From positions 124,001-188,000 of the forward strand of contig NZ_CP101988.1 of the NCBI RefSeq assembly GCF_024508335.1: 64,000 nt of DNA, given 5' to 3'. A model generated the notes under the pieces. The model was not told the DNA's origin. It ran no database searches and saw only the letters and a program-made list of their open reading frames with translations. Below are positions 1 through 64,000 of the stretch, piece by piece. Source of the stretch: Cellulomonas chengniuliangii (GTDB lineage: Bacteria; Actinomycetota; Actinomycetes; Actinomycetales; Cellulomonadaceae). A program made the position numbers and the translations under genes. Positions within the stretch are counted from its first letter, which is position 1; each line of letters begins with the position of its first letter.

Positions 1-405
1 GACCTCGACGCACTCGCGCAGGCGGGCGTCACGGGCCGCCTTGTCCGGCCACCGGTCGCCGGTGATGTGCTCGTTCGCGTTCTCGCCCGATCCGAGCGCC
101 ACCCAGAACCGGCCGGGGAACATCGCCGCGAGCGTGGCCGAGGCCTGCGCGACGATCGCCGGGTGGTACCGCTGTCCCGGGGCGTTGACCACACCCATCG
201 GCAGGTCCGTGGTGGCCAGCGCGGCGCCGAGCCACGACCAGGCGAACCCGGAGTGCCCCTGCCGCTCGCTCCACGGCGCGAAGTGGTCGGAGCACATCGC
301 CGCCCCGAAACCCGCCTCCTGGGCGCGTTGGACCGCGCTGAGCAGCGCGGTCGGATGGACCTGCTCGTGCGAGGCATGCAGCCCGATGGTTGTCATGCCC
401 GACAT
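1..405 (-). CDS. LLM-class flavin-dependent oxidoreductase, 3' part missing
   Basis: This is a bacterial-luciferase-like (LLM) oxidoreductase running off the left edge, so only the first 135 or so residues are present. The N-terminus reads MTTIGLHASHEQVHPTALL, followed by AGFGAAMCSDHFAPW, GQRYHPAIVAQASATL and FWVALGSGENANEHITGDRW. That pattern is typical of the TIM-barrel LLM subgroup annotated as probable non-F420 flavinoid oxidoreductase (TIGR03885-like). ATG codons lie at 405 and 396, and either could start translation; 396 gives the usual family N-terminus. It is a distant paralogue of the LLM protein at 11194. Substrate and cofactor cannot be told from the fragment. Confidence 0.8.
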   Translation of the reverse strand, partial: MSGMTTIGLHASHEQVHPTALLSAVQRAQEAGFGAAMCSDHFAPWSERQGHSGFAWSWLGAALATTDLPMGVVNAPGQRYHPAIVAQASATLAAMFPGRFWVALGSGENANEHITGDRWPDKAARDARLRECVEV

Positions 406-442
406 TCCTACCGGCATCCCGCGCTGCCCGCGCGGCGAGGGG

Positions 443-1744
443 TCAGTCTGTGGCGAGCGGCACGCCGACCGAGGCGCGCCGCTGCATCGGCGCCTCGTCC
501 GGTTCCACGACCATGCTCCGACCCTGCCGCCAGCCGCGGCGCACCAGCAGCAGGAGCAGCGCGGAGACGAGGATCGTGCCGCTCATGAACACGGCCATCA
601 CCAGCGGGCTGGGAGGCCCGCCGATCCCGGTGAGCGGCGCGATGACGGCCCCCAGGCCGAACTGCAGGGCGCCGAGCAGGGCCGCGGCCGAGCCTGCGCG
701 GTGCGGGTTCGACTCGAGCGCGATCGCCGGGGCCGAGGGCATCACCAGCCCCACGGTGCCGAGGGTCAGCATCATGAGAAGCGTCAGCGGCCAGAACGGC
801 GCCCCCGCCACCGCGACGGCCACGAGCACCACCGAGACCGCCACCCCGGCCACCACGCCGCCCGCCAGGATCTGCTGCGGCCGGAACCGCCCGACCAGCG
901 CGCCCGCGATCTGCGTGCCCGCGGTGATCGACACCGCGCCCCCCGCGAACACCCAGCCGAATTCCTGGGCGGTGAGCCCGTACCCGTCCTGGAAGACGAA
1001 CGTGGACGAGGAGACGTAGGTGAACATCGCCGCGAGGTAGAAGGCGGACAGCAGCGCCAGCCCCAGGAAGCCCCGGTCCATCAGCAGCTCGCGGTACGAG
1101 CGCAGCGCGGCGACTGTGCCGCCGGTGCGGCGGCGCTCGACCGGCAGGGTCTCCGTCAGCGCCGTCGCGGCGAGCACCAGCAGCGCGGCTCCGACCGCGG
1201 CCAGGAACCCGAAGATCAGCCGCCAGGACCCGAAGTGCAGCAGCTGGGCGCCGATGGTCGGCGCGAGCACGGGCGCCACGCCGACCACCAGCATCAGTCG
1301 GGCCATGACCTTCGACACCGCGTCGCCCTCGAAGCGGTCACGCACCATCGCCATCGAGAGCACCATGCCCGCGGCGGCGGTGAATCCCTGGACCACGCGC
1401 AGCGCGGTGAACACCTCGATGGACTGCACCAGCAGCATCGCGGCCGAGGCGACCGAGTACACGGCCAGCGCCACGAGCAGCGGGCGCCGCCGCCCGAAGG
1501 TGTCCGAGAGCGACCCGATCAGCAGCTGCCCCGCCGCCAGGCCCGCCAGGGACGCGGTCAGGGTGAGCTGCACGGCGGCCGATGTGGCGCCCAGGTCGGC
1601 CGTGATCTCAGGGAACGCCGCGAGGTAGGTGTCGAACGTGAACGGCCCGATGGCCGTCAGGGCGGAGAGCAGCAGCACCAGCCCGGCGCTGATGCGCGCG
1701 CGGGTGGGGGCAGGGGTGAGCCCCGGGTCACGAGCGATGTCCAT
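443..1744 (-). CDS. MFS drug-resistance transporter, Bcr/CflA type
   Basis: A 433-residue major facilitator protein with about 12 hydrophobic segments. The N-terminus ALTAIGPFTFDTYLAAFPEI, then SAAVQLTLTASLAGLAAGQL and the motif-A loop GSLSDTFGRRRPLL, are the pattern of the Bcr/CflA drug:proton antiporter family (DHA1, 12 TMS). A later stretch VVQGFTAAAGMVLSMAMVRD matches the family's motif C region. It probably exports small toxic compounds across the cytoplasmic membrane; the substrate is not predictable. It lies 37 bp from the LLM gene start on the same strand and downstream of a second MFS gene, but a gap of about 40 bp and the different subfamilies give no evidence for a joint pathway. 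Confidence 0.9.
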   Translation of the reverse strand: MDIARDPGLTPAPTRARISAGLVLLLSALTAIGPFTFDTYLAAFPEITADLGATSAAVQLTLTASLAGLAAGQLLIGSLSDTFGRRRPLLVALAVYSVASAAMLLVQSIEVFTALRVVQGFTAAAGMVLSMAMVRDRFEGDAVSKVMARLMLVVGVAPVLAPTIGAQLLHFGSWRLIFGFLAAVGAALLVLAATALTETLPVERRRTGGTVAALRSYRELLMDRGFLGLALLSAFYLAAMFTYVSSSTFVFQDGYGLTAQEFGWVFAGGAVSITAGTQIAGALVGRFRPQQILAGGVVAGVAVSVVLVAVAVAGAPFWPLTLLMMLTLGTVGLVMPSAPAIALESNPHRAGSAAALLGALQFGLGAVIAPLTGIGGPPSPLVMAVFMSGTILVSALLLLLVRRGWRQGRSMVVEPDEAPMQRRASVGVPLATD

Positions 1745-1786
1745 GAAAGCGACAACCGCCGCGAGGCGGACGGTTCTTCCCAGTGC

Positions 1787-3295
1787 TCACATCGTGGACA
1801 ACGGTGGCGACCCGTGCTCGGGAGCCGTGCGCCCGGGCACAGCGCCGGGCGCCGGTGGGCGGGCCCCCAGACCGCGCGCGGGGAGGACGCGCCCCGAGAG
1901 GGCTGTGCCGAGCAGTGCGATCGCGGCGGCGACGGCGAACCCGGCGACGAACGCGGAGTCCGAGGACTCACCGCCCAGGGCGGTGAACAAGGACCCGGCC
2001 AGGGCCAGGGCGAGGGCCGTCGCGACGGAGTCCATGATCTGCAGCGCGGAGCTGTTGGAGCCCTGCTCGGCGGGGGCCGAGAGCTGCAGGGTCAGCACCG
2101 AGGTGGTGGGCATCGCGAGCCCGATGCCGAACCCGGCCAGCGCCCACCCGGCGTAGCCCAGCGCCACCGGGGTGGCGGGCGCCACGAGCAGCGCCGCGAG
2201 CACGATGCCGGCCGCCATCCCGAGCGTCCCGCCGCGCAGGAACGTGGTGTCCTTCCACCCGGTGGCGCGCCCGCGCACGGCCGAGCCGAGCGACCAGGTC
2301 ACCGCCGCGAACGTCAGCACGGCCCCGGCCCCGGACGGGCTGAGGCTGTGCCGGGTCTGCAGCAGCAGCGGCAGGAAGACCTCGCCGCCGAAGAAAGCCG
2401 CGCTCATCAGCCCGCGCAGCAGGATCACCGTGGGCAGGCCGCGCCCCGAGCGCAGCGTCCCGACGGGCAGCAACGGCGGCAGGCCGACCACCAGCGCCGC
2501 GCCCGCCACGACGATCCACACCACGGCGCTGGCGCCGGACTGCTGGCCGCCGTGGTGCAGGGCGATCACCGCCGTCGCGGCGACCACGGAGAGCAGCAGC
2601 AGGCGGCGTGGCCCGGTCCGGCCGCGGGGCTCCGCGGGGGCGTCCTCGTCCTCGGGATCCTCCGCGTCGCGGGGCGCGGGGCCGAGGCCGGCCAGCGCGG
2701 GCCGGACGGCGAGCAGGGCGGGGATCGCCAGCGCGGGCACCGCGAGGAACACCCACCGCCAGCCCAGGTGCTCCACCATCAGCCCGGCGATCAGCGGCCC
2801 CACCACGCCGGGGATGACCCAGGCGGCGGCGAAGGCCGCGAACACCCGTGGTCGCACCGCCGCGGGGTAGGCCCGTGCGACCACGACGTACATCGCGACG
2901 GTCTCGAGGCCTGATCCGATGCCCTGCACCACCCGCCCGACCACGAGCATCGGCATGGTGTGCGCCAGCCCGGCGACGAGCACCCCGGCGACGAACAGCA
3001 CGACGCCCCACACCAGCGCCGGCCCGGGCCCGCGCCGATCGGCCCACAGGCCCGCCACGGTCATGCCGACCACGCCGGACGCGATCGGCGCGGCGAAGGC
3101 CATCGCGTAGAGGCTGAACCCGTCCAGGGCGGCCGCGACCGTCGGCATCGCGGTCGACACGGCCAGGGCCTCGAACGCGGAGAGGCTCGCGAGGGCCACC
3201 AGTCCGACCGTCACGATCCGGTGCGCGCCCCGCCATGGGCTGGTGTTCGTCGCCAGTGCGCCGGTCGGCGGCGTAGAGCCCGAGGGCGCGGTCAC
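1787..3295 (-). CDS. MFS transporter
   Basis: A 502-residue major facilitator transporter. The hydrophobic core starts around residue 25 with VTVGLVALASLSAFEALAVS; the motif-A-like loop is WADRRGPGPALVWG and another conserved stretch is VVQGIGSGLETVAMYVVVAR. A charged central linker (DAEDPEDEDAPAEPRGRTGP) separates the two six-helix halves. The start is set at GTG 3295, which has GGAG six bases upstream; the frame stays open much further upstream, but that sequence is arginine/proline-rich noise. The layout resembles actinobacterial MFS exporters of the DHA2/EmrB neighbourhood, with unknown substrate. It is divergent from the DUF4190 gene at 3625, so the 330 bp between them should hold both promoters; no clear -35/-10 was seen there. 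Confidence 0.85.
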   Translation of the reverse strand: MTAPSGSTPPTGALATNTSPWRGAHRIVTVGLVALASLSAFEALAVSTAMPTVAAALDGFSLYAMAFAAPIASGVVGMTVAGLWADRRGPGPALVWGVVLFVAGVLVAGLAHTMPMLVVGRVVQGIGSGLETVAMYVVVARAYPAAVRPRVFAAFAAAWVIPGVVGPLIAGLMVEHLGWRWVFLAVPALAIPALLAVRPALAGLGPAPRDAEDPEDEDAPAEPRGRTGPRRLLLLSVVAATAVIALHHGGQQSGASAVVWIVVAGAALVVGLPPLLPVGTLRSGRGLPTVILLRGLMSAAFFGGEVFLPLLLQTRHSLSPSGAGAVLTFAAVTWSLGSAVRGRATGWKDTTFLRGGTLGMAAGIVLAALLVAPATPVALGYAGWALAGFGIGLAMPTTSVLTLQLSAPAEQGSNSSALQIMDSVATALALALAGSLFTALGGESSDSAFVAGFAVAAAIALLGTALSGRVLPARGLGARPPAPGAVPGRTAPEHGSPPLSTM

Positions 3296-3624
3296 GATCT
3301 CTCCAGAGGAAGGGTGCGGACTGACGGGATGGCGCGATGGCGGGCCGGCTGCCGGCTGCGTCTCGAGCGCCAGGGACAGCGTGCCCCTCGGGTGGCCGCG
3401 CGCGCGAATCAGTTTCCCCTCCGTGCCACCGGTCGGACACGCGAACGGGATGGACCACGCGAACGCGCCCGAACCGGCCACATGCCGGACGTCGTCATCG
3501 CCGCGGCTACGGGCGTGCTTGGCTCGCCCGCGAGGCGTCTGCCCGCTCTCGACCTCAGCAGCACGATCGCCCCGGCGCACCCCCCATGCGCCCCCTCGCA
3601 CCCCATGAATCCCCCGGAGAGACC

Positions 3625-4482
3625 GTGTCCGACTCGCAGGCGACGACCGACCCCACGACACCCGGCCCCGTTCCGCCGGAGGCCGGCCCGGACCAGGGCG
3701 ACGACGCGCAGGCGGCCGGGCGCGAGGACGCCACGCCGGACGCCACACCGGACGCTGACGAGATGGCGGGCCCGCCGCCCGCCCCCGCCCCCATCGGCAC
3801 CGACGGTCTGGCCATCGCCGGCCTGATCGTCGCGTTCGTCGCCTGGCCGGTCGGCCTCGCGCTGTCGATCGCGGCGCTGGTGCGGGTGCGTCGCACCGGT
3901 CAGGCGGGCAAGGGCCTGGCCATCGGCGGGATCGCCGTCTCGGCGCTCGCCTTCGCCACGACGGTCGCGGTGGCCATCGTCTTCGTCGTCGCGGGCGCGG
4001 CGATCGTGCGGGCGGAGGACGCCGTCGTCGCGGTCGAGGCGACCGACCTCGACGAGGCAGAGGCCGGCGCGGCGGCGCCTGGCGCCGTGGAGCCCGAGTC
4101 TGCTCCGAGCGAGGCGCCGGTCGAGGCGGCCGCTCCCGTCGTCGAGGGCGGGCTCGCCCTGCCGGCAGCGGTGGCGGGCCTCTCGGGCGTGCCGCGCGGC
4201 TGCGAGATCCTGTTCGGCGACGACCCGCACAGCCTCCTGGGCGTCGTGACGGGGGCGGGGGAGGGCGATGTGCCCGAGACGATCCTCGACACCGTGCAGC
4301 AGCTCGGCACGGCAGCCAAGGCCGACCTGGGCGCGGAGCACGTGGCGGACGTCGACGCACTGCTCGCGATCTTCGCCCCGGAGACGTACGAGCTGGCGCA
4401 GGAGGAGATGACCGCGAAGTACGCCGAGGGCGACGCCGCGGGCAACCGCCTCGCCGTGGTGTGCGGGTTCGGGCTCTCCTGA
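3625..4482 (+). CDS. DUF4190-domain membrane protein
   Basis: A 285-residue protein of unknown function. The first 50 or so residues are acidic and proline-rich (probably disordered). A DUF4190 hairpin follows at about residues 55-125: GLAIAGLIVAFVAWPVGLAL and GKGLAIGGIAVSALAFATTV are the two membrane helices, separated by a short basic loop. After an acidic Ala/Glu linker comes a C-terminal globular part of about 110 residues with two cysteines (PRGCEILFGDD and VVCGFGLS) that could pair outside the membrane. The start is GTG 3625, chosen because GGAGAGACC lies directly upstream; the open frame extends further but is not protein-like. No function is proposed. DUF4190 proteins are common in Actinobacteria. 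Confidence 0.8.
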   Translation: MSDSQATTDPTTPGPVPPEAGPDQGDDAQAAGREDATPDATPDADEMAGPPPAPAPIGTDGLAIAGLIVAFVAWPVGLALSIAALVRVRRTGQAGKGLAIGGIAVSALAFATTVAVAIVFVVAGAAIVRAEDAVVAVEATDLDEAEAGAAAPGAVEPESAPSEAPVEAAAPVVEGGLALPAAVAGLSGVPRGCEILFGDDPHSLLGVVTGAGEGDVPETILDTVQQLGTAAKADLGAEHVADVDALLAIFAPETYELAQEEMTAKYAEGDAAGNRLAVVCGFGLS

Positions 4483-4548
4483 CGCCGGGCGCCCCTCGGC
4501 CCAGCCCGGGGCGCAAGTCCGGGCGCTCACCTGAACAATTGACCTGGT

Positions 4549-4588
4549 AGGCCGCCCGCGGCCTCGTCGGAGCCGTCATACTGACGGC
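4549..4588. promoter_or_regulatory. Two adjacent palindromes upstream of the nfeD-like gene
   Basis: The 134-bp gap before the NfeD-like gene holds two perfect inverted repeats. AGGCCGC-CC-GCGGCCT is at 4549-4564 and GCCGTCA-TAC-TGACGGC at 4572-4588. The second ends 28 bp before the GTG start and overlaps a -10-like CATACT. They could be operator sites, or the first could be the terminator stem of the upstream gene; it has no T-run. Confidence 0.35.
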
Positions 4589-4616
4589 ACCCGCCCACCG
4601 TCGAAAGCGGCCCCCC

Positions 4617-5084
4617 GTGCTCCTCTTCTCCGTCATCGGAGGCATCGGCCTCCTCCTGCTCGTCGTCTCGCTCGTGCTGGGCGAGGTCTTCGGCGAGGTG
4701 AGCTTCGGCGATGTCGGGCTCTCCGGCTCCGCGATCGGCATCGGCGCCGTGGTCTTCGGCGCCAGCGGCGTGATCGCCGTGGCCAACGATCTGGCCACCG
4801 TGTGGACCTACGTCTTCGCCGTGGTGTTCGCGGCGGTCTCCACCGCCGTGGCGCAGGTCATGATCAACCGGCTGGCGGACAGCGAGGACGCCCCGCCGCC
4901 TCCGCTCGAGGGCGCCTTCGGCGTCCTGACGGCGACCACCGGCCCCGAGGGCGGCGAGGTGCGGCTCGAAGGGGTCCGTGACCTCGAGAGCCGGCTCGCC
5001 TGGTCGGACGAGGTCCTCGAGCCCGGCCAGCGGGTCGTCGTCACCGGGGTCTCCGGCTCGCGCGTGCGCGTCACCAAGGCCTGA
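4617..5084 (+). CDS. NfeD-like membrane protein with OB-fold end
   Basis: A 155-residue protein. Three or four hydrophobic segments occupy residues 1-85 (LLLLVVSLVLGEVFGEVSFG, GIGAVVFGASGVIAVANDLA, VWTYVFAVVFAAVSTAVAQV). A roughly 60-residue soluble end reads GAFGVLTATTGPEGGEVRLE ... GQRVVVTGVSGSRVRVTKA, which is the NfeD OB-fold (usual form G-x-V-x-T...G-x-V...V-x-V). NfeD-family proteins of this short type are encoded beside flotillins and are thought to help organise membrane microdomains; exactly that neighbour follows 96 bp downstream. The start is GTG 4617. No serine-protease part is present, so this is the short (non-Clp) class. Confidence 0.8.
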   Translation: MLLFSVIGGIGLLLLVVSLVLGEVFGEVSFGDVGLSGSAIGIGAVVFGASGVIAVANDLATVWTYVFAVVFAAVSTAVAQVMINRLADSEDAPPPPLEGAFGVLTATTGPEGGEVRLEGVRDLESRLAWSDEVLEPGQRVVVTGVSGSRVRVTKA

Positions 5085-5180
5085 CCGGCGTCGGCGCGAG
5101 GGAGCGCCTGACGCAGCACCACCCTGCAGCACCGTCCCGTTCGCACCGACGAAAGGAGCCCCGGGCCACCGGGGATCGCC

Positions 5181-6662
5181 ATGGCTGACATCTTCTCGGG
5201 CGGTGCGGCCGTCATCGCCGTCGCCGCCCTCATCATCGCGTTCTTCGCGGTGATCGCCCTCATCACCAAGCGCATCCGCCGGGTCCCCCCGAACGAGGCC
5301 CTGATCATCGTCGGGCGGGGCGCGGGCCGGAACGCCGCGACGCCCGAGGGCGGCCAGCGGGTCATCGTCGGCGGGCGGGTGTTCGTCTGGCCGGTGCTGC
5401 AGCAGGGCTTCCCGATCTCGCTCGAGCAGCGCCAGATCGGCATCACCGTCGAGGGTGTGGACCGCAACCGCATCAAGCTCGCCATCAAGGCGTCCATCAA
5501 CTTCAAGGTCCGTGGCGACGAGGAGGGCGTGCGCCGTGCCGCGCAGCGGTTCCTCTCCCAGCAGGCCACGCTGACCGACGTCATCAAGGAGTCCCTCGAG
5601 GGCTCGCTGCGCGCCATCATCGGCGACATGACGATCGAGCAGATCATCTCCGACCGCAAGTCCCTCCAGGACGCGGTCGTCGCCTCGACCAAGACGGACC
5701 TGGCCGAGCAGGGCCTGCAGGTCGACCTGCTCAACATCTCCGACATCTCGACGCCCGGCTCCGACTACCTGGCCAACCTGGGCCGCGCCGAGGCCGCCCG
5801 CGCGCGGCAGGTCGCCGAGGTCAAGGAGGCCGAGGCGCAGCAGGTCTCGGAGTTCGCCAAGATCCAGGCGATGGAGCAGATCGCCGAGCGTCAGCGCGAC
5901 CTCTCGTTGAAGCAGGCGGGCATCAAGGCCGAGACCGACCGGGCCAACGCGAACGCCGAGGCCGCTGGGCAGCTCGCCCGCGCCGAGCAGGACCGCCTGG
6001 TCGCCACCGAGCAGCGCGAGGCGCTCGCGGAGCAGGCCAAGGTCACTGAGGAGCAGCTCGACATCGACGTCCGCAAGCCGGCTGAGGCCGCCGCGTACGC
6101 CGCCGTCCAGCAGGCCAACGCCGAGCGTGACGCCGCGAACGCGGCCACCGAGGCGGACGCGTTCAAGCGGACCCGCATCGCCGAGGCGAACAAGGTCGCC
6201 GCCGTGCAGGACGCGGAGGCCGCCGCAGAGGCGACCATCCGGGCCGGCAACGCCGAGCGGGACCGCCAGCTCGCCGAGGCGAAGGCCATCGAGGCGCTGG
6301 GCCTGGCCCGCGCCGCCGCGGCCCGCGCCGAGGGCCTGGCCGCCGCCGAGGCCACCAAGGCGCAGGCCGAGGCGCTGCGCGAGCAGGGCGCAGCCGTCCT
6401 CGCGCAGCAGGTCATCGGCCTCATGCCGGAGATCGTCCGCGCGGCCGCCGAGCCGATGGGCGCCATCGACTCGCTGACGGTGGTCTCCACGGACGGGGCC
6501 TCGTCGCTCACCAAGAACGTCGCCCAGGTGCTCAGCGAGGGCCAGGACGTCATCAAGTCCCTCACTGGGCTCGACCTGAACAGCCTGCTCAGCGGCGTGG
6601 CGGGCGGCGCGGCTGCCGGCGCCGTGACGGCCGGCCGCTCGAACGGCTCCCCGACGAGCTGA
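5181..6662 (+). CDS. Flotillin-family (SPFH) protein
   Basis: A 493-residue protein with one N-terminal membrane helix (about residues 7-32), then an SPFH/band-7 domain: RRVPPNEALIIVGRGAGRNA, GRVFVWPVLQQGFPISLEQR, VEGVDRNRIKLAIKASINFK, TIEQIISDRKSLQDAVVAST. From about residue 200 to 410 there is a very long Ala/Glu/Gln-rich coiled coil with repeated EA motifs, as in flotillins, and the end contains the oligomerisation-type segment QQVIGLMPEIVRAAAEPMGA. AAAGGAGC precedes the ATG at 5181. Flotillins scaffold functional membrane microdomains; partner proteins here are not known. The upstream NfeD-like gene makes the standard flotillin/NfeD pair. Downstream is a strong terminator. Confidence 0.9.
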   Translation: MADIFSGGAAVIAVAALIIAFFAVIALITKRIRRVPPNEALIIVGRGAGRNAATPEGGQRVIVGGRVFVWPVLQQGFPISLEQRQIGITVEGVDRNRIKLAIKASINFKVRGDEEGVRRAAQRFLSQQATLTDVIKESLEGSLRAIIGDMTIEQIISDRKSLQDAVVASTKTDLAEQGLQVDLLNISDISTPGSDYLANLGRAEAARARQVAEVKEAEAQQVSEFAKIQAMEQIAERQRDLSLKQAGIKAETDRANANAEAAGQLARAEQDRLVATEQREALAEQAKVTEEQLDIDVRKPAEAAAYAAVQQANAERDAANAATEADAFKRTRIAEANKVAAVQDAEAAAEATIRAGNAERDRQLAEAKAIEALGLARAAAARAEGLAAAEATKAQAEALREQGAAVLAQQVIGLMPEIVRAAAEPMGAIDSLTVVSTDGASSLTKNVAQVLSEGQDVIKSLTGLDLNSLLSGVAGGAAAGAVTAGRSNGSPTS

Positions 6663-6676
6663 CCTGCGGCAGGCGC

Positions 6677-6727
6677 ACGACCCGGGGCGCCCCGGAGGCC
6701 ATTCGGCTCCGAGGCGCCCCGCGTCGT
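6677..6727 (+). terminator. Stem-loop terminator after flotillin gene
   Basis: A long inverted repeat: ACGACCCGGGGCGCC at 6677-6691 pairs with GGCGCCCCGCGTCGT at 6713-6727 with one mismatch, extended inward by CCGGAG/CTCCGA. It begins 15 bp after the flotillin stop and has no T-run, as is usual in high-GC actinobacteria. Confidence 0.7.
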
Positions 6728-6751
6728 CCGCCGACTCCCTACGCTGACCCG

Positions 6752-7444
6752 ATGAGACGACGCACCGGCCTCACCCTGCTCCTCGTGCTCGTGCTGCTCG
6801 TGGGCGTCGCGGTGATCGTCGACCGGGTCGCCGCGGCCGCGGCCGAGCGCCTCGTCGCCACCCGGGTGGAGCAGAGCCTCGACGTGACGGGCTCCCCGGA
6901 GGTCGATATCCACGGGTTCCCGTTCCTGACCCAGGCGCTGGACGGGTCGCTGGGCGAGGTGACCGCCCGTGCCAACTCCCTCACCCTCGACGGAACCCCT
7001 CTGTCGGACGTGGACGTCACGGCCCGAGGCGTCAGCACCCGCACCCCGTACGCGGTGGAGCACGCGGTGGTCACCGGCACGCTCGGCTCCGCGACGCTCG
7101 AGCACCTCGTGGCGGAGCGGACTGGCATCGAGATGCGCCTGGCCCCCGAGGGGGACCAGCTGATCGCCATGGGCAGCGCCCTCGGCCTGCCCTGGTCGGC
7201 GCACCTGTCCCCGCGCGCGGAGGACGGCGAGATCCGGGTGGACGTGACCGGCGTGGAGCTCGGGGGCGTCGAGATCGCCGCGGCGTCCTTGCCAGGCGGC
7301 CTGGGCGACCTGCTCAGCGACCTCGCGATCCCGATCGACGGGCTGCCCGAGGGTATGACGGTCGCGGAGGTGGCCGTGGTCCACGACGGTGTGCGGGTGA
7401 CCGCCACCGGAACCGATGTGCTGATCCCGACCGGAGGCCGCTGA
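6752..7444 (+). CDS. DUF2993 (LmeA-like) secreted/anchored protein
   Basis: A 230-residue protein. Residues 5-25 are a signal anchor (TGLTLLLVLVLLVGVAVIVD), followed by AAAAAERLVATRVEQSLDV and VDIHGFPFLTQALDGSLGEV, which is the hallmark start of DUF2993. Repeated beta-strand segments follow (ANSLTLDGTPLSDVDVTARG). In mycobacteria the DUF2993 protein LmeA supports lipomannan elongation in the periplasm; the family name is what is supported here, not that role. The ATG start at 6752 and the 3-bp gap to the next gene suggest co-transcription with the M50-like protease. Confidence 0.8.
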   Translation: MRRRTGLTLLLVLVLLVGVAVIVDRVAAAAAERLVATRVEQSLDVTGSPEVDIHGFPFLTQALDGSLGEVTARANSLTLDGTPLSDVDVTARGVSTRTPYAVEHAVVTGTLGSATLEHLVAERTGIEMRLAPEGDQLIAMGSALGLPWSAHLSPRAEDGEIRVDVTGVELGGVEIAAASLPGGLGDLLSDLAIPIDGLPEGMTVAEVAVVHDGVRVTATGTDVLIPTGGR

Positions 7445-7447
7445 CCT

Positions 7448-8164
7448 GTGAACGTGCTCCGTGAGATATGGGAGCGTGCCACCACCACGCAGGCCGCCCC
7501 GCCGGATGCCGTGGTGCTGGGCGCGATGGCCGTGGCGCTGGTGTGCCTGGCCGTGCCCGTCCTGTGGCACCTGACCCGGCACGTGCTGACGATCGTGCAC
7601 GAGGGGGCGCACGGGCTCACCGCCGTGCTGACCGGTCGGCGGCTCAGCGGCATCCGGCTGCACTCGGACACCTCGGGCCTCACGCTGTCGGTGGGCAAGC
7701 CCCGGGGGCCGGGGATGTTCGCGACCGCGTTCGCCGGGTACGTCGGCCCGGCGATCCTCGGGCTGGGCGCCGCATGGCTGCTGAGCCGTGGCTACGCCGT
7801 GGGCCTGCTGTGGCTGCTGGTCCTGGCGCTGGCCTTGCTGCTGGTGCAGATCCGCAACTGGTACGGGCTGTGGTCGGTGCTGGCCAGCGGCGCGGTGCTG
7901 GTGGGGGTGACGTGGTGGGGGAGCCCGGAGCAGCAGTCCGCGTTCGCCTACCTGGTGACGTGGTTCCTGCTGCTCGGGGCGCCCCGGGCGGTGCTCGAGC
8001 TGCAGTCGTCGCGTCGCCGCAGCCGTGGCGCCACCTCTGACGCGGACATCCTGGCGCGGCTCACCCGGGTGCCCGGCATCGTGTGGGTGGGCGTGTTCCT
8101 GGTGGTGTGCCTGGGGGCCCTCAGCCTGGGGGCCACCTGGCTGGCCGGCGAGTTCTTCCGGTAG
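7448..8164 (+). CDS. M50B-like membrane metalloprotease homologue
   Basis: A 238-residue polytopic membrane protein with a zinc-binding HExxH motif, HEGAH at residues 51-55, inside the second hydrophobic segment (VLTIVHEGAHGLTAVLTGRR). It carries five or six further transmembrane segments and an RNWYGLWSVLASG stretch. This matches the peptidase M50B-like family found widely in Actinobacteria, whose substrates are mostly unknown. The second metal ligand of site-2 proteases (NxxPxxxxDG) is not evident, so activity is uncertain. The GTG start at 7448 lies three bases after the DUF2993 stop, so the two probably form one operon. Confidence 0.75.
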   Translation: MNVLREIWERATTTQAAPPDAVVLGAMAVALVCLAVPVLWHLTRHVLTIVHEGAHGLTAVLTGRRLSGIRLHSDTSGLTLSVGKPRGPGMFATAFAGYVGPAILGLGAAWLLSRGYAVGLLWLLVLALALLLVQIRNWYGLWSVLASGAVLVGVTWWGSPEQQSAFAYLVTWFLLLGAPRAVLELQSSRRRSRGATSDADILARLTRVPGIVWVGVFLVVCLGALSLGATWLAGEFFR

Positions 8165-8169
8165 GCCTG

Positions 8170-8205
8170 CCGTCCATCTGCCCTGGTCAACGGCCAGATG
8201 GGCGG
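8170..8205. terminator. Inverted repeat between convergent genes
   Basis: CCGTCCATCTG at 8170-8180 pairs with CAGATGGGCGG at 8195-8205, one G-T type mismatch, followed by TTTA. It sits just after the M50-like gene and can serve the plus strand. Confidence 0.6.
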
Positions 8206-8211
8206 TTTAGG

Positions 8212-8235
8212 ACAGTTGTCCACAACTGTGGACCA
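8212..8235. other. Palindrome carrying a DnaA-box-like pair
   Basis: ACAGTTGTCCACAACTGT (8212-8229) is a perfect inverted repeat. It contains TTGTCCACA at 8217-8225, the form of DnaA box preferred in high-GC actinobacteria, and an opposed TGGTCCACA on the minus strand at 8235-8227. The site lies in the gap between two convergent genes, so it is unlikely to be an ordinary operator. No origin features surround it. Confidence 0.4.
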
Positions 8236-8287
8236 CCCTGTTCATGACGAATCGCCGCATTCTCGGCCAGGTCGCCGCCAGACCCGC

Positions 8288-10207
8288 TCAGGCGGTGGCG
8301 TGCGTGGCGGCCACCAGCACCGGGCGGGGGGCCGACTCGGCGTCGGCGGGCTCGCTGCGGCGTGGGCTGGAGGCGCGCAGCGCCCACAGGATCGTGGTGA
8401 GGTCGACGAGCTCCTGCAGCCCCGCCCCGACGATCGCGGGGATCGCGCCGAACGCCGCGGCGACCATCAGCAGCAGGCTGATGCCCACCCCGATGGCGAT
8501 GGCCTGCATGGCCACCTGGACCGTCCGGCGCCCGATGCTGACGGCACACGCGGCGCGGTCCACGTCGTCGAGCAGGATCACCACGTCAGCCGACTCGGAC
8601 GCGGCGGACGAGCCCTTCGCCCCCATCGCGACGCCGACGTCGGCCACGGCCAGCACCGGGGCGTCGTTCACCCCATCGCCGATCATCATCACCGGGCGGT
8701 CTGACATCGCCTGCACCGCCGCCACCTTGTCGGCGGGCAGGCAGTCGGCGCGGTACTCGTCGACACCCACCGCGTCCGCCACGTGCCGCGCGGTGGCTTC
8801 GGCGTCGCCGGACAGCATCACGACATGCCGCACGCCGAGCCCGCGCAGCCGCGTGACGGTGTGCAGCGCCTCAGGCCGGACCGCGTCGGCCAGGGTGACG
8901 ACCCCGGCGTAGGCCCCGTCGACGGCCAAGTGCACGGCGAGCTGGCCGGGCTCGAGGTCGGCGGGCTCGACCGCACACCCCTCGCGGGAGGCCGTCGGCT
9001 CCACGGCCTCGGCGACGAACCCCTCCTTCCCGACCACCACGGTGTGCCCGTCCACTAGGGCGCTGACCCCGTGGCCGGTGCTCTCCCGCACGTTCTCGGC
9101 AGGGCTGAGCCGCAGCCCTCGTTCCCTCGCCGCGCCGACGATCGAGGCGGCGAGCGCGTGGTTGGAGGCCTGCTCGACGCTCGCCGCCAGCCGCAGCAGC
9201 TCGTCTGAGGACAGGCCGTCGCTCGGGGTGACCGCCACGACGTCGGGCCGCCCGAAGGTGAGGGTGCCGGTCTTGTCGAACGCGGCTGTCCGGATCCGGG
9301 CCAGCTTCTCCAGCGCGCCGCCGTTCTTGACGATGATCCCGTTCCTCGAGGCGCGGGACAAGCCCGCGAGGAACGCGACCGGCGTGGCGATCAGCAGGGG
9401 GCAGGGCGTCGCGACCACGAGCACCTCGGCGAAGCGGACCGCGTCACCGGTGACAGCCCACGCCAGGCCCGCGATGGCGAACGCGACGGCGGTGAAGGGG
9501 ACGGCGACCCGGTCCGCGAGCCGGACGAAGGGCGCCTTGGACTCCGATGCCTCGCGCACCAGCGCGATGATGTGCTGGTACTGGGAGTCGCCCGCAGCGG
9601 CCGTGGCGCGCATCCGCACCCCGGTGGTCCCGTTGACCGAGCCGGACAGCAGGCCGTCGCCAGGGACGTGCTCGACGGGCATGGACTCGCCCGTGAGGGA
9701 GGACTCGTCGAAGACCGCCGGGAGACCGAGCAGGACGCCGTCGACGGGCACAACCTCCCCTGGTGTGACCATCAGCTCGTCGCCGGGGCGCACCTCGTCC
9801 ACGGGGACGTCGGCCACCGAGCCGTCGGGTCCCACGGCGTGCGCGGTCCGCGGCGCGGCGTCCAGCAGGGACGCCAGCTCACGGCGCGCCCGCCCCGCCG
9901 CGTAGTCCTCGAGCGCGACGCCGCCGGTGAGCATCAGCACGATGACCAGCGCCGCCCACTCCTCGCCGACGGCGACGGTGGCCACGATCGCGGTGACGGC
10001 CAGGATGTCGATGCCCCAGGTCCCGGCCCGCAGCTCCCGGATCATCGAGACGGCCTGCACGGCGGCGATGACCAGGGCGTAGCCCGTGACCACCCACCGT
10101 GCCGCGTCGTGGTCGCCCACCGCGACGAGGACGCCGCCGAGGGCCGCCACGCCGAGCGTCGCGAGGACCAACGGGTACTGCCGGACGAGCGTGTGCCACC
10201 ATCGCAT
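8288..10207 (-). CDS. Heavy-metal translocating P-type ATPase (P1B)
   Basis: A 639-residue P-type ATPase that moves a transition metal across the cytoplasmic membrane. Visible hallmarks are the actuator motif SSLTGESMPVEH, the membrane metal-site helix VVATPCPLLIATPVAFLAG, the phosphorylation motif FDKTGTLTFG, and the hinge MMIGDGVNDAPVLAVADVGV. There is no N-terminal HMA or His-rich metal-binding domain; the protein starts directly with membrane helices. The helix-4 motif is TPCP-L rather than the CPC of Cu/Zn pumps, and the nucleotide-domain HP dipeptide (usually EHPLA) reads NHALA, so metal specificity cannot be assigned. The ATG start is at 10207. It is followed on the same strand by nothing obvious and preceded 106 bp away by the nuclease gene. 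Confidence 0.9.
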   Translation of the reverse strand: MRWWHTLVRQYPLVLATLGVAALGGVLVAVGDHDAARWVVTGYALVIAAVQAVSMIRELRAGTWGIDILAVTAIVATVAVGEEWAALVIVLMLTGGVALEDYAAGRARRELASLLDAAPRTAHAVGPDGSVADVPVDEVRPGDELMVTPGEVVPVDGVLLGLPAVFDESSLTGESMPVEHVPGDGLLSGSVNGTTGVRMRATAAAGDSQYQHIIALVREASESKAPFVRLADRVAVPFTAVAFAIAGLAWAVTGDAVRFAEVLVVATPCPLLIATPVAFLAGLSRASRNGIIVKNGGALEKLARIRTAAFDKTGTLTFGRPDVVAVTPSDGLSSDELLRLAASVEQASNHALAASIVGAARERGLRLSPAENVRESTGHGVSALVDGHTVVVGKEGFVAEAVEPTASREGCAVEPADLEPGQLAVHLAVDGAYAGVVTLADAVRPEALHTVTRLRGLGVRHVVMLSGDAEATARHVADAVGVDEYRADCLPADKVAAVQAMSDRPVMMIGDGVNDAPVLAVADVGVAMGAKGSSAASESADVVILLDDVDRAACAVSIGRRTVQVAMQAIAIGVGISLLLMVAAAFGAIPAIVGAGLQELVDLTTILWALRASSPRRSEPADAESAPRPVLVAATHATA

Positions 10208-10313
10208 GCTTCCGGTTTACGCCGCCGCGAGCGTGGCCGCCAGCAAGGCTAGGCTCCGCTGACCCGGGCCTGCCCGGCGCGCGAGCGGCCGTGAAAGAGA
10301 GCGAAAGCGCTGG

Positions 10314-11063
10314 TCAGCTGGCTGCCGGGGAGGCGGGAGCGGTGACGCAGCGGTCCAGCTCCCGGCTCATCGCCTCCTGCTCGGCGCTGGTCACCCACAG
10401 GCCGTAGGCGGCCTTGACGCGGATCTGGCGCACCACGTAGACGCACCGGTAGGCCTTGCGCGGCGGCAGCCAGGTGGCGGCGTCGCCGGCGCCCTTCTGC
10501 TGGTTGAGCGAGCCGTCCACGGCCAGCAGGTTCGCGGGGTCGTTCGCGAAGGCGGTGCGCACCTCGTCGGTCCACTGCTGGGCGCCCTTCTGCCAGGCGT
10601 CCGACAGGGCGACGACGTGGTCGATCTGGACCTCGCTGCTGCGCTCTCCGCGCTCGAAGGCGATGACCTCGCCGCCGTAGGGGTCGGTGAGGGAGCCGGT
10701 CAGCACCGTGCACCCGTCCGTCCCCTCCTTGAAGGTCAGGTCGACCAGGTCCCGGCGGAGGATGTCATTGCGGGTGTCGCAGCCGTTGCGGTCCACGTCC
10801 GTCCACGCCGCCCCGAACGCGCTGCGCTCATAGCCGGTCTTCGGGGCGCGGCCCTTCACCGGGAGCCCATCGAGGGCCGCGCGGGCGTCCGCCAGGTCGG
10901 TGGCTGTGACGGGCACGTCCGCGCCGGCGCGGGCGTCCTGCCACACCGGCGTCCCGACGCCGATGCCCACCGCGAGGACCAGGAGGAGCACCCAACGGGC
11001 GCGAGACGGGGACCGACGGGCAGAGGACGAGCGGCGCGCTCGGGAACGGGGAGATGGCACCAC
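10314..11063 (-). CDS. Membrane-anchored HNH-family nuclease (DUF1524)
   Basis: About 249 residues. An Arg/Ser-rich N-terminus is followed by a single hydrophobic segment (WVLLLVLAVGIGVGTPVW), then an extracytoplasmic domain with YERSAFGAAWTDVDRNGCDT, the HNH core SSEVQIDHVVALSDAWQKGA, and FANDPANLLAVDGSLNQQKG ... WLPPRKAYRCVYV. This is the DUF1524/HNH arrangement of secreted actinobacterial nucleases; conserved D-H and N residues of the fold are present. It is probably a cell-surface or secreted nuclease for nucleic-acid scavenging. The start is uncertain: GTG 11063 is proposed, but the frame is open to 11195. It is divergent from the LLM gene at 11194. Confidence 0.85.
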   Translation of the reverse strand: MVPSPRSRARRSSSARRSPSRARWVLLLVLAVGIGVGTPVWQDARAGADVPVTATDLADARAALDGLPVKGRAPKTGYERSAFGAAWTDVDRNGCDTRNDILRRDLVDLTFKEGTDGCTVLTGSLTDPYGGEVIAFERGERSSEVQIDHVVALSDAWQKGAQQWTDEVRTAFANDPANLLAVDGSLNQQKGAGDAATWLPPRKAYRCVYVVRQIRVKAAYGLWVTSAEQEAMSRELDRCVTAPASPAAS

Positions 11064-11193
11064 CGAACGGTGCCATACCCGGCGCCCCTCGCGTGCCACG
11101 GGCGTGTCCCGCCGCGTCCCGTGTCCGGCCGTCGGACGCCGGCGCCGCGGGGCTCCGGATGCCGCCCTGTCCCCGCGGTGCCACTCTCGGATC

Positions 11194-12195
11194 ATGACTC
11201 GCTTTGGCTACACGCTGATGACGGAGCAGAGCGGCCCGCGGGAGCTGGTGCGGTACGCACAGGCAGCGGACCGCGCCGGGTTCGACTTCGTGGCGTCGAG
11301 CGACCACTACTCGCCGTGGCTCGCCGAGCAGGGCCACTCCCCGAACGCGTGGCCGGTGCTCGGGGCAGTGGCCCAGGCGACGCGGGACGTCGAGCTCATG
11401 ACCTTCGTGACGTGCCCGACGATGCGCTACCACCCCGCGGTCGTGGCGCAGAAGGCGGCGACCGTCGCCGTCTTGTCGGAAGGCCGGTTCCAGCTCAACC
11501 TGGGAGCCGGGGAGAACCTCAACGAGCACGTGGTGGGGCAGCGCTGGCCGGCGATCGGGGAGCGCCACGACATGCTCGAGGAGGCCCTGGGCATCATCCG
11601 CAAGCTGCTCCGCGGGGAGCGCCTGACGGTCGAGGGCACCCATTACCGGGTGGACTCGGCGACCGTGTGGGACCTGCCGGAGTCGCCGATTGCGATCGGC
11701 ATCGCCGTCTCGGGCCAGCAGTCGATCAGCCGTTTCGCGCCGGTCGCCGACCACATGGTGGGGACCCACCCGGACAAGGAGGCCATCGACGCGTGGGTGG
11801 GGATCCGGGACAGCGAGGGCCTGCCAACCTCGCGGGTGTTCGGCCAGATCCCCATCTGCTGGGACCGGGACCGTGACGCGGCGGCGCAGCGGGCCCACGA
11901 GCAGCTCAGATGGTTCGTCAACGGCTGGACGGTCAATTCCGACCTGTCGACCCCGGACGCGTTCGCGGCCGTCAGCGAGTTCGTGCGCCCCGAGGACATC
12001 GTCGCCAAGCTCCCGTGCGGGCCGGACCTCGACGAGATCGTCGAGGCTGTGTCGGCCTACTGGGACGCCGGGTACACCGACATCGCGCTGCTCCAGGTGG
12101 GCGACCAACAGCAGCAGGAGTTCCTCGACGTCGCCGTCGGCCCGTTGCTCGACAAATTGCGCGCTGCGGCGCCGGCATCCGCCCCGGCGCGCTGA
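11194..12195 (+). CDS. F420-type LLM-class oxidoreductase (G6PDH subfamily)
   Basis: A 333-residue TIM-barrel LLM oxidoreductase. It begins MTRFGYTLMTEQSGPRELV; further family segments are FDFVASSDHYSPWLAEQGHS, TFVTCPTMRYHPAVVAQKAA and FQLNLGAGENLNEHVVGQRW. This is the pattern of the F420-dependent, glucose-6-phosphate-dehydrogenase-related subfamily (TIGR03557). It would use the deazaflavin F420 with an unknown substrate; F420 use is inferred from family membership, and no F420 biosynthesis gene is in the window. The ATG start is at 11194. The partial gene at 1-405 is a distant paralogue, so the strain carries at least two. Confidence 0.85.
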   Translation: MTRFGYTLMTEQSGPRELVRYAQAADRAGFDFVASSDHYSPWLAEQGHSPNAWPVLGAVAQATRDVELMTFVTCPTMRYHPAVVAQKAATVAVLSEGRFQLNLGAGENLNEHVVGQRWPAIGERHDMLEEALGIIRKLLRGERLTVEGTHYRVDSATVWDLPESPIAIGIAVSGQQSISRFAPVADHMVGTHPDKEAIDAWVGIRDSEGLPTSRVFGQIPICWDRDRDAAAQRAHEQLRWFVNGWTVNSDLSTPDAFAAVSEFVRPEDIVAKLPCGPDLDEIVEAVSAYWDAGYTDIALLQVGDQQQQEFLDVAVGPLLDKLRAAAPASAPAR

Positions 12196-12198
12196 GGC

Positions 12199-12252
12199 GT
12201 CGCCCGCCCACCGCCCGCCCACCGCCCACCGACCGCCCACCGCCCGCCCACC
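12199..12252. repeat. CCGCCCA short tandem repeat
   Basis: Between the LLM stop and the next ribosome-binding site there are about six head-to-tail copies of CCGCCCA/CCGCCCGCCCA units. This is a simple low-complexity repeat and a possible phase-variable spacer length; no coding role is seen. Confidence 0.7.
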
Positions 12253-12265
12253 GAGAGGAGCCGAG

Positions 12266-12631
12266 ATGGCCGTCCCCACCTTCCAGGACTTCCCGCTCGC
12301 CCCGAGGGACCGTGCGTGGGACGGCGCCGCCGCGGAGAAGCGGCTGCGCGCCTTCACCGGGGCCGAGAATGGGCCCAACCAGGCCTACCGCGACGCGTTC
12401 CTCTGGTACGACGCGTCACGCAAGGACGAGTTCACGGCGTACAAGCTGCTGATCGCCGACGTCGTCGACGACAGGATCGAGGCTGTGCCCCGCGGCTTCT
12501 TCGCCGCGGCGGCGGTGATGGACGGCTCCCGCGGCGGGGTGGACCTGCCCGAGGCGGACATCCCCCGGGTGAAGGGCCAGCTCTCCCGGTACTACCAGAA
12601 GCTGGGCGAGGAGCCGCCCTGGGACCGCTAG
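12266..12631 (+). CDS. Small conserved protein resembling the tail of phage prohead-protease proteins
   Basis: A 121-residue soluble protein. The stretch FTAYKLLIADVVDDRIEAVP, then GFFAAAAVMDGSRGGVDLPE and DIPRVKGQLSRYYQKLGEEP, resembles a C-terminal module seen in phage HK97-type prohead-protease and capsid-maturation proteins (YKLPIADV...VPRA...AAAAV...GGVDIPE.D...V...YY.K). Free-standing cellular copies occur in Actinobacteria without a known role. GAGAGGAG precedes the ATG at 12266. No other phage gene is nearby, so this is not evidence of a prophage. The family resemblance is from memory of the motif. Confidence 0.65.
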   Translation: MAVPTFQDFPLAPRDRAWDGAAAEKRLRAFTGAENGPNQAYRDAFLWYDASRKDEFTAYKLLIADVVDDRIEAVPRGFFAAAAVMDGSRGGVDLPEADIPRVKGQLSRYYQKLGEEPPWDR

Positions 12632-12638
12632 CGGCGGC

Positions 12639-13151
12639 TCAGCCGGCCGGATCCGGCGGCCGGGCCTCGTGGCCCGCGAGCCCTCGCGTCCGGTTCCGCT
12701 CTTTCATCGCCGCCTCGTGCACGTGCCGGCGGCCGGCGAGGAGCTCGTCGCGCACCGTGCGCTCCCAGTGGCGGAACACCTGCCAGTACGAGTCGTCGTA
12801 GTCCTCGACGACCTGGAACGTCCACCGGCCCTGGATCACGTTGCGCCCGTGCAACTCGGCACGCACCTGATCGGCGAGCTCCGGGTGCCCCGCGGCGTCG
12901 AGCTGGTCGAGCGCGTCTGCCAGCTCGTTGTCCGCCCGGCCGGTGAGGCGGTGGAAGGCGTACAGCATGCCGCGGGCCTCCTCCGCGACCTCCAGGGCGG
13001 CGGTGAGCGCGCCCACCGCCCGCACGGTCGCCTCGTCGGCGCCCGGGGGCGCCTGGTGCGCCTCGTCGGGCTGGTCGGAGGGCGTGCAACCCGCCGCTGA
13101 CCTGCGGCGGGGATCGTGGGCGGGTCCAGGCGCGGGGGGAGGGGAGGTCAT
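12639..13151 (-). CDS. Conserved actinobacterial hypothetical protein
   Basis: About 170 residues and soluble. A proline-rich N-terminus is followed by a mostly helical body: DEATVRAVGALTAALEVAEE, ARGMLYAFHRLTGRADNELA, GRNVIQGRWTFQVVEDYDDS, YWQVFRHWERTVRDELLAGR. The body has the look of a conserved actinobacterial family of unknown function; no catalytic motif is recognised. ATG codons at 13151, 13160 and 13187 are all in frame; 13151 is chosen because the protein-like sequence starts about there. The gene is convergent with the small gene at 12266, with only 7 bp between stops. Confidence 0.65.
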   Translation of the reverse strand: MTSPPPAPGPAHDPRRRSAAGCTPSDQPDEAHQAPPGADEATVRAVGALTAALEVAEEARGMLYAFHRLTGRADNELADALDQLDAAGHPELADQVRAELHGRNVIQGRWTFQVVEDYDDSYWQVFRHWERTVRDELLAGRRHVHEAAMKERNRTRGLAGHEARPPDPAG

Positions 13152-13303
13152 GCCGTTCATGGTGGGCCGGGGTGAGGTTCCGCGCATCTCCAGCGGGACC
13201 GGGCCGTGGGCGTGCTTGACCCGTGGGCGCCGTCTAGTGCCCGGGGCTCCGGACCGCTACGTTGCCACCGTTTGTCCCGCCCTCTCACCGATTGGCAGCC
13301 ACC

Positions 13304-13558
13304 ATGTCTGACACCGCAGCCTCCGGGGCCAGCGTCCTGGACCCCAGCATCAGCACGCGCAGCCGCGCCGCCGCCGCCATCCTCGCGTTCTTCGTGGGCG
13401 TCCTCGGCGTGCACCGCTTCTACGTGGGCAAGATCGGCACCGGCATCGCACAGATCCTCACCCTCGGCGGGCTCGGTCTGTGGACGCTCTACGACTTCAT
13501 CGTCATCGTGATCGGCAAGTTCCAGGACAAGGAAGGCCGCACGCTCACCAACTGGTGA
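13304..13558 (+). CDS. TM2-domain membrane protein
   Basis: An 84-residue protein with the TM2 fold: helix 1 AAAAILAFFVGVLGVHRFYV, the conserved turn GKIGTGIAQIL, and helix 2 TLGGLGLWTLYDFIVIVIGK. The G-x-H-R-F-Y-x-G pattern is diagnostic of TM2 (PF05154). The function of bacterial TM2 proteins is unknown. The ATG start is at 13304, and the transcript ends in a near-perfect bidirectional terminator eight bases after the stop. Confidence 0.9.
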   Translation: MSDTAASGASVLDPSISTRSRAAAAILAFFVGVLGVHRFYVGKIGTGIAQILTLGGLGLWTLYDFIVIVIGKFQDKEGRTLTNW

Positions 13559-13565
13559 CCATGGG

Positions 13566-13607
13566 TTCACGAGGGGCCCGGCTCGTTCGAGCCGGGCCCC
13601 TCGTGAA
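13566..13607. terminator. Perfect bidirectional terminator
   Basis: TTCACGAGGGGCCCGGCT (13566-13583) and AGCCGGGCCCCTCGTGAA (13590-13607) are perfect 18-base complements around CGTTCG. The site lies between the convergent TM2 and exonuclease genes and should stop both. Confidence 0.9.
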
Positions 13608-13609
13608 TG

Positions 13610-14821
13610 TCAGCCCTCGGACTCCCTGGCCAGCATGCCGGTGAACGCGGGCTCGGTGAGGACGGGGATGCCGTGCCGCCGTGCCGTGCGCACCTTGCCG
13701 CACAGCGCGTCCGGGTCGGAGGCGACCAGCAGCCGGGTGTCCTGCGTGACGTGCGGCCAGGGGACCAGGCCGGCGGCGCGCGCCAGGCCGTGCCACTCGT
13801 CCCGTGGCCGGCTGAGGTCCCCGGTGAAGACCACCTGGTCACCCTCGGCGAGATGGACGAGCGGCTTCGGGAACGGCGTCCCGGGCGGAGCCAGGGCGAC
13901 GGTCAGGTCGTCGTCGGCCAGGCCGAGCGCGGCCGCGATGTCGTGGAGCTCGGCGACTTCCATGTCGGTGAGCCCGCGGCCGTCGGCCGCGGCGTCGGCC
14001 AGCGCCGCCCGCGCGATCGAGCACAGGTAGGCGCGGTGTAGCTCGTCCACCTCCGCGCGGGCCAGCCCGGCCTCGTGCGCGGCGGCGAGCAGCGAGTCAC
14101 GCTGCCGGGTCGAGAGCGCGCGGTCGAGCAGCGCCTGGTCCAGCAGGTCCAGGTACTCGTCGGCGTGCGGCGGCTCGCTGACCCGCGGAAGCCGGTCCGC
14201 GAGGGTCGCCAGCCAGTGGTGCGTCGAGCCGCTGTCGCCTCGGTGCGCCGCACGGGGCTCGGGGACTTCGGGGCCGGGAGCGACCTCGACGGGCAGCGCC
14301 AGACTCGCGTCCACGCCGCCCGTGCCCAGGTAGTGGCGGAGCAGCCCCGCGCTGGCGCGCGCGTCGCCCAGCGCGGAATGGGCGCCGTCATACGGCACGC
14401 CTGCGAGCTCGCAGCACACGGCCAGGCCGCGCGACGCCCCGGGAAGCCGGTCGCGCGCCAGTCGCATGGTGCACAGGCAGCGCTCCGGGTCCAGGCGCAG
14501 GGGGGTGCCGGCGCGGTCCAGCTCGGCGATGAGGAATCGCACGTCGAAGCCGACGTTGTGCCCCACCAGCACGCGGCCGCCGAGGAGCCGCACCAGCCAC
14601 GGGGCGATCTGCGCGAACGTGGGCGCCAGGGCGAGGTCCGCCGGGGTGATGCCGCGCGCCTGCCCGGCGCCGACCTCACGCTCCGGGTCGACGAGCGTGC
14701 ACCATTCGCGCTCGACCTGCCCGCGGTCGTCCATGAGCACCACCGCGATCTCGAGGATGCGGTCGTCACGGGTGGCGGAGAACCCGGTGGTCTCGAGGTC
14801 GAGGACGGCGTAGCCGGTCAT
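13610..14821 (-). CDS. DEDDh 3'-5' exonuclease with C-terminal BRCT-like domain
   Basis: A 403-residue protein. Residues 1-165 are a DnaQ-type exonuclease: YAVLDLETTGF (D8, E10), HNVGFDVRFLIAELDRAG (third acidic residue) and HSALGDARASAGLL (catalytic His and last Asp). A helical middle follows (EYLDLLDQALLDRALSTRQR, TDMEVAELHDIAAALGLADD). The last 85 residues, GDQVVFTGDLSRPRDEWHGL ... VTQDTRLLVASDPDALCGKV, look like a BRCT domain. Stand-alone exonuclease-BRCT proteins occur in Actinobacteria and are probably used in DNA repair or proofreading. The ATG start is at 14821. The gap of 266 bp to the next gene shows no other gene. Confidence 0.85.
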   Translation of the reverse strand: MTGYAVLDLETTGFSATRDDRILEIAVVLMDDRGQVEREWCTLVDPEREVGAGQARGITPADLALAPTFAQIAPWLVRLLGGRVLVGHNVGFDVRFLIAELDRAGTPLRLDPERCLCTMRLARDRLPGASRGLAVCCELAGVPYDGAHSALGDARASAGLLRHYLGTGGVDASLALPVEVAPGPEVPEPRAAHRGDSGSTHHWLATLADRLPRVSEPPHADEYLDLLDQALLDRALSTRQRDSLLAAAHEAGLARAEVDELHRAYLCSIARAALADAAADGRGLTDMEVAELHDIAAALGLADDDLTVALAPPGTPFPKPLVHLAEGDQVVFTGDLSRPRDEWHGLARAAGLVPWPHVTQDTRLLVASDPDALCGKVRTARRHGIPVLTEPAFTGMLARESEG

Positions 14822-15087
14822 GAGCCCCAGCGTGACACTTGTGTCAGGCCGCGAATGGGGACGAACGGCCCGACACGGGGAGAGCGCGGTCCTCAAATGT
14901 CCACCCATCGGACATCTCGAAGATCGCCGGGTGAATCTTCGCGCTGGTCAGCAGCCTGGGATCGGTGTGTCGGCGCGCGCGCACCGTGACGGGTCCACCA
15001 GGATCGGGCTAGGCGTGCCGGTGTGACGAGGCGCCAGCACCTTCTGGCGCGCCAGGCGACGGCTCGCGTGCGACAGGGGGCGGATCA

Positions 15088-15711
15088 GTGGAGATTGTCG
15101 AGACAGTCGACGTGGCCGGGATCTGGGAGTCGCAGCTCGAGGCCCGCGCCGGCACCGGCCCGCCCAGCAGCCTGGGTCCGCGCGGCTGGACCCTCCCGGC
15201 GGTCGAGGTGCTGGCCCCGTTCACCACGTCCGCCCACGTGCCGTGGGCGTACCACGACTACCGTCCGCTCGGCTCGCGTCGCACCGTGCACGAGGTGAAC
15301 GGGGACGACGGGCTGGTGCGGTTCGCGGGGCTCGGCGCCGAGGGCGCGCAGCGCCTGCTCGACCTGCTCACCCCCGCCCAGCTCGCGACGACCCAGCGCG
15401 ACTCCCCGACTCTCGGCGCCGCGCTGCGGGCGGCGGTGCGCTTCCCCGGCGTCGTCGAGGTCCACGGGTACGCGGCCGGCCCGGCGCACGACGACGAGCG
15501 GATCACCGCCGAGGGCGTCTTCCTGTACGCACTGCCGGACCTCCACGTGCCGGGATGGCCCCATGACGGCGCCTGCGACTGCACCACACTGTGGGAGGCG
15601 GCCCGCGACCGGTACGGCCTCGACGACGCGCGCGGCATGCCCCAGGAGCTGCAGCGCCGCACCAACCGCTGGCGGCCCGGCGAGCACTGCTGGCAGCTCA
15701 CCTGGGACTGA
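15088..15711 (+). CDS. Conserved hypothetical protein
   Basis: A 207-residue soluble protein that I do not recognise. The body has RGWTLPAVEVLAPFTTSAHV, DDGLVRFAGLGAEGAQRLLD and GVFLYALPDLHVPGWPHDGA, then a short Cys pair CDCTTLWEAARDRYGLDD, ending in TNRWRPGEHCWQLTWD. The many Trp and the three Cys near the end suggest a compact domain, perhaps metal-bound. AGGGGGCGGATCA precedes the GTG start at 15088. It is convergent with the FKBP gene, with a shared terminator between them. Confidence 0.65.
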   Translation: MEIVETVDVAGIWESQLEARAGTGPPSSLGPRGWTLPAVEVLAPFTTSAHVPWAYHDYRPLGSRRTVHEVNGDDGLVRFAGLGAEGAQRLLDLLTPAQLATTQRDSPTLGAALRAAVRFPGVVEVHGYAAGPAHDDERITAEGVFLYALPDLHVPGWPHDGACDCTTLWEAARDRYGLDDARGMPQELQRRTNRWRPGEHCWQLTWD

Positions 15712-15741
15712 CCCCGCGCGACGAGCCGCCGCGGGCATGAG

Positions 15742-15775
15742 AAGACCCCGAGGCCCGCAGGGGCCCCGGGGTCTT
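15742..15775. terminator. Bidirectional terminator
   Basis: AAGACCCCG (15742-15750) pairs with CGGGGTCTT (15767-15775), with an inner GGCC/GGCC extension. It lies between two convergent stops and is followed by TGTCGT on the plus strand. Confidence 0.8.
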
Positions 15776-15786
15776 GTCGTCTCAGA

Positions 15787-16722
15787 TCAGGACGCGGCCA
15801 GGATGTCGACCACGAACACCAGGGTCGAGCCGGCCGGGATCGAGCCCGTCGCCTGGTCGCCGTAGCCGAGCTCGGCCGGCACCACGAGGAGCACCTGGCT
15901 GCCGACCGTCTGGCCGACGAGGCCCTGGTCCCAGCCCTGGATGACCTGGCCAGCGCCGATCGTCGTCGTGAACTTCGTCTTGCCCCACGAGGAGTCGAAC
16001 GGGGTGCCGTCCCACAGCCAGCCGCTGTAGTTCACGGTCACGGCCTGCCCGGCCTCGACCGGTGCGCCCGCCCCCTTGATGAGCGGCTGGACCACCAGCG
16101 AGGTGGGGGCCTCGCCCGTCGCGGGGGTGATCGACGGCTCGCCGTCCTCCGCCAGCGTCACGGTCGGCAGGCCCTCGGCCGGGGGCACGGCCTCGCCCTC
16201 GGCGCGGTCCGGCACGGTCACGGCGTCCGCGACCTCGATGGCCATGATCGTCGCGCCCTCCTCCGCGGTCCCGGGGACGGCGAGCAGGACCCGCGCGCCC
16301 ACGGACTGCCCGGTGAGCACCTCATTGAGCTGAGGGACGATGCTCGCGTCGCCCAGCGTGATCGACTCCCGCGACGCGCCGTACGTGGTGCCGGCGGGCG
16401 AGCCGTCGGCGCCGGAGACCGCGAGGTAGTCGACGCTCAGCACCTGGCCCTCCTCAAGCGCGGCGCCGGAGCCCTCGGACACGACCCGTGCGACGGGCGC
16501 CGAGACGGTGAACGGCCACGTGTCGTAGCTGATCGTGGGCTCCGAGCCCAGGTCGCCCTCCACGGAGACCGCCTCGAGGGCCGCGATGTCCTCGGCGGAG
16601 GCGGTGGCCTCGGCCGACGTGCTCGCGTCAGGGGACGCCGTCGGGTCTGACCCGCTGCCGCCGGAGCAGCCCGCGAGGAGCAGTGTGAGGGCGACAGTGG
16701 TCGCTGCCAGTTGTCGGCGCAC
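15787..16722 (-). CDS. FKBP-type peptidyl-prolyl isomerase lipoprotein
   Basis: A 311-residue lipoprotein. The signal peptide ends in the lipobox LLAGC (Cys19), followed by a Ser/Thr/Ala linker. Two FKBP-like units follow. The first (about residues 60-185, VLSVDYLAVSGADGSPAGTT ... VPQLNEVLTGQSVGARVLLA) lacks the usual FDSS/aromatic pocket and is probably structural. The second (about 215-311) is canonical: VTVNYSGWLWDGTPFDSSWG, GAGQVIQGWDQGLVGQTVGS, PAELGYGDQATGSIPAGSTL, FVVDIL. It would speed prolyl isomerisation and folding of exported proteins at the outer membrane face. GTG start 16722 with GAAGGA upstream. Promoter sequence was not identified. Confidence 0.9.
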   Translation of the reverse strand: MRRQLAATTVALTLLLAGCSGGSGSDPTASPDASTSAEATASAEDIAALEAVSVEGDLGSEPTISYDTWPFTVSAPVARVVSEGSGAALEEGQVLSVDYLAVSGADGSPAGTTYGASRESITLGDASIVPQLNEVLTGQSVGARVLLAVPGTAEEGATIMAIEVADAVTVPDRAEGEAVPPAEGLPTVTLAEDGEPSITPATGEAPTSLVVQPLIKGAGAPVEAGQAVTVNYSGWLWDGTPFDSSWGKTKFTTTIGAGQVIQGWDQGLVGQTVGSQVLLVVPAELGYGDQATGSIPAGSTLVFVVDILAAS

Positions 16723-16871
16723 GGGTCAATCCTTCAGGTCGGTCGTCCCGTCCCGAAGGGCGGCGGACGTGAAGACCGTACGCGACAACCCTGGGTGTCT
16801 GCTGGGCGAGCCCGCCGTGGCACGGGACCTGGTCCCGGGGCGGCCCAGGACTAGGTGGCTACCCTCACCCC

Positions 16872-18308
16872 GTGCGCCACTCCGCTCTGCCCGCCGGCCC
16901 GCCGCCCGGCGACCAGCCCGTCGACCCGTCCCGCCCCGCGTCCGGCGAGCGGCTGGGCGCCGGCCTGCGGGTGCGGCACCTCACGATGATGGGCCTCGGC
17001 TCCGCGATCGGGGCGGGCCTCTTCCTGGGAGCCGGCGCCGGCATCAGCCTCGCCGGGCCCGCGATCCTCGTGTCCTACGTCGTCGCCGGGGTGCTCGTCA
17101 TCCTGGTGATGCGGATGCTCGCGGAGATGGCGGCCGCCCTCCCGTCCAGCGGCTCGTTCTCCACCTACGCAGACGAGGGCATCGGGAGGTGGGCCGGGTT
17201 CACGCTCGGCTGGCTGTACTGGGCGACGCTGGTGCTGGTGCTCGGCGTGGAGATCACGGGAGCCTCCCAGATCATCCACGGGTGGGCGCCCGTGCTGCCG
17301 CAATGGGTGGTCGCGCTGCTGCTCGTGACGGCGTTCGCGGTGGTGAACCTCTCCGCGGTGCGCAGCTTCGGGGAGTTCGAGTTCTGGTTCGCCTCGCTCA
17401 AGGTCGCCGTCGTGGTGCTGTTCCTGGTGGTCGGGGTGCTGCTCGTGCTCGGCCTGCTGCCGGGGACGGAGCCGGTGGGCGCCGCGAACCTGGTGGGGCA
17501 CGGCGGCTTCGCGCCCCGGGGCATGAGCGGCATCGCCGCCGGGCTGCTCGTGGTGGTGTTCGCGTTCGGGGGCATCGAGATCGTCACCATCGCCGCGGCC
17601 GAGTCGCAGGACCCGCGCCGCGCGATCGCCGCCGCGGCCCGCAGCGTCGTGTGGCGGATCCTGCTGTTCTACGTCGGGTCCGTGGCCGTGATGGTGATGG
17701 TGCTGCCGTGGGACGCCCCCGAGCTGGTCGCGGGCCCGTTCGTCGCGGTGCTGAGCCGCACCGGGATCCCCGGCCTGCCGCTGGCCATGGAGGTCGTGGT
17801 GGTCATCGCGCTGCTGTCCGCCTTCAACGCGAACGTCTACGGCACCTCCCGGATGGCGTACTCCCTCGCGCAGCGCGGCGACGGGCCGCGTGGGCTGCGC
17901 CGGGTCTCCCGGCAGGGGACGCCCGTCGCCGCGGTGGGCCTGTCCGTCGTGTGCGCGCTGGTGAGCGTGGGGCTCAACTGGCTGCTGCCGGACACGCTGC
18001 TGGGCATCCTGCTGAGCGCGGCAGGAGCGTCGCTGATCCTGGTGTGGCTGTTCATCGCGGTGGCGCAGCTGCGGCTGAGGCCTCGGCTCGAGCGTGAAGG
18101 GCTGCTCACGGTGCGGATGTGGGGCCACCCGTGGCTGTCGTGGGCCACGCTGGCGCTGCTCGTGGGGTTCGCTGTGCTGATGCTCACCGACGACGCCGCC
18201 CGAGGGCAGCTCATCTCGGCCGTCGGCCTATGCGGGGTGCTGGCGGGGATCTACGCGGGGCGGGCCGCTGTGCGCCGCCGCGGGGTCGAGCCAGCCGGGC
18301 GCGACTAG
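16872..18308 (+). CDS. Amino-acid permease (APC superfamily)
   Basis: A 478-residue, 12-helix transporter of the amino acid-polyamine-organocation superfamily (amino acid transporter group, AAT). The first helix region reads LTMMGLGSAIGAGLFLGAGA, the unwound substrate-binding GSAIGAGLF motif; other family stretches are AEMAAALPSSGSFSTYADEG, FAFGGIEIVTIAAAESQDPR and SAFNANVYGTSRMAYSLAQR. It probably imports amino acids by proton symport; the specificity is not predictable, though the GVEI/SQII region resembles aromatic/basic permeases. The GTG start at 16872 is preceded by an Arg-rich leader of open frame that is not used. No regulator lies next to it. Confidence 0.9.
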   Translation: MRHSALPAGPPPGDQPVDPSRPASGERLGAGLRVRHLTMMGLGSAIGAGLFLGAGAGISLAGPAILVSYVVAGVLVILVMRMLAEMAAALPSSGSFSTYADEGIGRWAGFTLGWLYWATLVLVLGVEITGASQIIHGWAPVLPQWVVALLLVTAFAVVNLSAVRSFGEFEFWFASLKVAVVVLFLVVGVLLVLGLLPGTEPVGAANLVGHGGFAPRGMSGIAAGLLVVVFAFGGIEIVTIAAAESQDPRRAIAAAARSVVWRILLFYVGSVAVMVMVLPWDAPELVAGPFVAVLSRTGIPGLPLAMEVVVVIALLSAFNANVYGTSRMAYSLAQRGDGPRGLRRVSRQGTPVAAVGLSVVCALVSVGLNWLLPDTLLGILLSAAGASLILVWLFIAVAQLRLRPRLEREGLLTVRMWGHPWLSWATLALLVGFAVLMLTDDAARGQLISAVGLCGVLAGIYAGRAAVRRRGVEPAGRD

Positions 18309-18339
18309 GCCCGGGCCGCCGGCCCCGCGTCTGCGCAGG

Positions 18340-18777
18340 TCAGTCGTCTGTGCGTGCCCGAGGGCTGGGGGCGAGCTCTGTCGGCGCGTCGTCGTGCACG
18401 AGCTCGAACCACACCGTCTTGCACCTGTCCGTCGTGTCGCGGGTGTCGTGGGAGACCGTGCCCCACCGTGTCGCGAGCCGGTCCACGAACATCACGCCGC
18501 GGCCGCCGCCCGCGGTGGGTGGCGGGTTGCGCAGTATCGGCACCGCGCGGGCTCCGTCCGAGACCTCGACCCGGGTGCGCTCGGCGTCGACGTCCACCCG
18601 CAGTAGGACGGGCGGGTCGGCATGCTCCACGGCGTTCGTCACGGCCTCGCTCACCAGCAGCACGAGGAGGTCCAGAGCCGGCCCGCCCAGCCCGGCCTCG
18701 GCGAGCCGGTCCCGCGCCCACCGCCGCGCTGGCGCCACGGCCGCGGTCTCTGGCTGTATGTGTGTCTCGGCGTGCAT
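18340..18777 (-). CDS. Anti-sigma-factor-type ATP-binding protein (HATPase_c_2)
   Basis: A 145-residue protein with the GHKL ATPase fold of anti-sigma serine kinases (RsbW/SpoIIAB type). The N-box is LVLLVSEAVTNAVEHADPPV, then LRVDVDAERTRVEVSDGARA (D-x-G motif), GGGRGVMFVDRLATRWGTVS (G-box) and KTVWFEL. Such free-standing proteins regulate sigma factors by partner switching; no anti-sigma antagonist or sigma factor lies nearby, so its partner is unknown. The ATG start at 18777 has AAGGGGGCGAAG upstream. It is divergent from the iron transporter gene; the 187 bp between must hold both promoters. Confidence 0.85.
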   Translation of the reverse strand: MHAETHIQPETAAVAPARRWARDRLAEAGLGGPALDLLVLLVSEAVTNAVEHADPPVLLRVDVDAERTRVEVSDGARAVPILRNPPPTAGGGRGVMFVDRLATRWGTVSHDTRDTTDRCKTVWFELVHDDAPTELAPSPRARTDD

Positions 18778-18964
18778 CTTCGCCCCCTTCGTCGGACGCG
18801 CCCGACACCGGTTCGTTCCTGCCGCACGCGCAAGGACAACGGTGTTGTACACGTGCCCACCCAGCAACTCGAGAGCGTGTTCTTTCCCATGTCGCCACAC
18901 GCGACGGCCCCCACGTGCGGCCTGTGTGCGCTCGCGGTCAAGGCGAGGTGAGAGGATCGTCACC

Positions 18965-20092
18965 ATGCCCACCCAGGACCGACCGGCGTCGGATCAGCAG
19001 CCGCCGAGCCGGCAACAGGTTCGCCGCTGGCGTCAGTACCTGGCCGACGAGCGCGCCGAGGGCGCCGTCTACCGGGACCTCGCCGGGCGGCGCACCGGCG
19101 AGGAGCGCGAGATCCTGCTCGCCCTCGCCGAGGCCGAGCGCCGACATGAGTCCCACTGGCTGACGCTGCTCGGGGACGACGTCGGGCGACCGCTGCGCGG
19201 CGACTTCCGCACCCGCACCCTCGGATGGCTGGCCCGGCGGTTCGGCTCGGTGTTCGTCCTCGCGCTCGCGCAACGGGCAGAGGCGCGGTCCAGCTACGAG
19301 ACGGACGTCGACGCGACCGCCACGATGGCTGCCGACGAGCGCATCCATGAGGAGGTCGTGCGGGGGTTGGCGCTGCGCGGCCGCAACCGCATCTCCGGGA
19401 CGTTCCGCGCGGCGGTGTTCGGAGCCAACGACGGGCTGGTCAGCAACCTCGCCCTGGTGCTCGGCATCGGCGCGAGCGGGGCCGCGACCAGCACGGTGCT
19501 GCTCACCGGCCTGGCAGGGCTGCTCGCCGGGGCGCTGTCGATGGGCGCGGGGGAGTACGTGTCCGTCCGGTCCCAGCGCGAGCTGCTCGAGGCGTCCACC
19601 CCCGGCAAGCACGCCCGGGCCGCGCTGCCGCACCTCGATGTGGACGCCAATGAGCTGGCGCTCGTCTACCGCGCTCGCGGCATGTCGCCCGAGGACGCCC
19701 ACGAGCGCGCCGACGAGGTGCTCCGCTCGCTGGGCACCGCACCCACGCCGGCGCTCGGTGTGCCGTCGGTCGCGCAGGGCGTCGAGTCGGAGGCGGTCGA
19801 CGAGCACGAGTCCGTGGGCACCGCGATGGGCGCCGCGGGCGCCAGCTTCTGCTTCTTCGCGTCGGGTGCGCTGATCCCCGTGCTGCCGTACCTGTTCGGG
19901 CTCGAAGGGCTGGCGGCCGTGGTGATCGCGTCCGTGCTGGTGGGCATCGCCCTGCTGTGCACCGGCACCGCCGTGGGCATCCTCTCGGGCGGCCCGCCAC
20001 TGCGCCGGGCGCTGCGCCAGCTGGCCATCGGGTACGGCGCCGCGGGGGCCACCTACCTGCTGGGCCTGCTGTTCGGCACGACGATCGGCTGA
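18965..20092 (+). CDS. Ferritin-like/VIT family iron or manganese transporter (Er-VIT, MbfA-like)
   Basis: A 375-residue protein in two parts. Residues 1-150 are a rubrerythrin/ferritin-like four-helix part with acidic and His residues (EGAVYRDLAGRRTGEEREIL, EAERRHESHWLTLLGDDVGR, ADERIHEEVVRGLALRGRNR). The rest is a VIT/CCC1 membrane domain: FGANDGLVSNLALVLGIGAS, GLAGLLAGALSMGAGEYVSV, and four later helices (CFFASGALIPVLPYLFGLEG). This is the Er-VIT layout of MbfA, which exports iron and limits iron and peroxide toxicity in Bradyrhizobium. Here the same role is inferred. It lies about 1.5 kb upstream of the IdeR-controlled SIP gene. The ATG start is at 18965. Confidence 0.85.
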   Translation: MPTQDRPASDQQPPSRQQVRRWRQYLADERAEGAVYRDLAGRRTGEEREILLALAEAERRHESHWLTLLGDDVGRPLRGDFRTRTLGWLARRFGSVFVLALAQRAEARSSYETDVDATATMAADERIHEEVVRGLALRGRNRISGTFRAAVFGANDGLVSNLALVLGIGASGAATSTVLLTGLAGLLAGALSMGAGEYVSVRSQRELLEASTPGKHARAALPHLDVDANELALVYRARGMSPEDAHERADEVLRSLGTAPTPALGVPSVAQGVESEAVDEHESVGTAMGAAGASFCFFASGALIPVLPYLFGLEGLAAVVIASVLVGIALLCTGTAVGILSGGPPLRRALRQLAIGYGAAGATYLLGLLFGTTIG

Positions 20093-20120
20093 CGCGCCGG
20101 GTTGGACGGGCCTCGACCGG

Positions 20121-20702
20121 TCACGCCAGGGTGAGCAGCACGCCGTCCGGGGTGGCCTCGACCGACTCGATCGCATGCAGGGTCCCCGATGAGGTGCGCA
20201 CCACGATCCGCTCGCCGCGTGAGGCCATCAGCGTGGTGCGGCCGCTCTGCACCCGCATGATCAGGTCGAACGCGCTGAGCGTCCCGGCGGCGGCCGTCGC
20301 GGCCGGAGCCGCGGGAACCGACCATGTGGTCCGGGTTGGCTGCTGGGCGGGCGTGGGCGCGACGGTCTCCCCGGCTGCCGGCAGCGATGCGGGCGAGCGC
20401 GGATCGGTCGATGCCGGCGCCGCCCCGACGTAAGCCTCCAACGCCGCCACCACGCCGCTGCGCAAGGCCTCGACCTCGGCAGACGCGTACCCCGCGCCGG
20501 ACCTGCGGGCCCCGAACCGGGCGTCGCGCACCTCGCGCAGCAGCATCGTCGCGGCGGCGTTGGCGCCCGGGCGTCCCTCCTCGATCGCGGACAGAGTCGC
20601 GGCGGCGAGCTCCATGTAGTGGTCGACCTGGGAGCGGTCGTAGCCGTCCGATCGGCAGCTGCTCGACAGGGTGCGGCGGCGGAGCTGGTCAGCGGTGATC
20701 AC
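20121..20702 (-). CDS. DivIVA-domain-like protein, downstream copy
   Basis: A 193-residue soluble protein. It begins VITADQLRRRTLSSSCRSDG, followed by GYDRSQVDHYMELAAATLSA, the G-Y-D...V-D...M/L pattern of the DivIVA N-terminal membrane-curvature domain. A second copy-like stretch, GAGYASAEVEALRSGVVAAL, follows at about residue 85. A low-complexity Pro/Thr/Ala linker leads to an 85-residue C-terminal domain (LSAFDLIMRVQSGRTTLMAS, RIVVRTSSGTLHAIESVEAT). AGGAG precedes the GTG start at 20702. The upstream neighbour has the same layout. A role in cell-pole or septum organisation is only inferred from the N-terminal motif. Confidence 0.7.
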   Translation of the reverse strand: MITADQLRRRTLSSSCRSDGYDRSQVDHYMELAAATLSAIEEGRPGANAAATMLLREVRDARFGARRSGAGYASAEVEALRSGVVAALEAYVGAAPASTDPRSPASLPAAGETVAPTPAQQPTRTTWSVPAAPAATAAAGTLSAFDLIMRVQSGRTTLMASRGERIVVRTSSGTLHAIESVEATPDGVLLTLA

Positions 20703-20748
20703 GAGGGCTCTCCTGAGGGTCGATCCGAGGACGGGGGGGCGGTGTCGC

Positions 20749-21423
20749 TCAGCGGACGTGCACAACGATCCCGTCCGCCACGGTCTCGACGCCCACCACG
20801 CTGGCGATCGCGCCGTCGGGCGTCCGGACCAGGAGGCGGTCCCGTTGGGCTCCGAACAGGGCCGCCCGGGCGGACTGCAGGCCGAGGACGACGTCGTAGG
20901 CGCCCAGGCCCTCCGGCGCGGACGAGAGGTCGAGCGGCGTCGAGGCTGGCGCGGGCGCCGTCCTGCCCGCCGCGGCGGCCACGGTGGCGGCCGAGATCGC
21001 CGTCGGGGAGGTCAGCGAGGTAGGCGACGGCGACGGCGTCGGCGCGGGTGCGGCGGGCATCGAGACCGCTGACGGCGTGGTCGTCGGCGTGGCGGGGCGC
21101 TCGGTGTCAGACAGCTTCCGTCGAGGGCCCGCATGCCGGCGGACGTACTCCTCCAGGGTCGCGACCACCTCGGAGCGGAACGCGTCCACCTGCGTGGCGG
21201 AGTACCCGGAGCCGCGATCGGTGGCCGCGGGGGGCTCGGCGGTGCGGATGTCCCGGGGCAGGAGAAGGCGCGAGCCGTCAGGGCCCACCGTCCTGCCCTG
21301 CTCCAACGCCTCCAGCGTGGCGGCCACCCTCCCCAGCATGTGGTCGACGGCTGCCGCGTCGTAGGCCTCCGCCGCGCGCGTGCGGGCGAAGGAGATCTGG
21401 CGGACCTGCTGGGCGGTGATCAC
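20749..21423 (-). CDS. DivIVA-domain-like protein, upstream paralogue
   Basis: A 224-residue protein with the same architecture as its downstream neighbour: VITAQQVRQISFARTRAAEA at the start, EAYDAAAVDHMLGRVAATLE, then GSGYSATQVDAFRSEVVATL, a Pro/Ser/Thr-rich linker of about 45 residues, and LGAYDVVLGLQSARAALFGA ... LLVRTPDGAIASVVGVETVA. Identity between the two is clear at both ends and lost in the linker, pointing to an old tandem duplication. CAGGAGCC precedes the GTG start at 21423. The two are 46 bp apart on the same strand and probably co-transcribed. Confidence 0.7.
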   Translation of the reverse strand: MITAQQVRQISFARTRAAEAYDAAAVDHMLGRVAATLEALEQGRTVGPDGSRLLLPRDIRTAEPPAATDRGSGYSATQVDAFRSEVVATLEEYVRRHAGPRRKLSDTERPATPTTTPSAVSMPAAPAPTPSPSPTSLTSPTAISAATVAAAAGRTAPAPASTPLDLSSAPEGLGAYDVVLGLQSARAALFGAQRDRLLVRTPDGAIASVVGVETVADGIVVHVR

Positions 21424-21587
21424 GGCGGTGGCTCCTGTCGGCCGGCGCGCCACTCGCGGCGCACCACGGCCGCATCCTGCCAGCCCTGCGCGTCGGATGG
21501 CCACGACCAGGACCTTCGTACCGTGGGCGCCGCGGGGCCGGATGGAACGCTGTGACCGGCGCCACAACCGAAAGTGCATGAGGGCAG

Positions 21588-21606
21588 TTAGGGTAGGCAT
21601 ACCTCA
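21588..21606 (+). promoter_or_regulatory. IdeR/DtxR iron box
   Basis: TTAGGGTAGGCATACCTCA matches the actinobacterial iron-box consensus TTAGGTTAGGCTAACCTAA at 15 of 19 positions. It lies 17 bp upstream of the GTG start of the siderophore-interacting protein gene, where a repressor would block transcription when iron is plentiful. Confidence 0.85.
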
Positions 21607-21623
21607 ACACGAAGGGTTGTCCT

Positions 21624-22571
21624 GTGAGCGCAACGCTGACCGCTCCCACGGTCGTCAGCCCCTTCCGTGTCTTCGCGGTCGAGGTGGCCCGCATCGAGGA
21701 CCTCAGCCCCAGCTTCCGGCGCTTCACGTTCACCGGCGCCGACCTCGACCAGTTCGCCGACACCGGGCTCGACCAGCGGGTCAAGCTCATCCTGGCGGCC
21801 CCCAGCTGCCCCGGGAACCCGCTCGACGCGCTCTGCGGCGCCTCCGACTGGTACGGCTGCTGGCGCGCCATGCCCGACACCGTGCGGCCTGTGCTGCGCA
21901 CCTACACGGTGCGCGCCGTCCGGCAGGACGCCCACGAGATCGACGTCGACATCGTGCTGCACGGCGACGTTGGACCCGCCACCCGCTGGGCCCGGCGCGC
22001 GCAGCCCGGCGACACCCTCGCCATCTGCGGGCCCAACGGCCAGTTCGACGGCTGGTGCGGAGGGGTCGAGTGGGTGCAGCCCGAGCACTCCCTGGCCGTG
22101 CTGCTCGCCGGTGACGAGACCGCGGTGCCTGCCATCGCGTCGATCCTCGAAGAGCTCAAGCCCGACGCCCGCGGCGAGGCCGTCCTCGAGGTGCCATGCG
22201 CCGAGGACTTCCTGCCGATCAGCGCCCCGGCCGGCGTCCGTGTCACCTGGATCGCCCGCGACGGCGCCGAGCACGGCGCCCAGCTGATCCCCGCCGTCCA
22301 CGAGGCCGCCGAACGGCTCCTGGCGCCCCCGATCGGCCCCACCGCCACCGTCATCGAGGACGTCGACATCGACGCCGGCATCCTCTGGGAGGTGCCCATC
22401 GACCCCGAGGGCGCCGCCCTCACCCGCTCCACCGAGCTGTACGCCTGGCTCGCCGGCGAGGCAGGCGTCATCAAGCAGCTCCGCCGCCACCTGGTCAGCG
22501 AGCGTGGCGTCGACCGCCGGTCCGTGGCGTTCATGGGCTACTGGCGCGAGGGGCGCGCAGAGGGAGCCTGA
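21624..22571 (+). CDS. Siderophore-interacting protein (ferric-siderophore reductase)
   Basis: A 315-residue SIP-family flavoprotein that releases iron from ferric siderophores in the cytoplasm. The N-terminal FAD-binding part includes FRRFTFTGADLDQFADTGLD, RPVLRTYTVRAVRQDAHEID (the R-x-Y-T/S-V FAD motif) and DIVLHGDVGPATRWARRAQP. The C-terminal SIP part includes LLAGDETAVPAIASILEELK and SVAFMGYWREGRAEGA. The GTG start at 21624 follows an IdeR-type box, so it should be induced by iron starvation. No siderophore biosynthesis or uptake genes are in the window, and the gene stands alone. The end lies near a LacI-family remnant. Confidence 0.9.
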   Translation: MSATLTAPTVVSPFRVFAVEVARIEDLSPSFRRFTFTGADLDQFADTGLDQRVKLILAAPSCPGNPLDALCGASDWYGCWRAMPDTVRPVLRTYTVRAVRQDAHEIDVDIVLHGDVGPATRWARRAQPGDTLAICGPNGQFDGWCGGVEWVQPEHSLAVLLAGDETAVPAIASILEELKPDARGEAVLEVPCAEDFLPISAPAGVRVTWIARDGAEHGAQLIPAVHEAAERLLAPPIGPTATVIEDVDIDAGILWEVPIDPEGAALTRSTELYAWLAGEAGVIKQLRRHLVSERGVDRRSVAFMGYWREGRAEGA

Positions 22572-22793
22572 CGGACGGCTTGCCAGCACCCGGGTTTTTC
22601 TGGAAGAGGGGCGGTTCTCCGGAACGCGCTCGGGATGAAAGCCCTTTCCTTGGAAGGAGGGGGCGTAGCGGCCACGCAGCCAGGGCCCGCGTGCCTCAGT
22701 GCGTGCGTCTCCGGGGTTTCGGATTCCGGTCAGGTGCCGATGTCGCACCCTGCTGCGGGCTCAGCCCCGAGAACCCTGGACGGGTGTCGTCGG
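22572..22793. other. Gap without a recognised gene
   Basis: This 222-bp stretch downstream of the SIP gene has no convincing gene. It includes the short palindromic-looking runs GGGATGAAAGCCC and CCTTTCCTTGGAAGG. No riboswitch pattern that I know was matched. Confidence 0.4.
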
Positions 22794-22940
22794 CGTCTCC
22801 CCCACGAGCAGCTCGGACGACGAGCGGTCGAGCTGCTGATCGACGCCGTCCAGCACGGCGCGGGGGCCGAGCCGGGCCAGGTGCACCGGCTCCCCATGCC
22901 CCTACGCTCGCGCGGGTCGGTGGCCGTCGCCAGGGAGTGA
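22794..22940 (+). pseudogene. Remnant: C-terminus of a LacI-family regulator
   Basis: A 48-codon tail RLPHEQLGRRAVELLIDAVQ ... VHRLPMPLRSRGSVAVARE, ending in TGA at 22940. It matches the end of LacI/GalR-family repressors (P-x-x-x-L-G-x-x-A-V-E-L-L-...-L-x-x-R-x-S). Nothing resembling the effector-binding core or the DNA-binding N-terminus is found upstream, so this is a fragment left by a deletion. The family match is by motif recognition only. Confidence 0.6.
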
Positions 22941-22967
22941 GGCCACGGTCTCCGAGTTGCCGACGCC

Positions 22968-24602
22968 TCAGTAGGTGAAGGCCGCCACCCGCGTGCGCAG
23001 ATCGGCGGACATGCGCGCGAGGTCGTCCACGGCCGCGCCCATCTGCCCGACGACGACGGCGTTGGACTCAGCCGCCGAGGCCACGCCGACGATGTTCGCC
23101 GCGATCTCCCCGGAGCCTGACGCGGCCTCGCCCACGCCGCGGGACATCTCGTTGGTCGTGGCGGTCTGCTCCTCGACCGCGCTGGCGATGGTCGTCTGGT
23201 AGTCGTTGATGCTCGCGATGATCTCGGAGATCTCACCGATCGCTGCCACCGCCCCGGCGGTGTCGGCCTGGATGGCCTCGACACGGCGGGCGATGTCCTC
23301 GGTGGCCCGGGCCGTCTCGGAGGCCAGCTCCTTGACCTCGCCCGCGACCACGGCGAACCCCTTGCCGGCCTCGCCCGCCCGCGCCGCCTCGATCGTGGCG
23401 TTCAGAGCCAGCAGGTTCGTCTGCTCCGCGATCGAGGTGATCACCTTGACCACGTTGCCGATCTCCTGGCTGGACGCGCCGAGCTTCGCGACGCGCTCGT
23501 TGGTCGATTCCGCCACGCCGGTGGCGCGCGAGGCGACGTTCGCGGCCTCGTTCGCGTTCTGCCCGATCTCTCGGATCGACGCCCCCATCTCCTCCGAGCC
23601 CGCGGCGACTGCCTGCACGCTGCGGCTGACCTGCTCCGCGGCGGTCGCGACCACGCCGGCCTGCACGCTGGTCTCCTGAGATCCCGCAGCCACCTGCACG
23701 TTCGCCGCGGACAGCTCCTCGGCGGACGCCGCCACCGCGTCCGCGGTCTGCGCCACTCCGGCGAGGGTCGACCGCACAGCGCCCTGAGCCACGGTCAGCG
23801 CCTGCGCCATCTGGCTGACCTCGTCATTCCCGGAGACGTGCGCCTCGACGGTGAAGTCGCCGTGGGCCATCGCGGAGATGGCGCTGCGCACCTCGAGCAC
23901 CGAGGAGCGCAGGCGGCGGGCCACCGCGATCCCCAGGGCCACCGCGATGATCACCGCGGCGACGACGGACACGATCAGGACCACCCGGGCCTGGGAGGTG
24001 CGGGCCTGGCTGGTCTCGGCGATCGCGGCCACGTAGGCGTCGACCTCGGTGTGCACGAGCTCGAGCTCGCCTTCGTACGCGGTGACCAAGGGCTGGCCCA
24101 CCTGCTCCGAGAGGCGGGTGAAGAGCGCAGGGTCGTCCGACAGGGCCGCGGGGACGAGCTGCGTGTCCCGGGCGGCCTCCCACGCCGCGTACGCCTCGAC
24201 GAAGCGGGGCCAGCTCTCGATCTGTGTCGCGGACGACTCGGCGAAGGCGTCGATGGCTTGGTGAAGCACGGCGTCGTTCGCGTCCTGCCGGGCGAGCCAC
24301 ACCTTGATGAGCCCAGGGTCCTCCAGCGCTGCGAGCTGGGCCACGGCGAGTCTCGCCGTGACCTCGCTCTTCTCGATGACGCTGTGCAGCTCCACGGTGG
24401 TCGTCTGGGTGTCGACGAGGCGCTGCATGTCGTTGGTGGCGTACCGCAGGTTGGCCATGGCGAGCCATCCGGCGCCCAACGAGATCACCCCGAGCAGCAG
24501 GACGACCGACAGGATCTGCGTCTGGATCGACCGGTGCGTGAAGCCCAGCCCCGGGCGCCCCTTGGCGGTGGCAGAGAGGTCGGTCGGAACGGTGGTGGGC
24601 AT
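22968..24602 (-). CDS. Methyl-accepting chemotaxis protein
   Basis: A 544-residue chemoreceptor. TM1 (about 30-52, [20 protein letters not shown]) and TM2 (about 207-228, [20 protein letters not shown]) bracket a roughly 155-residue helical ligand domain of the four-helix-bundle type. A HAMP linker ([20 protein letters not shown]) follows, then the signalling hairpin with the strictly conserved tip [37 protein letters not shown]. It couples to CheA/CheW to steer flagella; no che genes are in the window, so it is an orphan receptor. The ATG start is at 24602 with GGAGG upstream, and a FliA-like promoter is found at the expected place. No ligand can be named. Confidence 0.95.
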
Positions 24603-24633
24603 GGGGTCCTCCGATTGGCGCGCTGGGAGCCCG

Positions 24634-24658
24634 ATCGGCTTCCGTGTTCCCGTTCTGA
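24634..24658 (-). promoter_or_regulatory. FliA-like (sigma-28) promoter of the chemoreceptor
   Basis: Reading the minus strand: TCA (24658-24656), 16 bases, GCCGAT (24639-24634), ending 31 bases before the ATG at 24602. This fits the actinomycete motility-sigma pattern TCA-N15/16-GCCGA. Sequence alone cannot show use. Confidence 0.45.
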
Positions 24659-24754
24659 GGTCCGCTGTGCCTTTTCAGCCCCACCACGGGGCGTTTTCAC
24701 CCGAAGGGCTGAGGGTCGCGAAGCGCGTGGAGAGTGGGCCCGTAGCATCGCCCC

Positions 24755-25681
24755 GTGCCTCCCCGATCCCCCTTGCCGGCCCGCCACGGCCTGAGCGCCG
24801 CCTGGCTGCGCACCCCCGATCGGGACCGCTCCCGCGCGGACGAGTGGGCCACGATGGGGGCCTGGCTGCGGCACCGGCTGCCCGAGCACGTCGACGTGGC
24901 GGACATGCTCGCGCAGCAGCGCTTCGTCGACGAGGAGGGCCGGGCCGTACGGGAGGACGACCCCTTCGCCCACCACCAGTTCGTGTGGTTCCACCGCGAC
25001 CTGCGCGAGGACGAGGCCGAGGTCACGGCGCCCATCCACGTGGTGCACCGCGACGACCGCCTGGTGGTGGTCGACAAGCCCGCCTTCCTCTCCTCGATCC
25101 CGCGGGGCAGGCACGTGCTGCAGAGCGTCGTCGTGCGCCTGCGCGCGGAGCTGGGCCTGCCCGACCTGTCGCCGTTGCACCGCCTGGACCGGGTGACCTC
25201 CGGACTGCTGATGCTCGCGACCGAGCCCAGGTGGCGGGGGCCGTACCAGTCCTTGTTCGAGCACCGCGCGGTCGACAAGACGTACTGGGCGTTGGCGCCG
25301 CTGCGCTCTGACCTGGACTTCCCGATCGTGGTGCGCAACCACATCCACAAGGAGCGCGGCGCGTGGCAGGCGCAGGTGGCGCCTGGCGCGCCCGTCAACG
25401 CCGAGACGCTCATCGAGCTGGAGTCGGAGGTGGAGGGCCGGGGCGTCTACCGCCTGAGCCCTCGCACAGGCCGCACCCATCAGCTCCGGCTGCACCTGCA
25501 CGGGCTCGGCATCCCGATCATCGACGACCCGCTGTACCCGGTGGTGCGCGATGTCCCGGTGGACGACTTCAGCCGCCCCCTGCAGCTGCTCGCCGGGGAA
25601 CTCGCGTTCACGGACCCCATCGACGGCAGCCGACGGGAGTTCCGGAGCGTGCGGCGCCTGCCGCTGCGCGCGGGGAGGTGA
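24755..25681 (+). CDS. RNA pseudouridine synthase, RluA family
   Basis: A 308-residue enzyme that isomerises uridine to pseudouridine in RNA. The catalytic motif HRLDRVTSGLLMLA (Asp) is preceded by VVHRDDRLVVVDKPAFLSSI and followed by the family's SRTGRTHQLRLHLHGLGIPI (here RTGRTHQLRLHLHGLGIP). The N-terminus (DVADMLAQQRFVDEEGRAVR) carries a shortened S4-like region. It is probably a large-subunit rRNA or tRNA enzyme; the target cannot be fixed. The GTG start is at 24755, immediately downstream of the divergent chemoreceptor promoter region. Confidence 0.85.
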   Translation: MPPRSPLPARHGLSAAWLRTPDRDRSRADEWATMGAWLRHRLPEHVDVADMLAQQRFVDEEGRAVREDDPFAHHQFVWFHRDLREDEAEVTAPIHVVHRDDRLVVVDKPAFLSSIPRGRHVLQSVVVRLRAELGLPDLSPLHRLDRVTSGLLMLATEPRWRGPYQSLFEHRAVDKTYWALAPLRSDLDFPIVVRNHIHKERGAWQAQVAPGAPVNAETLIELESEVEGRGVYRLSPRTGRTHQLRLHLHGLGIPIIDDPLYPVVRDVPVDDFSRPLQLLAGELAFTDPIDGSRREFRSVRRLPLRAGR

Positions 25682-25777
25682 GACTGGGCCGCAGACGTGC
25701 GCGGAGCGCCCTGGGCGGCTGCGAGGATGAGGCCCGGATCCGCGATGGCGCGGGACCGTTGGCAGCAAGGAGCCCAC

Positions 25778-26764
25778 ATGGCGATCACCGCCGGGACCAG
25801 CGAGTACGACCGGTTCGGACCCTGGATCGACGAGGTGCGCGTGGAGGACGACGTCCCGCGCCTGTACCGGGACCACCCGATCGACCTGGGCGCCGCGCGC
25901 CTGGTGCTGAAGGTGCCGCGGAACATCACGCGGCGTGACGCGACGCCGGACATGGACCTGTACGACCACCTGCTCGTGCTGGGCGCTGGCCAGCTCACGG
26001 TGCTGAGCAGGCGCGTCGCCCCTCGGGAGCGCCGTGGGCCCGTCCCATCGGGGTACGACGTGCGCACGGTGGCCATCGACGAGGTGGTCGCGATCCGCGA
26101 CGTCGTGAGCATGCTCGACGGCCATCTGACGATCCTGGCGCGCGACGGCCAGGCGCTGTCCTTCAGGTACAACGGGTCCGGGCGTCGGAGCATCGCCCAG
26201 CTCGTCGACGCGCTGCGCGGCGACGTGCTCCCGGCGCAGTCCGGCGGCTACGGGTGGTCGGGTGGATACGGCGACGCCCTCGCGAAGGCTGCCGCGGCGC
26301 TGGCCGGCGAGCGATCCGCGATGGCCCTCGACCGTGAGGACATGTCACTGGTCGGCGACTACGCCAGCATCGCGAGCCGGGTCCCCGACCTGGCCCCGTG
26401 GGCATGGCACGGCCGCCGGGTCGTCGCGCCCCAGGGGGAGGGCGCGTCGGGCGCGTTGCGGCGCGCTCTCCATGTCCTCTCGCCCATGACCTTGCACGGC
26501 GCGGTCGTCGCTGGGGACGACGTCGCCCTCGAGGTCTTCGGCCGGCACCAGTGGCTGGTGCGCGGCAAGGCGCCGGTCCACTCCGCGTCGCGCCTGCTGG
26601 TGCCGTTCGGCTCCCTCGACGCGGTCCAGATCACCCCGCACGACGGCTACCACGGCGCCGTCGACGCGACGCTCGCCCTAGGCGACGCCCGTGTAGAGCT
26701 GGTCCTTCCCGAGGGATCGGCGGCGCATCAGCTCTTCGAGGAGGGCTCGGCGCTCGCGGGGTGA
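25778..26764 (+). CDS. Conserved hypothetical protein
   Basis: A 328-residue protein that I do not recognise. The N-terminal 150 residues look like a beta-rich domain (EDDVPRLYRDHPIDLGAARL, YDHLLVLGAGQLTVLSRRVA, DVRTVAIDEVVAIRDVVSML, GHLTILARDGQALSFRYNGS), similar in style to a pleckstrin- or bPH-like fold. A second part after the glycine-rich SGGYGWSGGYGDAL continues with MTLHGAVVAGDDVALEVFGR. No transmembrane helix or catalytic motif is seen. CAAGGAGCCCAC precedes the ATG at 25778. It overlaps nothing and its neighbours give no clear context. Confidence 0.6.
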   Translation: MAITAGTSEYDRFGPWIDEVRVEDDVPRLYRDHPIDLGAARLVLKVPRNITRRDATPDMDLYDHLLVLGAGQLTVLSRRVAPRERRGPVPSGYDVRTVAIDEVVAIRDVVSMLDGHLTILARDGQALSFRYNGSGRRSIAQLVDALRGDVLPAQSGGYGWSGGYGDALAKAAAALAGERSAMALDREDMSLVGDYASIASRVPDLAPWAWHGRRVVAPQGEGASGALRRALHVLSPMTLHGAVVAGDDVALEVFGRHQWLVRGKAPVHSASRLLVPFGSLDAVQITPHDGYHGAVDATLALGDARVELVLPEGSAAHQLFEEGSALAG

Positions 26765-26929
26765 CCGCCACGTCCGCGTCCTGTCGGGGCGCACGGGCTC
26801 GGACGTGGACATGACGTGCGGGCCCAGCCGGCGACCTGCGTCGGGGGAGTCCTGCCAGGAGGCGCGCGGCGTGGGCCCCGCCTACGCTCGTCAGCACGCA
26901 GTCTCAGGCCGAAGACGTGGAGGAAGAAC

Positions 26930-27238
26930 ATGAAGGGCAAGGCGGCATTCGTTCTCGGAGCTGGACTCGGGTACCTGCTCGGCACCCCCTCGGGGCGGGA
27001 GAAGCTGGGCACCGCCCGGTCGAAGCTGATGGACTCGTGGAACGACCCCCGCGTCCAGGAGAAGGTCGGTGACATCCGCGAGAAGGTGACCCCGGGGTCC
27101 TCCGACGACCCGTGGGCCTCGACCACGGAGACCACGGACACCGCGGGCAGCACCCCGACGGCGTCCACGACGACCTCCTCGCCCGAGACCCCCGACCTGG
27201 GCGGCGCCGGCGCCGACTACCGGCCCACCGCTCCCTGA
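26930..27238 (+). CDS. Small YtxH-like envelope protein
   Basis: A 102-residue protein with a short hydrophobic N-terminal segment (AAFVLGAGLGYLLGTPSGRE), followed by basic coiled stretches (KLGTARSKLMDSWNDPRVQE KVGDIREKVT) and a Ser/Thr-rich tail. The GAGLGYLLGT-x-x-GREK pattern is typical of YtxH-like small stress or envelope proteins in Actinobacteria; function is unknown. GGAGGAAGAAC precedes the ATG at 26930. Only 6 bp separate it from the oxidoreductase that follows, so co-transcription is likely. Confidence 0.75.
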   Translation: MKGKAAFVLGAGLGYLLGTPSGREKLGTARSKLMDSWNDPRVQEKVGDIREKVTPGSSDDPWASTTETTDTAGSTPTASTTTSSPETPDLGGAGADYRPTAP

Positions 27239-27244
27239 CCGACC

Positions 27245-28846
27245 ATGGTCGCGCGGACGTCGTTGTGGCTCGACCGGCTTGACGCCCGGGGGGCGGCGAC
27301 CGACGGCGGCGCCGGTCCCTCGGCTGAGCTGGCCGACCCGCATGACGTGGTGGTCGTCGGCGCCGGCCTGACAGGGCTCACCACCGCGCTGCTGCTGGCC
27401 CGGGCGGGCTGGTCGGTGCTGGTGGTGGAGTCCCGCCGGGTCGGCGCCGGCACCACAGGGCGCTCCACGGCGAAGGTGAGCCTGCTGCAGGGCACCCGGC
27501 TGTCCTCGATCGCGAGCCGGCACCCGGAACCCGTGCAGGCGTCCTACGTCGAGGGCAGCCGCGAGGGCAAGGACTGGCTGCTCCGCTACTGCGACGAGCA
27601 CGGCGTGCCGTACCAGCGGCGCCTCGCGGTGACGTACGCGACGACGGGTCCGGGGCTGGCGAAGGTCGAGGCGGAGATGGCCGTCGCGGACCGGCTCGGC
27701 CTGCCCGTGGCCTGGCGTGACGACCTCGACCTGCCGGTCGCGACGCTGGGCGCAGTCGAGCTGGCCGACCAGGCGCAGCTCGACCCGATGAGCGTGCTCG
27801 CGACGCTCGCGGAGGACGTCGTCGCCCGTGGCGGCCGCATCGTCGACCATGCCCGCGTGCTCGGCGTGCACCGTGAGCCCGGCGGGAAGTGCCTGGTGCG
27901 CACCACCCGGGGCGACACCCGCAGCTCGACAGTGGTGCTGGCCACCGGCATGCCGATCCTCGACCGGGGTGGCTTCTTCGCCCGGCTCAAGCCCAACCGC
28001 TCGTACGCCCTGGCGTTCCGGACCACGGGCGAGCTGCCAGCGGGGATGTACCTCTCCGCGGACGGCGACACCCGCTCGGTCCGGACCACGCCGACAGTGC
28101 CTGGGGACTCCGGCGCGGACGCCGGCGAGACGCTGCTGGTGGGCGGCGCCGGTCACGTCACCGGGCGCAGCGCGCCGACGAGCGCGCACCTGCGCCGGCT
28201 GACCCGGTGGACCGAGCGGCACTTCCCCGGCGCCGTGGGCACCCACGCGTGGTCCGCGCAGGACTACTCGTCGGCGGACGGGCTCCCGCTGGTGGGGCGC
28301 GTGACGCCAGCCAACGGCCACGTGCTGTTCGCGAGCGGGTACGACAAGTGGGGGATGACGTCGGCGGTCGCGGCCGCCCTGGTGATGGCGGCCGACCTGC
28401 TGGGCGACCACCCGCCGGGCTGGGCGGACGACTGGCGGCCGTGGCGGCCCCGTGAGCTCGCCGTCGGCGCGGGGACCGCGGCGAAGTGGAACGCGGGCGT
28501 GGGCGCCCGGCTCGCCTCGGACTGGCTCCGCCCATGGCCGGCAGTGGCGGAGCGGCCCACCCCGCCCGAGGGTCAGGGCAGGGTCGAGCGGTCCCAGTTC
28601 CGGCGCCCCGAGGCCGTCTGCACGGTGGGCGGGGTGACCCGCCGCGTCTCGGCGGTCTGCACCCACCTGGGCGGCATCGTCACGTGGAACGACGCGGAGC
28701 GGTCCTGGGACTGCCCGCTGCACGGGTCGCGCTTCGACGCGACGGGTTCGCCGCTCGAGGGCCCCGCGGTGAAGCCGCTCGAGCCGACCGAGCCGGCCAA
28801 GCCACCGCGCCGCCGGGAGGTCCCGGGGGCGGCTCCGTCCGACTAG
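27245..28846 (+). CDS. FAD-dependent oxidoreductase with C-terminal Rieske domain
   Basis: A 533-residue fusion. The N-terminal DadA-like flavoenzyme has VVVGAGLTGLTTALLLARAG (dinucleotide-binding) and GAGTTGRSTAKVSLLQGTRL, and later FASGYDKWGMTSAVAAALVM. The last 70 residues are a Rieske [2Fe-2S] domain with C472-x-H474 (CTHLGG) and C490-x-x-H493 (CPLHGSRFDATG). Proteins of this layout are annotated as glycine/D-amino-acid oxidase-like with Rieske; the substrate is unknown. A flavin and an iron-sulfur centre in one chain imply internal electron transfer. The ATG start at 27245 follows the YtxH-like gene by 6 bp. Its last codon overlaps the convergent gluconokinase by 4 bp. Confidence 0.9.
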   Translation: MVARTSLWLDRLDARGAATDGGAGPSAELADPHDVVVVGAGLTGLTTALLLARAGWSVLVVESRRVGAGTTGRSTAKVSLLQGTRLSSIASRHPEPVQASYVEGSREGKDWLLRYCDEHGVPYQRRLAVTYATTGPGLAKVEAEMAVADRLGLPVAWRDDLDLPVATLGAVELADQAQLDPMSVLATLAEDVVARGGRIVDHARVLGVHREPGGKCLVRTTRGDTRSSTVVLATGMPILDRGGFFARLKPNRSYALAFRTTGELPAGMYLSADGDTRSVRTTPTVPGDSGADAGETLLVGGAGHVTGRSAPTSAHLRRLTRWTERHFPGAVGTHAWSAQDYSSADGLPLVGRVTPANGHVLFASGYDKWGMTSAVAAALVMAADLLGDHPPGWADDWRPWRPRELAVGAGTAAKWNAGVGARLASDWLRPWPAVAERPTPPEGQGRVERSQFRRPEAVCTVGGVTRRVSAVCTHLGGIVTWNDAERSWDCPLHGSRFDATGSPLEGPAVKPLEPTEPAKPPRRREVPGAAPSD

Positions 28847-29358
28847 ACGCCCGAGGTCGCGAGCACCCGGTCGGCGATCGCCGCGCTCAGCTCGTCGGCA
28901 GAGCCGGTCGCGTCGAGCGTGAACCCCGCCTCGGTGGGCAGCAACGGCTCCAGGGTGGCGAGCTGGGACGCGAGCAGCGTGGGCGGCATGAAGTGGCCGG
29001 TGCGCCGGCCCATCCGCTGGGCGAGGATCTCGTCCGTGACGTTCAGGTGCGCGAACAGCACCGGGCCGCCCTCGCGGAGCACGTCGCGGTAGGCGACCTT
29101 GAGCGCCGAGCAGGTCATCACGCTCGGCTCCCCGGCGCGGGTCTGCGCGGCCAGCCAGTCCCGCAGGGACCTCAGCCAGGGGGCGCGGTCCTCGTCGGTC
29201 AGCGGGATGCCGGCCGCCATCTTCGCCACGTTGCCTGCGGGGTGCAGGTCGTCGGCCTCTAGGAAGGGCCGCTGCAGGCGATCGGCGACGAGCCGGGCGA
29301 CGGTGGTCTTGCCGGAGCCGGAGACTCCCATGACCACTACGTGCTGGACGTCCGCCAT
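28843..29358 (-). CDS. gntK: Gluconokinase
   Basis: A 171-residue GntK-type kinase. The P-loop is GVSGSGKTT at residues 11-19; the family motifs LEADDLHPAGNVAKMAAGIP LTDEDRAPWLRSL (substrate binding and lid) follow, and GRRTGHFMPPTLLASQLATL is the nucleotide-binding lid. It phosphorylates gluconate with ATP to 6-phosphogluconate, feeding the pentose phosphate pathway. The length is standard. The ATG start is at 29358. It lies 5 bp after the kinase-like gene on the same strand, so the two and perhaps the MFS gene upstream may be co-transcribed. No gluconate permease or GntR regulator is beside it. Confidence 0.95.
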   Translation of the reverse strand: MADVQHVVVMGVSGSGKTTVARLVADRLQRPFLEADDLHPAGNVAKMAAGIPLTDEDRAPWLRSLRDWLAAQTRAGEPSVMTCSALKVAYRDVLREGGPVLFAHLNVTDEILAQRMGRRTGHFMPPTLLASQLATLEPLLPTEAGFTLDATGSADELSAAIADRVLATSGV

Positions 29359-29363
29359 CGGCC

Positions 29364-30428
29364 TCAGATCCTCCTCGGTGCGGCCCGCGGGGCTGCGGAC
29401 CAGGGCCTCGGCCCTCGCACCGCGATCGTACCGAGCCGCCAGTCGAGGGCGTCGAGGGCCGCGTGCAGGTTCGCCAGGGCGTCGGCGCGGTGCCCGGCCA
29501 CCCAGTCGCCCGTGTAGCCGCGCGGGACCATCTCGACGACCAGCACCAGGCTGATCCACATCCGGTAGAGCCACAGGCGGGCGTCCCCCGCAGGAGTGCC
29601 GAGCGCGAGCTCGCCTCCGGCGGAGCGGTAGCCCTCGAGCAGCGCCGGGGGGACGGGCCCGAGTCCTCGCTGGTCGGCGCCGACGAGCTCGAGCATCGGG
29701 TCGCCCCACAGTGCCCGCTCGGTGTCGATGACCCCCACCAGGGAGCCCGTGGCCGGGTCGACGAACAGGTTGCCGGGCCACAGGTCCGTGTGGACGAGCA
29801 CCGGGCCGGGCGCCTCGGCGAGCGCGGCGGCGTGCCGGCGCAGCACCGCGCGGACCCGGTCGGCGGGGAGGTCGACGCGCCATGCCTCGGCGTCGTCGAG
29901 GAGGGCTCCGACGATCGCGGCGAACGCGTCGGGCCAGGTGGCGGCCTGCAGGCCTGCGGCCGCGTTGGGGTACCCGAACCGGTCGCCGCGCACGGTGTGC
30001 AGCCGGGCCATGAAGGCCCCCAGCTCGCCCTGCACGACGCAGTGCGTCGCGTCGTCCAGGCCGCCCAAGTCGACCAGCGGCGTGCCGTCGAGGTGCGACA
30101 CGACCAGCACATCGCTCGGCAGCACGCTGCGCGTGAGGTCGATCAGCAGCACCCGCGGCATGAGCAGGTCGGGGCGATCGGCCGCGAGCCCGTACACGAG
30201 CGCCTCGGTGCGCAGCAGGTCCAGCTCGTGGCGCAGCAGTCTCTCCGTGGCGGTGGGCGCCGTCTTGACCACCACGCGCTCGCCGTCCGCGAGGGTCGCT
30301 CGGTAGGTCGTGGCGAACATCCCGCCGGTGAGCGGCTCGGCGTGCGTGAGCCGCCCGATGGGGGCCAGCACGGTCGTCAGCGCCTGGAGGGTGGCGTCGT
30401 CGAGCGGTGCGGGGGCATGGTCGAGCAC
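29364..30428 (-). CDS. Phosphotransferase / kinase-like protein (APH fold)
   Basis: A 354-residue protein of the aminoglycoside phosphotransferase/fructosamine-kinase fold. The ATP-binding Gly loop is LTGGMFATTYRATLADGERV, with Lys in VVVKTAP; the catalytic loop LVHTDLWPGNLFVDPATGSL (H-x-D-x-x-x-x-N) and the metal-binding GVIDTERALWGDPMLEL (D) are intact. It is likely an active small-molecule kinase. No known antibiotic-resistance subfamily is recognised; it may act on a sugar or alcohol. GTG start 30428. It lies 9 bp after the MFS gene and 5 bp before gntK. Confidence 0.85.
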   Translation of the reverse strand: MLDHAPAPLDDATLQALTTVLAPIGRLTHAEPLTGGMFATTYRATLADGERVVVKTAPTATERLLRHELDLLRTEALVYGLAADRPDLLMPRVLLIDLTRSVLPSDVLVVSHLDGTPLVDLGGLDDATHCVVQGELGAFMARLHTVRGDRFGYPNAAAGLQAATWPDAFAAIVGALLDDAEAWRVDLPADRVRAVLRRHAAALAEAPGPVLVHTDLWPGNLFVDPATGSLVGVIDTERALWGDPMLELVGADQRGLGPVPPALLEGYRSAGGELALGTPAGDARLWLYRMWISLVLVVEMVPRGYTGDWVAGHRADALANLHAALDALDWRLGTIAVRGPRPWSAAPRAAPRRI

Positions 30429-30437
30429 CCCCGCAGG

Positions 30438-31706
30438 CTAGTGGCCCGAGAGCTCCGTGGTCGCCGTGCCCGGCTCGGCCTCGACGTCGGGGAGGTCCTC
30501 GTGGGCGGGGACGTCCACCGTTCCCGCGCGCAGCACGCGGAGCGACCCGACGGCGGCCAGCACCGCGAGCACCGCCGCGCCGAGGACCACCAGGAACCCG
30601 CCGTGCGACCCGCGGGCGTCGATGGCCATCCCCGCGACGGAGGCGCCCACCGAGACGCCGACGCCCAGGGCGGTGCCGATCCACGTCAGACCCTCGGTCA
30701 ACCGCTCGCGGGGGACGAAGTGCTGCACCAGCGCGTTGCCGTTGATGATCGTGGGGGAGATGGCGAAGCCCACGACGAACATCACCAGCGCGAGCACCGT
30801 CATGGACTGCACCAGCACGAACAGCGACGCGCCGAGCGCGATGACCACCGTGCCGACGACGAACCGCTTCCACAGCGCCATCGTCCAGTGCCGCAGGCCG
30901 TAGAGCAGACCGGAGATCATGGAGCCGAGCGCGAACACGGCGAGCACCACGCCTGCGAGGTCGGGGCGTCCCTGCTCGTCCGCGAACGCGACCGTCGCGA
31001 CGTCGGTGGCCCCGAAGATGGCGCCGACGGCCACGAAGACGATGGCCAGGACGACCACGCCGCCCGAGCGGAGCACCGACCTGTGCCGTGGCGCGTCGGC
31101 GTGCCGCACCGTCGGCGCCGGCTGGGTGGCCCGCTGGCTCAGGAACCAGAAGCCGCCGCCGATCATGCCGATCACCGCGACCAGCAGGCCCGCCGCCGGC
31201 GACACGTTAGCCGCGAGGATGGTCGCCACCACGGGGCCGACCACGAAGACCAGCTCGTCGAGTGCCGACTCGAGCGAGTACGCGGTGTGCACGTCCCGCG
31301 GCGCGGTGAGCAGGTTCGACCAGCGCGCGCGGACCAGGGCGCCGAACGACCCGATCGTCGCCCCGGTGAGCGCCGCCGTGGCGTAGAGCCACGGGGTGGG
31401 GGCGTGGGACAGCGCGGCGGTCACGATGCCGATCAGGCCGAGCGAGGAGACCGTGATGGCGGGTCGCATGACGCGCGCCTGGCCGTGACGGTCGACGAGC
31501 CTGGCGAGCTGCGGGGAGCAGATCGCCTGAGCGAGGACGTAGACCGCGGACACGCGACCGGCCAGACCGTACGAGTGGTACAGCGCCTCGACCATGAGGA
31601 CGATCCCGATGCCTGCCATCGACATGGGCAGGCGTGCGATCACACCAGAGGAGGAGAAGGCCAGCGCGCCGGGCCGCGAGAGGATCTTGCGGTACGGGCT
31701 GAGCAC
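30438..31706 (-). CDS. MFS transporter
   Basis: A 422-residue, 12-helix major facilitator protein. Motif-like segments are LPMSMAGIGIVLMVEALYHS, QLARLVDRHGQARVMRPAIT (motif A-like: D-R-x-G), GATIGSFGALVRARWSNLL, and the central loop. The tail is acidic. It belongs to a group common next to sugar-phosphate genes in Actinobacteria, but its substrate is unknown. Its start is GTG 31706. It shares a strand with the kinase-like gene and gntK, and the tight spacing (9 and 5 bp) suggests a three-gene operon, which makes a role in uptake or export of a sugar acid possible. Confidence 0.8.
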   Translation of the reverse strand: MLSPYRKILSRPGALAFSSSGVIARLPMSMAGIGIVLMVEALYHSYGLAGRVSAVYVLAQAICSPQLARLVDRHGQARVMRPAITVSSLGLIGIVTAALSHAPTPWLYATAALTGATIGSFGALVRARWSNLLTAPRDVHTAYSLESALDELVFVVGPVVATILAANVSPAAGLLVAVIGMIGGGFWFLSQRATQPAPTVRHADAPRHRSVLRSGGVVVLAIVFVAVGAIFGATDVATVAFADEQGRPDLAGVVLAVFALGSMISGLLYGLRHWTMALWKRFVVGTVVIALGASLFVLVQSMTVLALVMFVVGFAISPTIINGNALVQHFVPRERLTEGLTWIGTALGVGVSVGASVAGMAIDARGSHGGFLVVLGAAVLAVLAAVGSLRVLRAGTVDVPAHEDLPDVEAEPGTATTELSGH

Positions 31707-31766
31707 CGGCTCATTCTCTCACCGCGCGCCGACACCGAAGGACGGCCGGCGCGCGGCTGCGAGAGG

Positions 31767-33437
31767 TCAGGCCAGCGCGTCGTTCACCACGGACCGCGCC
31801 TGCTCCTGCACCTCCACCAGGTGCTCCGGGCTGACGAAGGACTCCGCGTAGATCTTGTAGACGTTCTCCGTGCCGGAGGGGCGGGCCGCGAACCAGGCGT
31901 CGTCGGTGGTGACCTTGAGGCCGCCGATGGCCGCGCCGTTGCCGGGCGCGGCGGTCAGCTTCGCGGTGATCGCCTCGCCGGCCAGCGTCGTCGCGGTGAC
32001 CTGCTCGGGCGACAGCTTCGCCAGCCGGGCCTTCTGCTCGAGCGTGGCGGGGGCGTCGACCCGGGCGTACCAGGACTCGCCGTAGCGCTGCACCAGGTCG
32101 GCGTGGTGCTGGGACGGGGAGCGGCCCGTCGTGGCCAGCATCTCCGACGCGAGCAGCGCGAGGATGATCCCGTCCTTGTCGGTGGTCCACACCCGGCCGT
32201 CCTGGCGCAGGAACGACGCGCCCGCGGACTCCTCGCCGCCGAACCCGACCGACCCGTCGAGCAGGCCGGGCACGAACCACTTGAAGCCCACCGGGACCTC
32301 GAGCAGGCGGCGGTCGAGCCCGCCCGCGACCCGGTCGATCAGGGAGGACGACACCAGCGTCTTGCCGATGGCCGCGTCGCCGGGCCAGCCCGGGCGGGCG
32401 CCCGAGTACAGGTACTCGATCGCCACGGCCAGGTAGTGGTTCGGGTTCATCAGCCCGGCGTCGGGCGTCACGATGCCGTGCCGGTCGGAGTCGGCGTCGT
32501 TGCCCGTCGCGATGTCGTACGGGGCGCCGTCGGCCATGGTCCGCACCAGCGACGCCATCGCGTACGGCGACGAGCAGTCCATCCGGATCTTGCCGTCCCA
32601 GTCGAGGGTCATGAACCCCCACTGCGGGTCCACGGCGGGGTTCACCACGGTCAGGTCCAACCCGTACCGCTCGCCGATGGCGCCCCAGTACTCGACCGAG
32701 GCGCCGCCCAGCGGGTCCGCCCCGATCCGCACACCGGCGTCCCGGATCGCGTCGAGGTCGACCACGTTGGACAGGTCGTCGACGTACGCGCCCAGGTAGT
32801 CGTGCAGGTGGGTCGTCTCGGCGGCGAGGGCCGCCGCCAGCGGGACGCGGCGGACCTGCCCGACGCCCGAGCGGAGCAGCTCGTTCGCCCGGGCCGCGAT
32901 CCAGGCGGTGGCCTCGGACCCGGCCGGGCCGCCGGTGGGCGGGTTGTACTTGAAGCCGCCGTCACGCGGGGGGTTGTGCGAGGGCGTCACCACGATGCCG
33001 TCCGCCAGGCCAGGGCCCTCGGTGCGCACGCCGTCCATGCTGGTGGCGCCGTTGTGCAGCAGGATCGCGTGCGACACCGCCGGGGTGGGCGTCCACGAGT
33101 CGCGCGCGTCGACGAACAGCTCGACGCCCGCGGCTGCGAGCACCTCCACGGCCGTCTGCCACGCGGGCAGGGACAGCGCGTGCGTGTCCCGGCCGATGAA
33201 CAGCGGGCCGTCGGTGCCCTGGCCGCGGCGGTACTCCACGATCGCGGCGGTGGTGGCGATGATGTGCGCCTCGTTGAAGGCGCCGTCGAGGGACGAGCCG
33301 CGGTGGCCGCTGGTGCCGAACACGACCTGCTGGGCAGGATCGTCCAGGTTCGGGGCGCGGTCGTAGTACGCGCTGACCAGCGCGTCCACGTCGACGAGAT
33401 CGGCAGGCTGGGCGAGAGTTCCGGCGCGCGGGTCCAT
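31767..33437 (-). CDS. pgm: Phosphoglucomutase (alpha-D-glucose specific)
   Basis: A 556-residue alpha-D-phosphohexomutase that interconverts glucose 1-phosphate and glucose 6-phosphate. The active-site serine lies in [20 protein letters not shown] at about residue 152, the Mg-binding loop is [12 protein letters not shown], and the sugar-binding loop is [16 protein letters not shown]; the phosphate loop is [17 protein letters not shown]. The N-terminal [18 protein letters not shown] is characteristic of the Pgm (TIGR01132) branch. The ATG start is at 33437. It links storage carbohydrate and cell-wall sugar nucleotides to glycolysis. Confidence 0.97.
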
Positions 33438-33537
33438 GCGAGCGATCCTGCCATCGACGACGCCGCAGGTCATCCGCTCGTGCGGGCTCGTCCGCCCCGC
33501 GTGGGCGTCGCAGGCGCAGCGGGTAATCTCCTCGACC

Positions 33538-34362
33538 ATGGCCACTGGTTCTGTCGATTTCGTCCTGCGCCCCTTCGAGGGGCTCCCCGGTGAGCCCGAC
33601 TGGGTCGCCCTCAAGGAGGTCGTGCCCGCCGCGACCGCCCCCGCACGCACCACCGCCGAGCACGGCTCCCGCGAGGTGCTCCTCACGACCGTCCTGCCGA
33701 TGGGCTGGCCGGCGCTGCACCGCGACGACGGCGTGGTGCTGCTCGCGCTGCAGTCGCAGGGCGGCTCGGGCGACGCGAGCCGCGACCTCGCGGCCGTGCT
33801 GCTCGCCGCGCTGGACGTCGAGCCCGGCACCGCGGTCGAGCCCGAAGGCCTGCCCGGCCCTGGCCCGCGCCTGCAGGACGTGCTGGACCTGACCGTCCCG
33901 TTCGAGGTCACCGTCGAGGAGAGCTTCGGGTACTGGCTCGCCCCCGGGACCGAGCGCACCGCCGACCTCGCCGCCGCCATCGAGGAGGCCGACTCGGGCA
34001 TCATCCCGACGGTCAAGCTCAGCTCGGTCGAGGCCGCGTACTGGTGCCGCATGGGCTCGCGCGAGTTCCTGCGCTGGGCGCAGCCGCACGACGAGCAGAA
34101 GGTCCTCGACGCGCTCGCGCGGCTCCACTCGAAGCGCGAGTCCGGCTTCGACGGCGCCAAGTTCGTCGGGTACTTCCGCTCGAGCGGCATCGTGGTTCCC
34201 GTCTGGGAGCTGGCCCGCGGCACCGAGGCCGAGGACATCGAGGGCGCCGTCGCCGAGTTCCTGCCCCGCTTCGAGGCGGCCCTGGCGGACGAGACGCCGC
34301 TCGACGCGAACGCCCGCCGCGCCCGTGCCGGGCTGGTCGCCCGGCAGGTCACGCTGCGCTGA
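33538..34362 (+). CDS. DUF5926 family protein
   Basis: A 274-residue soluble protein of an actinobacteria-specific family of unknown function. Recognisable stretches are [80 protein letters not shown] and [20 protein letters not shown]. The ATG start at 33538 gives the usual family N-terminus. It is divergent from pgm and lies just upstream of the GT2 gene, a neighbourhood often seen in related actinobacteria. Two stem-loops follow its stop. Confidence 0.85.
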
Positions 34363-34372
34363 GAACCCCCCG

Positions 34373-34437
34373 GCCGGTCGCCTCCGCGCGACCGGCGCCG
34401 TGGGGTCCTCGCGCCGTTGACGGCGAGGACCCCACGG
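34373..34437 (+). terminator. Two consecutive stem-loops
   Basis: GCCGGTCG (34373-34380) pairs with CGACCGGC (34389-34396). Directly after it, CCGTGGGGTCCTCGC (34398-34412) pairs with GCGAGGACCCCACGG (34423-34437), a perfect 15-base stem. The second ends 19 bp before the next start. Confidence 0.8.
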
Positions 34438-34456
34438 TCTGGGTAGGCTGGCAGTC

Positions 34457-35440
34457 GTGATGCGCAAGGGCGGCAAGGCTGCCGAGGTCGAGACGAACGC
34501 GCAGGCTGCGCGCCTGGACGCCGCCTCGGAGCCCACGACGGCGGACGAGGTCCCCACGGACGACGTGGCGCCCGTGCCCGCGCCCGACCCGGAGAAGCCT
34601 GCCCGTGCGGCACGCCGCCGGGTCTCCCGCCGGGCGCTGGGCTCGAGCGAGCCGCTCAGCAGCCCCACCACCAAGGTCCCCGGAGCCCGGTCGCGCCAGC
34701 GGGTCGCCGTGGTGATCCCCGCGAAGGACGAGTCCCGGCGCATCGCCGCGACGGTCCGATCCGCGCGCGCCATCCCGCACGTGGACCTCGTCCTGGTCGT
34801 CGACGACGGCTCCGAGGACAACACCCAGCACGTGGCCCGCGAGGCCGGCGCCGTCGTCGTGCGCCACTCGCACAACCGCGGCAAGGCCGCCGCGATGGAG
34901 ACGGGCGCCGCCGTCGTCGCGATGCGCGACGCCCCTGACCGGCTGCCCCGCCTGCTGCTGTTCATCGACGGCGACCTCGGCGAGACGGCCGTCAACACGG
35001 CGCCCCTCGTGCCGCCGGTGCTCGAGGGCACGGCGGACGTGTCGATCGCGCTGCTGCCCCCGCAGCCCGGCGCCGGTGGGCGCGGGATCGTCGTGGGAGC
35101 AGCCAGGCGCGCCATCGCGGCGATGACGGGCTGGACGCCCACCCAGCCGTTGTCCGGCATGCGGTGCCTGACACGCGAGGCCTTCGAGGCCGCGACGCCG
35201 CTGGCCCGCGGCTGGGGCGTCGAGACGGGCATGACCATCGACCTGCTGCGCCAGGGGTTCGTGGCCGTCGAGGTGCCCTGCGACCTGCGGCACCGGCCCT
35301 CGGGCGCCGACCTCAAGGGTCAGCTGCACCGCGCGGCGCAGTACCGGGACGTGCAGCTCGCGGTCAACGCGCGGCGGGTCCGGCGCGTGGCCGGTGCGAT
35401 CCGCTCGACCGTCAACCCGCCGCGGGGCTCGGCGGACTGA
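34457..35440 (+). CDS. Glycosyltransferase family 2
   Basis: A 327-residue cytoplasmic GT2 (GT-A fold). A disordered acidic N-terminus of about 80 residues is followed by [79 protein letters not shown] (D-x-D) and [20 protein letters not shown]. The pattern resembles GPGS-type or polyprenyl-phosphate GTs. The donor and acceptor are unknown. GTG 34457 and ATG 34460 are adjacent starts. Its 3' end overlaps the convergent membrane-protein gene by 29 bp. Confidence 0.85.
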
Positions 35441-37895
35441 CCTCGTCGGCGCCGTCGCCGCCGATCGGCGTGCGGGGCGTGCTCGTCCCGTGCGGCCGCA
35501 GCAGCAGCATCCAGTTCGCGCACGCCGCGATCAGCAGCGGCACCGTGATCGCGATGCCGATCGCCGGGATGACCACCCCGGAGTCGTTCACCGCGAACCC
35601 GATGCCCAGCGTGACGGCCAGTGACACGAGCCCGGCCCGCAGCATCGGCGCGTCCGTGCCGAGCCGGGTGAGCGGCGCCCCGGAGGACAGCCAGGCGTAC
35701 GCCCCGCCATCGGGGGCCTCCGCGGCGGTGCGCAGCGGGCGGCCCAGCACCAGGACCACCACGACCAGGCCGCCGATGGCGAGCAGCGTCAGCTCGTTGC
35801 TGAACAGGATGTCCACGTTCTGCTTGAGCTTGCGCACGACAACGGGCCACAGGCCGCCGTCCAGCACGGTCTCCACGAACCGGCCCAGGTGCGTGCGGGA
35901 GTCGGCGGGCCGCAGCCAGTCGAGCACCGCGAACCCCGTGACGGTCACCGCCCCTGCTGCCAGCACGGTGATCACGCGCCACCAGTTGAGCCGCACCCCG
36001 GCGGCGAGCAGGGCCAGCACCGCGAAGCCGGGCACCAGCGCGGGCGGGCCGCCGAAGTCGGCGCCGATGCTCGGCAAGCCGTCCAGGAGGGTCGCGGCGA
36101 TCCCGATCGCCACGATCACGCCCACCGCGGCGGCGCGGCGGCCGCGGGCGACGAGCGGGTTCGTGACGGCCACCGCGAGGAGCACGGTCGCGGTGGCGAA
36201 CAGGGCGAACGCCGTGTTGTTGAAGCCGTAGAACCGGCCGGCGACGAGCGAGCGCGTGCCCATCAGCGACTCGAGCTGCAGTGTGGCTCCGGTCGCGATG
36301 TCGATCGCGATGACCACCGCGGTGATCGCCGCGACGACGCCCAGCGGGCCGAGCAGCCAGTTGCGCCACCGCGGCAGCAGCGCGACGGCCGTGATGACCG
36401 CCACCCAGGTCACGATGAGCGCCGTCAACGCGTACGACGGCGGGTCGACCCGCCACCACGGGCTCATGTTCGCGAGGAACGTCGAGACCGGGATCGCCGC
36501 CACCGCGATGCCCGCGATGCGCAGCTGCTTGAGGACGATCGCCGCGTCGGTGCTCGCGGCGAGGGCCCGGCGGCTCTTGCGGGGGGCCCAACGGTCCAGG
36601 GCGCGGCCCCACCAGTCGAGCACCCGGCCGTTGAGGCCGATGGTCACCAACCCGTACAGGATCAGGTTGATCGTCACGAAGATCACGTAGAACGTGGGGA
36701 CTAGCGGCGTCACCGCGAGCACGTTGTCGTTGTCGTCCACGAGTTGTGCCACCCGCTTGCTCGCGAGCGCCGGCCCGGGGGTCGTGGTGATGGTGGTGCC
36801 GACCAGGGCGCCCTGCGGCGCGTCGCCGCGCAGGCCCAGCGCGGTGAGCAGCGTGGGGGTCACGTCGGTGGTCTGCAGGTATCCGGGCTGACGGGTGGAC
36901 CGTGTGGCCAGCAGCGCGTCGGCGTAGTCGCCGTCGCCGTTCGCCTGCGGCCCGCTCGCGGCCGCGAGCTGCAGTTGGGGGCGCCGGGACGAGTCGGCCA
37001 ACGAGGCGACGAGCACGGTCGTTTCTCCGCCGAACTCCTCGATGCCGGACAGCACCGCGCCCACGCGCGCGTCGATGGCCCGCGCCTGCTCGGCGTGCGT
37101 CGGCTCGGTGACGGCGTCCGGGCCGGTGAGCTCGGGGATCTCGACGTCGGGCGACGGCTCGTCGGTGGGCAGCGCGATGAGCCGGTCTGTGGTGCCCTGG
37201 CCCGGGTCCCGGATGGAGCCCACGTCGACGACCACGAGCTGGGCCTCGCCCTTGAGCGCGTTGAGCACCGCCGTCTCCAGCGCCGCCATGGTCCAGGGGC
37301 GGCTCTGGTGCTGGCCCACCGGCACGCCGTCGGCCCCGGCCAGCGCGATGGCGGCGCCCGGCCCGATGCCGACGGCAGGCGTCCCGCTGGCCGCGAGCGT
37401 GTCGCCCAGCAGCCCCAGGTGAGACGCGTAGTCGCCCTCGGCGGCCGCCTGCACGTAGTCGTCCCACGCGGGCGTCGCCTGGTCGGGAGCAGGGTCCCGC
37501 AGCGTGCGGCACGTGCGGTCGTCCGCCTCGAGGTCGGCGGCGCGGGCGCCTGCCGAGACGGCCAGCCACCCGTCGGCGGGGCAGTTCGACGAATGGACGG
37601 ACCTGGCGGCGATGTTGCCGACTGCCCCGTTCCGTGACAGCGACCACAGCGCGGGCGTGGTCAGCGTGCCCACATCGTCCCAGCGCAGGCCCGACGTGCC
37701 GATCAGCACCACCGGCGCCGTGTCGCGTTCCACTGCCGCCTGATTCGACGCGCTGGTCAGCGCGGGGGGCGACGCGGGCAGTGCTGCGGCGGCCGATCCG
37801 GCGAGCCCGAGCATCAGCACGAGCGCCGCCACCACAGCCGCCATCGCGGGGGCGAGGACGCGGCGGGGAGTCAGGGCGCGGGGGAGCGTCGGCAC
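35412..37895 (-). CDS. Large membrane protein with alkaline-phosphatase-like N-terminus
   Basis: An 827-residue protein. After a signal anchor (residues 12-38) comes a roughly 370-residue extracytoplasmic domain: APVVLIGTSGLRWDDVGTLT, VHSSNCPADGWLAVSAGARA, LVVVDVGSIRDPGQG, TTVLVASLADSSRRPQLQLA, and the block QPGYLQTTDVTPTLLTALGL. This follows the alkaline-phosphatase/sulfatase superfamily. The usual metal-binding Asp and nucleophile Ser/Thr positions are replaced (IGTSG for xDG, SSNCPADG), so hydrolysis is doubtful. About 11 membrane helices follow (VPTFYVIFVTINLILYGLVT to LLIAACANWMLLL). It is conserved in Actinobacteria next to the GT2 gene; a role in envelope polymer work is inferred. GTG start 37895. 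Confidence 0.75.
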   Translation of the reverse strand: MPTLPRALTPRRVLAPAMAAVVAALVLMLGLAGSAAAALPASPPALTSASNQAAVERDTAPVVLIGTSGLRWDDVGTLTTPALWSLSRNGAVGNIAARSVHSSNCPADGWLAVSAGARAADLEADDRTCRTLRDPAPDQATPAWDDYVQAAAEGDYASHLGLLGDTLAASGTPAVGIGPGAAIALAGADGVPVGQHQSRPWTMAALETAVLNALKGEAQLVVVDVGSIRDPGQGTTDRLIALPTDEPSPDVEIPELTGPDAVTEPTHAEQARAIDARVGAVLSGIEEFGGETTVLVASLADSSRRPQLQLAAASGPQANGDGDYADALLATRSTRQPGYLQTTDVTPTLLTALGLRGDAPQGALVGTTITTTPGPALASKRVAQLVDDNDNVLAVTPLVPTFYVIFVTINLILYGLVTIGLNGRVLDWWGRALDRWAPRKSRRALAASTDAAIVLKQLRIAGIAVAAIPVSTFLANMSPWWRVDPPSYALTALIVTWVAVITAVALLPRWRNWLLGPLGVVAAITAVVIAIDIATGATLQLESLMGTRSLVAGRFYGFNNTAFALFATATVLLAVAVTNPLVARGRRAAAVGVIVAIGIAATLLDGLPSIGADFGGPPALVPGFAVLALLAAGVRLNWWRVITVLAAGAVTVTGFAVLDWLRPADSRTHLGRFVETVLDGGLWPVVVRKLKQNVDILFSNELTLLAIGGLVVVVLVLGRPLRTAAEAPDGGAYAWLSSGAPLTRLGTDAPMLRAGLVSLAVTLGIGFAVNDSGVVIPAIGIAITVPLLIAACANWMLLLRPHGTSTPRTPIGGDGADEVSPPSPAAG

Positions 37896-38044
37896 CGGGC
37901 CAGCCTACGGTCGCACTAGGCTCGTCCCGTCGCGCGCAGGCGCCGGTCGCCGTGGTGCGCCCGCCGGGCGCACGGTATCCGCACGAGACCGTCACACACC
38001 GTCGCGCGGCAGCGCACGGCATGAGCACCGACCGGAGGACGTCC

Positions 38045-39001
38045 ATGCCCGTCCCGCGCTACGCGTACCTCGGCCCCGCCGGCACGTTCACCGAGGCCGC
38101 GCTGCGCCAGGTGGCCTCGCCGGACGAGGCCCGGTACCTGCCGCAGACGGACGTGGTCTCCGCGATCGAGGCGGTCCGCTCCCACCAGGCCGATTTCGCG
38201 GTGGTCGCCATCGAGAGCACCGCCGAGGGCGGCGTCACCGCGACCCTCGACGCGCTCGCGGTGGGCGAGCCGCTGGTGCTGCTGCGCGAGATGCTCGTGC
38301 CCGTCGGCTTCACGCTGGTCGCGGCGCCGGGCGTCCGCCTCGAGGACGTGCGCCGCATCTCGGCCCACCCGCACGCCTGGGTGCAGTGCCGCCGCTGGCT
38401 CGCCGAGCACGTTCCGGGCGCCGTCCACGTGCCCGCCACGTCCAACACCGCCCCCGCCGCCCTCATCGCCGAGCAGGTGGCCAGCGGTGGCGGCCCCCAG
38501 CTCGCGTTCGACGCCGCCTTGGTCCCGCCGCCCGCCGTCGCGCACTACGGCCTCGAGGTGCTCGCCGAGCACGTCGAGGACAACGACCGGGCCGTCACCC
38601 GGTTCGTGCTCGTGGGCCGCCCGGGCGAGGTGCCGCCGCCCACGGGCGCCGACAAGACGACGCTCGACGTGCACCTGCCCAGCAACGAGGCGGGCGCGCT
38701 GCTGGACATGCTCGAGCAGTTCGCCGCCCGCGGCGTGAACCTCTCCCGCATCGAGTCGCGGCCCATCGGCGACGCGCTCGGGCGGTACTCGTTCTCGATC
38801 GACGCCGAGGGCCACATCGCCGACGAGCGCATGGGCGAGGTGCTGATCGGCCTGCACCGGGTCTGCCCGCACGTGCGGTTCCTCGGCTCCTACCCGCGGG
38901 CGGACGACGTGCAGGCCGTGGTGCGGCGCGGCACCGCCGACGAGGACTTCGTCGCGGCGCGCGAGTGGCTGCGCTCGCTGCGCGCCGGCCGCACGCACTG
39001 A
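38045..39001 (+). CDS. pheA: Prephenate dehydratase
   Basis: A 318-residue enzyme converting prephenate to phenylpyruvate in phenylalanine synthesis. The catalytic domain runs MPVPRYAYLGPAGTFTEAAL (GPxGTFTE), VAIESTAEGGVTATLDAL and EDNDRAVTRFVLVGR (the T-R-F motif). The C-terminal ACT domain (about 205-285) holds VHLPSNEAGALLDMLEQFAA and NLSRIESRPIGDALGRYSFS, the phenylalanine-binding ESRP site, so feedback inhibition by Phe is likely. GGAGGACG precedes the ATG at 38045; an upstream ATG at 38021 is less well placed. Monofunctional, as is usual in Actinobacteria. Confidence 0.95.
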   Translation: MPVPRYAYLGPAGTFTEAALRQVASPDEARYLPQTDVVSAIEAVRSHQADFAVVAIESTAEGGVTATLDALAVGEPLVLLREMLVPVGFTLVAAPGVRLEDVRRISAHPHAWVQCRRWLAEHVPGAVHVPATSNTAPAALIAEQVASGGGPQLAFDAALVPPPAVAHYGLEVLAEHVEDNDRAVTRFVLVGRPGEVPPPTGADKTTLDVHLPSNEAGALLDMLEQFAARGVNLSRIESRPIGDALGRYSFSIDAEGHIADERMGEVLIGLHRVCPHVRFLGSYPRADDVQAVVRRGTADEDFVAAREWLRSLRAGRTH

Positions 39002-39049
39002 GCGCCTCGCCGCGCTGAGCGGCAGACCGTGCTGCGCGCCCCGGCGGCC

Positions 39050-40198
39050 TCAGGCGCGGGCGACCCGCACCACGAGGGCGCCCTCCTCGACGCGGGCCTC
39101 GACGTCGCACGCCCGACCGACGATGTCGCCGTCCACCTGCACCGGCTCGGTGCTCGAGAACCGGGCGTGGATCGTGCGGGCCCGGGTGTGGTCGATCCGG
39201 CCGATCTTCGCGGGAAGCTCGGTGCGCACCCCCACGCCCTGCAGCACGACCTCGCCGAAGAGCTGCGCCCAGCCGGCCACCCCGCCCCGGGTGTCGATCG
39301 CCGCGACGTCGAGCCAGCCGTCGTCGATGAGCGCGTCAGGCAGCAGGGTGAGCCCTCCAGGCAGCCGTCCGCAGTTGCCCACCAGCAGGCTGCGCAGGCG
39401 CAGGGTCTCCGGCGGGGCGCCGTCGAGGCGGACAGTCACGCGCAACCGCCGTCCGTGCAGGTGCCGGATCCCTGAGACGAAGTAGGCGATCCAGCCGACC
39501 CGGGCCTTGAGGTTGTCGTCGGTGTCGGCGATCATCGCCGCGTCGAAGCCGACGCCGGCGATCACCAAGAAGATGTGATCGCGGGACGCCTGGGCGCCGG
39601 GCGCGATCCGCTCGGCGGGCGATGTCACGTCGTCCTCCACCGAGCCGTCCCGCAGCACCCGCAGCCAGCCCACGTCGATCGTCCGGTCGGATCCCTCCAA
39701 GGCGATGCGCAGCGCCGCGGCAGGGTCGCCCAGCGGCAGGTCGAGGTTGCGCGCCAGCAGGTTGCCGGTCCCCACCGGCACGATGCCCATCGCCACCTTG
39801 GTTCCCGTCAGCGCCTCGGCGACCGCACGGACGGTGCCGTCGCCGCCCACCACCACCACCACGTCCGCGCCACGCCGCACGGCCTCACGCGCCTGGCCGA
39901 CACCCGGGTCCTCGACGGTGGTCTCGAGCCACAGCGGTGTCGTCAGGCCGATCTCGGCTGTCGCCCGCAGTATCTCGCCGCGCGCGGCCGCCACATCGGG
40001 CTTGGACGGGTTCGCGATGAACGCGACCAGCCGAGGCTCCGCGGGCTCGGCATCGGACGCGTCCCCCTCGGCCGCCGCAGCGTCCGCCGCGACCTTCAGG
40101 CGCAACTCCCGCAGCCGCCGCAGCACCACCACGGCGATGACCACAGCGCAGCCGGCCAGCACCAGGGCGCCGATCGCGACCCACGCCTCCCATGTCAT
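39050..40198 (-). CDS. Diacylglycerol kinase-like lipid kinase
   Basis: A 382-residue YegS/DagK-type lipid kinase with an N-terminal membrane helix (residues 5-27) and a short linker. The ATP-binding motif is [18 protein letters not shown] (GGDGT) and a Gly-rich [20 protein letters not shown] (GTGNDLAR-type) follows. The end is the beta-sandwich part including [20 protein letters not shown]. It phosphorylates a lipid or sphingoid-like alcohol at the membrane. The substrate is unknown. The ATG start is at 40198. It is convergent with pheA and divergent from serS. Confidence 0.85.
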
Positions 40199-40303
40199 GC
40201 CGACAACCTAGTGCCGCCACCGGCGACCCCGCAGAGGCGGCCCGCCGGCCGCCCACGAGGTATGACGGAGCCAGGCTGTGCCAGGGTCGATAGGCTCGTG
40301 CTT

Positions 40304-41581
40304 GTGATCGACCTGCGACTCGTCCGTGAGGACCCCGACCTCGTCCGTGCCAGCCAGCGTGCCCGAGGGGACGACCCGGGGCTCGTCGACCAGGTGCTCG
40401 ACGCCGACGCCCGCCGCCGGTCCGCGCTGACGGACTACGAGCGGCTGCGCGCCGAGCAGAAGGCGCTCGGCAAGCAGGTCGCGTCCGCGCAGGGCGACGA
40501 GAAGTCGGCGCTGCTGGCCCAGGCCAAGCAGCTCGCCGAGCAGGTCAAGGCGCTGCAGGCCGACGCGGAGGCCGCCGACGTCGCGGCCGGCGAGCTCGCG
40601 CGCAGCATCGGCAACGTCATCGAGGACGGCGTCCCCGCCGGCGGCGAGGACGACTACGTGGTGCTGCGCCACGAGGGCACGCCACGGGACTTCGCCGCGG
40701 AGGGCTTCACGCCGCGGGACCACCTCGAGCTGGGCGAGATGCTGGCCGCGATCGACACCGAGCGCGGCGCCAAGGTCTCCGGCGCACGGTTCTACTACCT
40801 CACCGGCGTCGGGGCCCGCCTCGAGCTCGCGCTGCTCAACGCCGCCGTCGACCGCGCCCTCGCGAACGGGTTCACGCCGGTGATCACCCCGACGCTGGTC
40901 AAGCCCGAGGTCATGGCCGGCACCGGGTTCCTCGGCGCGCACGCGGACGAGATCTACCGGCTCGAGGCGGACGACCTGTACCTGGTGGGCACCAGCGAGG
41001 TCGCGCTCGCGGGCTACCACTCGGGGGAGATCCTCGACCTGGCGGACGGCCCGCTGCGGTACGCGGGCTGGTCGGCCTGCTACCGCCGCGAGGCGGGCTC
41101 GTACGGCAAGGACACCCGCGGCATCATCCGCGTGCACCAGTTCCACAAGGTCGAGGCGTTCAGCTACACCACCGTCGAGGACGCCGCCGCGGAGCACCGC
41201 CGCATCCTCGGCTGGGAGGAGGAGATGCTGGCGCTGGCCGGGCTTCCCTACCGGGTGATCGACACCGCCGCCGGCGACCTGGGCATGAGCGCCGCCCGCA
41301 AGTTCGACTGCGAGGCGTGGCTTCCCACCCAGGAGCGCTACCTCGAGCTCACGTCGACGTCCAACTGCACGACGTTCCAGGCGCGCCGCCTGGGCATCCG
41401 GGAGCGCACCGCCTCGGGGGAGACGCGTCCCGTCGCCACCCTGAACGGGACGCTCGCCACGACCCGCTGGATCGTGGCGATCCTGGAGAACCACCAGCTG
41501 CCCGACGGCTCGGTGCGTGTGCCGGAAGGCCTGCGCCCCTACCTCGGCGGCCTCGAGGTCTTGGAGCCGGTGACTCGATGA
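40304..41581 (+). CDS. serS: Seryl-tRNA synthetase
   Basis: A 425-residue class II aminoacyl-tRNA synthetase charging tRNA-Ser. The N-terminal tRNA-binding coiled-coil arm spans about residues 30-100 ([20 protein letters not shown] ... [20 protein letters not shown]). Catalytic motif 2 is [33 protein letters not shown], and motif 3 is [19 protein letters not shown]. The GTG start at 40304 gives the normal N-terminus [18 protein letters not shown]. Its stop overlaps the start of the HAD gene by four bases (ATGA). Both of the tRNA-Ser genes in the window would be its substrates. Confidence 0.98.
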
Positions 41582-42399
41582 ACCACGCGCGCACCGCGGA
41601 CGGCATGCTGATCGCCCTCGACATCGACGGAACGCTGATGTCCTTCGGCGGGACGATCTCCCCCGCGGTGCGCGAGGCCGTCACCGGCCTCGTCGAGGCG
41701 GGCGCGCACGTCGTGCTCGCCACCGGCCGCTCCGTGGTCGCGACCGTGCCCGTGGCCCAGGACCTCGGCCTCGACACCGGGTGGGCCATCACGTCCAACG
41801 GCGCCGTCACGGTGCGGCTCGACCCGTCCCTCGAGGACGGGTACGAGCTGACCGAGACCATCACGTTCGACCCGGAGCCCGCGCTGCGGGTGCTGTCCCT
41901 CGAGCTGCCCGACGCGTTGTACGCCGTCGAGGACTTGGGCCGCGGGTTTCTGGTGAGCGCGCCGTTCCCTGAGGGCGAGCTCGGGGGAGACCACCGCGTC
42001 GTGTCCTTCGACGAGCTGTGCTCCGCGCCCTCGACCCGTGTGGTGATCCGGAGCCCGAAGAGCACCCCGGAGGAGTTCCACGAGCTGGTCGAGCGGGTGG
42101 GCCTGCACGAGGTCTCGTACGCGGTCGGCTGGACGGCCTGGCTCGACCTGACGCCCGGCGGCGTCTCCAAGGGCAGCGCGCTCGAGGAGCTGCGCCGCGC
42201 CCTGGGCGTCGAGCCCTTCGCGACTGTGGCGGTGGGGGACGGCTCCAACGACCTGGAGATGCTGCGCTGGGCCGCTCGTGGCGTCGCGATGGGCCACGCC
42301 CCCGAGGCGGTGCGGGCGGCCGCGGACGAGGTGACCGGGACCATCGACGACGACGGCGTCGTCGCTGTTCTGCGCGGGATGCTGTCCGCGGTCAAGTGA
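41578..42399 (+). CDS. HAD-family hydrolase (Cof type)
   Basis: A 273-residue Cof-like phosphatase (HAD-IIB). Motif I is [14 protein letters not shown] (nucleophile D15 and D17), motif [14 protein letters not shown], and motif [18 protein letters not shown] with Lys in [11 protein letters not shown]. The cap domain lies between. Such enzymes dephosphorylate sugar phosphates or flavin/pyridoxal phosphates; the substrate is not predictable. The ATG at 41578 overlaps the serS stop (ATGA), indicating translational coupling, a common actinobacterial serS-HAD arrangement. Confidence 0.9.
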
Positions 42400-42438
42400 C
42401 GTCGCAGCGGCCGCCGGCGTTGGGTCGGCGAGCCGCTC

Positions 42439-42528
42439 TGTGACCCGATTGTGACCGATATGGGCCGTCGGGCGGAGCGCTCACGCCCGCGGTGACGCCC
42501 ATGCGTCGATGTGACTCAATCGTGACCG
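42439..42528. promoter_or_regulatory. Operator-like cluster before the sugar ABC operon
   Basis: Two near-identical 19-bp elements, TGTGACCCGATTGTGACCG (42439-42457) and TGTGACTCAATCGTGACCG (42510-42528), agree at 16 of 19 positions. Each is itself an 11-bp-spaced direct repeat of GTGAC. Between them is GAGCGCTC (42475-42482), the core of LacI-type cellulose/glucan operators (TGGGAGCGCTCCCA), inside an imperfect palindrome GGGCG...CGCCC. All lie 122-211 bp before the ATG of the binding-protein gene. Confidence 0.55.
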
Positions 42529-42649
42529 CCTAAGCCGCGGTCTGGGGTTGCGCCCGGCGTCTGACAGGGCTTCCATCACTGGAAGGCAAATGCCCGCCGA
42601 CCAGGACTTTTCCCACTCTGGCGGCGGACCACGACGAGGTGGAGGTCAG

Positions 42650-44014
42650 ATGAACAGCATGGGTAGACGCCGCAGCAGGGCCACAGCGGTCAGCGCGGCA
42701 GGGGTCCTCCTTCTGGTGGGGGCGTGCGGCAGCAACGACGAGGGATCCGCGGAGGAGACGGCGGCCGCGATCGACTGCGCGCAGTTCGAGCAGTACGGCG
42801 ACCTGGAGGGCAAGACCGTCAGCGTCTACACGTCGATCGTGGACCCTGAGGCCGAGGAGCAGCGCGCGTCGTACAAGCCGTTCGAGGACTGCACCGGCGC
42901 CGAGATCGAGTACGAGGGCTCGCGCGAGTTCGAGGCGCAGCTCCCCGTCCGCCTCACCGCCGGGAACCCGCCGGACATCGCGTACATCCCCCAGCCCGGC
43001 TTCCTGAAGTCGCTCGTGGAGGACTTCCCGGACGCCGTGACACCGGCGGGCGAGGCGGTCGTCGCCAACGCCAACGAGTTCTACACCCCGGAGTGGGTGG
43101 AGTACGGCACGGTGGACGGCACGCTCTACGCCACGCCGCTGGGCGCCAACGTCAAGTCCTTCGTCTGGTACTCCCCGAGCGCCTTCGAGGGCGCCGGCTA
43201 CGAGGTCCCGACCACGTGGGACGAGCTCATGGACCTGAGCCAGCAGATCGTCGACGACGGGGCCATCCCGTGGTGCGCGGGCATCGAGTCCGGCGAGGCG
43301 ACCGGCTGGCCGGCCACCGACTGGGTCGAGGACGTGGTGCTCCGCACCGCCGGCGCGGACGTCTACGACCAGTGGGTCAACCACGAGATCCCGTTCAACG
43401 ACCCGCAGATCGTCACGGCGCTCGGTGCGGTCGGGGACATCCTGAAGAACCCGGAGTACGTCAACGGCGGCCTGGGCGGCGTCACGTCGATCGCCACGTC
43501 GGCGTGGAACGAGTCGGCCAACGGCATCCCCGACGGCACCTGCTGGCTGCACCGCGCGGCCAACTTCTACCAGGCCAACTGGGACGAGGGCCTCGAGGTC
43601 GCCGAGGACGGCGACGTCTACGCCTTCTACCTGCCGGGTAAGAGCGCCAGCGACAAGCCGCTGCTCGGCGGTGGAGAGTTCGTGACCGCGTTCAGCGACC
43701 GTCCCGAGGTCCAGGCCTTCCACGCCTACCTCTCCAGCCCGGAGTGGGCCAACGCCAAGGCGTCGGTCACCGGCCAGGGATGGTTCAGCGCCAACAGCGG
43801 CCTCGACTCCTCGCTGCTGCAGTCGCCCATCGACCAGCTCTCCTACGAGCTGCTCACCGACCCGAGCTACACGTTCCGGTTCGACGGGTCGGACCAGATG
43901 CCCGGGGCCGTGGGCGCGGGGACCTTCTGGACGGAGATGACCGCGTGGGTCGCCAGTGACAAGTCCGACCAGGACGTGCTCACCGCGATCGAGGCGAGCT
44001 GGCCTAGCTCCTGA
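42650..44014 (+). CDS. Sugar ABC transporter, solute-binding lipoprotein (alpha-glucoside type)
   Basis: A 454-residue extracellular binding protein. The signal peptide has the lipobox LLLVGACGSND (Cys28). Mature sequence begins EETAAAIDCAQFEQYGDLEG; further motifs are FEAQLPVRLTAGNPPDIAYI, YTPEWVEYGTVDGTLYATPL and PEWANAKASVTGQGWFSANS. This matches the alpha-glucoside (AglE-like) cluster of CUT1 sugar-binding proteins. The sugar is probably a di- or oligosaccharide; the exact one is unknown. GGAGGTCAG precedes the ATG at 42650. It is first of three genes, with the two permeases downstream and an operator-like region upstream. Confidence 0.9.
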   Translation: MNSMGRRRSRATAVSAAGVLLLVGACGSNDEGSAEETAAAIDCAQFEQYGDLEGKTVSVYTSIVDPEAEEQRASYKPFEDCTGAEIEYEGSREFEAQLPVRLTAGNPPDIAYIPQPGFLKSLVEDFPDAVTPAGEAVVANANEFYTPEWVEYGTVDGTLYATPLGANVKSFVWYSPSAFEGAGYEVPTTWDELMDLSQQIVDDGAIPWCAGIESGEATGWPATDWVEDVVLRTAGADVYDQWVNHEIPFNDPQIVTALGAVGDILKNPEYVNGGLGGVTSIATSAWNESANGIPDGTCWLHRAANFYQANWDEGLEVAEDGDVYAFYLPGKSASDKPLLGGGEFVTAFSDRPEVQAFHAYLSSPEWANAKASVTGQGWFSANSGLDSSLLQSPIDQLSYELLTDPSYTFRFDGSDQMPGAVGAGTFWTEMTAWVASDKSDQDVLTAIEASWPSS

Positions 44015-44020
44015 CGCATC

Positions 44021-44069
44021 GGACCGGCGTGACGGGCGGCGCGTGCAGCGTCGCCCGCCACGCCGGTCC
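44021..44069 (+). terminator. Stem-loop between binding protein and permease genes
   Basis: GGACCGGCGTG (44021-44031) pairs perfectly with CACGCCGGTCC (44059-44069), with GGGCG/CGCCC inside. It starts 7 bp after the stop. Such a loop typically stabilises the binding-protein mRNA and limits read-through so that permeases are made in smaller amount. Confidence 0.7.
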
Positions 44070-44127
44070 GTCCCCCCTGCCGGCGTGACGAGGCGCCGGT
44101 CGAACGCGGCGTGGAAGGTGAGGAGCG

Positions 44128-45117
44128 ATGGACTGGCTGATCAACGCTGGGTCCACCGGACACAAGTTCGTCCTGATGTTCGTGGCGATCATGCTGTTCG
44201 TGGTGGTGATGGGAGCGATCCTGCTGGCGGTGGACCGCCCGAAGCGGGTCCCCGGCTGGGTGGTGGCCGCGGCGTTCCTCGGCCCCACCGTGATCGGGCT
44301 GGGCTTCGGGCTGGTGTATCCCGGGCTGCGGACGGTGTGGGGGTCCTTGCTCGACAGCAAGGGCAAGGACTACGTGGGGCTGGAGAACTACGTCCGCGTC
44401 TTCTCCGAGGACCAGTTCCAGACCGTGCTCCGCAACACCCTCATGTGGGTGATCCTCGTGCCGCTGCTGGCCACCCTGATCGGGCTCGTCTACGCGGTGC
44501 TGGTGGACCGGACCCGGTTCGAGTACCTCGCCAAGACGCTGATCTTCCTGCCCATGGCGATCTCCATGGTGGGGGCCGGCATCATCTGGAAGTTCGTCTA
44601 CGAGTTCCGGCCCGACCAGCCGGGCGTCAACCAGATCGGCATCCTCAACCAGCTCCTGGTGTGGCTTGGCCTGCCGCCGCAGCAGTTCCTGCTCAGTGAG
44701 CCCGCGAACACGCTGTTCCTCATCGCGGTGATGATCTGGATCCAGACCGGGTTCGCGATGACGGTGCTGTCCGCCGCGATCAAGGCCATCCCCGACGACA
44801 TCGTCGAGGCCGCCCGGCTCGACGGCCTCCACGGGACCAAGATGTTCCGCTTCATCACGGTGCCCAGCATCCGGCCCGCGCTGGTGGTCGTGGTCACCAC
44901 CATCGCCATGGGAACCCTCAAGGTGTTCGACATCGTGCGGACCATGACCGGCGGCAACTTCGGCACCTCCGTCGTCGCGAACGAGTTCTACGTGCAGAGC
45001 TTCCGCATCCGCGACCTGGGGCTCGGCGCCGCGCTCGCGGTGATCCTCTTCGTCCTGGTGATCCCGCTGGTGATCTACAACGTCCGCCAACTGCGCATCG
45101 CGGAGGAGATCCGATGA
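44128..45117 (+). CDS. Sugar ABC transporter permease (MalF/AglF type)
   Basis: A 329-residue CUT1 permease with about 8 membrane segments; an extra N-terminal helix (residues 10-32) precedes the usual six. The EAA loop that contacts the ATPase is IVEAARLDGLHGTKMFRFIT VPSI, as in this family. The sequence DYVGLENYVRVFSEDQFQTV is a typical periplasmic segment. GGAG(C) lies before the ATG at 44128. Partners are the binding protein upstream and the second permease, whose ATG overlaps this gene's stop. Confidence 0.9.
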   Translation: MDWLINAGSTGHKFVLMFVAIMLFVVVMGAILLAVDRPKRVPGWVVAAAFLGPTVIGLGFGLVYPGLRTVWGSLLDSKGKDYVGLENYVRVFSEDQFQTVLRNTLMWVILVPLLATLIGLVYAVLVDRTRFEYLAKTLIFLPMAISMVGAGIIWKFVYEFRPDQPGVNQIGILNQLLVWLGLPPQQFLLSEPANTLFLIAVMIWIQTGFAMTVLSAAIKAIPDDIVEAARLDGLHGTKMFRFITVPSIRPALVVVVTTIAMGTLKVFDIVRTMTGGNFGTSVVANEFYVQSFRIRDLGLGAALAVILFVLVIPLVIYNVRQLRIAEEIR

Positions 45118-46055
45118 CTGCCGCGATCCCGTCCACCGCCCTCGTCGACTCCGACGCGACCGCGAAGGGCCGCACCGGCCGGCTCGGCCGCATGGACCAG
45201 CGGGCCGGCATCGCCCGCGCCCGCCTCGCGCGGCCGTGGACGTCGCTGCTGGCCGTGGTGCTGGCCATCCTGTGGACCATCCCGACGTTCGGGCTGCTGC
45301 TGACCTCGTTCCGCCCGCGCAGCGAGATCCGCACCTCGGGCTGGTGGACCTTCCTGCAGAACCCCGAGACGACCCTCGACAACTACACCGAGGTCCTGTT
45401 CGGGAGCGGCACCCAGTTCTCCACGTTCTTCGTGAACTCGGTGGTGATCACCATCCCCGCGGTGGTCATCCCCATCTCGCTGGCCCTGCTGGCGGCGTAC
45501 GCGTTCGCCTGGATCGACTTCAAGGGCCGCAACATCCTGTTCGTCGCGGTGTTCGCGCTGCAGGTGGTGCCCATCCAGGTCACCCTGATCCCGCTGCTCA
45601 CCCAGTACGTGCAGTGGGGCCTGTCGGGCTCCTTCTGGACGATCTGGCTGTCGCACTCGATCTTCGCGCTGCCGCTGGCGATCTTCCTGCTCCACAACTT
45701 CATGAAGGACATCCCGAAGTCGCTGGTCGAGGCGGCGCGGGTGGACGGCGCCGGGCACGTGACCATCTTCTTCCGGGTGCTGCTGCCCCTGCTCACCCCC
45801 GCGATCGCATCGTTCGCCATCTTCCAGTTCCTGTGGGTGTGGAACGACCTGCTCGTGGCGCTGACCTTCGCGGGCGGCTCCCCGGACGTGGCGCCGCTGA
45901 CGGTGCGCGTGGCCGAGCTGGCGGGCACCCGGGGGGCGCAGTGGCACGTGCTGTCCGCCGGGGCGTTCATCGCGATGATCGTGCCGCTGGTCGTGTTCCT
46001 GATGCTCCAGCGGTTCTTCGTGCGCGGCCTGCTCGCCGGCTCCGTGAAGGGGTGA
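45114..46055 (+). CDS. Sugar ABC transporter permease (MalG/AglG type)
   Basis: A 313-residue CUT1 permease, second subunit of the channel. The N-terminus TKGRTGRLGRMDQRAGIARA is basic and cytoplasmic; the helices follow (SLLAVVLAILWTIPTFGLLL), and the EAA loop SLVEAARVDGAGHVTIFFRV LLPLL is present. A long periplasmic segment, ENPETTLDNYTEVLFGSGTQ, precedes helix 2. The ATG at 45114 overlaps the previous stop (ATGA), so the two are translationally coupled. No ATPase gene follows; in actinobacteria a shared MsiK-type ATPase is usual. Confidence 0.9.
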   Translation: MTAAIPSTALVDSDATAKGRTGRLGRMDQRAGIARARLARPWTSLLAVVLAILWTIPTFGLLLTSFRPRSEIRTSGWWTFLQNPETTLDNYTEVLFGSGTQFSTFFVNSVVITIPAVVIPISLALLAAYAFAWIDFKGRNILFVAVFALQVVPIQVTLIPLLTQYVQWGLSGSFWTIWLSHSIFALPLAIFLLHNFMKDIPKSLVEAARVDGAGHVTIFFRVLLPLLTPAIASFAIFQFLWVWNDLLVALTFAGGSPDVAPLTVRVAELAGTRGAQWHVLSAGAFIAMIVPLVVFLMLQRFFVRGLLAGSVKG

Positions 46056-46090
46056 CTTGGGGCCTCGGCCTGGTGTGACACCATCGGCGG

Positions 46091-47002
46091 GTGGTTCAGA
46101 GCCCGCCAGGAGCATCATCAGGCCGGGGCCTGGGCCGGGCTCCCGCTCCTGCGCTGTTCGCCGTGTCCGGGATGACCCAGTACCTGGGCGCGGCCATCGC
46201 CGTCGGGCTGTTCACGGTGCTGCCGCCCGGAACCCTCGCCTGGGCGCGGGTGGCCGTCGCCGCTGTGGTGCTCACCCTGTGGCGGCGCCCCTGGCGCACA
46301 CGGTGGACCCGGGCCGAGCTGGGCGCGTCCGCGCTGTTCGGCGTGGTGCTCGCGCTGATGAACGTGACCTTCTACATCGCCATCGACAGCCTGCCATTGG
46401 GCACGGCGGTGGCCATCGAGTTCATCGGGCCCGTCGCGGTGGCCGCGGTCACCGGGCGCGGCTGGCGGGAGCGGGGAGCCATTGCCGTCGCCGCCGTGGG
46501 CGTGGTCCTGCTCGCAGGGGTAAGCCTCGACGCCGGACCCGACGCCGTCCGCGGGCTCGTCGCGATCGCGGTGGCCGCCGCCTGCTGGGCCGGCTACATC
46601 CTGCTGGGCCGCCGGGTCGCGCAGCACGGCGGCTCCGGGGGAGGGGTGACGTCGTTGGCCGTGGCGATGGGGATCGGCGCGCTGGTGCTCGCGCCGTTCC
46701 TGGCCGGCCGTGCGGGGCCGCTGCTGACCGACCCGCGCCTTGCGTTGCTTGTGGTGGCCATCGCGGTGCTCTCCTCGGTGGTCCCGTACGCGCTCGAGCA
46801 GGTGGTGCTGCGCAAGGTCACCTCCGCGACGTTCGCGGTGCTGTTGGCCATGCTCCCCGCCACGGCGGCCGTCGTGGGGGCCGTGGTGCTGCGCCAGTGG
46901 CCGCACGGGCTCGAGATCGTGGGCCTCGGGTGCGTCACGGTGGCGATCATCCTCAGCTCGAGCCGCCCGGCCACCCCGGCGGGCGACGTCACGCCCGGCT
47001 GA
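46091..47002 (+). CDS. EamA/DMT-family transporter (RhtA-like)
   Basis: A 303-residue protein with ten membrane helices in two EamA halves, ending with the pattern TSATFAVLLAMLPATAAVVG and HGLEIVGLGCVTVAIILSSS. The stretch FYIAIDSLPLGTAVAIEFIG is the conserved EamA half motif of the RhtA group of amino-acid exporters. It is probably an efflux protein for an amino acid or other metabolite. The GTG start at 46091 lies 35 bp after the permease stop, with no terminator seen, so it may be transcribed with the sugar operon, but it is not a sugar carrier. Confidence 0.85.
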   Translation: MVQSPPGASSGRGLGRAPAPALFAVSGMTQYLGAAIAVGLFTVLPPGTLAWARVAVAAVVLTLWRRPWRTRWTRAELGASALFGVVLALMNVTFYIAIDSLPLGTAVAIEFIGPVAVAAVTGRGWRERGAIAVAAVGVVLLAGVSLDAGPDAVRGLVAIAVAAACWAGYILLGRRVAQHGGSGGGVTSLAVAMGIGALVLAPFLAGRAGPLLTDPRLALLVVAIAVLSSVVPYALEQVVLRKVTSATFAVLLAMLPATAAVVGAVVLRQWPHGLEIVGLGCVTVAIILSSSRPATPAGDVTPG

Positions 47003-47005
47003 CCC

Positions 47006-48064
47006 TCACAGGTACTGGCCCGGGCGGGTGTCGGCCGACGGCTGGCCACCCCCCGACTGCGCGGCCTGCGCTTGCGCCTGGGCGGCTTGCGCCATCGGGA
47101 CGAGGCCCGGCGGCAGCGCCTTGCGCTGCTGCGTCTGCGTCGCCACCTGCTGCGCCACCAGGGCCGTCTGGATGCTCTGGAACAGCCCTTCGAGCCAGCC
47201 CACCAGCTGCGCCTGGGCGATCCGCAGCTCGGCGTCGCTCGGAACGGCGCCCTGGCCCAGCGGCAGCGTGAGCCGCTGCAGCTCCTCGAGCAGGTTCCCC
47301 GAGATGCCGTCCTCGAGCTCGCGGATCGCCCGGGCGTGCACCTCGGCGAGCCGCACCCTCGCGGCCTCGTCCAGGGGGGCGGTGCGCACCTCGTCGAGCA
47401 GCTGCTTGATCATCGAGGCGATCCGCATCACCTTGGACGGCTGGTCCACCAGGCCCGCCGTGGTGTGCTGCTCCGCCGAGCCGTCCTGACCGTCCGCGGC
47501 GCCCGCCTGGCTGTCCTGCCCGGTCGCCGCCGCGCCGCCCATGGCCACCGCCGGCATCACCATCGGACGGCCGTCAGGGCCGACCACCACGACCCGCGCG
47601 CGAGCCACCGGAACGTGCTGTGAGGGTTCCGAGCCCGTCGACGGCTGCGCGGACTGCGACGTCTCGGGCTGCCCCTGGTCCGGCTGCGGCGTGTCGGACC
47701 GCGGCTCCCGGCGTGCCCGGGACCTCGCCCTCGCGGGCTTCGACGGCGGCGCCTGCGGCTCCTGGGCGTCCGGGGCCTCGCGCGGCTCCGGGGTCGCGTC
47801 CGTCGTCTCGGGCTTCGTCGACCGCCGCGTGCTGGACCCCGCCCTCGTGGACCCCGCCCTTGTGGACCCCGCCGTTGTGGACCGTGCACTCGTGGACTTC
47901 GCGCGCTGCGGGGTCGTGGCGCGGGTCTCCGCCGTCTCCGCGTCCTGCGACGCTGTCTCCGCGTCCTGCGCGGCGCGGGCGGCGTCGTCCTTCGGCTTGC
48001 GGCGCTTCCGCGTGGCGGGCGTGTCCTTCTGGTCAGTCGAGCTGCTGTCCGTGGACTTGCTCAT
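47006..48064 (-). CDS. bpa: Bacterial proteasome activator with extended N-terminus
   Basis: A 352-residue protein. Residues about 200-352 are the Bpa/PafE domain: QPSKVMRIASMIKQLLDEVR, APLDEAARVRLAEVHARAIR, ELEDGISGNLLEELQRLTLP, AVPSDAELRIAQAQLVGWLE, FQSIQTALVAQQ, and the C-terminal GQYL, the HbYX-type hook that opens the 20S proteasome gate. Bpa forms rings and feeds unfolded proteins to the proteasome without ATP. Known Bpa are about 170-180 residues; here a roughly 175-residue low-complexity extension rich in Lys, Arg, Ser, Thr and Ala, with pentapeptide STRAG repeats, precedes it. No proteasome gene is in the window. ATG start 48064. Confidence 0.9.
   Translation of the reverse strand: MSKSTDSSSTDQKDTPATRKRRKPKDDAARAAQDAETASQDAETAETRATTPQRAKSTSARSTTAGSTRAGSTRAGSSTRRSTKPETTDATPEPREAPDAQEPQAPPSKPARARSRARREPRSDTPQPDQGQPETSQSAQPSTGSEPSQHVPVARARVVVVGPDGRPMVMPAVAMGGAAATGQDSQAGAADGQDGSAEQHTTAGLVDQPSKVMRIASMIKQLLDEVRTAPLDEAARVRLAEVHARAIRELEDGISGNLLEELQRLTLPLGQGAVPSDAELRIAQAQLVGWLEGLFQSIQTALVAQQVATQTQQRKALPPGLVPMAQAAQAQAQAAQSGGGQPSADTRPGQYL
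47832..47906 (-). repeat. 15-bp tandem repeats inside bpa
   Basis: Five head-to-tail units of 15 bp (47832, 47847, 47862, 47877, 47892), each near GTGGACCCCGCCCTT on the plus strand. They encode STRAG-like pentapeptides (STTAG-STRAG-STRAG) in Bpa. The repeats keep frame, so unit number may vary between strains. Confidence 0.75.
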
Positions 48065-48140
48065 TCTCGATTGTCACCCGCTGCGGCGGGGCCCGCACGT
48101 GCCCGGCGCCGCCGCCGGACCCGCCGCTAGGGTGACCGGC

Positions 48141-49370
48141 ATGACGTGGCTGACCACTCCTGCCCATGCCCGCTGGCTCGAGCAGGAGACGGATCGCCTC
48201 CTCGCCTTCGGGGTCCGCTCGGCCGTCTCGTCCGGAGGGTTCGCGCGTCTCGACGAGCGCGGCGCGGCGCTCGACGGGCCCGCCGAGCTGTGGATCACGT
48301 GCCGGATGACGCATGTGTACGCGCTGGGCTCCCTGCTGGGGCGCCCGGGCTGTGCGCCGCTGGTGGACCACGGCCTGGCGGCTCTGCGCGGGATGTTCCA
48401 CGACGACGAGCACGGGGGCTGGTTCGCCGAGGTCGGAGCCGACGGGCCCACCGACGCCGGGAAGGCGGCGTACCCGCACGCGTTCGTGGTGCTGGCCACG
48501 GCGAGCGCTGCCGCGGCGGGCCGACCTGGCGCGCGCGAGCTGTTGGGCGAGGCGCTCGCCGTGTCCGAGCGGCGCTTCTGGGACGACGAGGCCGGCATGG
48601 CCGTCGAGGCCTGGGACCCGGCGTTCACCGAGCTGGACCCTTACCGGGGCGTCAACGCGAACATGCACACCGTCGAGGCGTATCTCGCGGCCGCGGACGT
48701 CACCGGGGAGCGGGTGTGGCTGGACCGGGCGCTGCGGATCATCGAACGGGTGGTGCACGGCTTCGCCCGCGACAACGCGTGGCGCATCCCGGAGCATTTC
48801 GACAGCGACTGGGTCCCGGACCTCGACTACAACGTCGACACTCCCGCGCACCCGTTCCGCCCGTATGGAGCGACCATCGGCCACTGGCTCGAGTGGGCGC
48901 GCCTGACCCTCCACGCCCGCGCCGCGCTGACGACGTGGGGGGACGTGGCGCCGGCGTGGATGCTCGACGACGCGGTCGCCCTGTTCGACGCCGCCGTGGC
49001 CGAGGGGTGGGACGTGGACGGCGCCCCCGGCTTCGTCTACACGGTGGACTGGACCGGTCGGCCGGTGGTGCGCGAGCGCATGCACTGGGTCGTCGCCGAG
49101 GGCATCGCCGCTGCGGCCACCCTGTTCGCCGCCACCGGAGACCCGCGTTTCGACGCCTGGTACGCGACCTGGTGGGACTACGCCGAGCAGCACCTGCTGG
49201 ACCGCGAGGGCGGCTCCTGGTGGCATGAGCTGGGCCCGGACAACGCGGTCTCGCGCACGGTCTGGGAGGGCAAGGCGGACCTGTACCACGCGGTGCAGGC
49301 CACCTTGATCCCGCGCCTGCCGCTCACGCCCGTGCTGGCCCCGGCGCTGGCTGCGGGCCTTCTGGGCTGA
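48141..49370 (+). CDS. AGE-family sugar epimerase/isomerase
   Basis: A 409-residue (alpha/alpha)6-barrel enzyme of the N-acylglucosamine 2-epimerase family. Recognisable segments are ELWITCRMTHVYALGSLLGR, YPHAFVVLATASAAAAGRPG, DPYRGVNANMHTVEAYLAAA (conserved N-x-N-x-H-x-x-E) and PEHFDSDWVPDLDYNVDTPA HPFRPYGATIGHWLEWARL (His and acidic residues). It resembles YihS-type mannose or sulfoquinovose isomerases more than GlcNAc epimerases; the substrate is not resolved. The start is ATG 48141. It is divergent from bpa and its 3' end overlaps the convergent quinone oxidoreductase by 47 bp. Confidence 0.85.
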   Translation: MTWLTTPAHARWLEQETDRLLAFGVRSAVSSGGFARLDERGAALDGPAELWITCRMTHVYALGSLLGRPGCAPLVDHGLAALRGMFHDDEHGGWFAEVGADGPTDAGKAAYPHAFVVLATASAAAAGRPGARELLGEALAVSERRFWDDEAGMAVEAWDPAFTELDPYRGVNANMHTVEAYLAAADVTGERVWLDRALRIIERVVHGFARDNAWRIPEHFDSDWVPDLDYNVDTPAHPFRPYGATIGHWLEWARLTLHARAALTTWGDVAPAWMLDDAVALFDAAVAEGWDVDGAPGFVYTVDWTGRPVVRERMHWVVAEGIAAAATLFAATGDPRFDAWYATWWDYAEQHLLDREGGSWWHELGPDNAVSRTVWEGKADLYHAVQATLIPRLPLTPVLAPALAAGLLG

Positions 49371-50355
49371 CCAGCAGCACCTTCCCGAAGACCTCGCCCG
49401 AGTCCAGCAGCTCGTGCGCGGCAGCCGCGTCGTCGAGCGGCAGCCGGGCGTGGACCACCGGCCGCAGGCGGCCGTCCGCCAGCATCGGCCACACGTTCTC
49501 CCGCACCGCGGCGACGATCGCCGCCTTCTCCTGGGCGGGCCGGGCGCGCAGCGTGGTGCCCACGACGCTGGCGCGGCGGGCCATGAGCTGGCCGAGGTCC
49601 AGCTCGCCGCGCCGCCCGCGCTGCGTGCCGATGACGACGAGGCGGCCGCCCGTGGCGAGCATCCGCACGTTCTCGCCGAGCGCCCCGGCGCCCAGCACAT
49701 CGAGGATCAGGTCCACGCCGCGCCCGTCGGTGGCTTCGAGCACGGTGGCCCGCACGTCGTCGGCACGGTGGTCGATCACGACGTCGGCGCCGAGCCGCGC
49801 GCATCCTGCCGCACGCTCGGGGCCGCCGGCCGTGGCGATCACCCGGGCGCCCAGGGCCTTCGCGAGCTGCACCGCCACCGAGCCGACCCCGCCGGAGCCG
49901 CCGTGCACCAGCACCGTGGACCCCTCGCGCAGGCCACCTGCGTCCACGAGGTTGGACCAGGCGGTGCACACCGCCTCCGGCAGTCCCGCGGCGTCCACCA
50001 GGTCGATGCCGGGAGGGGCGGGGAGCACCTGCGTGGCGCGCACCCGCGCACGGGTGGCGTAGCCGCCGCCGTCAAGCAGGGCCACCACGGGGTCGCCCAC
50101 CGACCACCCGCCGTCCTCAGGGCCGGCGACCCCGGGGCCTAGCGCGGCGACGTGCCCCGACACCTCCAGGCCCGGCCACTCGGGCGCGCCAGGCGGCGGC
50201 GGGTAGTGCCCGGCGCGTTGCAGCAGGTCCGCGCGATTCACCCCCGAAGCGGCCACGTGGAGCAGAACCTCACCCTCTTGGGGGACGGGATCTGCGAGCT
50301 CGGCGCTGCGGAGGACGTAGGGTCCGCCAGGGGAATGGACGACGATCGCATGCAC
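49324..50355 (-). CDS. NAD(P)H-quinone oxidoreductase-like (zinc-free MDR)
   Basis: A 343-residue medium-chain reductase. The N-terminus HAIVVHSPGGPYVLRSAELA and the segment VAASGVNRADLLQRAGHYPP PPGAPEWPGLEVSGHVAALG are typical of the quinone oxidoreductase (PIG3/QorA) branch. The NADPH-binding motif is VLVHGGSGGVGSVAVQLAKA. No zinc ligands are present. It reduces quinones or enones with NADPH. The GTG start at 50355 is chosen from the frame; the conserved HAIVV follows it at once. Confidence 0.85.
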   Translation of the reverse strand: MHAIVVHSPGGPYVLRSAELADPVPQEGEVLLHVAASGVNRADLLQRAGHYPPPPGAPEWPGLEVSGHVAALGPGVAGPEDGGWSVGDPVVALLDGGGYATRARVRATQVLPAPPGIDLVDAAGLPEAVCTAWSNLVDAGGLREGSTVLVHGGSGGVGSVAVQLAKALGARVIATAGGPERAAGCARLGADVVIDHRADDVRATVLEATDGRGVDLILDVLGAGALGENVRMLATGGRLVVIGTQRGRRGELDLGQLMARRASVVGTTLRARPAQEKAAIVAAVRENVWPMLADGRLRPVVHARLPLDDAAAAHELLDSGEVFGKVLLVSPEGPQPAPGPARA

Positions 50356-50538
50356 ATCGGTGAGGTTAGGCCCGAAAGGGACGTACCGCTGAGGGTGAGG
50401 TCCGTGGCAAACTCCTCCGCGGGCTAATGGTCTGATGTCCAGGAGCCGATGAGAAGCGAACGATGACCGCCACGCTGGCGCCAGAGAGCCGGTCACCGCC
50501 GGTGCGACGCCCTTCACGGGTGAAGGAAAGAGGTCGAC

Positions 50539-53500
50539 ATGCTGCGCAGACTTGGCATTCGCGCCAAGGTCCTGGCGGTCCTCGCCGTGCCCATGATCGT
50601 GCTTCTCGCCGCCGGCGCGTACATCTCGTACGACGGCCTGCGGACGGCGCGATCTGCGGCGGCAGCCGCCACGGTGGTTGAGGTCCTCGAGGGCTACGCC
50701 CCCCTGGGGGTGGCCCTGCAGCAGGAACGAGCGTTGTCCGTGGTCAACGACCGCGACCGCGAGCAGCTCGAGGCAGCCCGTGCGGCGACCAACGCCGCGC
50801 TGGCCGCGGTGAAGCCGCTGACGGCCCGGGTCGACTTCTCCCAGTTCCCGTCCGACGTCGTCTCCGCGTTCCAAGAGGCGCAGCTCTCCCACAACGAGTC
50901 GATCGGCGCCGTCCGTGAACTCGTCGACTCGGACGCGAACACCACGACCCTGACCCGCGGGTACAACACGATCATCCAGGGCCAGATCAGCCTGGTCAGC
51001 CAGATCGCCGACTCGCTGGAGAACCGCGAGCTGGGCCGGTACGTCGGCGCGTACCACGCGCTGATGGTCACCGCCGAGGACCTCGTCAACGAGCTCGCCC
51101 TCGCCACGTCGATCATCCGCACGCAGGGCAACTCGGACTCCGTCCTGCGGTCCTACGCGACGCAGACGGCGTCGACCGAGATCTCGCGTGACGCCACCCG
51201 CGTCCGGCTGGCCTCGCTGGGCCAGCGCTCGCTCCGCCTGCCGGTGGACGACCCGACGTCGGCGTTCAACCGCAAGCGTGCTCTCGTGTCCGAGGCGGCG
51301 CCCGGGAGCAACCTCCCGGCCATCGACGCCCTCACCGAGGACGTCAACAAGCAGCTCTCCACGATCTCCGAGGTCAGTGGCAAGGTGCTCGCCTCCGCGA
51401 AGGTCGTCGCCGCGAAGGCGTCGAGCGAGGCGCGGAACACCGCCATCGTGACGATCGCCATCGCCGTCGTTGCCGCACTGGCCTCGTTCGCCTTCGCGAT
51501 CGTGGTCTCCCGAGGCATCGTCAACCCGCTGCGGCGCCTCACCGGCGCCGCCCAGGACGTCCGCGACCAGCTCCCGAAGCTCGTCGAGCAGGTCACCGTC
51601 CCCGGTGAGGGGCCCGGCCTCGAGCTGGTCCAGATCCCGGTGGACTCCTCCGACGAGGTGGGCCAGCTCGCGGCCGCGTTCAACTCGGTCAACGCCACCA
51701 CGCTGCAGGTCGCCCAGGAGCAGGCCGCCCTGCGTGGGTCGATCGCGGAGATGTTCGTCAACGTCGCCCGTCGGGACCAGGTCCTCCTCAACCGCCAGCT
51801 GTCGTTCATCGACTCGCTCGAGCGCGCTGAGGAAGACCCGAACACGCTGGCGAACCTGTTCCGCCTCGACCACCTCGCCACCCGGATGCGTCGTAACGCC
51901 GAGTCGCTCCTCGTGCTCGCCGGCATCGACTCGGGCCGCCGCGTGCGCGACGCGATGCCCCTCTCGGACGTCATCCGCACCGCCTCGTCCGAGATCGAGC
52001 AGTACGACCGCATCGAGCTCGACCTGCCCGTCGACCCGCTGATGCACGGCTTCAACGCCCTGGGCGCGGCGCACCTGCTCGCCGAGCTGCTGGAGAACGC
52101 CACGATCTTCTCCGAGCCGGAGACCCCGGTCGAGGTCAAGACCGGCGTCATCGGCGAGTTCGTCGTGGTGCAGATCCTCGACCACGGCCTGGGGATGTCC
52201 GACCAGGAGCTCGAGGCCGCCAACATCAAGATCCGGTCCACCGCGGCGAGCGACGCCCTGGGCGCCCAGCGCCTGGGACTCTTCGTGGTCGGCCGGCTCT
52301 CGCACCGCCTGGGCGCCGAGATCCGGCTCGCCAAGAGCCAGCGGGGCACCGGCACCGTCACCACCGTCCGATTCCCCGTGACGTTGTTCGCGGCCACTGA
52401 GGGCCCGGCCTACGGGTCGACCCAGCAGTCGCCCCCCACGCTGACGGCGTCCTCGGAGCCGGTGCAGGAGCGCTCGCGCCCCCGCGAGGACGAGGCCCCC
52501 GTCGTCGAGCCGGTGAACCTCGCCGCCCTGACCGACGGCGCCACATCGCTCGGGCTCCCGCGCCGTCGTCTGCGTGACGACGACTCGGGCGAGATGCCGC
52601 TGGCCGGCTCGCTGCCCAAGCGGTCCGCGAAGACCTTCGACGAGGACAACATCGTCCTTCCGGCCCCCACCGAGGCCCGGCTGTCGCCTGAGCTGTCCGC
52701 GGAGGGCACCGGCTGGACGCCTGCCATCGCGGCCGCTCCGTCGGCAGGGCTGCCCAGCCGGTCCCGCGCGGCGACGCCGGCATGGCAGGCGCCCGAGGAC
52801 GCGCCGCCCGCCGCGGCCCCGACGCCCTCGGCTCCGGCCGAGCGCGCAGGGCTCTTCACGGGCTTCCGCGGACGTACTGAGATGCCGGGCGTCGACATGC
52901 CCCGGCTCTCGCCGCGAGCCGCAGCCGAGGCTCTCGCCGCGCCCGCCGCCCCCGCCCCCGCCCCCGCGCAGCCGGTCGCCCCGCCCCCGGCGGACGCGCC
53001 GCCGCAGCGGCGCAGCGCCCTCGGCTTCGAGATCCCCGGCCTGGTGCCGGACGCTCCCGAGGGCGAGGAGACGCAGGTCTGGACGCCGTCCTGGAGCGAC
53101 ACCGCCGAGACGGCCTACGACGAGCCCGCGTCGGCACATGTCGCCGAGCCCGAGCAGGCGCCCGCCCCGCAGTGGTCGACGCCCACCTGGGACGAGCCGC
53201 AGGCCGAGACCCCGGCCTGGAACGACCCGACGCCCGTGCCCGCCGCGAGCTGGGATCAGCCCGTCCAGGCTCCGACGACCTCCAGCCCGAGCTGGGACGA
53301 GCCCGCTGCCCCGAGCTGGGAGCAGACGACGCCCGCGTGGGAGCAGGCCGAGCAGGTCGCGTCCGCCGCGCCGGTCGAGGAGCCCGTGGCCCCGTCGCCG
53401 CAGACCGCGTACCCCGACTTCACCGCCTACAGCGGGTACACGGGGTGGGCCAACCCGGTCGACGAGACCCGGCCCGCGCCGCAGTTCACCTCGCCGTACT

Positions 53501-54978
53501 CCTCGACCTACGCCCCGGCGCCCTCGTCCTCGGGGCTCGACGAGTCGCGGGCCTGGGCGGCTGGCGAGTCCGACGAGCAGCCAGCCGAGCAGGCGCCGGC
53601 CTGGGAGCCGACGCAGGCATACCAGGAGCCGACACACGAGGTTCCGGCCCCGGTCCAGGACGTCGCCCCGCAGGCGCAGCCCTGGCAGGAGGACGCCCCC
53701 GCGGAGTCGCTGTGGAGCGCGCCGGAGCAGACCGCAGAGCCGGCATGGCAGCAGCCCGCCGCGCCTCAGCCCGCCGCACCGCAGTGGGACGAGACGCCGG
53801 CCGCGCCGGTCGCCGACGCCCCGTGGCAGCCGGCTGTCGTCGAGGAGAGCGCCCCAGCGTGGGGCCGCCGCCGTTCGGCAGCGCAGTCTGAGCCGGTCGA
53901 GGCCTCTTGGTCGCAGCCGGTCCCGGAGCTGGTCGAAGACGAGCCGGCGCAGGTCTACCGCGACCGCGACTCGTACGCCCAGACGGAGATGTTCACGCCG
54001 GTCGAGGCAGAGGCAGTGGCCGAGGCGCACGCCGTCGAGCCCGTCATCGCGCACGAGCCGGTCGTCCCCGCATGGGCGCCGTCGATGCCGATGTCGACCG
54101 GTCCCGCGCCCGCCTTCACGGACCTGGTGCAGGGCGACGACGACAGCGACGACTCGAAGGGCCGTCGTCGGTGGAGCCTGTTCGGCCGCAAGAAGGCTGA
54201 CGGCTCGCCGGAGTCGCGACCGACGTCGTCCGTCCCGTCGTTCCACCCGGACCCCCCGGCGCCGCCGGCCCAGCCCGCGCCCGGCACGTTCGCCCCGCGG
54301 CAGTCCGCATGGTCGACGGAGCAGGCCGAGCCCGCCGCGACGCCTGCCCCGGGCCTGGTGCGCCGGTCCTCGGTGACGTCTCCCGCCGCCGAGCCCTCGG
54401 GCTGGACGCCGCCGCCCACGCTCCCGGAGGAGCCCGCAGCCCCGGCCCAGCCGCCGCAGCAGGTCTCGTCGTTCTTCCGCCCGCAGGGTCCTGCGGCGAC
54501 AGCCCCCGCGTCGTGGACGCCGCCCGAGTGGTCGGGTCGCGGTCCTGCGGCCCCGGCTGCCGGCCAGCCGCCCGCTCCGCGCTCGGCGCCCCCGTCGGCC
54601 GCTCCACGGATCGGCGCGCTGGACGACGAGGTCGCCGCGATGCTGGCGCTGCGGTCCGACATCCAGGAGCAGGCGCTCTCCGAGCTCAGCCAGCTCTCTG
54701 CCTACCGCCCCAGTGCGGTCAACGGCTCGACCGGTTCCGCCTCGCTCACCAAGCGGGTGCCGGTCGCGATTCCCGAGTCACCGCCCCTGGTGACCCAGGA
54801 GGCCACCGGGGCCACCGGGCGCGACGCCGACCAGCTGCGCACGCGGCTGTCGAGCTTCCAGTCCGGGACGTCTCGCGGGCGTCGGGCGGCGGAGGCGCCG
54901 ATCGACTCCCCGAACCGTCACGAATCCGATCCCCTGGTCGAACAAGACCAGAACAACCCGTCGTCCCCGACATGGTGA
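50539..54978 (+). CDS. cvnA: Conservon sensor-kinase-like protein CvnA, giant tail
   Basis: A 1479-residue sensor protein, first gene of a conservon. TM1 is at residues 10-32, an extracellular nitrate/nitrite-sensing-like domain runs to about 298, TM2 spans about 300-326, followed by HAMP, a coiled linker, LFRLDHLATRMRRNAESLLV (dimerisation His region), and the GHKL ATPase (N-box HLLAELLENATIFSEPETPV; G1 DHGLGMSDQELE; G2 LGLFVVGRLSHRLG). These proteins bind ATP and signal to CvnB-D. The tail from about 620 to 1479 is low-complexity, rich in Pro, Ala, Glu and Trp, with degenerate W-[DEN]-x-P units around 847-937 and 1017-1104. ATG start 50539. Confidence 0.92.
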   Translation: MLRRLGIRAKVLAVLAVPMIVLLAAGAYISYDGLRTARSAAAAATVVEVLEGYAPLGVALQQERALSVVNDRDREQLEAARAATNAALAAVKPLTARVDFSQFPSDVVSAFQEAQLSHNESIGAVRELVDSDANTTTLTRGYNTIIQGQISLVSQIADSLENRELGRYVGAYHALMVTAEDLVNELALATSIIRTQGNSDSVLRSYATQTASTEISRDATRVRLASLGQRSLRLPVDDPTSAFNRKRALVSEAAPGSNLPAIDALTEDVNKQLSTISEVSGKVLASAKVVAAKASSEARNTAIVTIAIAVVAALASFAFAIVVSRGIVNPLRRLTGAAQDVRDQLPKLVEQVTVPGEGPGLELVQIPVDSSDEVGQLAAAFNSVNATTLQVAQEQAALRGSIAEMFVNVARRDQVLLNRQLSFIDSLERAEEDPNTLANLFRLDHLATRMRRNAESLLVLAGIDSGRRVRDAMPLSDVIRTASSEIEQYDRIELDLPVDPLMHGFNALGAAHLLAELLENATIFSEPETPVEVKTGVIGEFVVVQILDHGLGMSDQELEAANIKIRSTAASDALGAQRLGLFVVGRLSHRLGAEIRLAKSQRGTGTVTTVRFPVTLFAATEGPAYGSTQQSPPTLTASSEPVQERSRPREDEAPVVEPVNLAALTDGATSLGLPRRRLRDDDSGEMPLAGSLPKRSAKTFDEDNIVLPAPTEARLSPELSAEGTGWTPAIAAAPSAGLPSRSRAATPAWQAPEDAPPAAAPTPSAPAERAGLFTGFRGRTEMPGVDMPRLSPRAAAEALAAPAAPAPAPAQPVAPPPADAPPQRRSALGFEIPGLVPDAPEGEETQVWTPSWSDTAETAYDEPASAHVAEPEQAPAPQWSTPTWDEPQAETPAWNDPTPVPAASWDQPVQAPTTSSPSWDEPAAPSWEQTTPAWEQAEQVASAAPVEEPVAPSPQTAYPDFTAYSGYTGWANPVDETRPAPQFTSPYSSTYAPAPSSSGLDESRAWAAGESDEQPAEQAPAWEPTQAYQEPTHEVPAPVQDVAPQAQPWQEDAPAESLWSAPEQTAEPAWQQPAAPQPAAPQWDETPAAPVADAPWQPAVVEESAPAWGRRRSAAQSEPVEASWSQPVPELVEDEPAQVYRDRDSYAQTEMFTPVEAEAVAEAHAVEPVIAHEPVVPAWAPSMPMSTGPAPAFTDLVQGDDDSDDSKGRRRWSLFGRKKADGSPESRPTSSVPSFHPDPPAPPAQPAPGTFAPRQSAWSTEQAEPAATPAPGLVRRSSVTSPAAEPSGWTPPPTLPEEPAAPAQPPQQVSSFFRPQGPAATAPASWTPPEWSGRGPAAPAAGQPPAPRSAPPSAAPRIGALDDEVAAMLALRSDIQEQALSELSQLSAYRPSAVNGSTGSASLTKRVPVAIPESPPLVTQEATGATGRDADQLRTRLSSFQSGTSRGRRAAEAPIDSPNRHESDPLVEQDQNNPSSPTW

Positions 54979-55024
54979 CGTATCAGCACGCAGTCAACCC
55001 CGGCTGCCACCGCAAGGAGGAAGT

Positions 55025-55474
55025 GTGACAGCGCTCAGCACCGAGGCAGCCAACTTCGGCTGGCTCCTGGACAACTTCGTCCGGACCGTGCCCGGGACCC
55101 GGCATACGCTGGTCGTTTCCGCCGACGGTCTCCTCATGGCCATGTCCGAACAGCTCGACCGGACCAGCGGCGACCAGCTCTCCGCGATCGTCTCCGGCAT
55201 GTCGAGCCTGACCCGAGGCGCCTCACGGCAGCTGCGCGCAGGCGAGGTCCGGCAGGCCATCGTCGAGATGGACAACCTGTTCCTCTTCCTGATGAGCGTC
55301 TCGAACGGGTCGGTCCTCGCGGTCGTCGCCGAGGCGAGCTGCGACGTCGGCCTCATCGGCTACGAGATGGCGATGCTCGTCTCGCGGACCGAGGCGACGC
55401 TGACCCCGCAGCTCATCAGCGAGATGCGTGGCCAGCTGCCCGTCGATGGCGCCACCCGGGCGCCGGTGGCGTGA
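55025..55474 (+). CDS. cvnB: Conservon roadblock/LC7 protein CvnB
   Basis: A 149-residue roadblock/LC7 fold protein: NFGWLLDNFVRTVPGTRHTL, VVSADGLLMAMSEQLDRTSG, DQLSAIVSGMSSLTRGASRQ, LFLFLMSVSNGSVLAVVAEA and YEMAMLVSRTEATLTPQLIS. In conservons CvnB is a regulatory partner of the small GTPase CvnD, like MglB for MglA. AAGGAGG lies upstream of the GTG start at 55025, one of the best ribosome-binding sites in the window, so it should be well translated. Its product is probably made from the same mRNA as cvnA. Confidence 0.93.
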   Translation: MTALSTEAANFGWLLDNFVRTVPGTRHTLVVSADGLLMAMSEQLDRTSGDQLSAIVSGMSSLTRGASRQLRAGEVRQAIVEMDNLFLFLMSVSNGSVLAVVAEASCDVGLIGYEMAMLVSRTEATLTPQLISEMRGQLPVDGATRAPVA

Positions 55475-55481
55475 TCTGACC

Positions 55482-55859
55482 ATGAGCGACCACGTGGAGT
55501 ACGAAGCCCGAACGGTCCGGCCCTACGCCGTGACCGGCGGGCGCGTGCGCTCGGCGCGATCCGACCTGCCTCTCGAGGCACTCGTCGAGGTCATGCCGGG
55601 CGCGGTCACGAGCCAAGGACTGCCCCCTGAGAAGAGGGCCATCCTTCAGCACGCAGCGCACACATACATCTCCGTCGCCGAGCTCTCGGCCCTGCTGCAC
55701 CTGCCGCTCGGCGTGGTGCGGATCCTGGTGGCTGACCTGGCCGACGCGAAGTTCATCCGTGTGCACACGTCCACACCGGTAGAGGTCCACACCGGTCAGT
55801 CCCCCGCCCTTTCCCTGAGCGTGCTGGAGAGTGTTCTCAATGGCATTTCCGCCCTCTGA
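55482..55859 (+). CDS. cvnC: Conservon DUF742 protein CvnC
   Basis: A 125-residue DUF742 protein. The sequence VRPYAVTGGRVRSARSDLPL EALVEVM is the DUF742 start, then PEKRAILQHAAHTYISVAEL SALLHLPLGVVRILVADLAD AKFI is a winged-helix-like DNA-binding or docking module. In Streptomyces conservons, CvnC links sensor and GTPase; its exact work is unclear. The ATG start at 55482 lies 7 bp after the CvnB stop. Its end overlaps the start of cvnD by 20 bp. Confidence 0.93.
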   Translation: MSDHVEYEARTVRPYAVTGGRVRSARSDLPLEALVEVMPGAVTSQGLPPEKRAILQHAAHTYISVAELSALLHLPLGVVRILVADLADAKFIRVHTSTPVEVHTGQSPALSLSVLESVLNGISAL

Positions 55860-56448
55860 CGCCGCTGTGGCCACGACGGCCGCTCCGGGCAACGTCGCTC
55901 CCACTGTTGTCAAGATCGTCGTCGCCGGCGGGTTCGCCGTCGGCAAGACGACCTTCATCGGGTCCATCTCCGACATCGAGCCGCTGAACACCGAGGCGGC
56001 CATGACGGAGCACTCGGTCGGCGTCGACGACGCTGGCGGGGTCTCGGACCGCAAGACCACCACCACGGTGGCGATGGACTTCGGTCGCATCGCGCTGCCG
56101 GGGTCGCTGTGGCTCTACCTGTTCGGCACGCCTGGCCAGGACCGCTTCCTCTTCATGTGGGACGACCTGGTGCGCGGTGCGATCGGCGCGGTCGTCCTGG
56201 TGGACACCGACCGGCTCGACCAGTGCTTCCCGGCTGTCGACTACTTCGAGAGCCGCGGCATCCCGTTCGTCGTGGGGGTCAACTGCTTCGACGGCGTCGC
56301 CAAGCACCAGCTGGACGACGTCCGCGAGGCACTCGCCATCCCGCCGCACGTGCCCGTGCTCTACACCGACGCCCGTTCGCGGGCGGCCACGAAGCACGCG
56401 CTCATCGCTCTCGTGCAGCTCGCGATGGAGCGGCTGCGAGGCGCCTGA
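55840..56448 (+). CDS. cvnD: Conservon small GTPase CvnD
   Basis: A 202-residue Ras-like P-loop GTPase. G1 is GGFAVGKT (residues 30-37), the switch-I region is NTEAAMTEHSVGVDDAGGVS DRKTTTTVAMDFGRI, G3 is FGTPGQDRFLF, and the G4 N-x-x-D type is GVNCFDGVAKHQ. In conservons it is the GTP-binding output switch, paired with CvnB as its likely activator. The ATG at 55840 overlaps cvnC by 20 bp (a GTG at 55831 is also possible). A terminator ends the cluster just downstream. Confidence 0.93.
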   Translation: MAFPPSDAAVATTAAPGNVAPTVVKIVVAGGFAVGKTTFIGSISDIEPLNTEAAMTEHSVGVDDAGGVSDRKTTTTVAMDFGRIALPGSLWLYLFGTPGQDRFLFMWDDLVRGAIGAVVLVDTDRLDQCFPAVDYFESRGIPFVVGVNCFDGVAKHQLDDVREALAIPPHVPVLYTDARSRAATKHALIALVQLAMERLRGA

Positions 56449-56461
56449 CGCACCGCCTCGC

Positions 56462-56497
56462 CTCCGGCCGGCCCACCCTCGCGGTGGCCGGCCGGAG
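56462..56497 (+). terminator. Terminator of the conservon
   Basis: CTCCGGCCGGCCCACC (56462-56477) pairs with GGTGGCCGGCCGGAG (56483-56497), one bulged base. It starts 13 bp after the cvnD stop. Confidence 0.8.
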
Positions 56498-56597
56498 TCA
56501 TGCCCGGCCACGTGCGCTGCCTGCTGTCCGGGCTGCCGCACCGGGTGTCGGGGGCGGGCTGCCCATGACCTCCAGGTCCTCTGGTTAGGGTGGCGGC

Positions 56598-57074
56598 GTG
56601 CGGGTCTACGTCGACGGATCGGCGCTCACCCGGTACCTCGACATGGTGCGCGGGTCGGCGCAGTGGCGCGCCTGGGCGACCCCTCGGGAGGCCGATCTGC
56701 GCGTGAGCGCGATCTCTCGTGCCGAGTTGCGGATCGCCACCCTGCACGCCACGTCCGCGCAACGAGTCCGTGCCCGTGACGACCTCGACCGGATCGAGGT
56801 GCTGCGCATCAGCGACCAGGCCCTCGCCTGGGCCACGAACGTGACGGGTGTGCTCAGCCCGTTCGCCGCGGCCCACCTGGGCATGGCGATGACCCATCGG
56901 GATGTGACGGCCGTCGCGACCTATCACGGGCGGCTCGCGCGACTGGCCGCGCTGCACGGGCTCCGCGTGGTGTCCCCGGGCCTGCCCGACGGCTGGTGGG
57001 AGCAGCACGCGCCGGCCACGCTGCCCTCGCCCCGTGTCCCGGTGGGCGACCCCGCGCCATCCCGCACCGGCTGA
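56598..57074 (+). CDS. PIN-domain protein with a degenerate active site
   Basis: A 158-residue VapC-like PIN fold. The start MRVYVDGSALTRYLDMV gives the first acidic residue (D6), and VSAISRAELRIATLHA gives E43. The usual third Asp (LDAIHLATA) is LSPFAAAHLGMAM, and the usual final Asp (TYDxRL) is TYHGRLARLAALHGLRVVSP, so two of four metal ligands are missing. No antitoxin-sized gene precedes it. Either it is an inactive relic or it has another role. The GTG start at 56598 lies 150 bp after cvnD. The end is 23 bp before tRNA-Ser. Confidence 0.75.
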   Translation: MRVYVDGSALTRYLDMVRGSAQWRAWATPREADLRVSAISRAELRIATLHATSAQRVRARDDLDRIEVLRISDQALAWATNVTGVLSPFAAAHLGMAMTHRDVTAVATYHGRLARLAALHGLRVVSPGLPDGWWEQHAPATLPSPRVPVGDPAPSRTG

Positions 57075-57097
57075 CGTGCCAGAATGTCGGCGCACCA

Positions 57098-57189
57098 GGA
57101 GGGCTGGCTGAGCGGCCGAAAGCGACGGTCTTGAAAACCGTTGGGGCGGGACAACCCCGTCCTCGTGGGTTCGAATCCCACGCCCTCCG
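57098..57189 (+). tRNA. tRNA-Ser(UGA)
   Basis: A class II tRNA: acceptor GGAGGGC with GCCCTCC, anticodon loop CTTGAAA (anticodon TGA at 57132-57134), a long variable arm (GGGGCGGG/CCCCGTCC), and the T-arm GTGGGTTCGAATCCCAC. The discriminator is G at 57189 and CCA is not encoded. Confidence 0.95.
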
Positions 57190-57432
57190 CGTACGACGAG
57201 CACCTCGGGGTCGGCGAGCAGCGCGACGGAGAGTCCGAGGTACAGCGTCGCTGCGGCTGTCCGAGCGCTCGCGCCCAGGTCCGCAGGTCCTGGGCGACGG
57301 TCGCGTTGGGGAGCGACCCGATGCCTTCCATGCTCACGCCGACCCGGCGCGCCGCAGGCCGGTCACCAGGCCTGCCCTGACCTTGAACGTCACGTCCTCG
57401 ACGGCGACGCCCTCGCCTTGCCGCTTGGTCAT
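57186..57432 (-). pseudogene. Remnant: ABC-transporter ATPase, three fragments
   Basis: Three pieces of one ABC ATPase lie in order on the minus strand but in different frames. The N-terminus MTKRQGEGVAVEDVTFKVRA plus GLVTG starts at 57432; PAARRVGVSMEGIGSLPNAT plus VAQDLRTWARALGQPQ (the region after the Walker A loop) follows; LYLGLSVALLADPEVLVV (just before Walker B) ends at about 57186. The Walker A, signature and everything after Walker B are missing, and the last fragment stops at the end of tRNA-Ser. The ABC assignment is by motif recognition. Confidence 0.7.
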
Positions 57433-57568
57433 CGCTTCGCGCACTTTCGCAGGCGCGCTGAGGTCGACGCGGGTCGCCGTGCGTGGGGCGCGGCCCGCGG
57501 TTCGACCGGCGTGGCGCCCACCCCTCACCCGGCCGATCGTGTGGGCGCCCCATGGCATCCTCACCCGA
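57433..57568. other. Gap upstream of the remnant
   Basis: This 136-bp stretch before the alpha/beta-hydrolase gene has no recognised gene. It would have carried the start region of the ABC gene. Confidence 0.4.
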
Positions 57569-58399
57569 GTGAGCACCAACCCTCAGACCTCCCTGACCGC
57601 AGACGCCCGGACCAGCCCACTGCACACCGTCACGCGAGGCGAGGGCGCCCCTGTGCTGCTGGTCCATGGGTTCGGCGTGGACCACCGGCTCCTCACGAGC
57701 CTCGACGGGACCTTCGCGGAGGCGGGGCGCAGGCGCGTGTACGTGGACCTACCGGGCATGGGGCTGAGCCCGGCCGGGCCGGAGATCACCGGTAGCGATG
57801 CCGTGGTGGACGCGGTGGCCGGCGCCGCGCAACGCGCGTTCGGAGATGAGCCCTTCGCGCTCGTGGGCTCGTCCTTCGGGGGCATGGTGGCGCGGGCCCT
57901 GGCCCATCGGCTCCGGGAGCAGGTGACCGGGCTGGCGTTGCTCGCGCCGCTCGTCGTGGCCGGCGCCGGCAGGTCGGGTCTGCCGCTCAAGACCACGCTC
58001 GTCGAGGACCCGGACCTGCTGGCGAGCCTCGATCCTGAGGACGCCGCCGACTACGCGGAGATGGCCGTCATCCAGTCCCCAGAGGGCTGGGCGAGGTTCT
58101 GGGCGCACGCCCTGCCGGGCATCCGCCGTGCGGACCAGGCGGCAATGGATCGCATCCGGGCCGGTTACGAGCTGACGGCGGAGCCCGAGCAGGGGGCGGC
58201 TCCCTGGACGCGCCCGACGTTGATCGTCTCCGGGCGCCAGGACCACGTGGTCGGGTACGCCGATGTGGTCGGCATCCTCGAGCACTACCCGCGAGCGACG
58301 TGGGTGGTGCTCGACGAGGCCGGCCACAACGTCCACCTCGACCAGCCGGAGCTCGTCGCAGCGCTGCTCGCCGAGTGGCTCGAGCGTGTCGGGCGGTGA
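57569..58399 (+). CDS. Alpha/beta-hydrolase
   Basis: A 276-residue hydrolase with the typical fold: oxyanion region APVLLVHGFGVDHRLLTSLD (HGFG), nucleophile elbow GSSFGGMVARALAHR (Ser), acid in IVSGRQDHVVGYADVVGILE (Asp) and the His in VVLDEAGHNVHLDQP. It could be an esterase, lipase or haloperoxidase-like enzyme. The GTG start at 57569 gives a normal N-terminus. It starts 137 bp upstream of the ABC remnant, which lies on the other strand. Confidence 0.85.
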   Translation: MSTNPQTSLTADARTSPLHTVTRGEGAPVLLVHGFGVDHRLLTSLDGTFAEAGRRRVYVDLPGMGLSPAGPEITGSDAVVDAVAGAAQRAFGDEPFALVGSSFGGMVARALAHRLREQVTGLALLAPLVVAGAGRSGLPLKTTLVEDPDLLASLDPEDAADYAEMAVIQSPEGWARFWAHALPGIRRADQAAMDRIRAGYELTAEPEQGAAPWTRPTLIVSGRQDHVVGYADVVGILEHYPRATWVVLDEAGHNVHLDQPELVAALLAEWLERVGR

Positions 58400-58416
58400 C
58401 GCCGCCGTGCCCGGGG

Positions 58417-58791
58417 TCAGTGCATGATGGTGGTCTGCTGGTACAGGGCGAGACGGGGCTGCCCGTCGAGCATCCGGTAGACGCTCGCCATCAGGGCGAC
58501 GAAGGGCTCGGCCTCGCCCTCGCGGTGGGCGCTGGCGCGGTAGACGAGGCCGGCTGACCCGCAGCCGAGCGCCACGAGCTGCGGGTCGGTGATCTCGTAG
58601 GAGCTCCACGGAGGCGCGTCGTCGAGGGTGGCGGCGATCGCGTCACGGTCGAGCACCATGCCGTTCACCAGCACCATGAGGGCGTCCGGCGTCATCAGCT
58701 CGCGGTAGAACGAGCCGCCGCGCGACTCGCACAGCGAGTCCCATCCGTGGCGTTCCAGCTCGAGGAGCTCTGCGAGGTCCGGGCCGTCCAT
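58417..58791 (-). CDS. NTF2/DUF4440-like small protein
   Basis: A 124-residue cone-shaped-fold protein. It begins DLAELLELERHGWDSLCESR, then GSFYRELMTPDALMVLVNGM VLDRDAIAATLDDAPPWSSY and VYRMLDGQPRLALYQQTT, the SnoaL/DUF4440 style of nuclear-transport-factor-2-like proteins. The role, enzyme or binder, is unknown. ATG start 58791. It is convergent with the hydrolase gene, 17 bp apart, and divergent from the transporter gene. Confidence 0.8.
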   Translation of the reverse strand: MDGPDLAELLELERHGWDSLCESRGGSFYRELMTPDALMVLVNGMVLDRDAIAATLDDAPPWSSYEITDPQLVALGCGSAGLVYRASAHREGEAEPFVALMASVYRMLDGQPRLALYQQTTIMH

Positions 58792-58890
58792 GGTCCGAGG
58801 CTAGGCCCCCGATCCGTCGTCCGCGCGGTCCTGGCCACGCGCAGCGGGCGGGCCGGACGTCCCTGCAGGCGGAGGTCAAACCCCATCACA

Positions 58891-60180
58891 ATGGTGCCCG
58901 TGCCCCTGGAACCGAATGACGACGAGCTCGAGCTGATCCGGCAATCCGGTGCGGCGCTCCGCGTGGGCCGGCTCAGCCTCGCCTCCGGCACCGGCAGCTA
59001 CCGCGTGAAGGCCTCGATGTCCCGGGTCGCCCGCGCCCTGGGCGTCGACCGGCACGAGGCGCATGTGACGCTCACCGAGATCACGACCACCTCGCACCGC
59101 GGCCGCAGCTTCCGCACCGAGGTCGCCGAGGTGCGGTCCATCGGCATCAACGCCGACCGCCTCTCCGCGCTCGAGCAGATGGTCTCCCGCCTGGACGACG
59201 CGTACCGCACCACAGGCCAGATCGCGTCGGTGGACGACGTCAACCGGCAGCTCGACCAGATCGCCGCACGACGGCCGCTGTACCCGGCGCTGCTCAACGC
59301 GCTGTGGTCGTCGATCGCCTGTGCGGCGTTCGCCTTCCTCAACAACGGCGGCGTGATCGAGCTGTGCGGGGTGTTCCTCGGCGCGGGCCTGGGGCAGCTC
59401 GCCCGACGCGCGATGCTGCACCGCGGCTACAACCAGTTCGGCGTGACGATGATCGCGGCTGCCGTGGCCTGCTTTGTGTACCTGGGGTTCGTCCTCACGC
59501 TCTCGACGCTCGGCCTGACCGATTCGCAGCACCAGGCCGGGTACGTGTCAGCGGTCCTGTTCCTCATCCCCGGGTTCGCGCTGGTCACCGGCGCGCTCGA
59601 CCTCGCCAAGCTGGACTTCTCCGCGGGGGTGGCCCGGCTCGTCTACGCGATGATGCTGCTCACCTCGGCGGCGCTCGCCGTGTGGGGCGTCTCGGCAGCG
59701 CTGGGCGTGACGCCCGACCCGGTCAGCCCGATCGACGTGGCGCCGTGGGTGCTGCTGGTGCTGCGGCTGCTGGCGAGCTTCTTCGGCGTGCTGGGCTTCG
59801 CGCTCATGTTCAACAGCCCGTGGCGGATGGCCGTGGGCGCCGCGAGCGTGGGGATGGTCGCGAACGTCGTGCGCATCGAGCTGGTCGACGCGGGCTTCGT
59901 GGCGCAGGGCGCCGCAGCCGTGGCGGCCCTGCTGGTGGGGATCCTGGCCGCGTGGGTGGCGCCGCGCATGCGGGTCCCGAGGATCACGATCTCGGTGCCG
60001 GCCGTCGTCATCATGGTGCCCGGCGTGACGGCGTACCGGGCGGTCTTCTACCTATCCAACGGCGACACCACGCAGGCCCTCGCGTACGGCTTCCAGGCGG
60101 CGTTGGTGGTCACCGCGATCGCCATCGGCCTCGCAGTCGCACGGATGCTGACCGACAAGGCGTGGGCGTTCGAGCGCTGA
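58891..60180 (+). CDS. Threonine/serine exporter (ThrE family)
   Basis: A 429-residue protein with the single-chain ThrE layout. The N-terminal soluble domain of about 140 residues (ELIRQSGAALRVGRLSLASG, VARALGVDRHEAHVTLTEIT, NRQLDQIAARRPLYPALLNA) is followed by about 10 membrane helices, including VSAVLFLIPGFALVTGALDL and VPAVVIMVPGVTAYRAVFYL, the conserved P-G-F/P-G-V repeats. ThrE-family members export threonine and serine in Corynebacterium. GGAGG lies 15 bp before the ATG at 58891. It is convergent with nothing and followed by tRNA-Ser(GCU) 52 bp on. Confidence 0.9.
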   Translation: MVPVPLEPNDDELELIRQSGAALRVGRLSLASGTGSYRVKASMSRVARALGVDRHEAHVTLTEITTTSHRGRSFRTEVAEVRSIGINADRLSALEQMVSRLDDAYRTTGQIASVDDVNRQLDQIAARRPLYPALLNALWSSIACAAFAFLNNGGVIELCGVFLGAGLGQLARRAMLHRGYNQFGVTMIAAAVACFVYLGFVLTLSTLGLTDSQHQAGYVSAVLFLIPGFALVTGALDLAKLDFSAGVARLVYAMMLLTSAALAVWGVSAALGVTPDPVSPIDVAPWVLLVLRLLASFFGVLGFALMFNSPWRMAVGAASVGMVANVVRIELVDAGFVAQGAAAVAALLVGILAAWVAPRMRVPRITISVPAVVIMVPGVTAYRAVFYLSNGDTTQALAYGFQAALVVTAIAIGLAVARMLTDKAWAFER

Positions 60181-60232
60181 TCAGCAGCCACTTTGCAGCG
60201 TGACGACCCGGCCAGGTACCCTGTGCGAGCCT

Positions 60233-60321
60233 GGAGACGTCGCATAGCCAGGTCTAGTGCGCGACCCTGCTAAGGTCGTGAAGGGGCAACCCTTCCGTGG
60301 GTTCAAATCCCACCGTCTCCG
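60233..60321 (+). tRNA. tRNA-Ser(GCU)
   Basis: A class II tRNA: acceptor GGAGACG with CGTCTCC, anticodon stem GCGACC/GGTCGT around CTGCTAA (anticodon GCT at 60269-60271), a long variable arm (GAAGGGGCAACCCTTC) and the T-arm GTGGGTTCAAATCCCAC. The discriminator is G at 60321, followed by an encoded CCA (60322-60324). Confidence 0.95.
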
Positions 60322-60346
60322 CCAGATTTCGCACGTAGCAGTGCAC

Positions 60347-60390
60347 GCGAGAACCCCCGATGAGCAGCAATTCGTCGGGGGTTCTCTCGC
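60347..60390 (+). terminator. Terminator after tRNA-Ser(GCU)
   Basis: GCGAGAACCCCCGA (60347-60360) pairs with TCGGGGGTTCTCTCGC (60375-60390), with a two-base bulge. It lies 26 bp after the tRNA. Confidence 0.8.
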
Positions 60391-60451
60391 GTCTGAAGGA
60401 GGTCGTTCGTGGCGCGCGCCCATTGCGCCAGGGAGCCGCTACGTTGACGAC

Positions 60452-61438
60452 ATGGCTCCTCGCATCCTCATGATCGGCGGCACCGGGCTCATCAGCTCGG
60501 CTTCGACCCGGCTCGCCGTCGAGCGCGGCCTCGACGTCACCGTGCTGAACCGGGGGACGAGCGCGACGCGACCGCTCCCCGACGGCGCCGAGCTCGTGCA
60601 AGCAGACATCCGCGACCCGGAGTCGGTGCGAGCGGCCCTCGGCGACCGCGAGTTCGACGCCGTCGTCGACTGGGTGGCGTTCACACCGGAGCACGTCGCC
60701 ACCGACGTCGAGCTGTTCACCGGCCGCACCGGGCAGTACGTCTTCATCAGCTCGGCGTCCGCGTACCAGACGCCGCCCGAGCGGCTCCCTGTCACGGAGT
60801 CGACGCCCCTGCGCAACCCGTACTGGCAGTACTCGCGGGACAAGATCGCGTGCGAGGACCTGCTGGTCAGGGCCTACCGGGACACGGGCTTCCCCGTCAC
60901 CATCGTGCGGCCGTCGCACACCTACGACCGCACCTCGGTGCCGCTCGACGGCGGCTGGACGTCGGTCGAGCGGATGCGCCAGGGCAAGGAGGTCGTCGTC
61001 CACGGAGACGGCGCCTCGCTGTGGACGCTCACCCACCACGAGGACTTCGCCCGCGGGCTCGTGCCGCTGCTCGGTGATCCCCGCGTCCTCGGCGACGCGT
61101 TCCACATCACCTCCGACGACGTGCTCACCTGGGACCAGATCGTCCGGGCGCTCGGCGCTGCTGCAGGAGTGGAGCCCCGCATCGTGCACGTCCCGTCGGA
61201 CGTCATCGCCGCCGCGGATCCCGAGTGGGGCGCCGGCCTGCTCGGCGACAAGGCGCACTCGATGGTCTTCGACACCACGAAGGTGCGCCGCGTCGTCCCC
61301 GAGTTCACCACGACCATCAGGTTCGAGCAGGGCGCCCGCGAGATCGTCGCCTGGCATGACGCTGACCCCGCGCGCCGCACGGTGGACGCGCGGATGGACG
61401 CGCTGATGGACGACCTGGTGGAGCGGTTCCGCGCATGA
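60452..61438 (+). CDS. NAD-dependent epimerase/dehydratase (extended SDR)
   Basis: A 328-residue short-chain-dehydrogenase-fold protein: the Gly-rich motif MIGGTGLISSASTRL (G-x-x-G-x-x-S), QYVFISSASAYQTPPE (Ser catalytic), NPYWQYSRDKIACEDLLVRA (Tyr/Lys: Y-S-R-D-K) and VTIVRPSHTYDRTSVPLDGG. It acts on a nucleotide sugar or other metabolite, reaction unknown; related proteins are annotated as NAD-dependent epimerase in Actinobacteria. The ATG start is at 60452. Its stop overlaps the next gene by 4 bp. Confidence 0.85.
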   Translation: MAPRILMIGGTGLISSASTRLAVERGLDVTVLNRGTSATRPLPDGAELVQADIRDPESVRAALGDREFDAVVDWVAFTPEHVATDVELFTGRTGQYVFISSASAYQTPPERLPVTESTPLRNPYWQYSRDKIACEDLLVRAYRDTGFPVTIVRPSHTYDRTSVPLDGGWTSVERMRQGKEVVVHGDGASLWTLTHHEDFARGLVPLLGDPRVLGDAFHITSDDVLTWDQIVRALGAAAGVEPRIVHVPSDVIAAADPEWGAGLLGDKAHSMVFDTTKVRRVVPEFTTTIRFEQGAREIVAWHDADPARRTVDARMDALMDDLVERFRA

Positions 61439-61650
61439 GGCCCAAGGGCGGCTCGGGGGAGCCTGGCCCCACCACGGCGCCACGGCGCGCGCGGGTGGTT
61501 GTGCCGCTCATCCTGCTCGCCCTCGTGGCGGTGGCCCTGTCACGGACCGACGCGATGGCGCACCTGGCAGCGGTCCTGTGGATCGCCAGCGGGGTGCTGA
61601 TGCTCATCGGCGCGGTGGTCGCGACAAGGGGCACGAGCCTCAGGCGCTGA
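61435..61650 (+). CDS. Small membrane protein
   Basis: A 71-residue protein with two hydrophobic segments (VVVPLILLALVAVALSR and AAVLWIASGVLMLIGAVVAT) and a basic N-terminus and tail. The family is not recognised. The ATG overlaps the stop of the dehydratase gene (ATGA), so translation is coupled; a role together is possible but not shown. Confidence 0.7.
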   Translation: MRPKGGSGEPGPTTAPRRARVVVPLILLALVAVALSRTDAMAHLAAVLWIASGVLMLIGAVVATRGTSLRR

Positions 61651-61656
61651 CGCCGG

Positions 61657-61683
61657 CCCGCTGACGAGTGACCGGTCAGCGGG
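61657..61683. terminator. Terminator-like stem-loop
   Basis: CCCGCTGAC (61657-61665) pairs perfectly with GTCAGCGGG (61675-61683). It begins 7 bp after the small membrane-protein stop. Confidence 0.6.
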
Positions 61684-61769
61684 CGACGAAGTCGCGGATG
61701 GCGGTGGCGATGGCCCGGGGAGCCTCCTCGGCCATGAAGTCGAGGTCATGGGCCGCGCCCTGGCGGCAC
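61676..61769 (-). pseudogene. Possible remnant of an alpha/beta-hydrolase C-terminus
   Basis: A minus-strand frame ending at 61676 reads GAAHDLDFMAEEAPRAIATAIRDFVAR, which looks like the last helix of an alpha/beta-hydrolase. No start or catalytic part precedes it, so it is a fragment if real. The rest of the 61651-61913 gap holds no clear gene. Confidence 0.4.
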
Positions 61770-61913
61770 TGCTCCCGGCCGAGGGCGAGGAGGCGGCCGC
61801 CGGCAGCGGGGTGCTCACCCTCGGTCCGGTCCGGGGGTTCACCCGCGCACTCGAGGCCGCCCTCGCCGACTGACAGCAGGGCGGCCTCGATCGCGCTCAG
61901 AGTTCAGCGCCAG

Positions 61914-62183
61914 CTACGCGCGTGCGCCCTTGCGTCCCGTGAGGGCGCCGTAGATGAGCAGCACGATGATCGAGCCGCCGATGGCCAGCAGCCACGTGCG
62001 CAGCGAGAAGAAGTCCTCGAGCGGGGCATCCAGGAGGATGCTGCCGAGCCAACCGCCGAGCAGCGCGCCGATGACGCCGACGACGAGGGTGGCGATCCAC
62101 CCACCCGCTTGCTTACCCGGCAGGATGGCCTTGGCGATGGCCCCCGCGAGCAGTCCGAGCAGCAGGAACGCTAAGAAACCCAT
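61914..62183 (-). CDS. GlsB/YeaQ/YmgE-type stress membrane protein
   Basis: An 89-residue protein with three membrane segments in the family pattern: MGFLAFLLLGLLAGAIAKAI, LPGKQAGGWIATLVVGVIGA LLGGWLGSIL and LRTWLLAIGGSIIVLLIYGA. This is the transglycosylase-associated GlsB/YeaQ family (DUF/PF04226), induced in several bacteria by envelope or salt stress. The ATG start at 62183 has GGAGG upstream. No stress regulator lies adjacent. Confidence 0.9.
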   Translation of the reverse strand: MGFLAFLLLGLLAGAIAKAILPGKQAGGWIATLVVGVIGALLGGWLGSILLDAPLEDFFSLRTWLLAIGGSIIVLLIYGALTGRKGARA

Positions 62184-62379
62184 GTCGACCTCCAGATGGT
62201 TCGTATGCCGTTGACCGTCCCATGCCGATGACGGCGCCGCATCCGGAGGCCGCGGTCGGCGGGGCCGCTCATCGCCCGACGGGAAGCTCTGTGTGGCAGC
62301 CGTCACCGCCGGGACGGGGAACTCGGTTTGGGTCCGGGGCGTCGGGGCGGTATTGTCATCGTCGGCCCGCAAGGGCCAC

Positions 62380-62452
62380 GCGCCCGTAGCTCAATGGATA
62401 GAGCATCTGACTACGGATCAGAAGGTTGGGGGTTCGAGTCCCTTCGGGCGCA
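62380..62452 (+). tRNA. tRNA-Arg(ACG)
   Basis: A standard 73-nt tRNA: acceptor GCGCCCG with CGGGCGC, D-loop AGCTCAATGGATAGAGC, anticodon loop CTACGGA (anticodon ACG at 62413-62415) and T-arm GGGGTTCGAGTCCCTTC type. The discriminator is A at 62452. CCA is not encoded. The wobble A is normally edited to inosine. Confidence 0.95.
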
Positions 62453-62459
62453 CAGCAGA

Positions 62460-62492
62460 CGAAGGCCCAGCACCGGTGGTGCTGGGCCTTCG
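62460..62492. terminator. Bidirectional terminator between tRNA-Arg and the glucanase gene
   Basis: CGAAGGCCCAGCACC (62460-62474) pairs perfectly with GGTGCTGGGCCTTCG (62478-62492) around a GGT loop. It can stop tRNA-Arg transcription and, from the other side, the glucanase gene ending at 62522. Confidence 0.9.
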
Positions 62493-62521
62493 TCGTTGGC
62501 GTGTGGACAGGTGTCAGGGCA

Positions 62522-63799
62522 TCACAGGGTCCACTGCTGGTTGGCGCCCCCGTGGCAGTTCCACAGGTTCACGCGCTGCCCGTCGTAGACCGGTGTGCCG
62601 CCGACAGCGTCGAGGCAGCGGCCCGACTGCGGGTTCCGCAGTGCGCGTGTCGCCGAGTCGTACGTCCACTTCTGGGCGCCCGTGCCGTTGCACGTCCACA
62701 GCTGCACGACGGTCCCGTTCTCCGTCCCGCCGCCCTGCACGTCCAGGCACTTGCCGAGCGCCCGGATCGTGCCGTCCGACCCTCGAGTCCACTGCTGGGC
62801 GGCGTTGCCGTTGCAGCCGACCACCTGGATCGGGTTCCCGTCATGCGTCTGCGCCCAGGGCACGTCGAGGCACAGCGAGTTCGCGACGCGGAGGGTGCCG
62901 GTGCCCGTCGGGAGCGTGCCGCCCCCGCCCCCGCCGCCTCCGCCGGACCCGGAGCCGTTGTCGTAGACGCGGACGTAGTCGACCTTCATCTGCTGGGGGA
63001 ACTGCGTGGTGCCGTCGGGGTAGCCGGGCCACTCGCCGCCGACGGCGACGTTGAGGATGAGGAAGTAGGGCTTATCGAACACCCAGGCGTTGGCGCCCAC
63101 GCTCGCCCTGGTGACCTGGTGGAAGACGGCGCCGTCGACCGACCAGGTGATGGAGCCGGGCTTCCAGTCCACGGCGAACGTGTGGAAGTCATCCGCGAAC
63201 GACCAGTTCTGCGGGTGCTGGTAGGCGCCCGTGATGCCGGCCCCGCCCGAGTAGCCAGGGCCGTGCACCGTGCCGTAGGTGCGGTGCGGCTCCTTGCCGA
63301 CGTTCTCCATGATGTCGATCTCGCCCGAGGAGGGCCACGGTGTCTGGGGGAAGTCCCCGCCGAGCATCCAGAACGCCGGCCAGATGCCCTGGCCGCGCGG
63401 GATCTGGATGCGCGCCTCGACGCGGCCGTACGCGAGCTCGACCTTGTTGTTGGTCTGCAGCCGCGCTGACGTGTACGACCCGTCGGCCTCGCGCCGGGCG
63501 GTGATGACGAGGTTGCCCTGCCCGTCGAGCGCGGAGTTGTTGCGGGACGTCGTGTAGTTTTGCAGCTCGGCGTTGCCCCAGCCGCCGGCGCCGGTGTCGT
63601 AGTTCCAGACGGACGGGTCGGGCGCGCTGCCGGCGGAGCCGTCGAACTCCTGGGACCACACGACGTCTCCGATCGCTGCCTCGGCAGGGCTGGCCGTCGA
63701 TGCCACCAGGCCGGCAGCGACGAGGGTGGCGACTCCGAGCGCGGCGGTGAGCCCGCGGGCTCGGTGGGTGGTGGTGGTGCGGGGGTGCGGGGGGTGCAT
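62522..63799 (-). CDS. Secreted GH16 beta-1,3-glucanase with ricin-type CBM13
   Basis: A 425-residue secreted enzyme. A signal peptide (residues 1-42, cleavage near SPAEAA/IGDVV) precedes a GH16 domain: VWSQEFDGSAGSAPDPSVWN, NAELQNYTTSRNNSALDGQG, and the catalytic motif GEIDIMENVG, with nucleophile E160, D162 and acid/base E165. It is typical of laminarinases cutting beta-1,3 or mixed-linkage glucans. A Gly/Ser linker (GSGSGGGGGGGGG) leads to a C-terminal trefoil CBM13 with three Q-x-W repeats (AAQQWTR, GAQKWTY, ANQQWTL). AGGAGG precedes the ATG at 63799. It would release oligosaccharides that the sugar ABC system may import. Confidence 0.93.
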   Translation of the reverse strand: MHPPHPRTTTTHRARGLTAALGVATLVAAGLVASTASPAEAAIGDVVWSQEFDGSAGSAPDPSVWNYDTGAGGWGNAELQNYTTSRNNSALDGQGNLVITARREADGSYTSARLQTNNKVELAYGRVEARIQIPRGQGIWPAFWMLGGDFPQTPWPSSGEIDIMENVGKEPHRTYGTVHGPGYSGGAGITGAYQHPQNWSFADDFHTFAVDWKPGSITWSVDGAVFHQVTRASVGANAWVFDKPYFLILNVAVGGEWPGYPDGTTQFPQQMKVDYVRVYDNGSGSGGGGGGGGGTLPTGTGTLRVANSLCLDVPWAQTHDGNPIQVVGCNGNAAQQWTRGSDGTIRALGKCLDVQGGGTENGTVVQLWTCNGTGAQKWTYDSATRALRNPQSGRCLDAVGGTPVYDGQRVNLWNCHGGANQQWTL

Positions 63800-64000
63800 C
63801 TGTGCCTCCTGGATAGTCGGCGATCGGACGGGACCGGAATTGGCGCCGCCCGAGGGCACGTGTCGCGACGCTGCGCACGTGGGGGGCGACTAGTCCGTCC
63901 GAGGCCGACAGTAACGGCGACACTTGCCGACCGGCAGGTGCCCGGGAATGGAAACCGTTGTCGGATTTCGACCGAGTTGTCAATGAGCTCGCTCGATTGC
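63800..64000. other. Upstream region of the glucanase gene
   Basis: This 200-bp right end holds the glucanase promoter region. A LacI-operator-like GAAACCGTTGTC (63951-63962) is present, matching a palindrome at 8 of 12 positions, and a TTGACA-like -35 at 63983-63978 on the minus strand has no matching -10. Nothing else is recognised. Confidence 0.3.

Follow-up and report, generated by a model that had tools for sequence, protein, structure and literature searches.

A conserved GTnAC-type direct repeat upstream of a sugar ABC transporter operon in Cellulomonas chengniuliangii is a candidate site for the response regulator MtrA

Results

The two elements and the operon

A sugar-type ABC transporter operon of Cellulomonas chengniuliangii is preceded by a deeply conserved 19-bp element (TGTGACTCAATCGTGACCG, positions 42510–42528, forward strand, half-sites 42511–42515 and 42522–42526), which from its sequence is predicted to be a promoter-proximal activator site for an OmpR/PhoB-type response regulator; MtrA is the most likely binder, a naming to which we give about an even chance. 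Positions refer to the stretch of 64 000 nucleotides that was analysed, hereafter the window. A second element (TGTGACCCGATTGTGACCG, 42439–42457, forward strand, half-sites 42440–42444 and 42451–42455) lies further upstream. The initial annotation had described the pair accurately: the elements are identical at 16 of 19 positions, each contains GTGAC repeats 11 bp apart and their starts are separated by 71 bp. With two half-sites and an 11-bp period, both have the form of the GTnAC-n6-GTnAC class of boxes (MtrA/GlnR/AfsQ1).

The operon, on the forward strand, starts with a gene encoding a 454-aa sugar-type ABC substrate-binding lipoprotein (42650–44014, start codon chosen by us), followed by two permease genes of the BPD_transp_1 type (44128–45117 and 45114–46055). 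The lipoprotein was NgcE/AcbH-like at scores below the family cut-offs and had no Pfam match. Its upstream neighbour is an open reading frame for a HAD-type hydrolase (41317–42399, forward strand, true start probably later), giving the order serS, HAD, element, operon; in Cellulomonas massiliensis (L259) the same series also contains LacI, between HAD and the element.

The two elements are non-random and conserved. Exact GTGAC-N6-GTGAC was found on the two strands of the window at these two places only; 300 dinucleotide shuffles gave a mean of 0.32 exact matches, at least two matches in 14 shuffles and two within 120 bp in none of the 300. When one mismatch was allowed, no enrichment was seen in the window (3 matches against a shuffle mean of 8.5). 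In the whole 3.57-Mb genome GTGACNNNNNNGTGACC occurred five times, two of them being these elements, versus no occurrence of the reversed pattern. The sugar regulon that a genome-wide motif scan might define was thin in this one genome, where the strict motif GTNACNNNATNGTNACC had four matches: the two elements, L042 and L043, the last inside long open frames. A search at three mismatches (7 matches versus 1 for the control) was uninformative. At L042 (G000:C1:1813326-1813342) a relaxed match has a LacI-like gene on one side and a GH6 cellulase gene on the other. Two other kinds of element were considered and rejected, an RNA element (Rfam matches at gathering level in the window were three distant tRNAs only) and a CRP-type site, the latter by reasoning alone.

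Conservation across the family and beyond

Orthologs of the sugar-binding protein were present in 138 of 150 family genomes, and upstream regions within 450 bp of the gene were read for 112 of 142 ortholog places (32 + 80). A comparison across the family, suggested earlier as a check, found the motif of the elements conserved before orthologous operons, so that the first of the two refuting conditions set beforehand does not hold: the core GTRAC-NN-AATY-GTKAC was present at no more than one mismatch in 66 of the 112 regions (54 exact, 12 with one mismatch), versus 0 of 111 control stretches taken 1000–1450 bp upstream, whose best match had four mismatches (none at three or fewer). A further 12 regions carried the core with two mismatches; the other 34 had three to six, and the 22 of those with five or six are at chance level. 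Among 56 distinct copies, for which the search imposed the half-sites and left the spacer free, the AATC spacer held 1.25–1.78 bits per base. Box, LacI gene and operator were all missing from 28 of the 112 regions (for example L088, L091 and L094); some lineages have rewired this transporter.

A scan of 84 980 genomes, which may omit records of the window's own genome, for GTGACNNAATCGTKAC with TTGC 21 bp later returned 45 stretches, 38 of which precede the same transporter gene as judged by eye from the start of the downstream protein. These came from Cellulomonas, Cellulosimicrobium, Jiangella, Phytoactinopolyspora, Haloactinopolyspora and Kineosporia, together with three MAGs and one record titled Sphaerisporangium, and thus reach the orders Micrococcales, Jiangellales and Kineosporiales plus a Frankiaceae MAG; the family assignment of Phytoactinopolyspora and Haloactinopolyspora is assumed here. 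Proteins from 19 of the 38 loci were aligned and were 50–91% identical to the binding protein of the window. The other seven stretches comprised one at a ChvE-type sugar-binding protein gene (L249), one at an SsgA-type gene (L245), one at rpf1 of Corynebacterium bouchesdurhonense (L279), and four that come from non-actinobacterial records and are regarded as chance matches.

Extra copies of the element occur in the window's genus, with two boxes in the window and three upstream of the gene in both of its nearest relatives (L014 and L015). The proximal element is the ancestral copy, duplicated in the window.

Direct-repeat form and promoter geometry

The third bases of the two half-sites were complementary in only 8 of 77 boxes, and at L129 three consecutive half-sites follow one another at 11-bp steps (GTGAC-N6-GTGAC-N6-GTTAC, some 145–119 bp before the gene). 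The element is therefore a direct repeat, in the OmpR/PhoB mode, and the factor class first proposed, a response-regulator-like protein reading an 11-bp direct repeat conserved before orthologous operons, is probably right. An inverted-repeat reading was ruled out by the same third-base pairing and triple array. They also make a palindromic operator, GTAACG-N4-CGTTAC, bound by a dimer-forming factor with no relation to OmpR proteins, very improbable, as does the asymmetry of the AATC spacer, although 8 of the 114 matches to the family pattern described below read GTAACGGAATCGTTAC.

Promoter geometry was read at the 64 loci with an R/K-type box (R and K being the third bases of the first and second half-site), the hexamer being chosen by our own score among those starting with TTG 5–44 bp after the 16-bp core. 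At 62 of the 64 the best-scoring hexamer followed the core at 9–10 bp (5 loci), 20–21 bp (47) or 31–32 bp (10). This -35-like hexamer reads TTGC in most of the 64, and a partner hexamer, in most loci TTGCAT or a near match, stands 17 or 18 bp further. In the window the predicted -35 hexamer is TTGCGC (42548–42553, forward strand), 21 bp after the proximal core, and the predicted -10 hexamer, across a 17-bp spacer, is TTCCAT (42571–42576, forward strand), with TTGCAT in many relatives; our guess places the start of transcription near 42583. The spacings step by about one helical turn, as expected of a class I activator that touches RNA polymerase from one face. We infer activation and the promoter from this geometry. 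A 16-bp inverted repeat, CTTCCA-TCAC-TGGAAG (42570–42585), overlies the predicted -10 hexamer and is imperfect in L014 and L015; it is possibly a new operator or a product of chance.

A LacI layer in relatives, and the GAGCGCTC core

A LacI gene lies directly upstream of the operon in 64 of the 112 orthologous loci, and in every one of the 64 a TGNAANCGNTTNCA operator was found at no more than one mismatch; we take it to be a LacI-family operator of the cre type, and it covers the -10 region. Among the 48 loci without LacI the operator was found in 4, and a GTnAC-N6-GTnAC box in 16. From this co-occurrence of LacI gene and operator, and from the persistence of the box without LacI, the simplest reading is that different proteins serve the two layers. 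In the 53 loci with both, the start-to-start distance from box to operator was 50–51 bp (38 loci), 39–40 bp (5) or 61–63 bp (10).

The adjacent LacI gene and the TGNAANCGNTTNCA operator are absent from the window, L014 and L015; in the window no copy of TGNAANCGNTTNCA was found at up to one mismatch. A sequence at 42562–42575 on the forward strand, TGACAGGGCTTCCA, shares, when read by hand, 8 of the 10 positions that are fixed in TGNAANCGNTTNCA and starts 51 bp after the start of the element, as in relatives; it is probably a decayed LacI operator. The lineage of the window has lost the LacI gene and its operator, and has kept and duplicated the GTGAC element.

The initial annotation had suggested combined control by the GTGAC elements and GAGCGCTC (42475–42482, forward strand), the core of CebR/CelR operators, which was read as the middle of a palindrome and as a LacI-type operator core. 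GAGCGCTC is itself palindromic, but the outer arms CGGGCG/CGCCCG, read by eye, are out of register with it, so no longer palindrome is centred on GAGCGCTC. That a CebR/CelR-type LacI protein acts there together with the GTGAC elements is hardly credible: GAGCGCTC does sit between the two elements, but it occurs in only 7 of the 112 orthologous upstream regions and in neither L014 nor L015, no LacI gene adjoins directly upstream in the window, and GGGAGCGCTCCC at up to two mismatches is found in the window no more often than by chance (11 versus 17.9 expected), the local copy itself carrying two mismatches. Counted three times in the window and not conserved, GAGCGCTC is probably outside the system. 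What survives of the idea of joint control with LacI is the layer in relatives, acting through TGNAANCGNTTNCA and lost in the window.

Candidate regulators

The factor that the initial annotation could not name can be narrowed, by sequence resemblance, to MtrA or GlnR. The genome encodes MtrA (NF040689, 389.9 bits, cut-off 300). Excerpts of the literature give the Streptomyces coelicolor MtrA site as G/T-T-G/A-A-C-C-N5-G-T-G/T-A-C-N (PMC5650626), a consensus that has no counterpart to the conserved AATC spacer. Third bases of the half-sites were left free in the search that gave the 77 boxes, and in 72 of these they are R and K, as in that consensus; the sixth base is C in 23 of 56 distinct copies and, in the window, C in the upstream element and T in the proximal one.

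Searched against the 150 family genomes, GTRACNNAATYGTKAC, in which the R/K third bases were imposed, gave 114 matches versus 1 for the reversed control, 62 before the transporter and 52 elsewhere. Of the latter, 40 were fetched, with the neighbour checked by Pfam/NCBIfam profile in 14 and by eye from the translation start in the rest. They included seven with NlpC/P60-type genes downstream, seven with G5/DUF348 rpf-like genes on the other strand, one before an SH3-domain secreted protein, eight before a heptad-repeat membrane protein, four before sugar-type binding proteins, three before F5/8C-domain proteins and one each before urtA-, ROK-, TIG-, LuxR-type and response-regulator genes; five (L181, L200, L208, L210 and L211) had no clear neighbour. 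The heptad-repeat loci (L193–L196, L198, L213, L215 and L217, with TIGR03057 in L194) belong to one genus, and there the element adjoins GTACCTGATAC-like repeats. At L212, in the incomplete genome G107, the pattern stands before an OmpR-type response regulator gene.

In the window's genus, where the R/K bases were left free, an NlpC/P60 gene had GTGAC-N6-GTGAC upstream in 7 of 7 genomes (7 of 25 loci) and rpf had GTCAC-N6-GTTAC in 3 of 7, the latter fitting R/K when read on the opposite strand; matches within one genus are not independent, and by our reckoning 7 of 16 random third-base pairs would fit the R/K rule in either orientation. The pattern is shared with cell-wall hydrolase and division genes of the same lineage, as for MtrA sites, whose published targets include rpf, nlpC and ssgB (excerpts of PMC3353115 and PMC13189361). 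It is this occurrence before rpf, NlpC/P60 and SsgA-type genes, together with the resemblance to published MtrA sites, that makes MtrA the leading candidate. In the same two sources, as excerpted, activation by MtrA goes with sites upstream of -35.

Some points count against MtrA. Among them are the T at base 6 of the proximal element, the AATC spacer that the S. coelicolor consensus lacks, and the 28 of 112 upstream regions in which element and LacI are both missing. Published motifs differ from genus to genus: RTAACAAT repeats are given for Corynebacterium glutamicum (PMC3353115) and GTCACAgcg repeats for mycobacteria, while the 7-bp half-site of Streptomyces venezuelae is loose, T1 and C4 being its only fixed bases (both PMC13189361), and Dietzia has a TCG-rich 21-mer. 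For C. glutamicum, repression and not activation is described for mepA, nlpC and rpf2. S. venezuelae MtrA binds its own promoter (PMC13189361, excerpt), and no GTnAC-type pair was found within 300 bp upstream of mtrA in this genome, autoregulation not being a strict requirement; the 300 bp upstream of glnR likewise held no such box. In published work the sites of GlnR and of AfsQ1 overlap with those of MtrA, and competition between MtrA and GlnR for sites is described (further cited literature: PMC12323332, PMC9599347 and PMC9602371).

The main rival reading, that the element is instead a GlnR box and puts this sugar operon under the orphan nitrogen regulator, is possible but rather unlikely. 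A GlnR-like orphan regulator is encoded in the genome, with orthologs in 143 of 150 family genomes; its closest solved structures, 8hih, 8hig and 8hml, are titled transcriptional or OmpR-family regulators and are, we assume, GlnR. Both window elements match the S. venezuelae form of the GlnR box, GTnAC-n6-GTnAC, gTnAc-n6-GaAAc being among the other published forms, and GlnR controls carbohydrate ABC transporters in other actinomycetes, binding the promoters of 13 of 20 (PMC10704036, excerpt). The match before the UrtA-type gene would suit GlnR, as would several of those before sugar-binding proteins; the many cell-wall genes among the other matches speak against it. So does the second half-site, which is GTKAC in 72 of 77 boxes, both window elements included, and not GnAAC, the b-site that most GlnR boxes have. 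The amtB promoters are expected GlnR targets. In the same genus they carry GTCAC-N6-GTAAC at 7 of 12 loci, one in each of the 7 genomes, and this box departs from the R/K pattern whichever way it is read. Two genomes without a GlnR hit keep the box: G072 (99% complete), a single case, at 15 of 16 positions (GTGACTGAATCGTTAT), and G031 (80% complete) at 14 of 16 (L147). The ammonium-transporter promoters of the genus (L160–L162 and L165–L168) share, besides GTCAC-N6-GTAAC, nearby GAAAC-N6-TTTAC-like repeats, a combination that is likely a GlnR promoter signature.

Another OmpR-family regulator, AfsQ1-like or other, is an improbable binder. The genome has eleven Trans_reg_C matches, and AfsQ1 is reported to bind GTnAC-n6-GTnAC (PMC6988585, excerpt), but many of the co-matching genes are of kinds published for MtrA.

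Discussion

We propose that a response regulator of the OmpR/PhoB type, with MtrA as the likeliest candidate, would bind the two head-to-tail GTnAC half-sites, 11 bp apart, at 42510–42528. Placed at roughly -72 to -57, before the -35 hexamer, it would activate the weak promoter TTGCGC-N17-TTCCAT and so switch on the operon. In many relatives the same promoter may also be blocked by the product of the adjacent LacI gene through its operator overlapping the -10 region; uptake would then need the sugar, to release LacI, as well as the global signal. In the lineage of the window, with LacI and operator gone and the activator site duplicated (42439–42457), the regulator would be the sole recognisable input. 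A broader proposition, put forward tentatively as somewhat less than an even prospect, is that one conserved sugar ABC importer is under direct activation by MtrA in several orders of Actinomycetes, LacI being a second input that evolution can dispense with.

If the regulator is MtrA, sugar uptake would be tied to the programme of cell-wall growth and division; if it is GlnR, nitrogen control of sugar uptake would extend to this group. It is unusual for a regulatory site to hold both its place and its helical face before one transporter gene in Micrococcales, Jiangellales and Kineosporiales, and this suggests a rule of general reach on when these bacteria take up sugar. Natural loss of LacI in the window, where the element persists, sets the two inputs apart and makes them easier to test. 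The class of site is already known, and its sugar-operon target appears to be unreported: no published report of this operon as a target was found in the open-licence literature, which is weak evidence of absence.

Among known systems, the sites bound by MtrA of the MtrAB two-component system in Streptomyces, Corynebacterium and Mycobacterium resemble the element in being direct repeats of GTnAC-type half-sites, in the 11-bp period (Streptomyces and Corynebacterium), in lying upstream of -35 when activating and in having rpf, NlpC/P60 and ssgB-type target genes; unlike them, it precedes a sugar ABC operon, has a strongly conserved AATC spacer and is paired in relatives with a LacI operator. 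GlnR boxes at carbohydrate ABC operons, such as agl3EFG of S. coelicolor (GlnR and Agl3R), share the GTnAC-n6 spacing and the arrangement of a global OmpR-type regulator with a local repressor, whereas the window has no GnAAC b-site, the local repressor of relatives is LacI-type and not GntR, and agl3EFG is repressed by GlnR while activation is predicted here. With CebR/CelR operators the window has in common one occurrence of the 8-bp core, without the matching flanks, the core conservation or the adjacent regulator gene. The cre-type LacI operators correspond to the second layer, lying over the -10 region in all 64 loci with an adjacent LacI gene; in the window that layer is decayed, and it is distinct from the GTGAC element.
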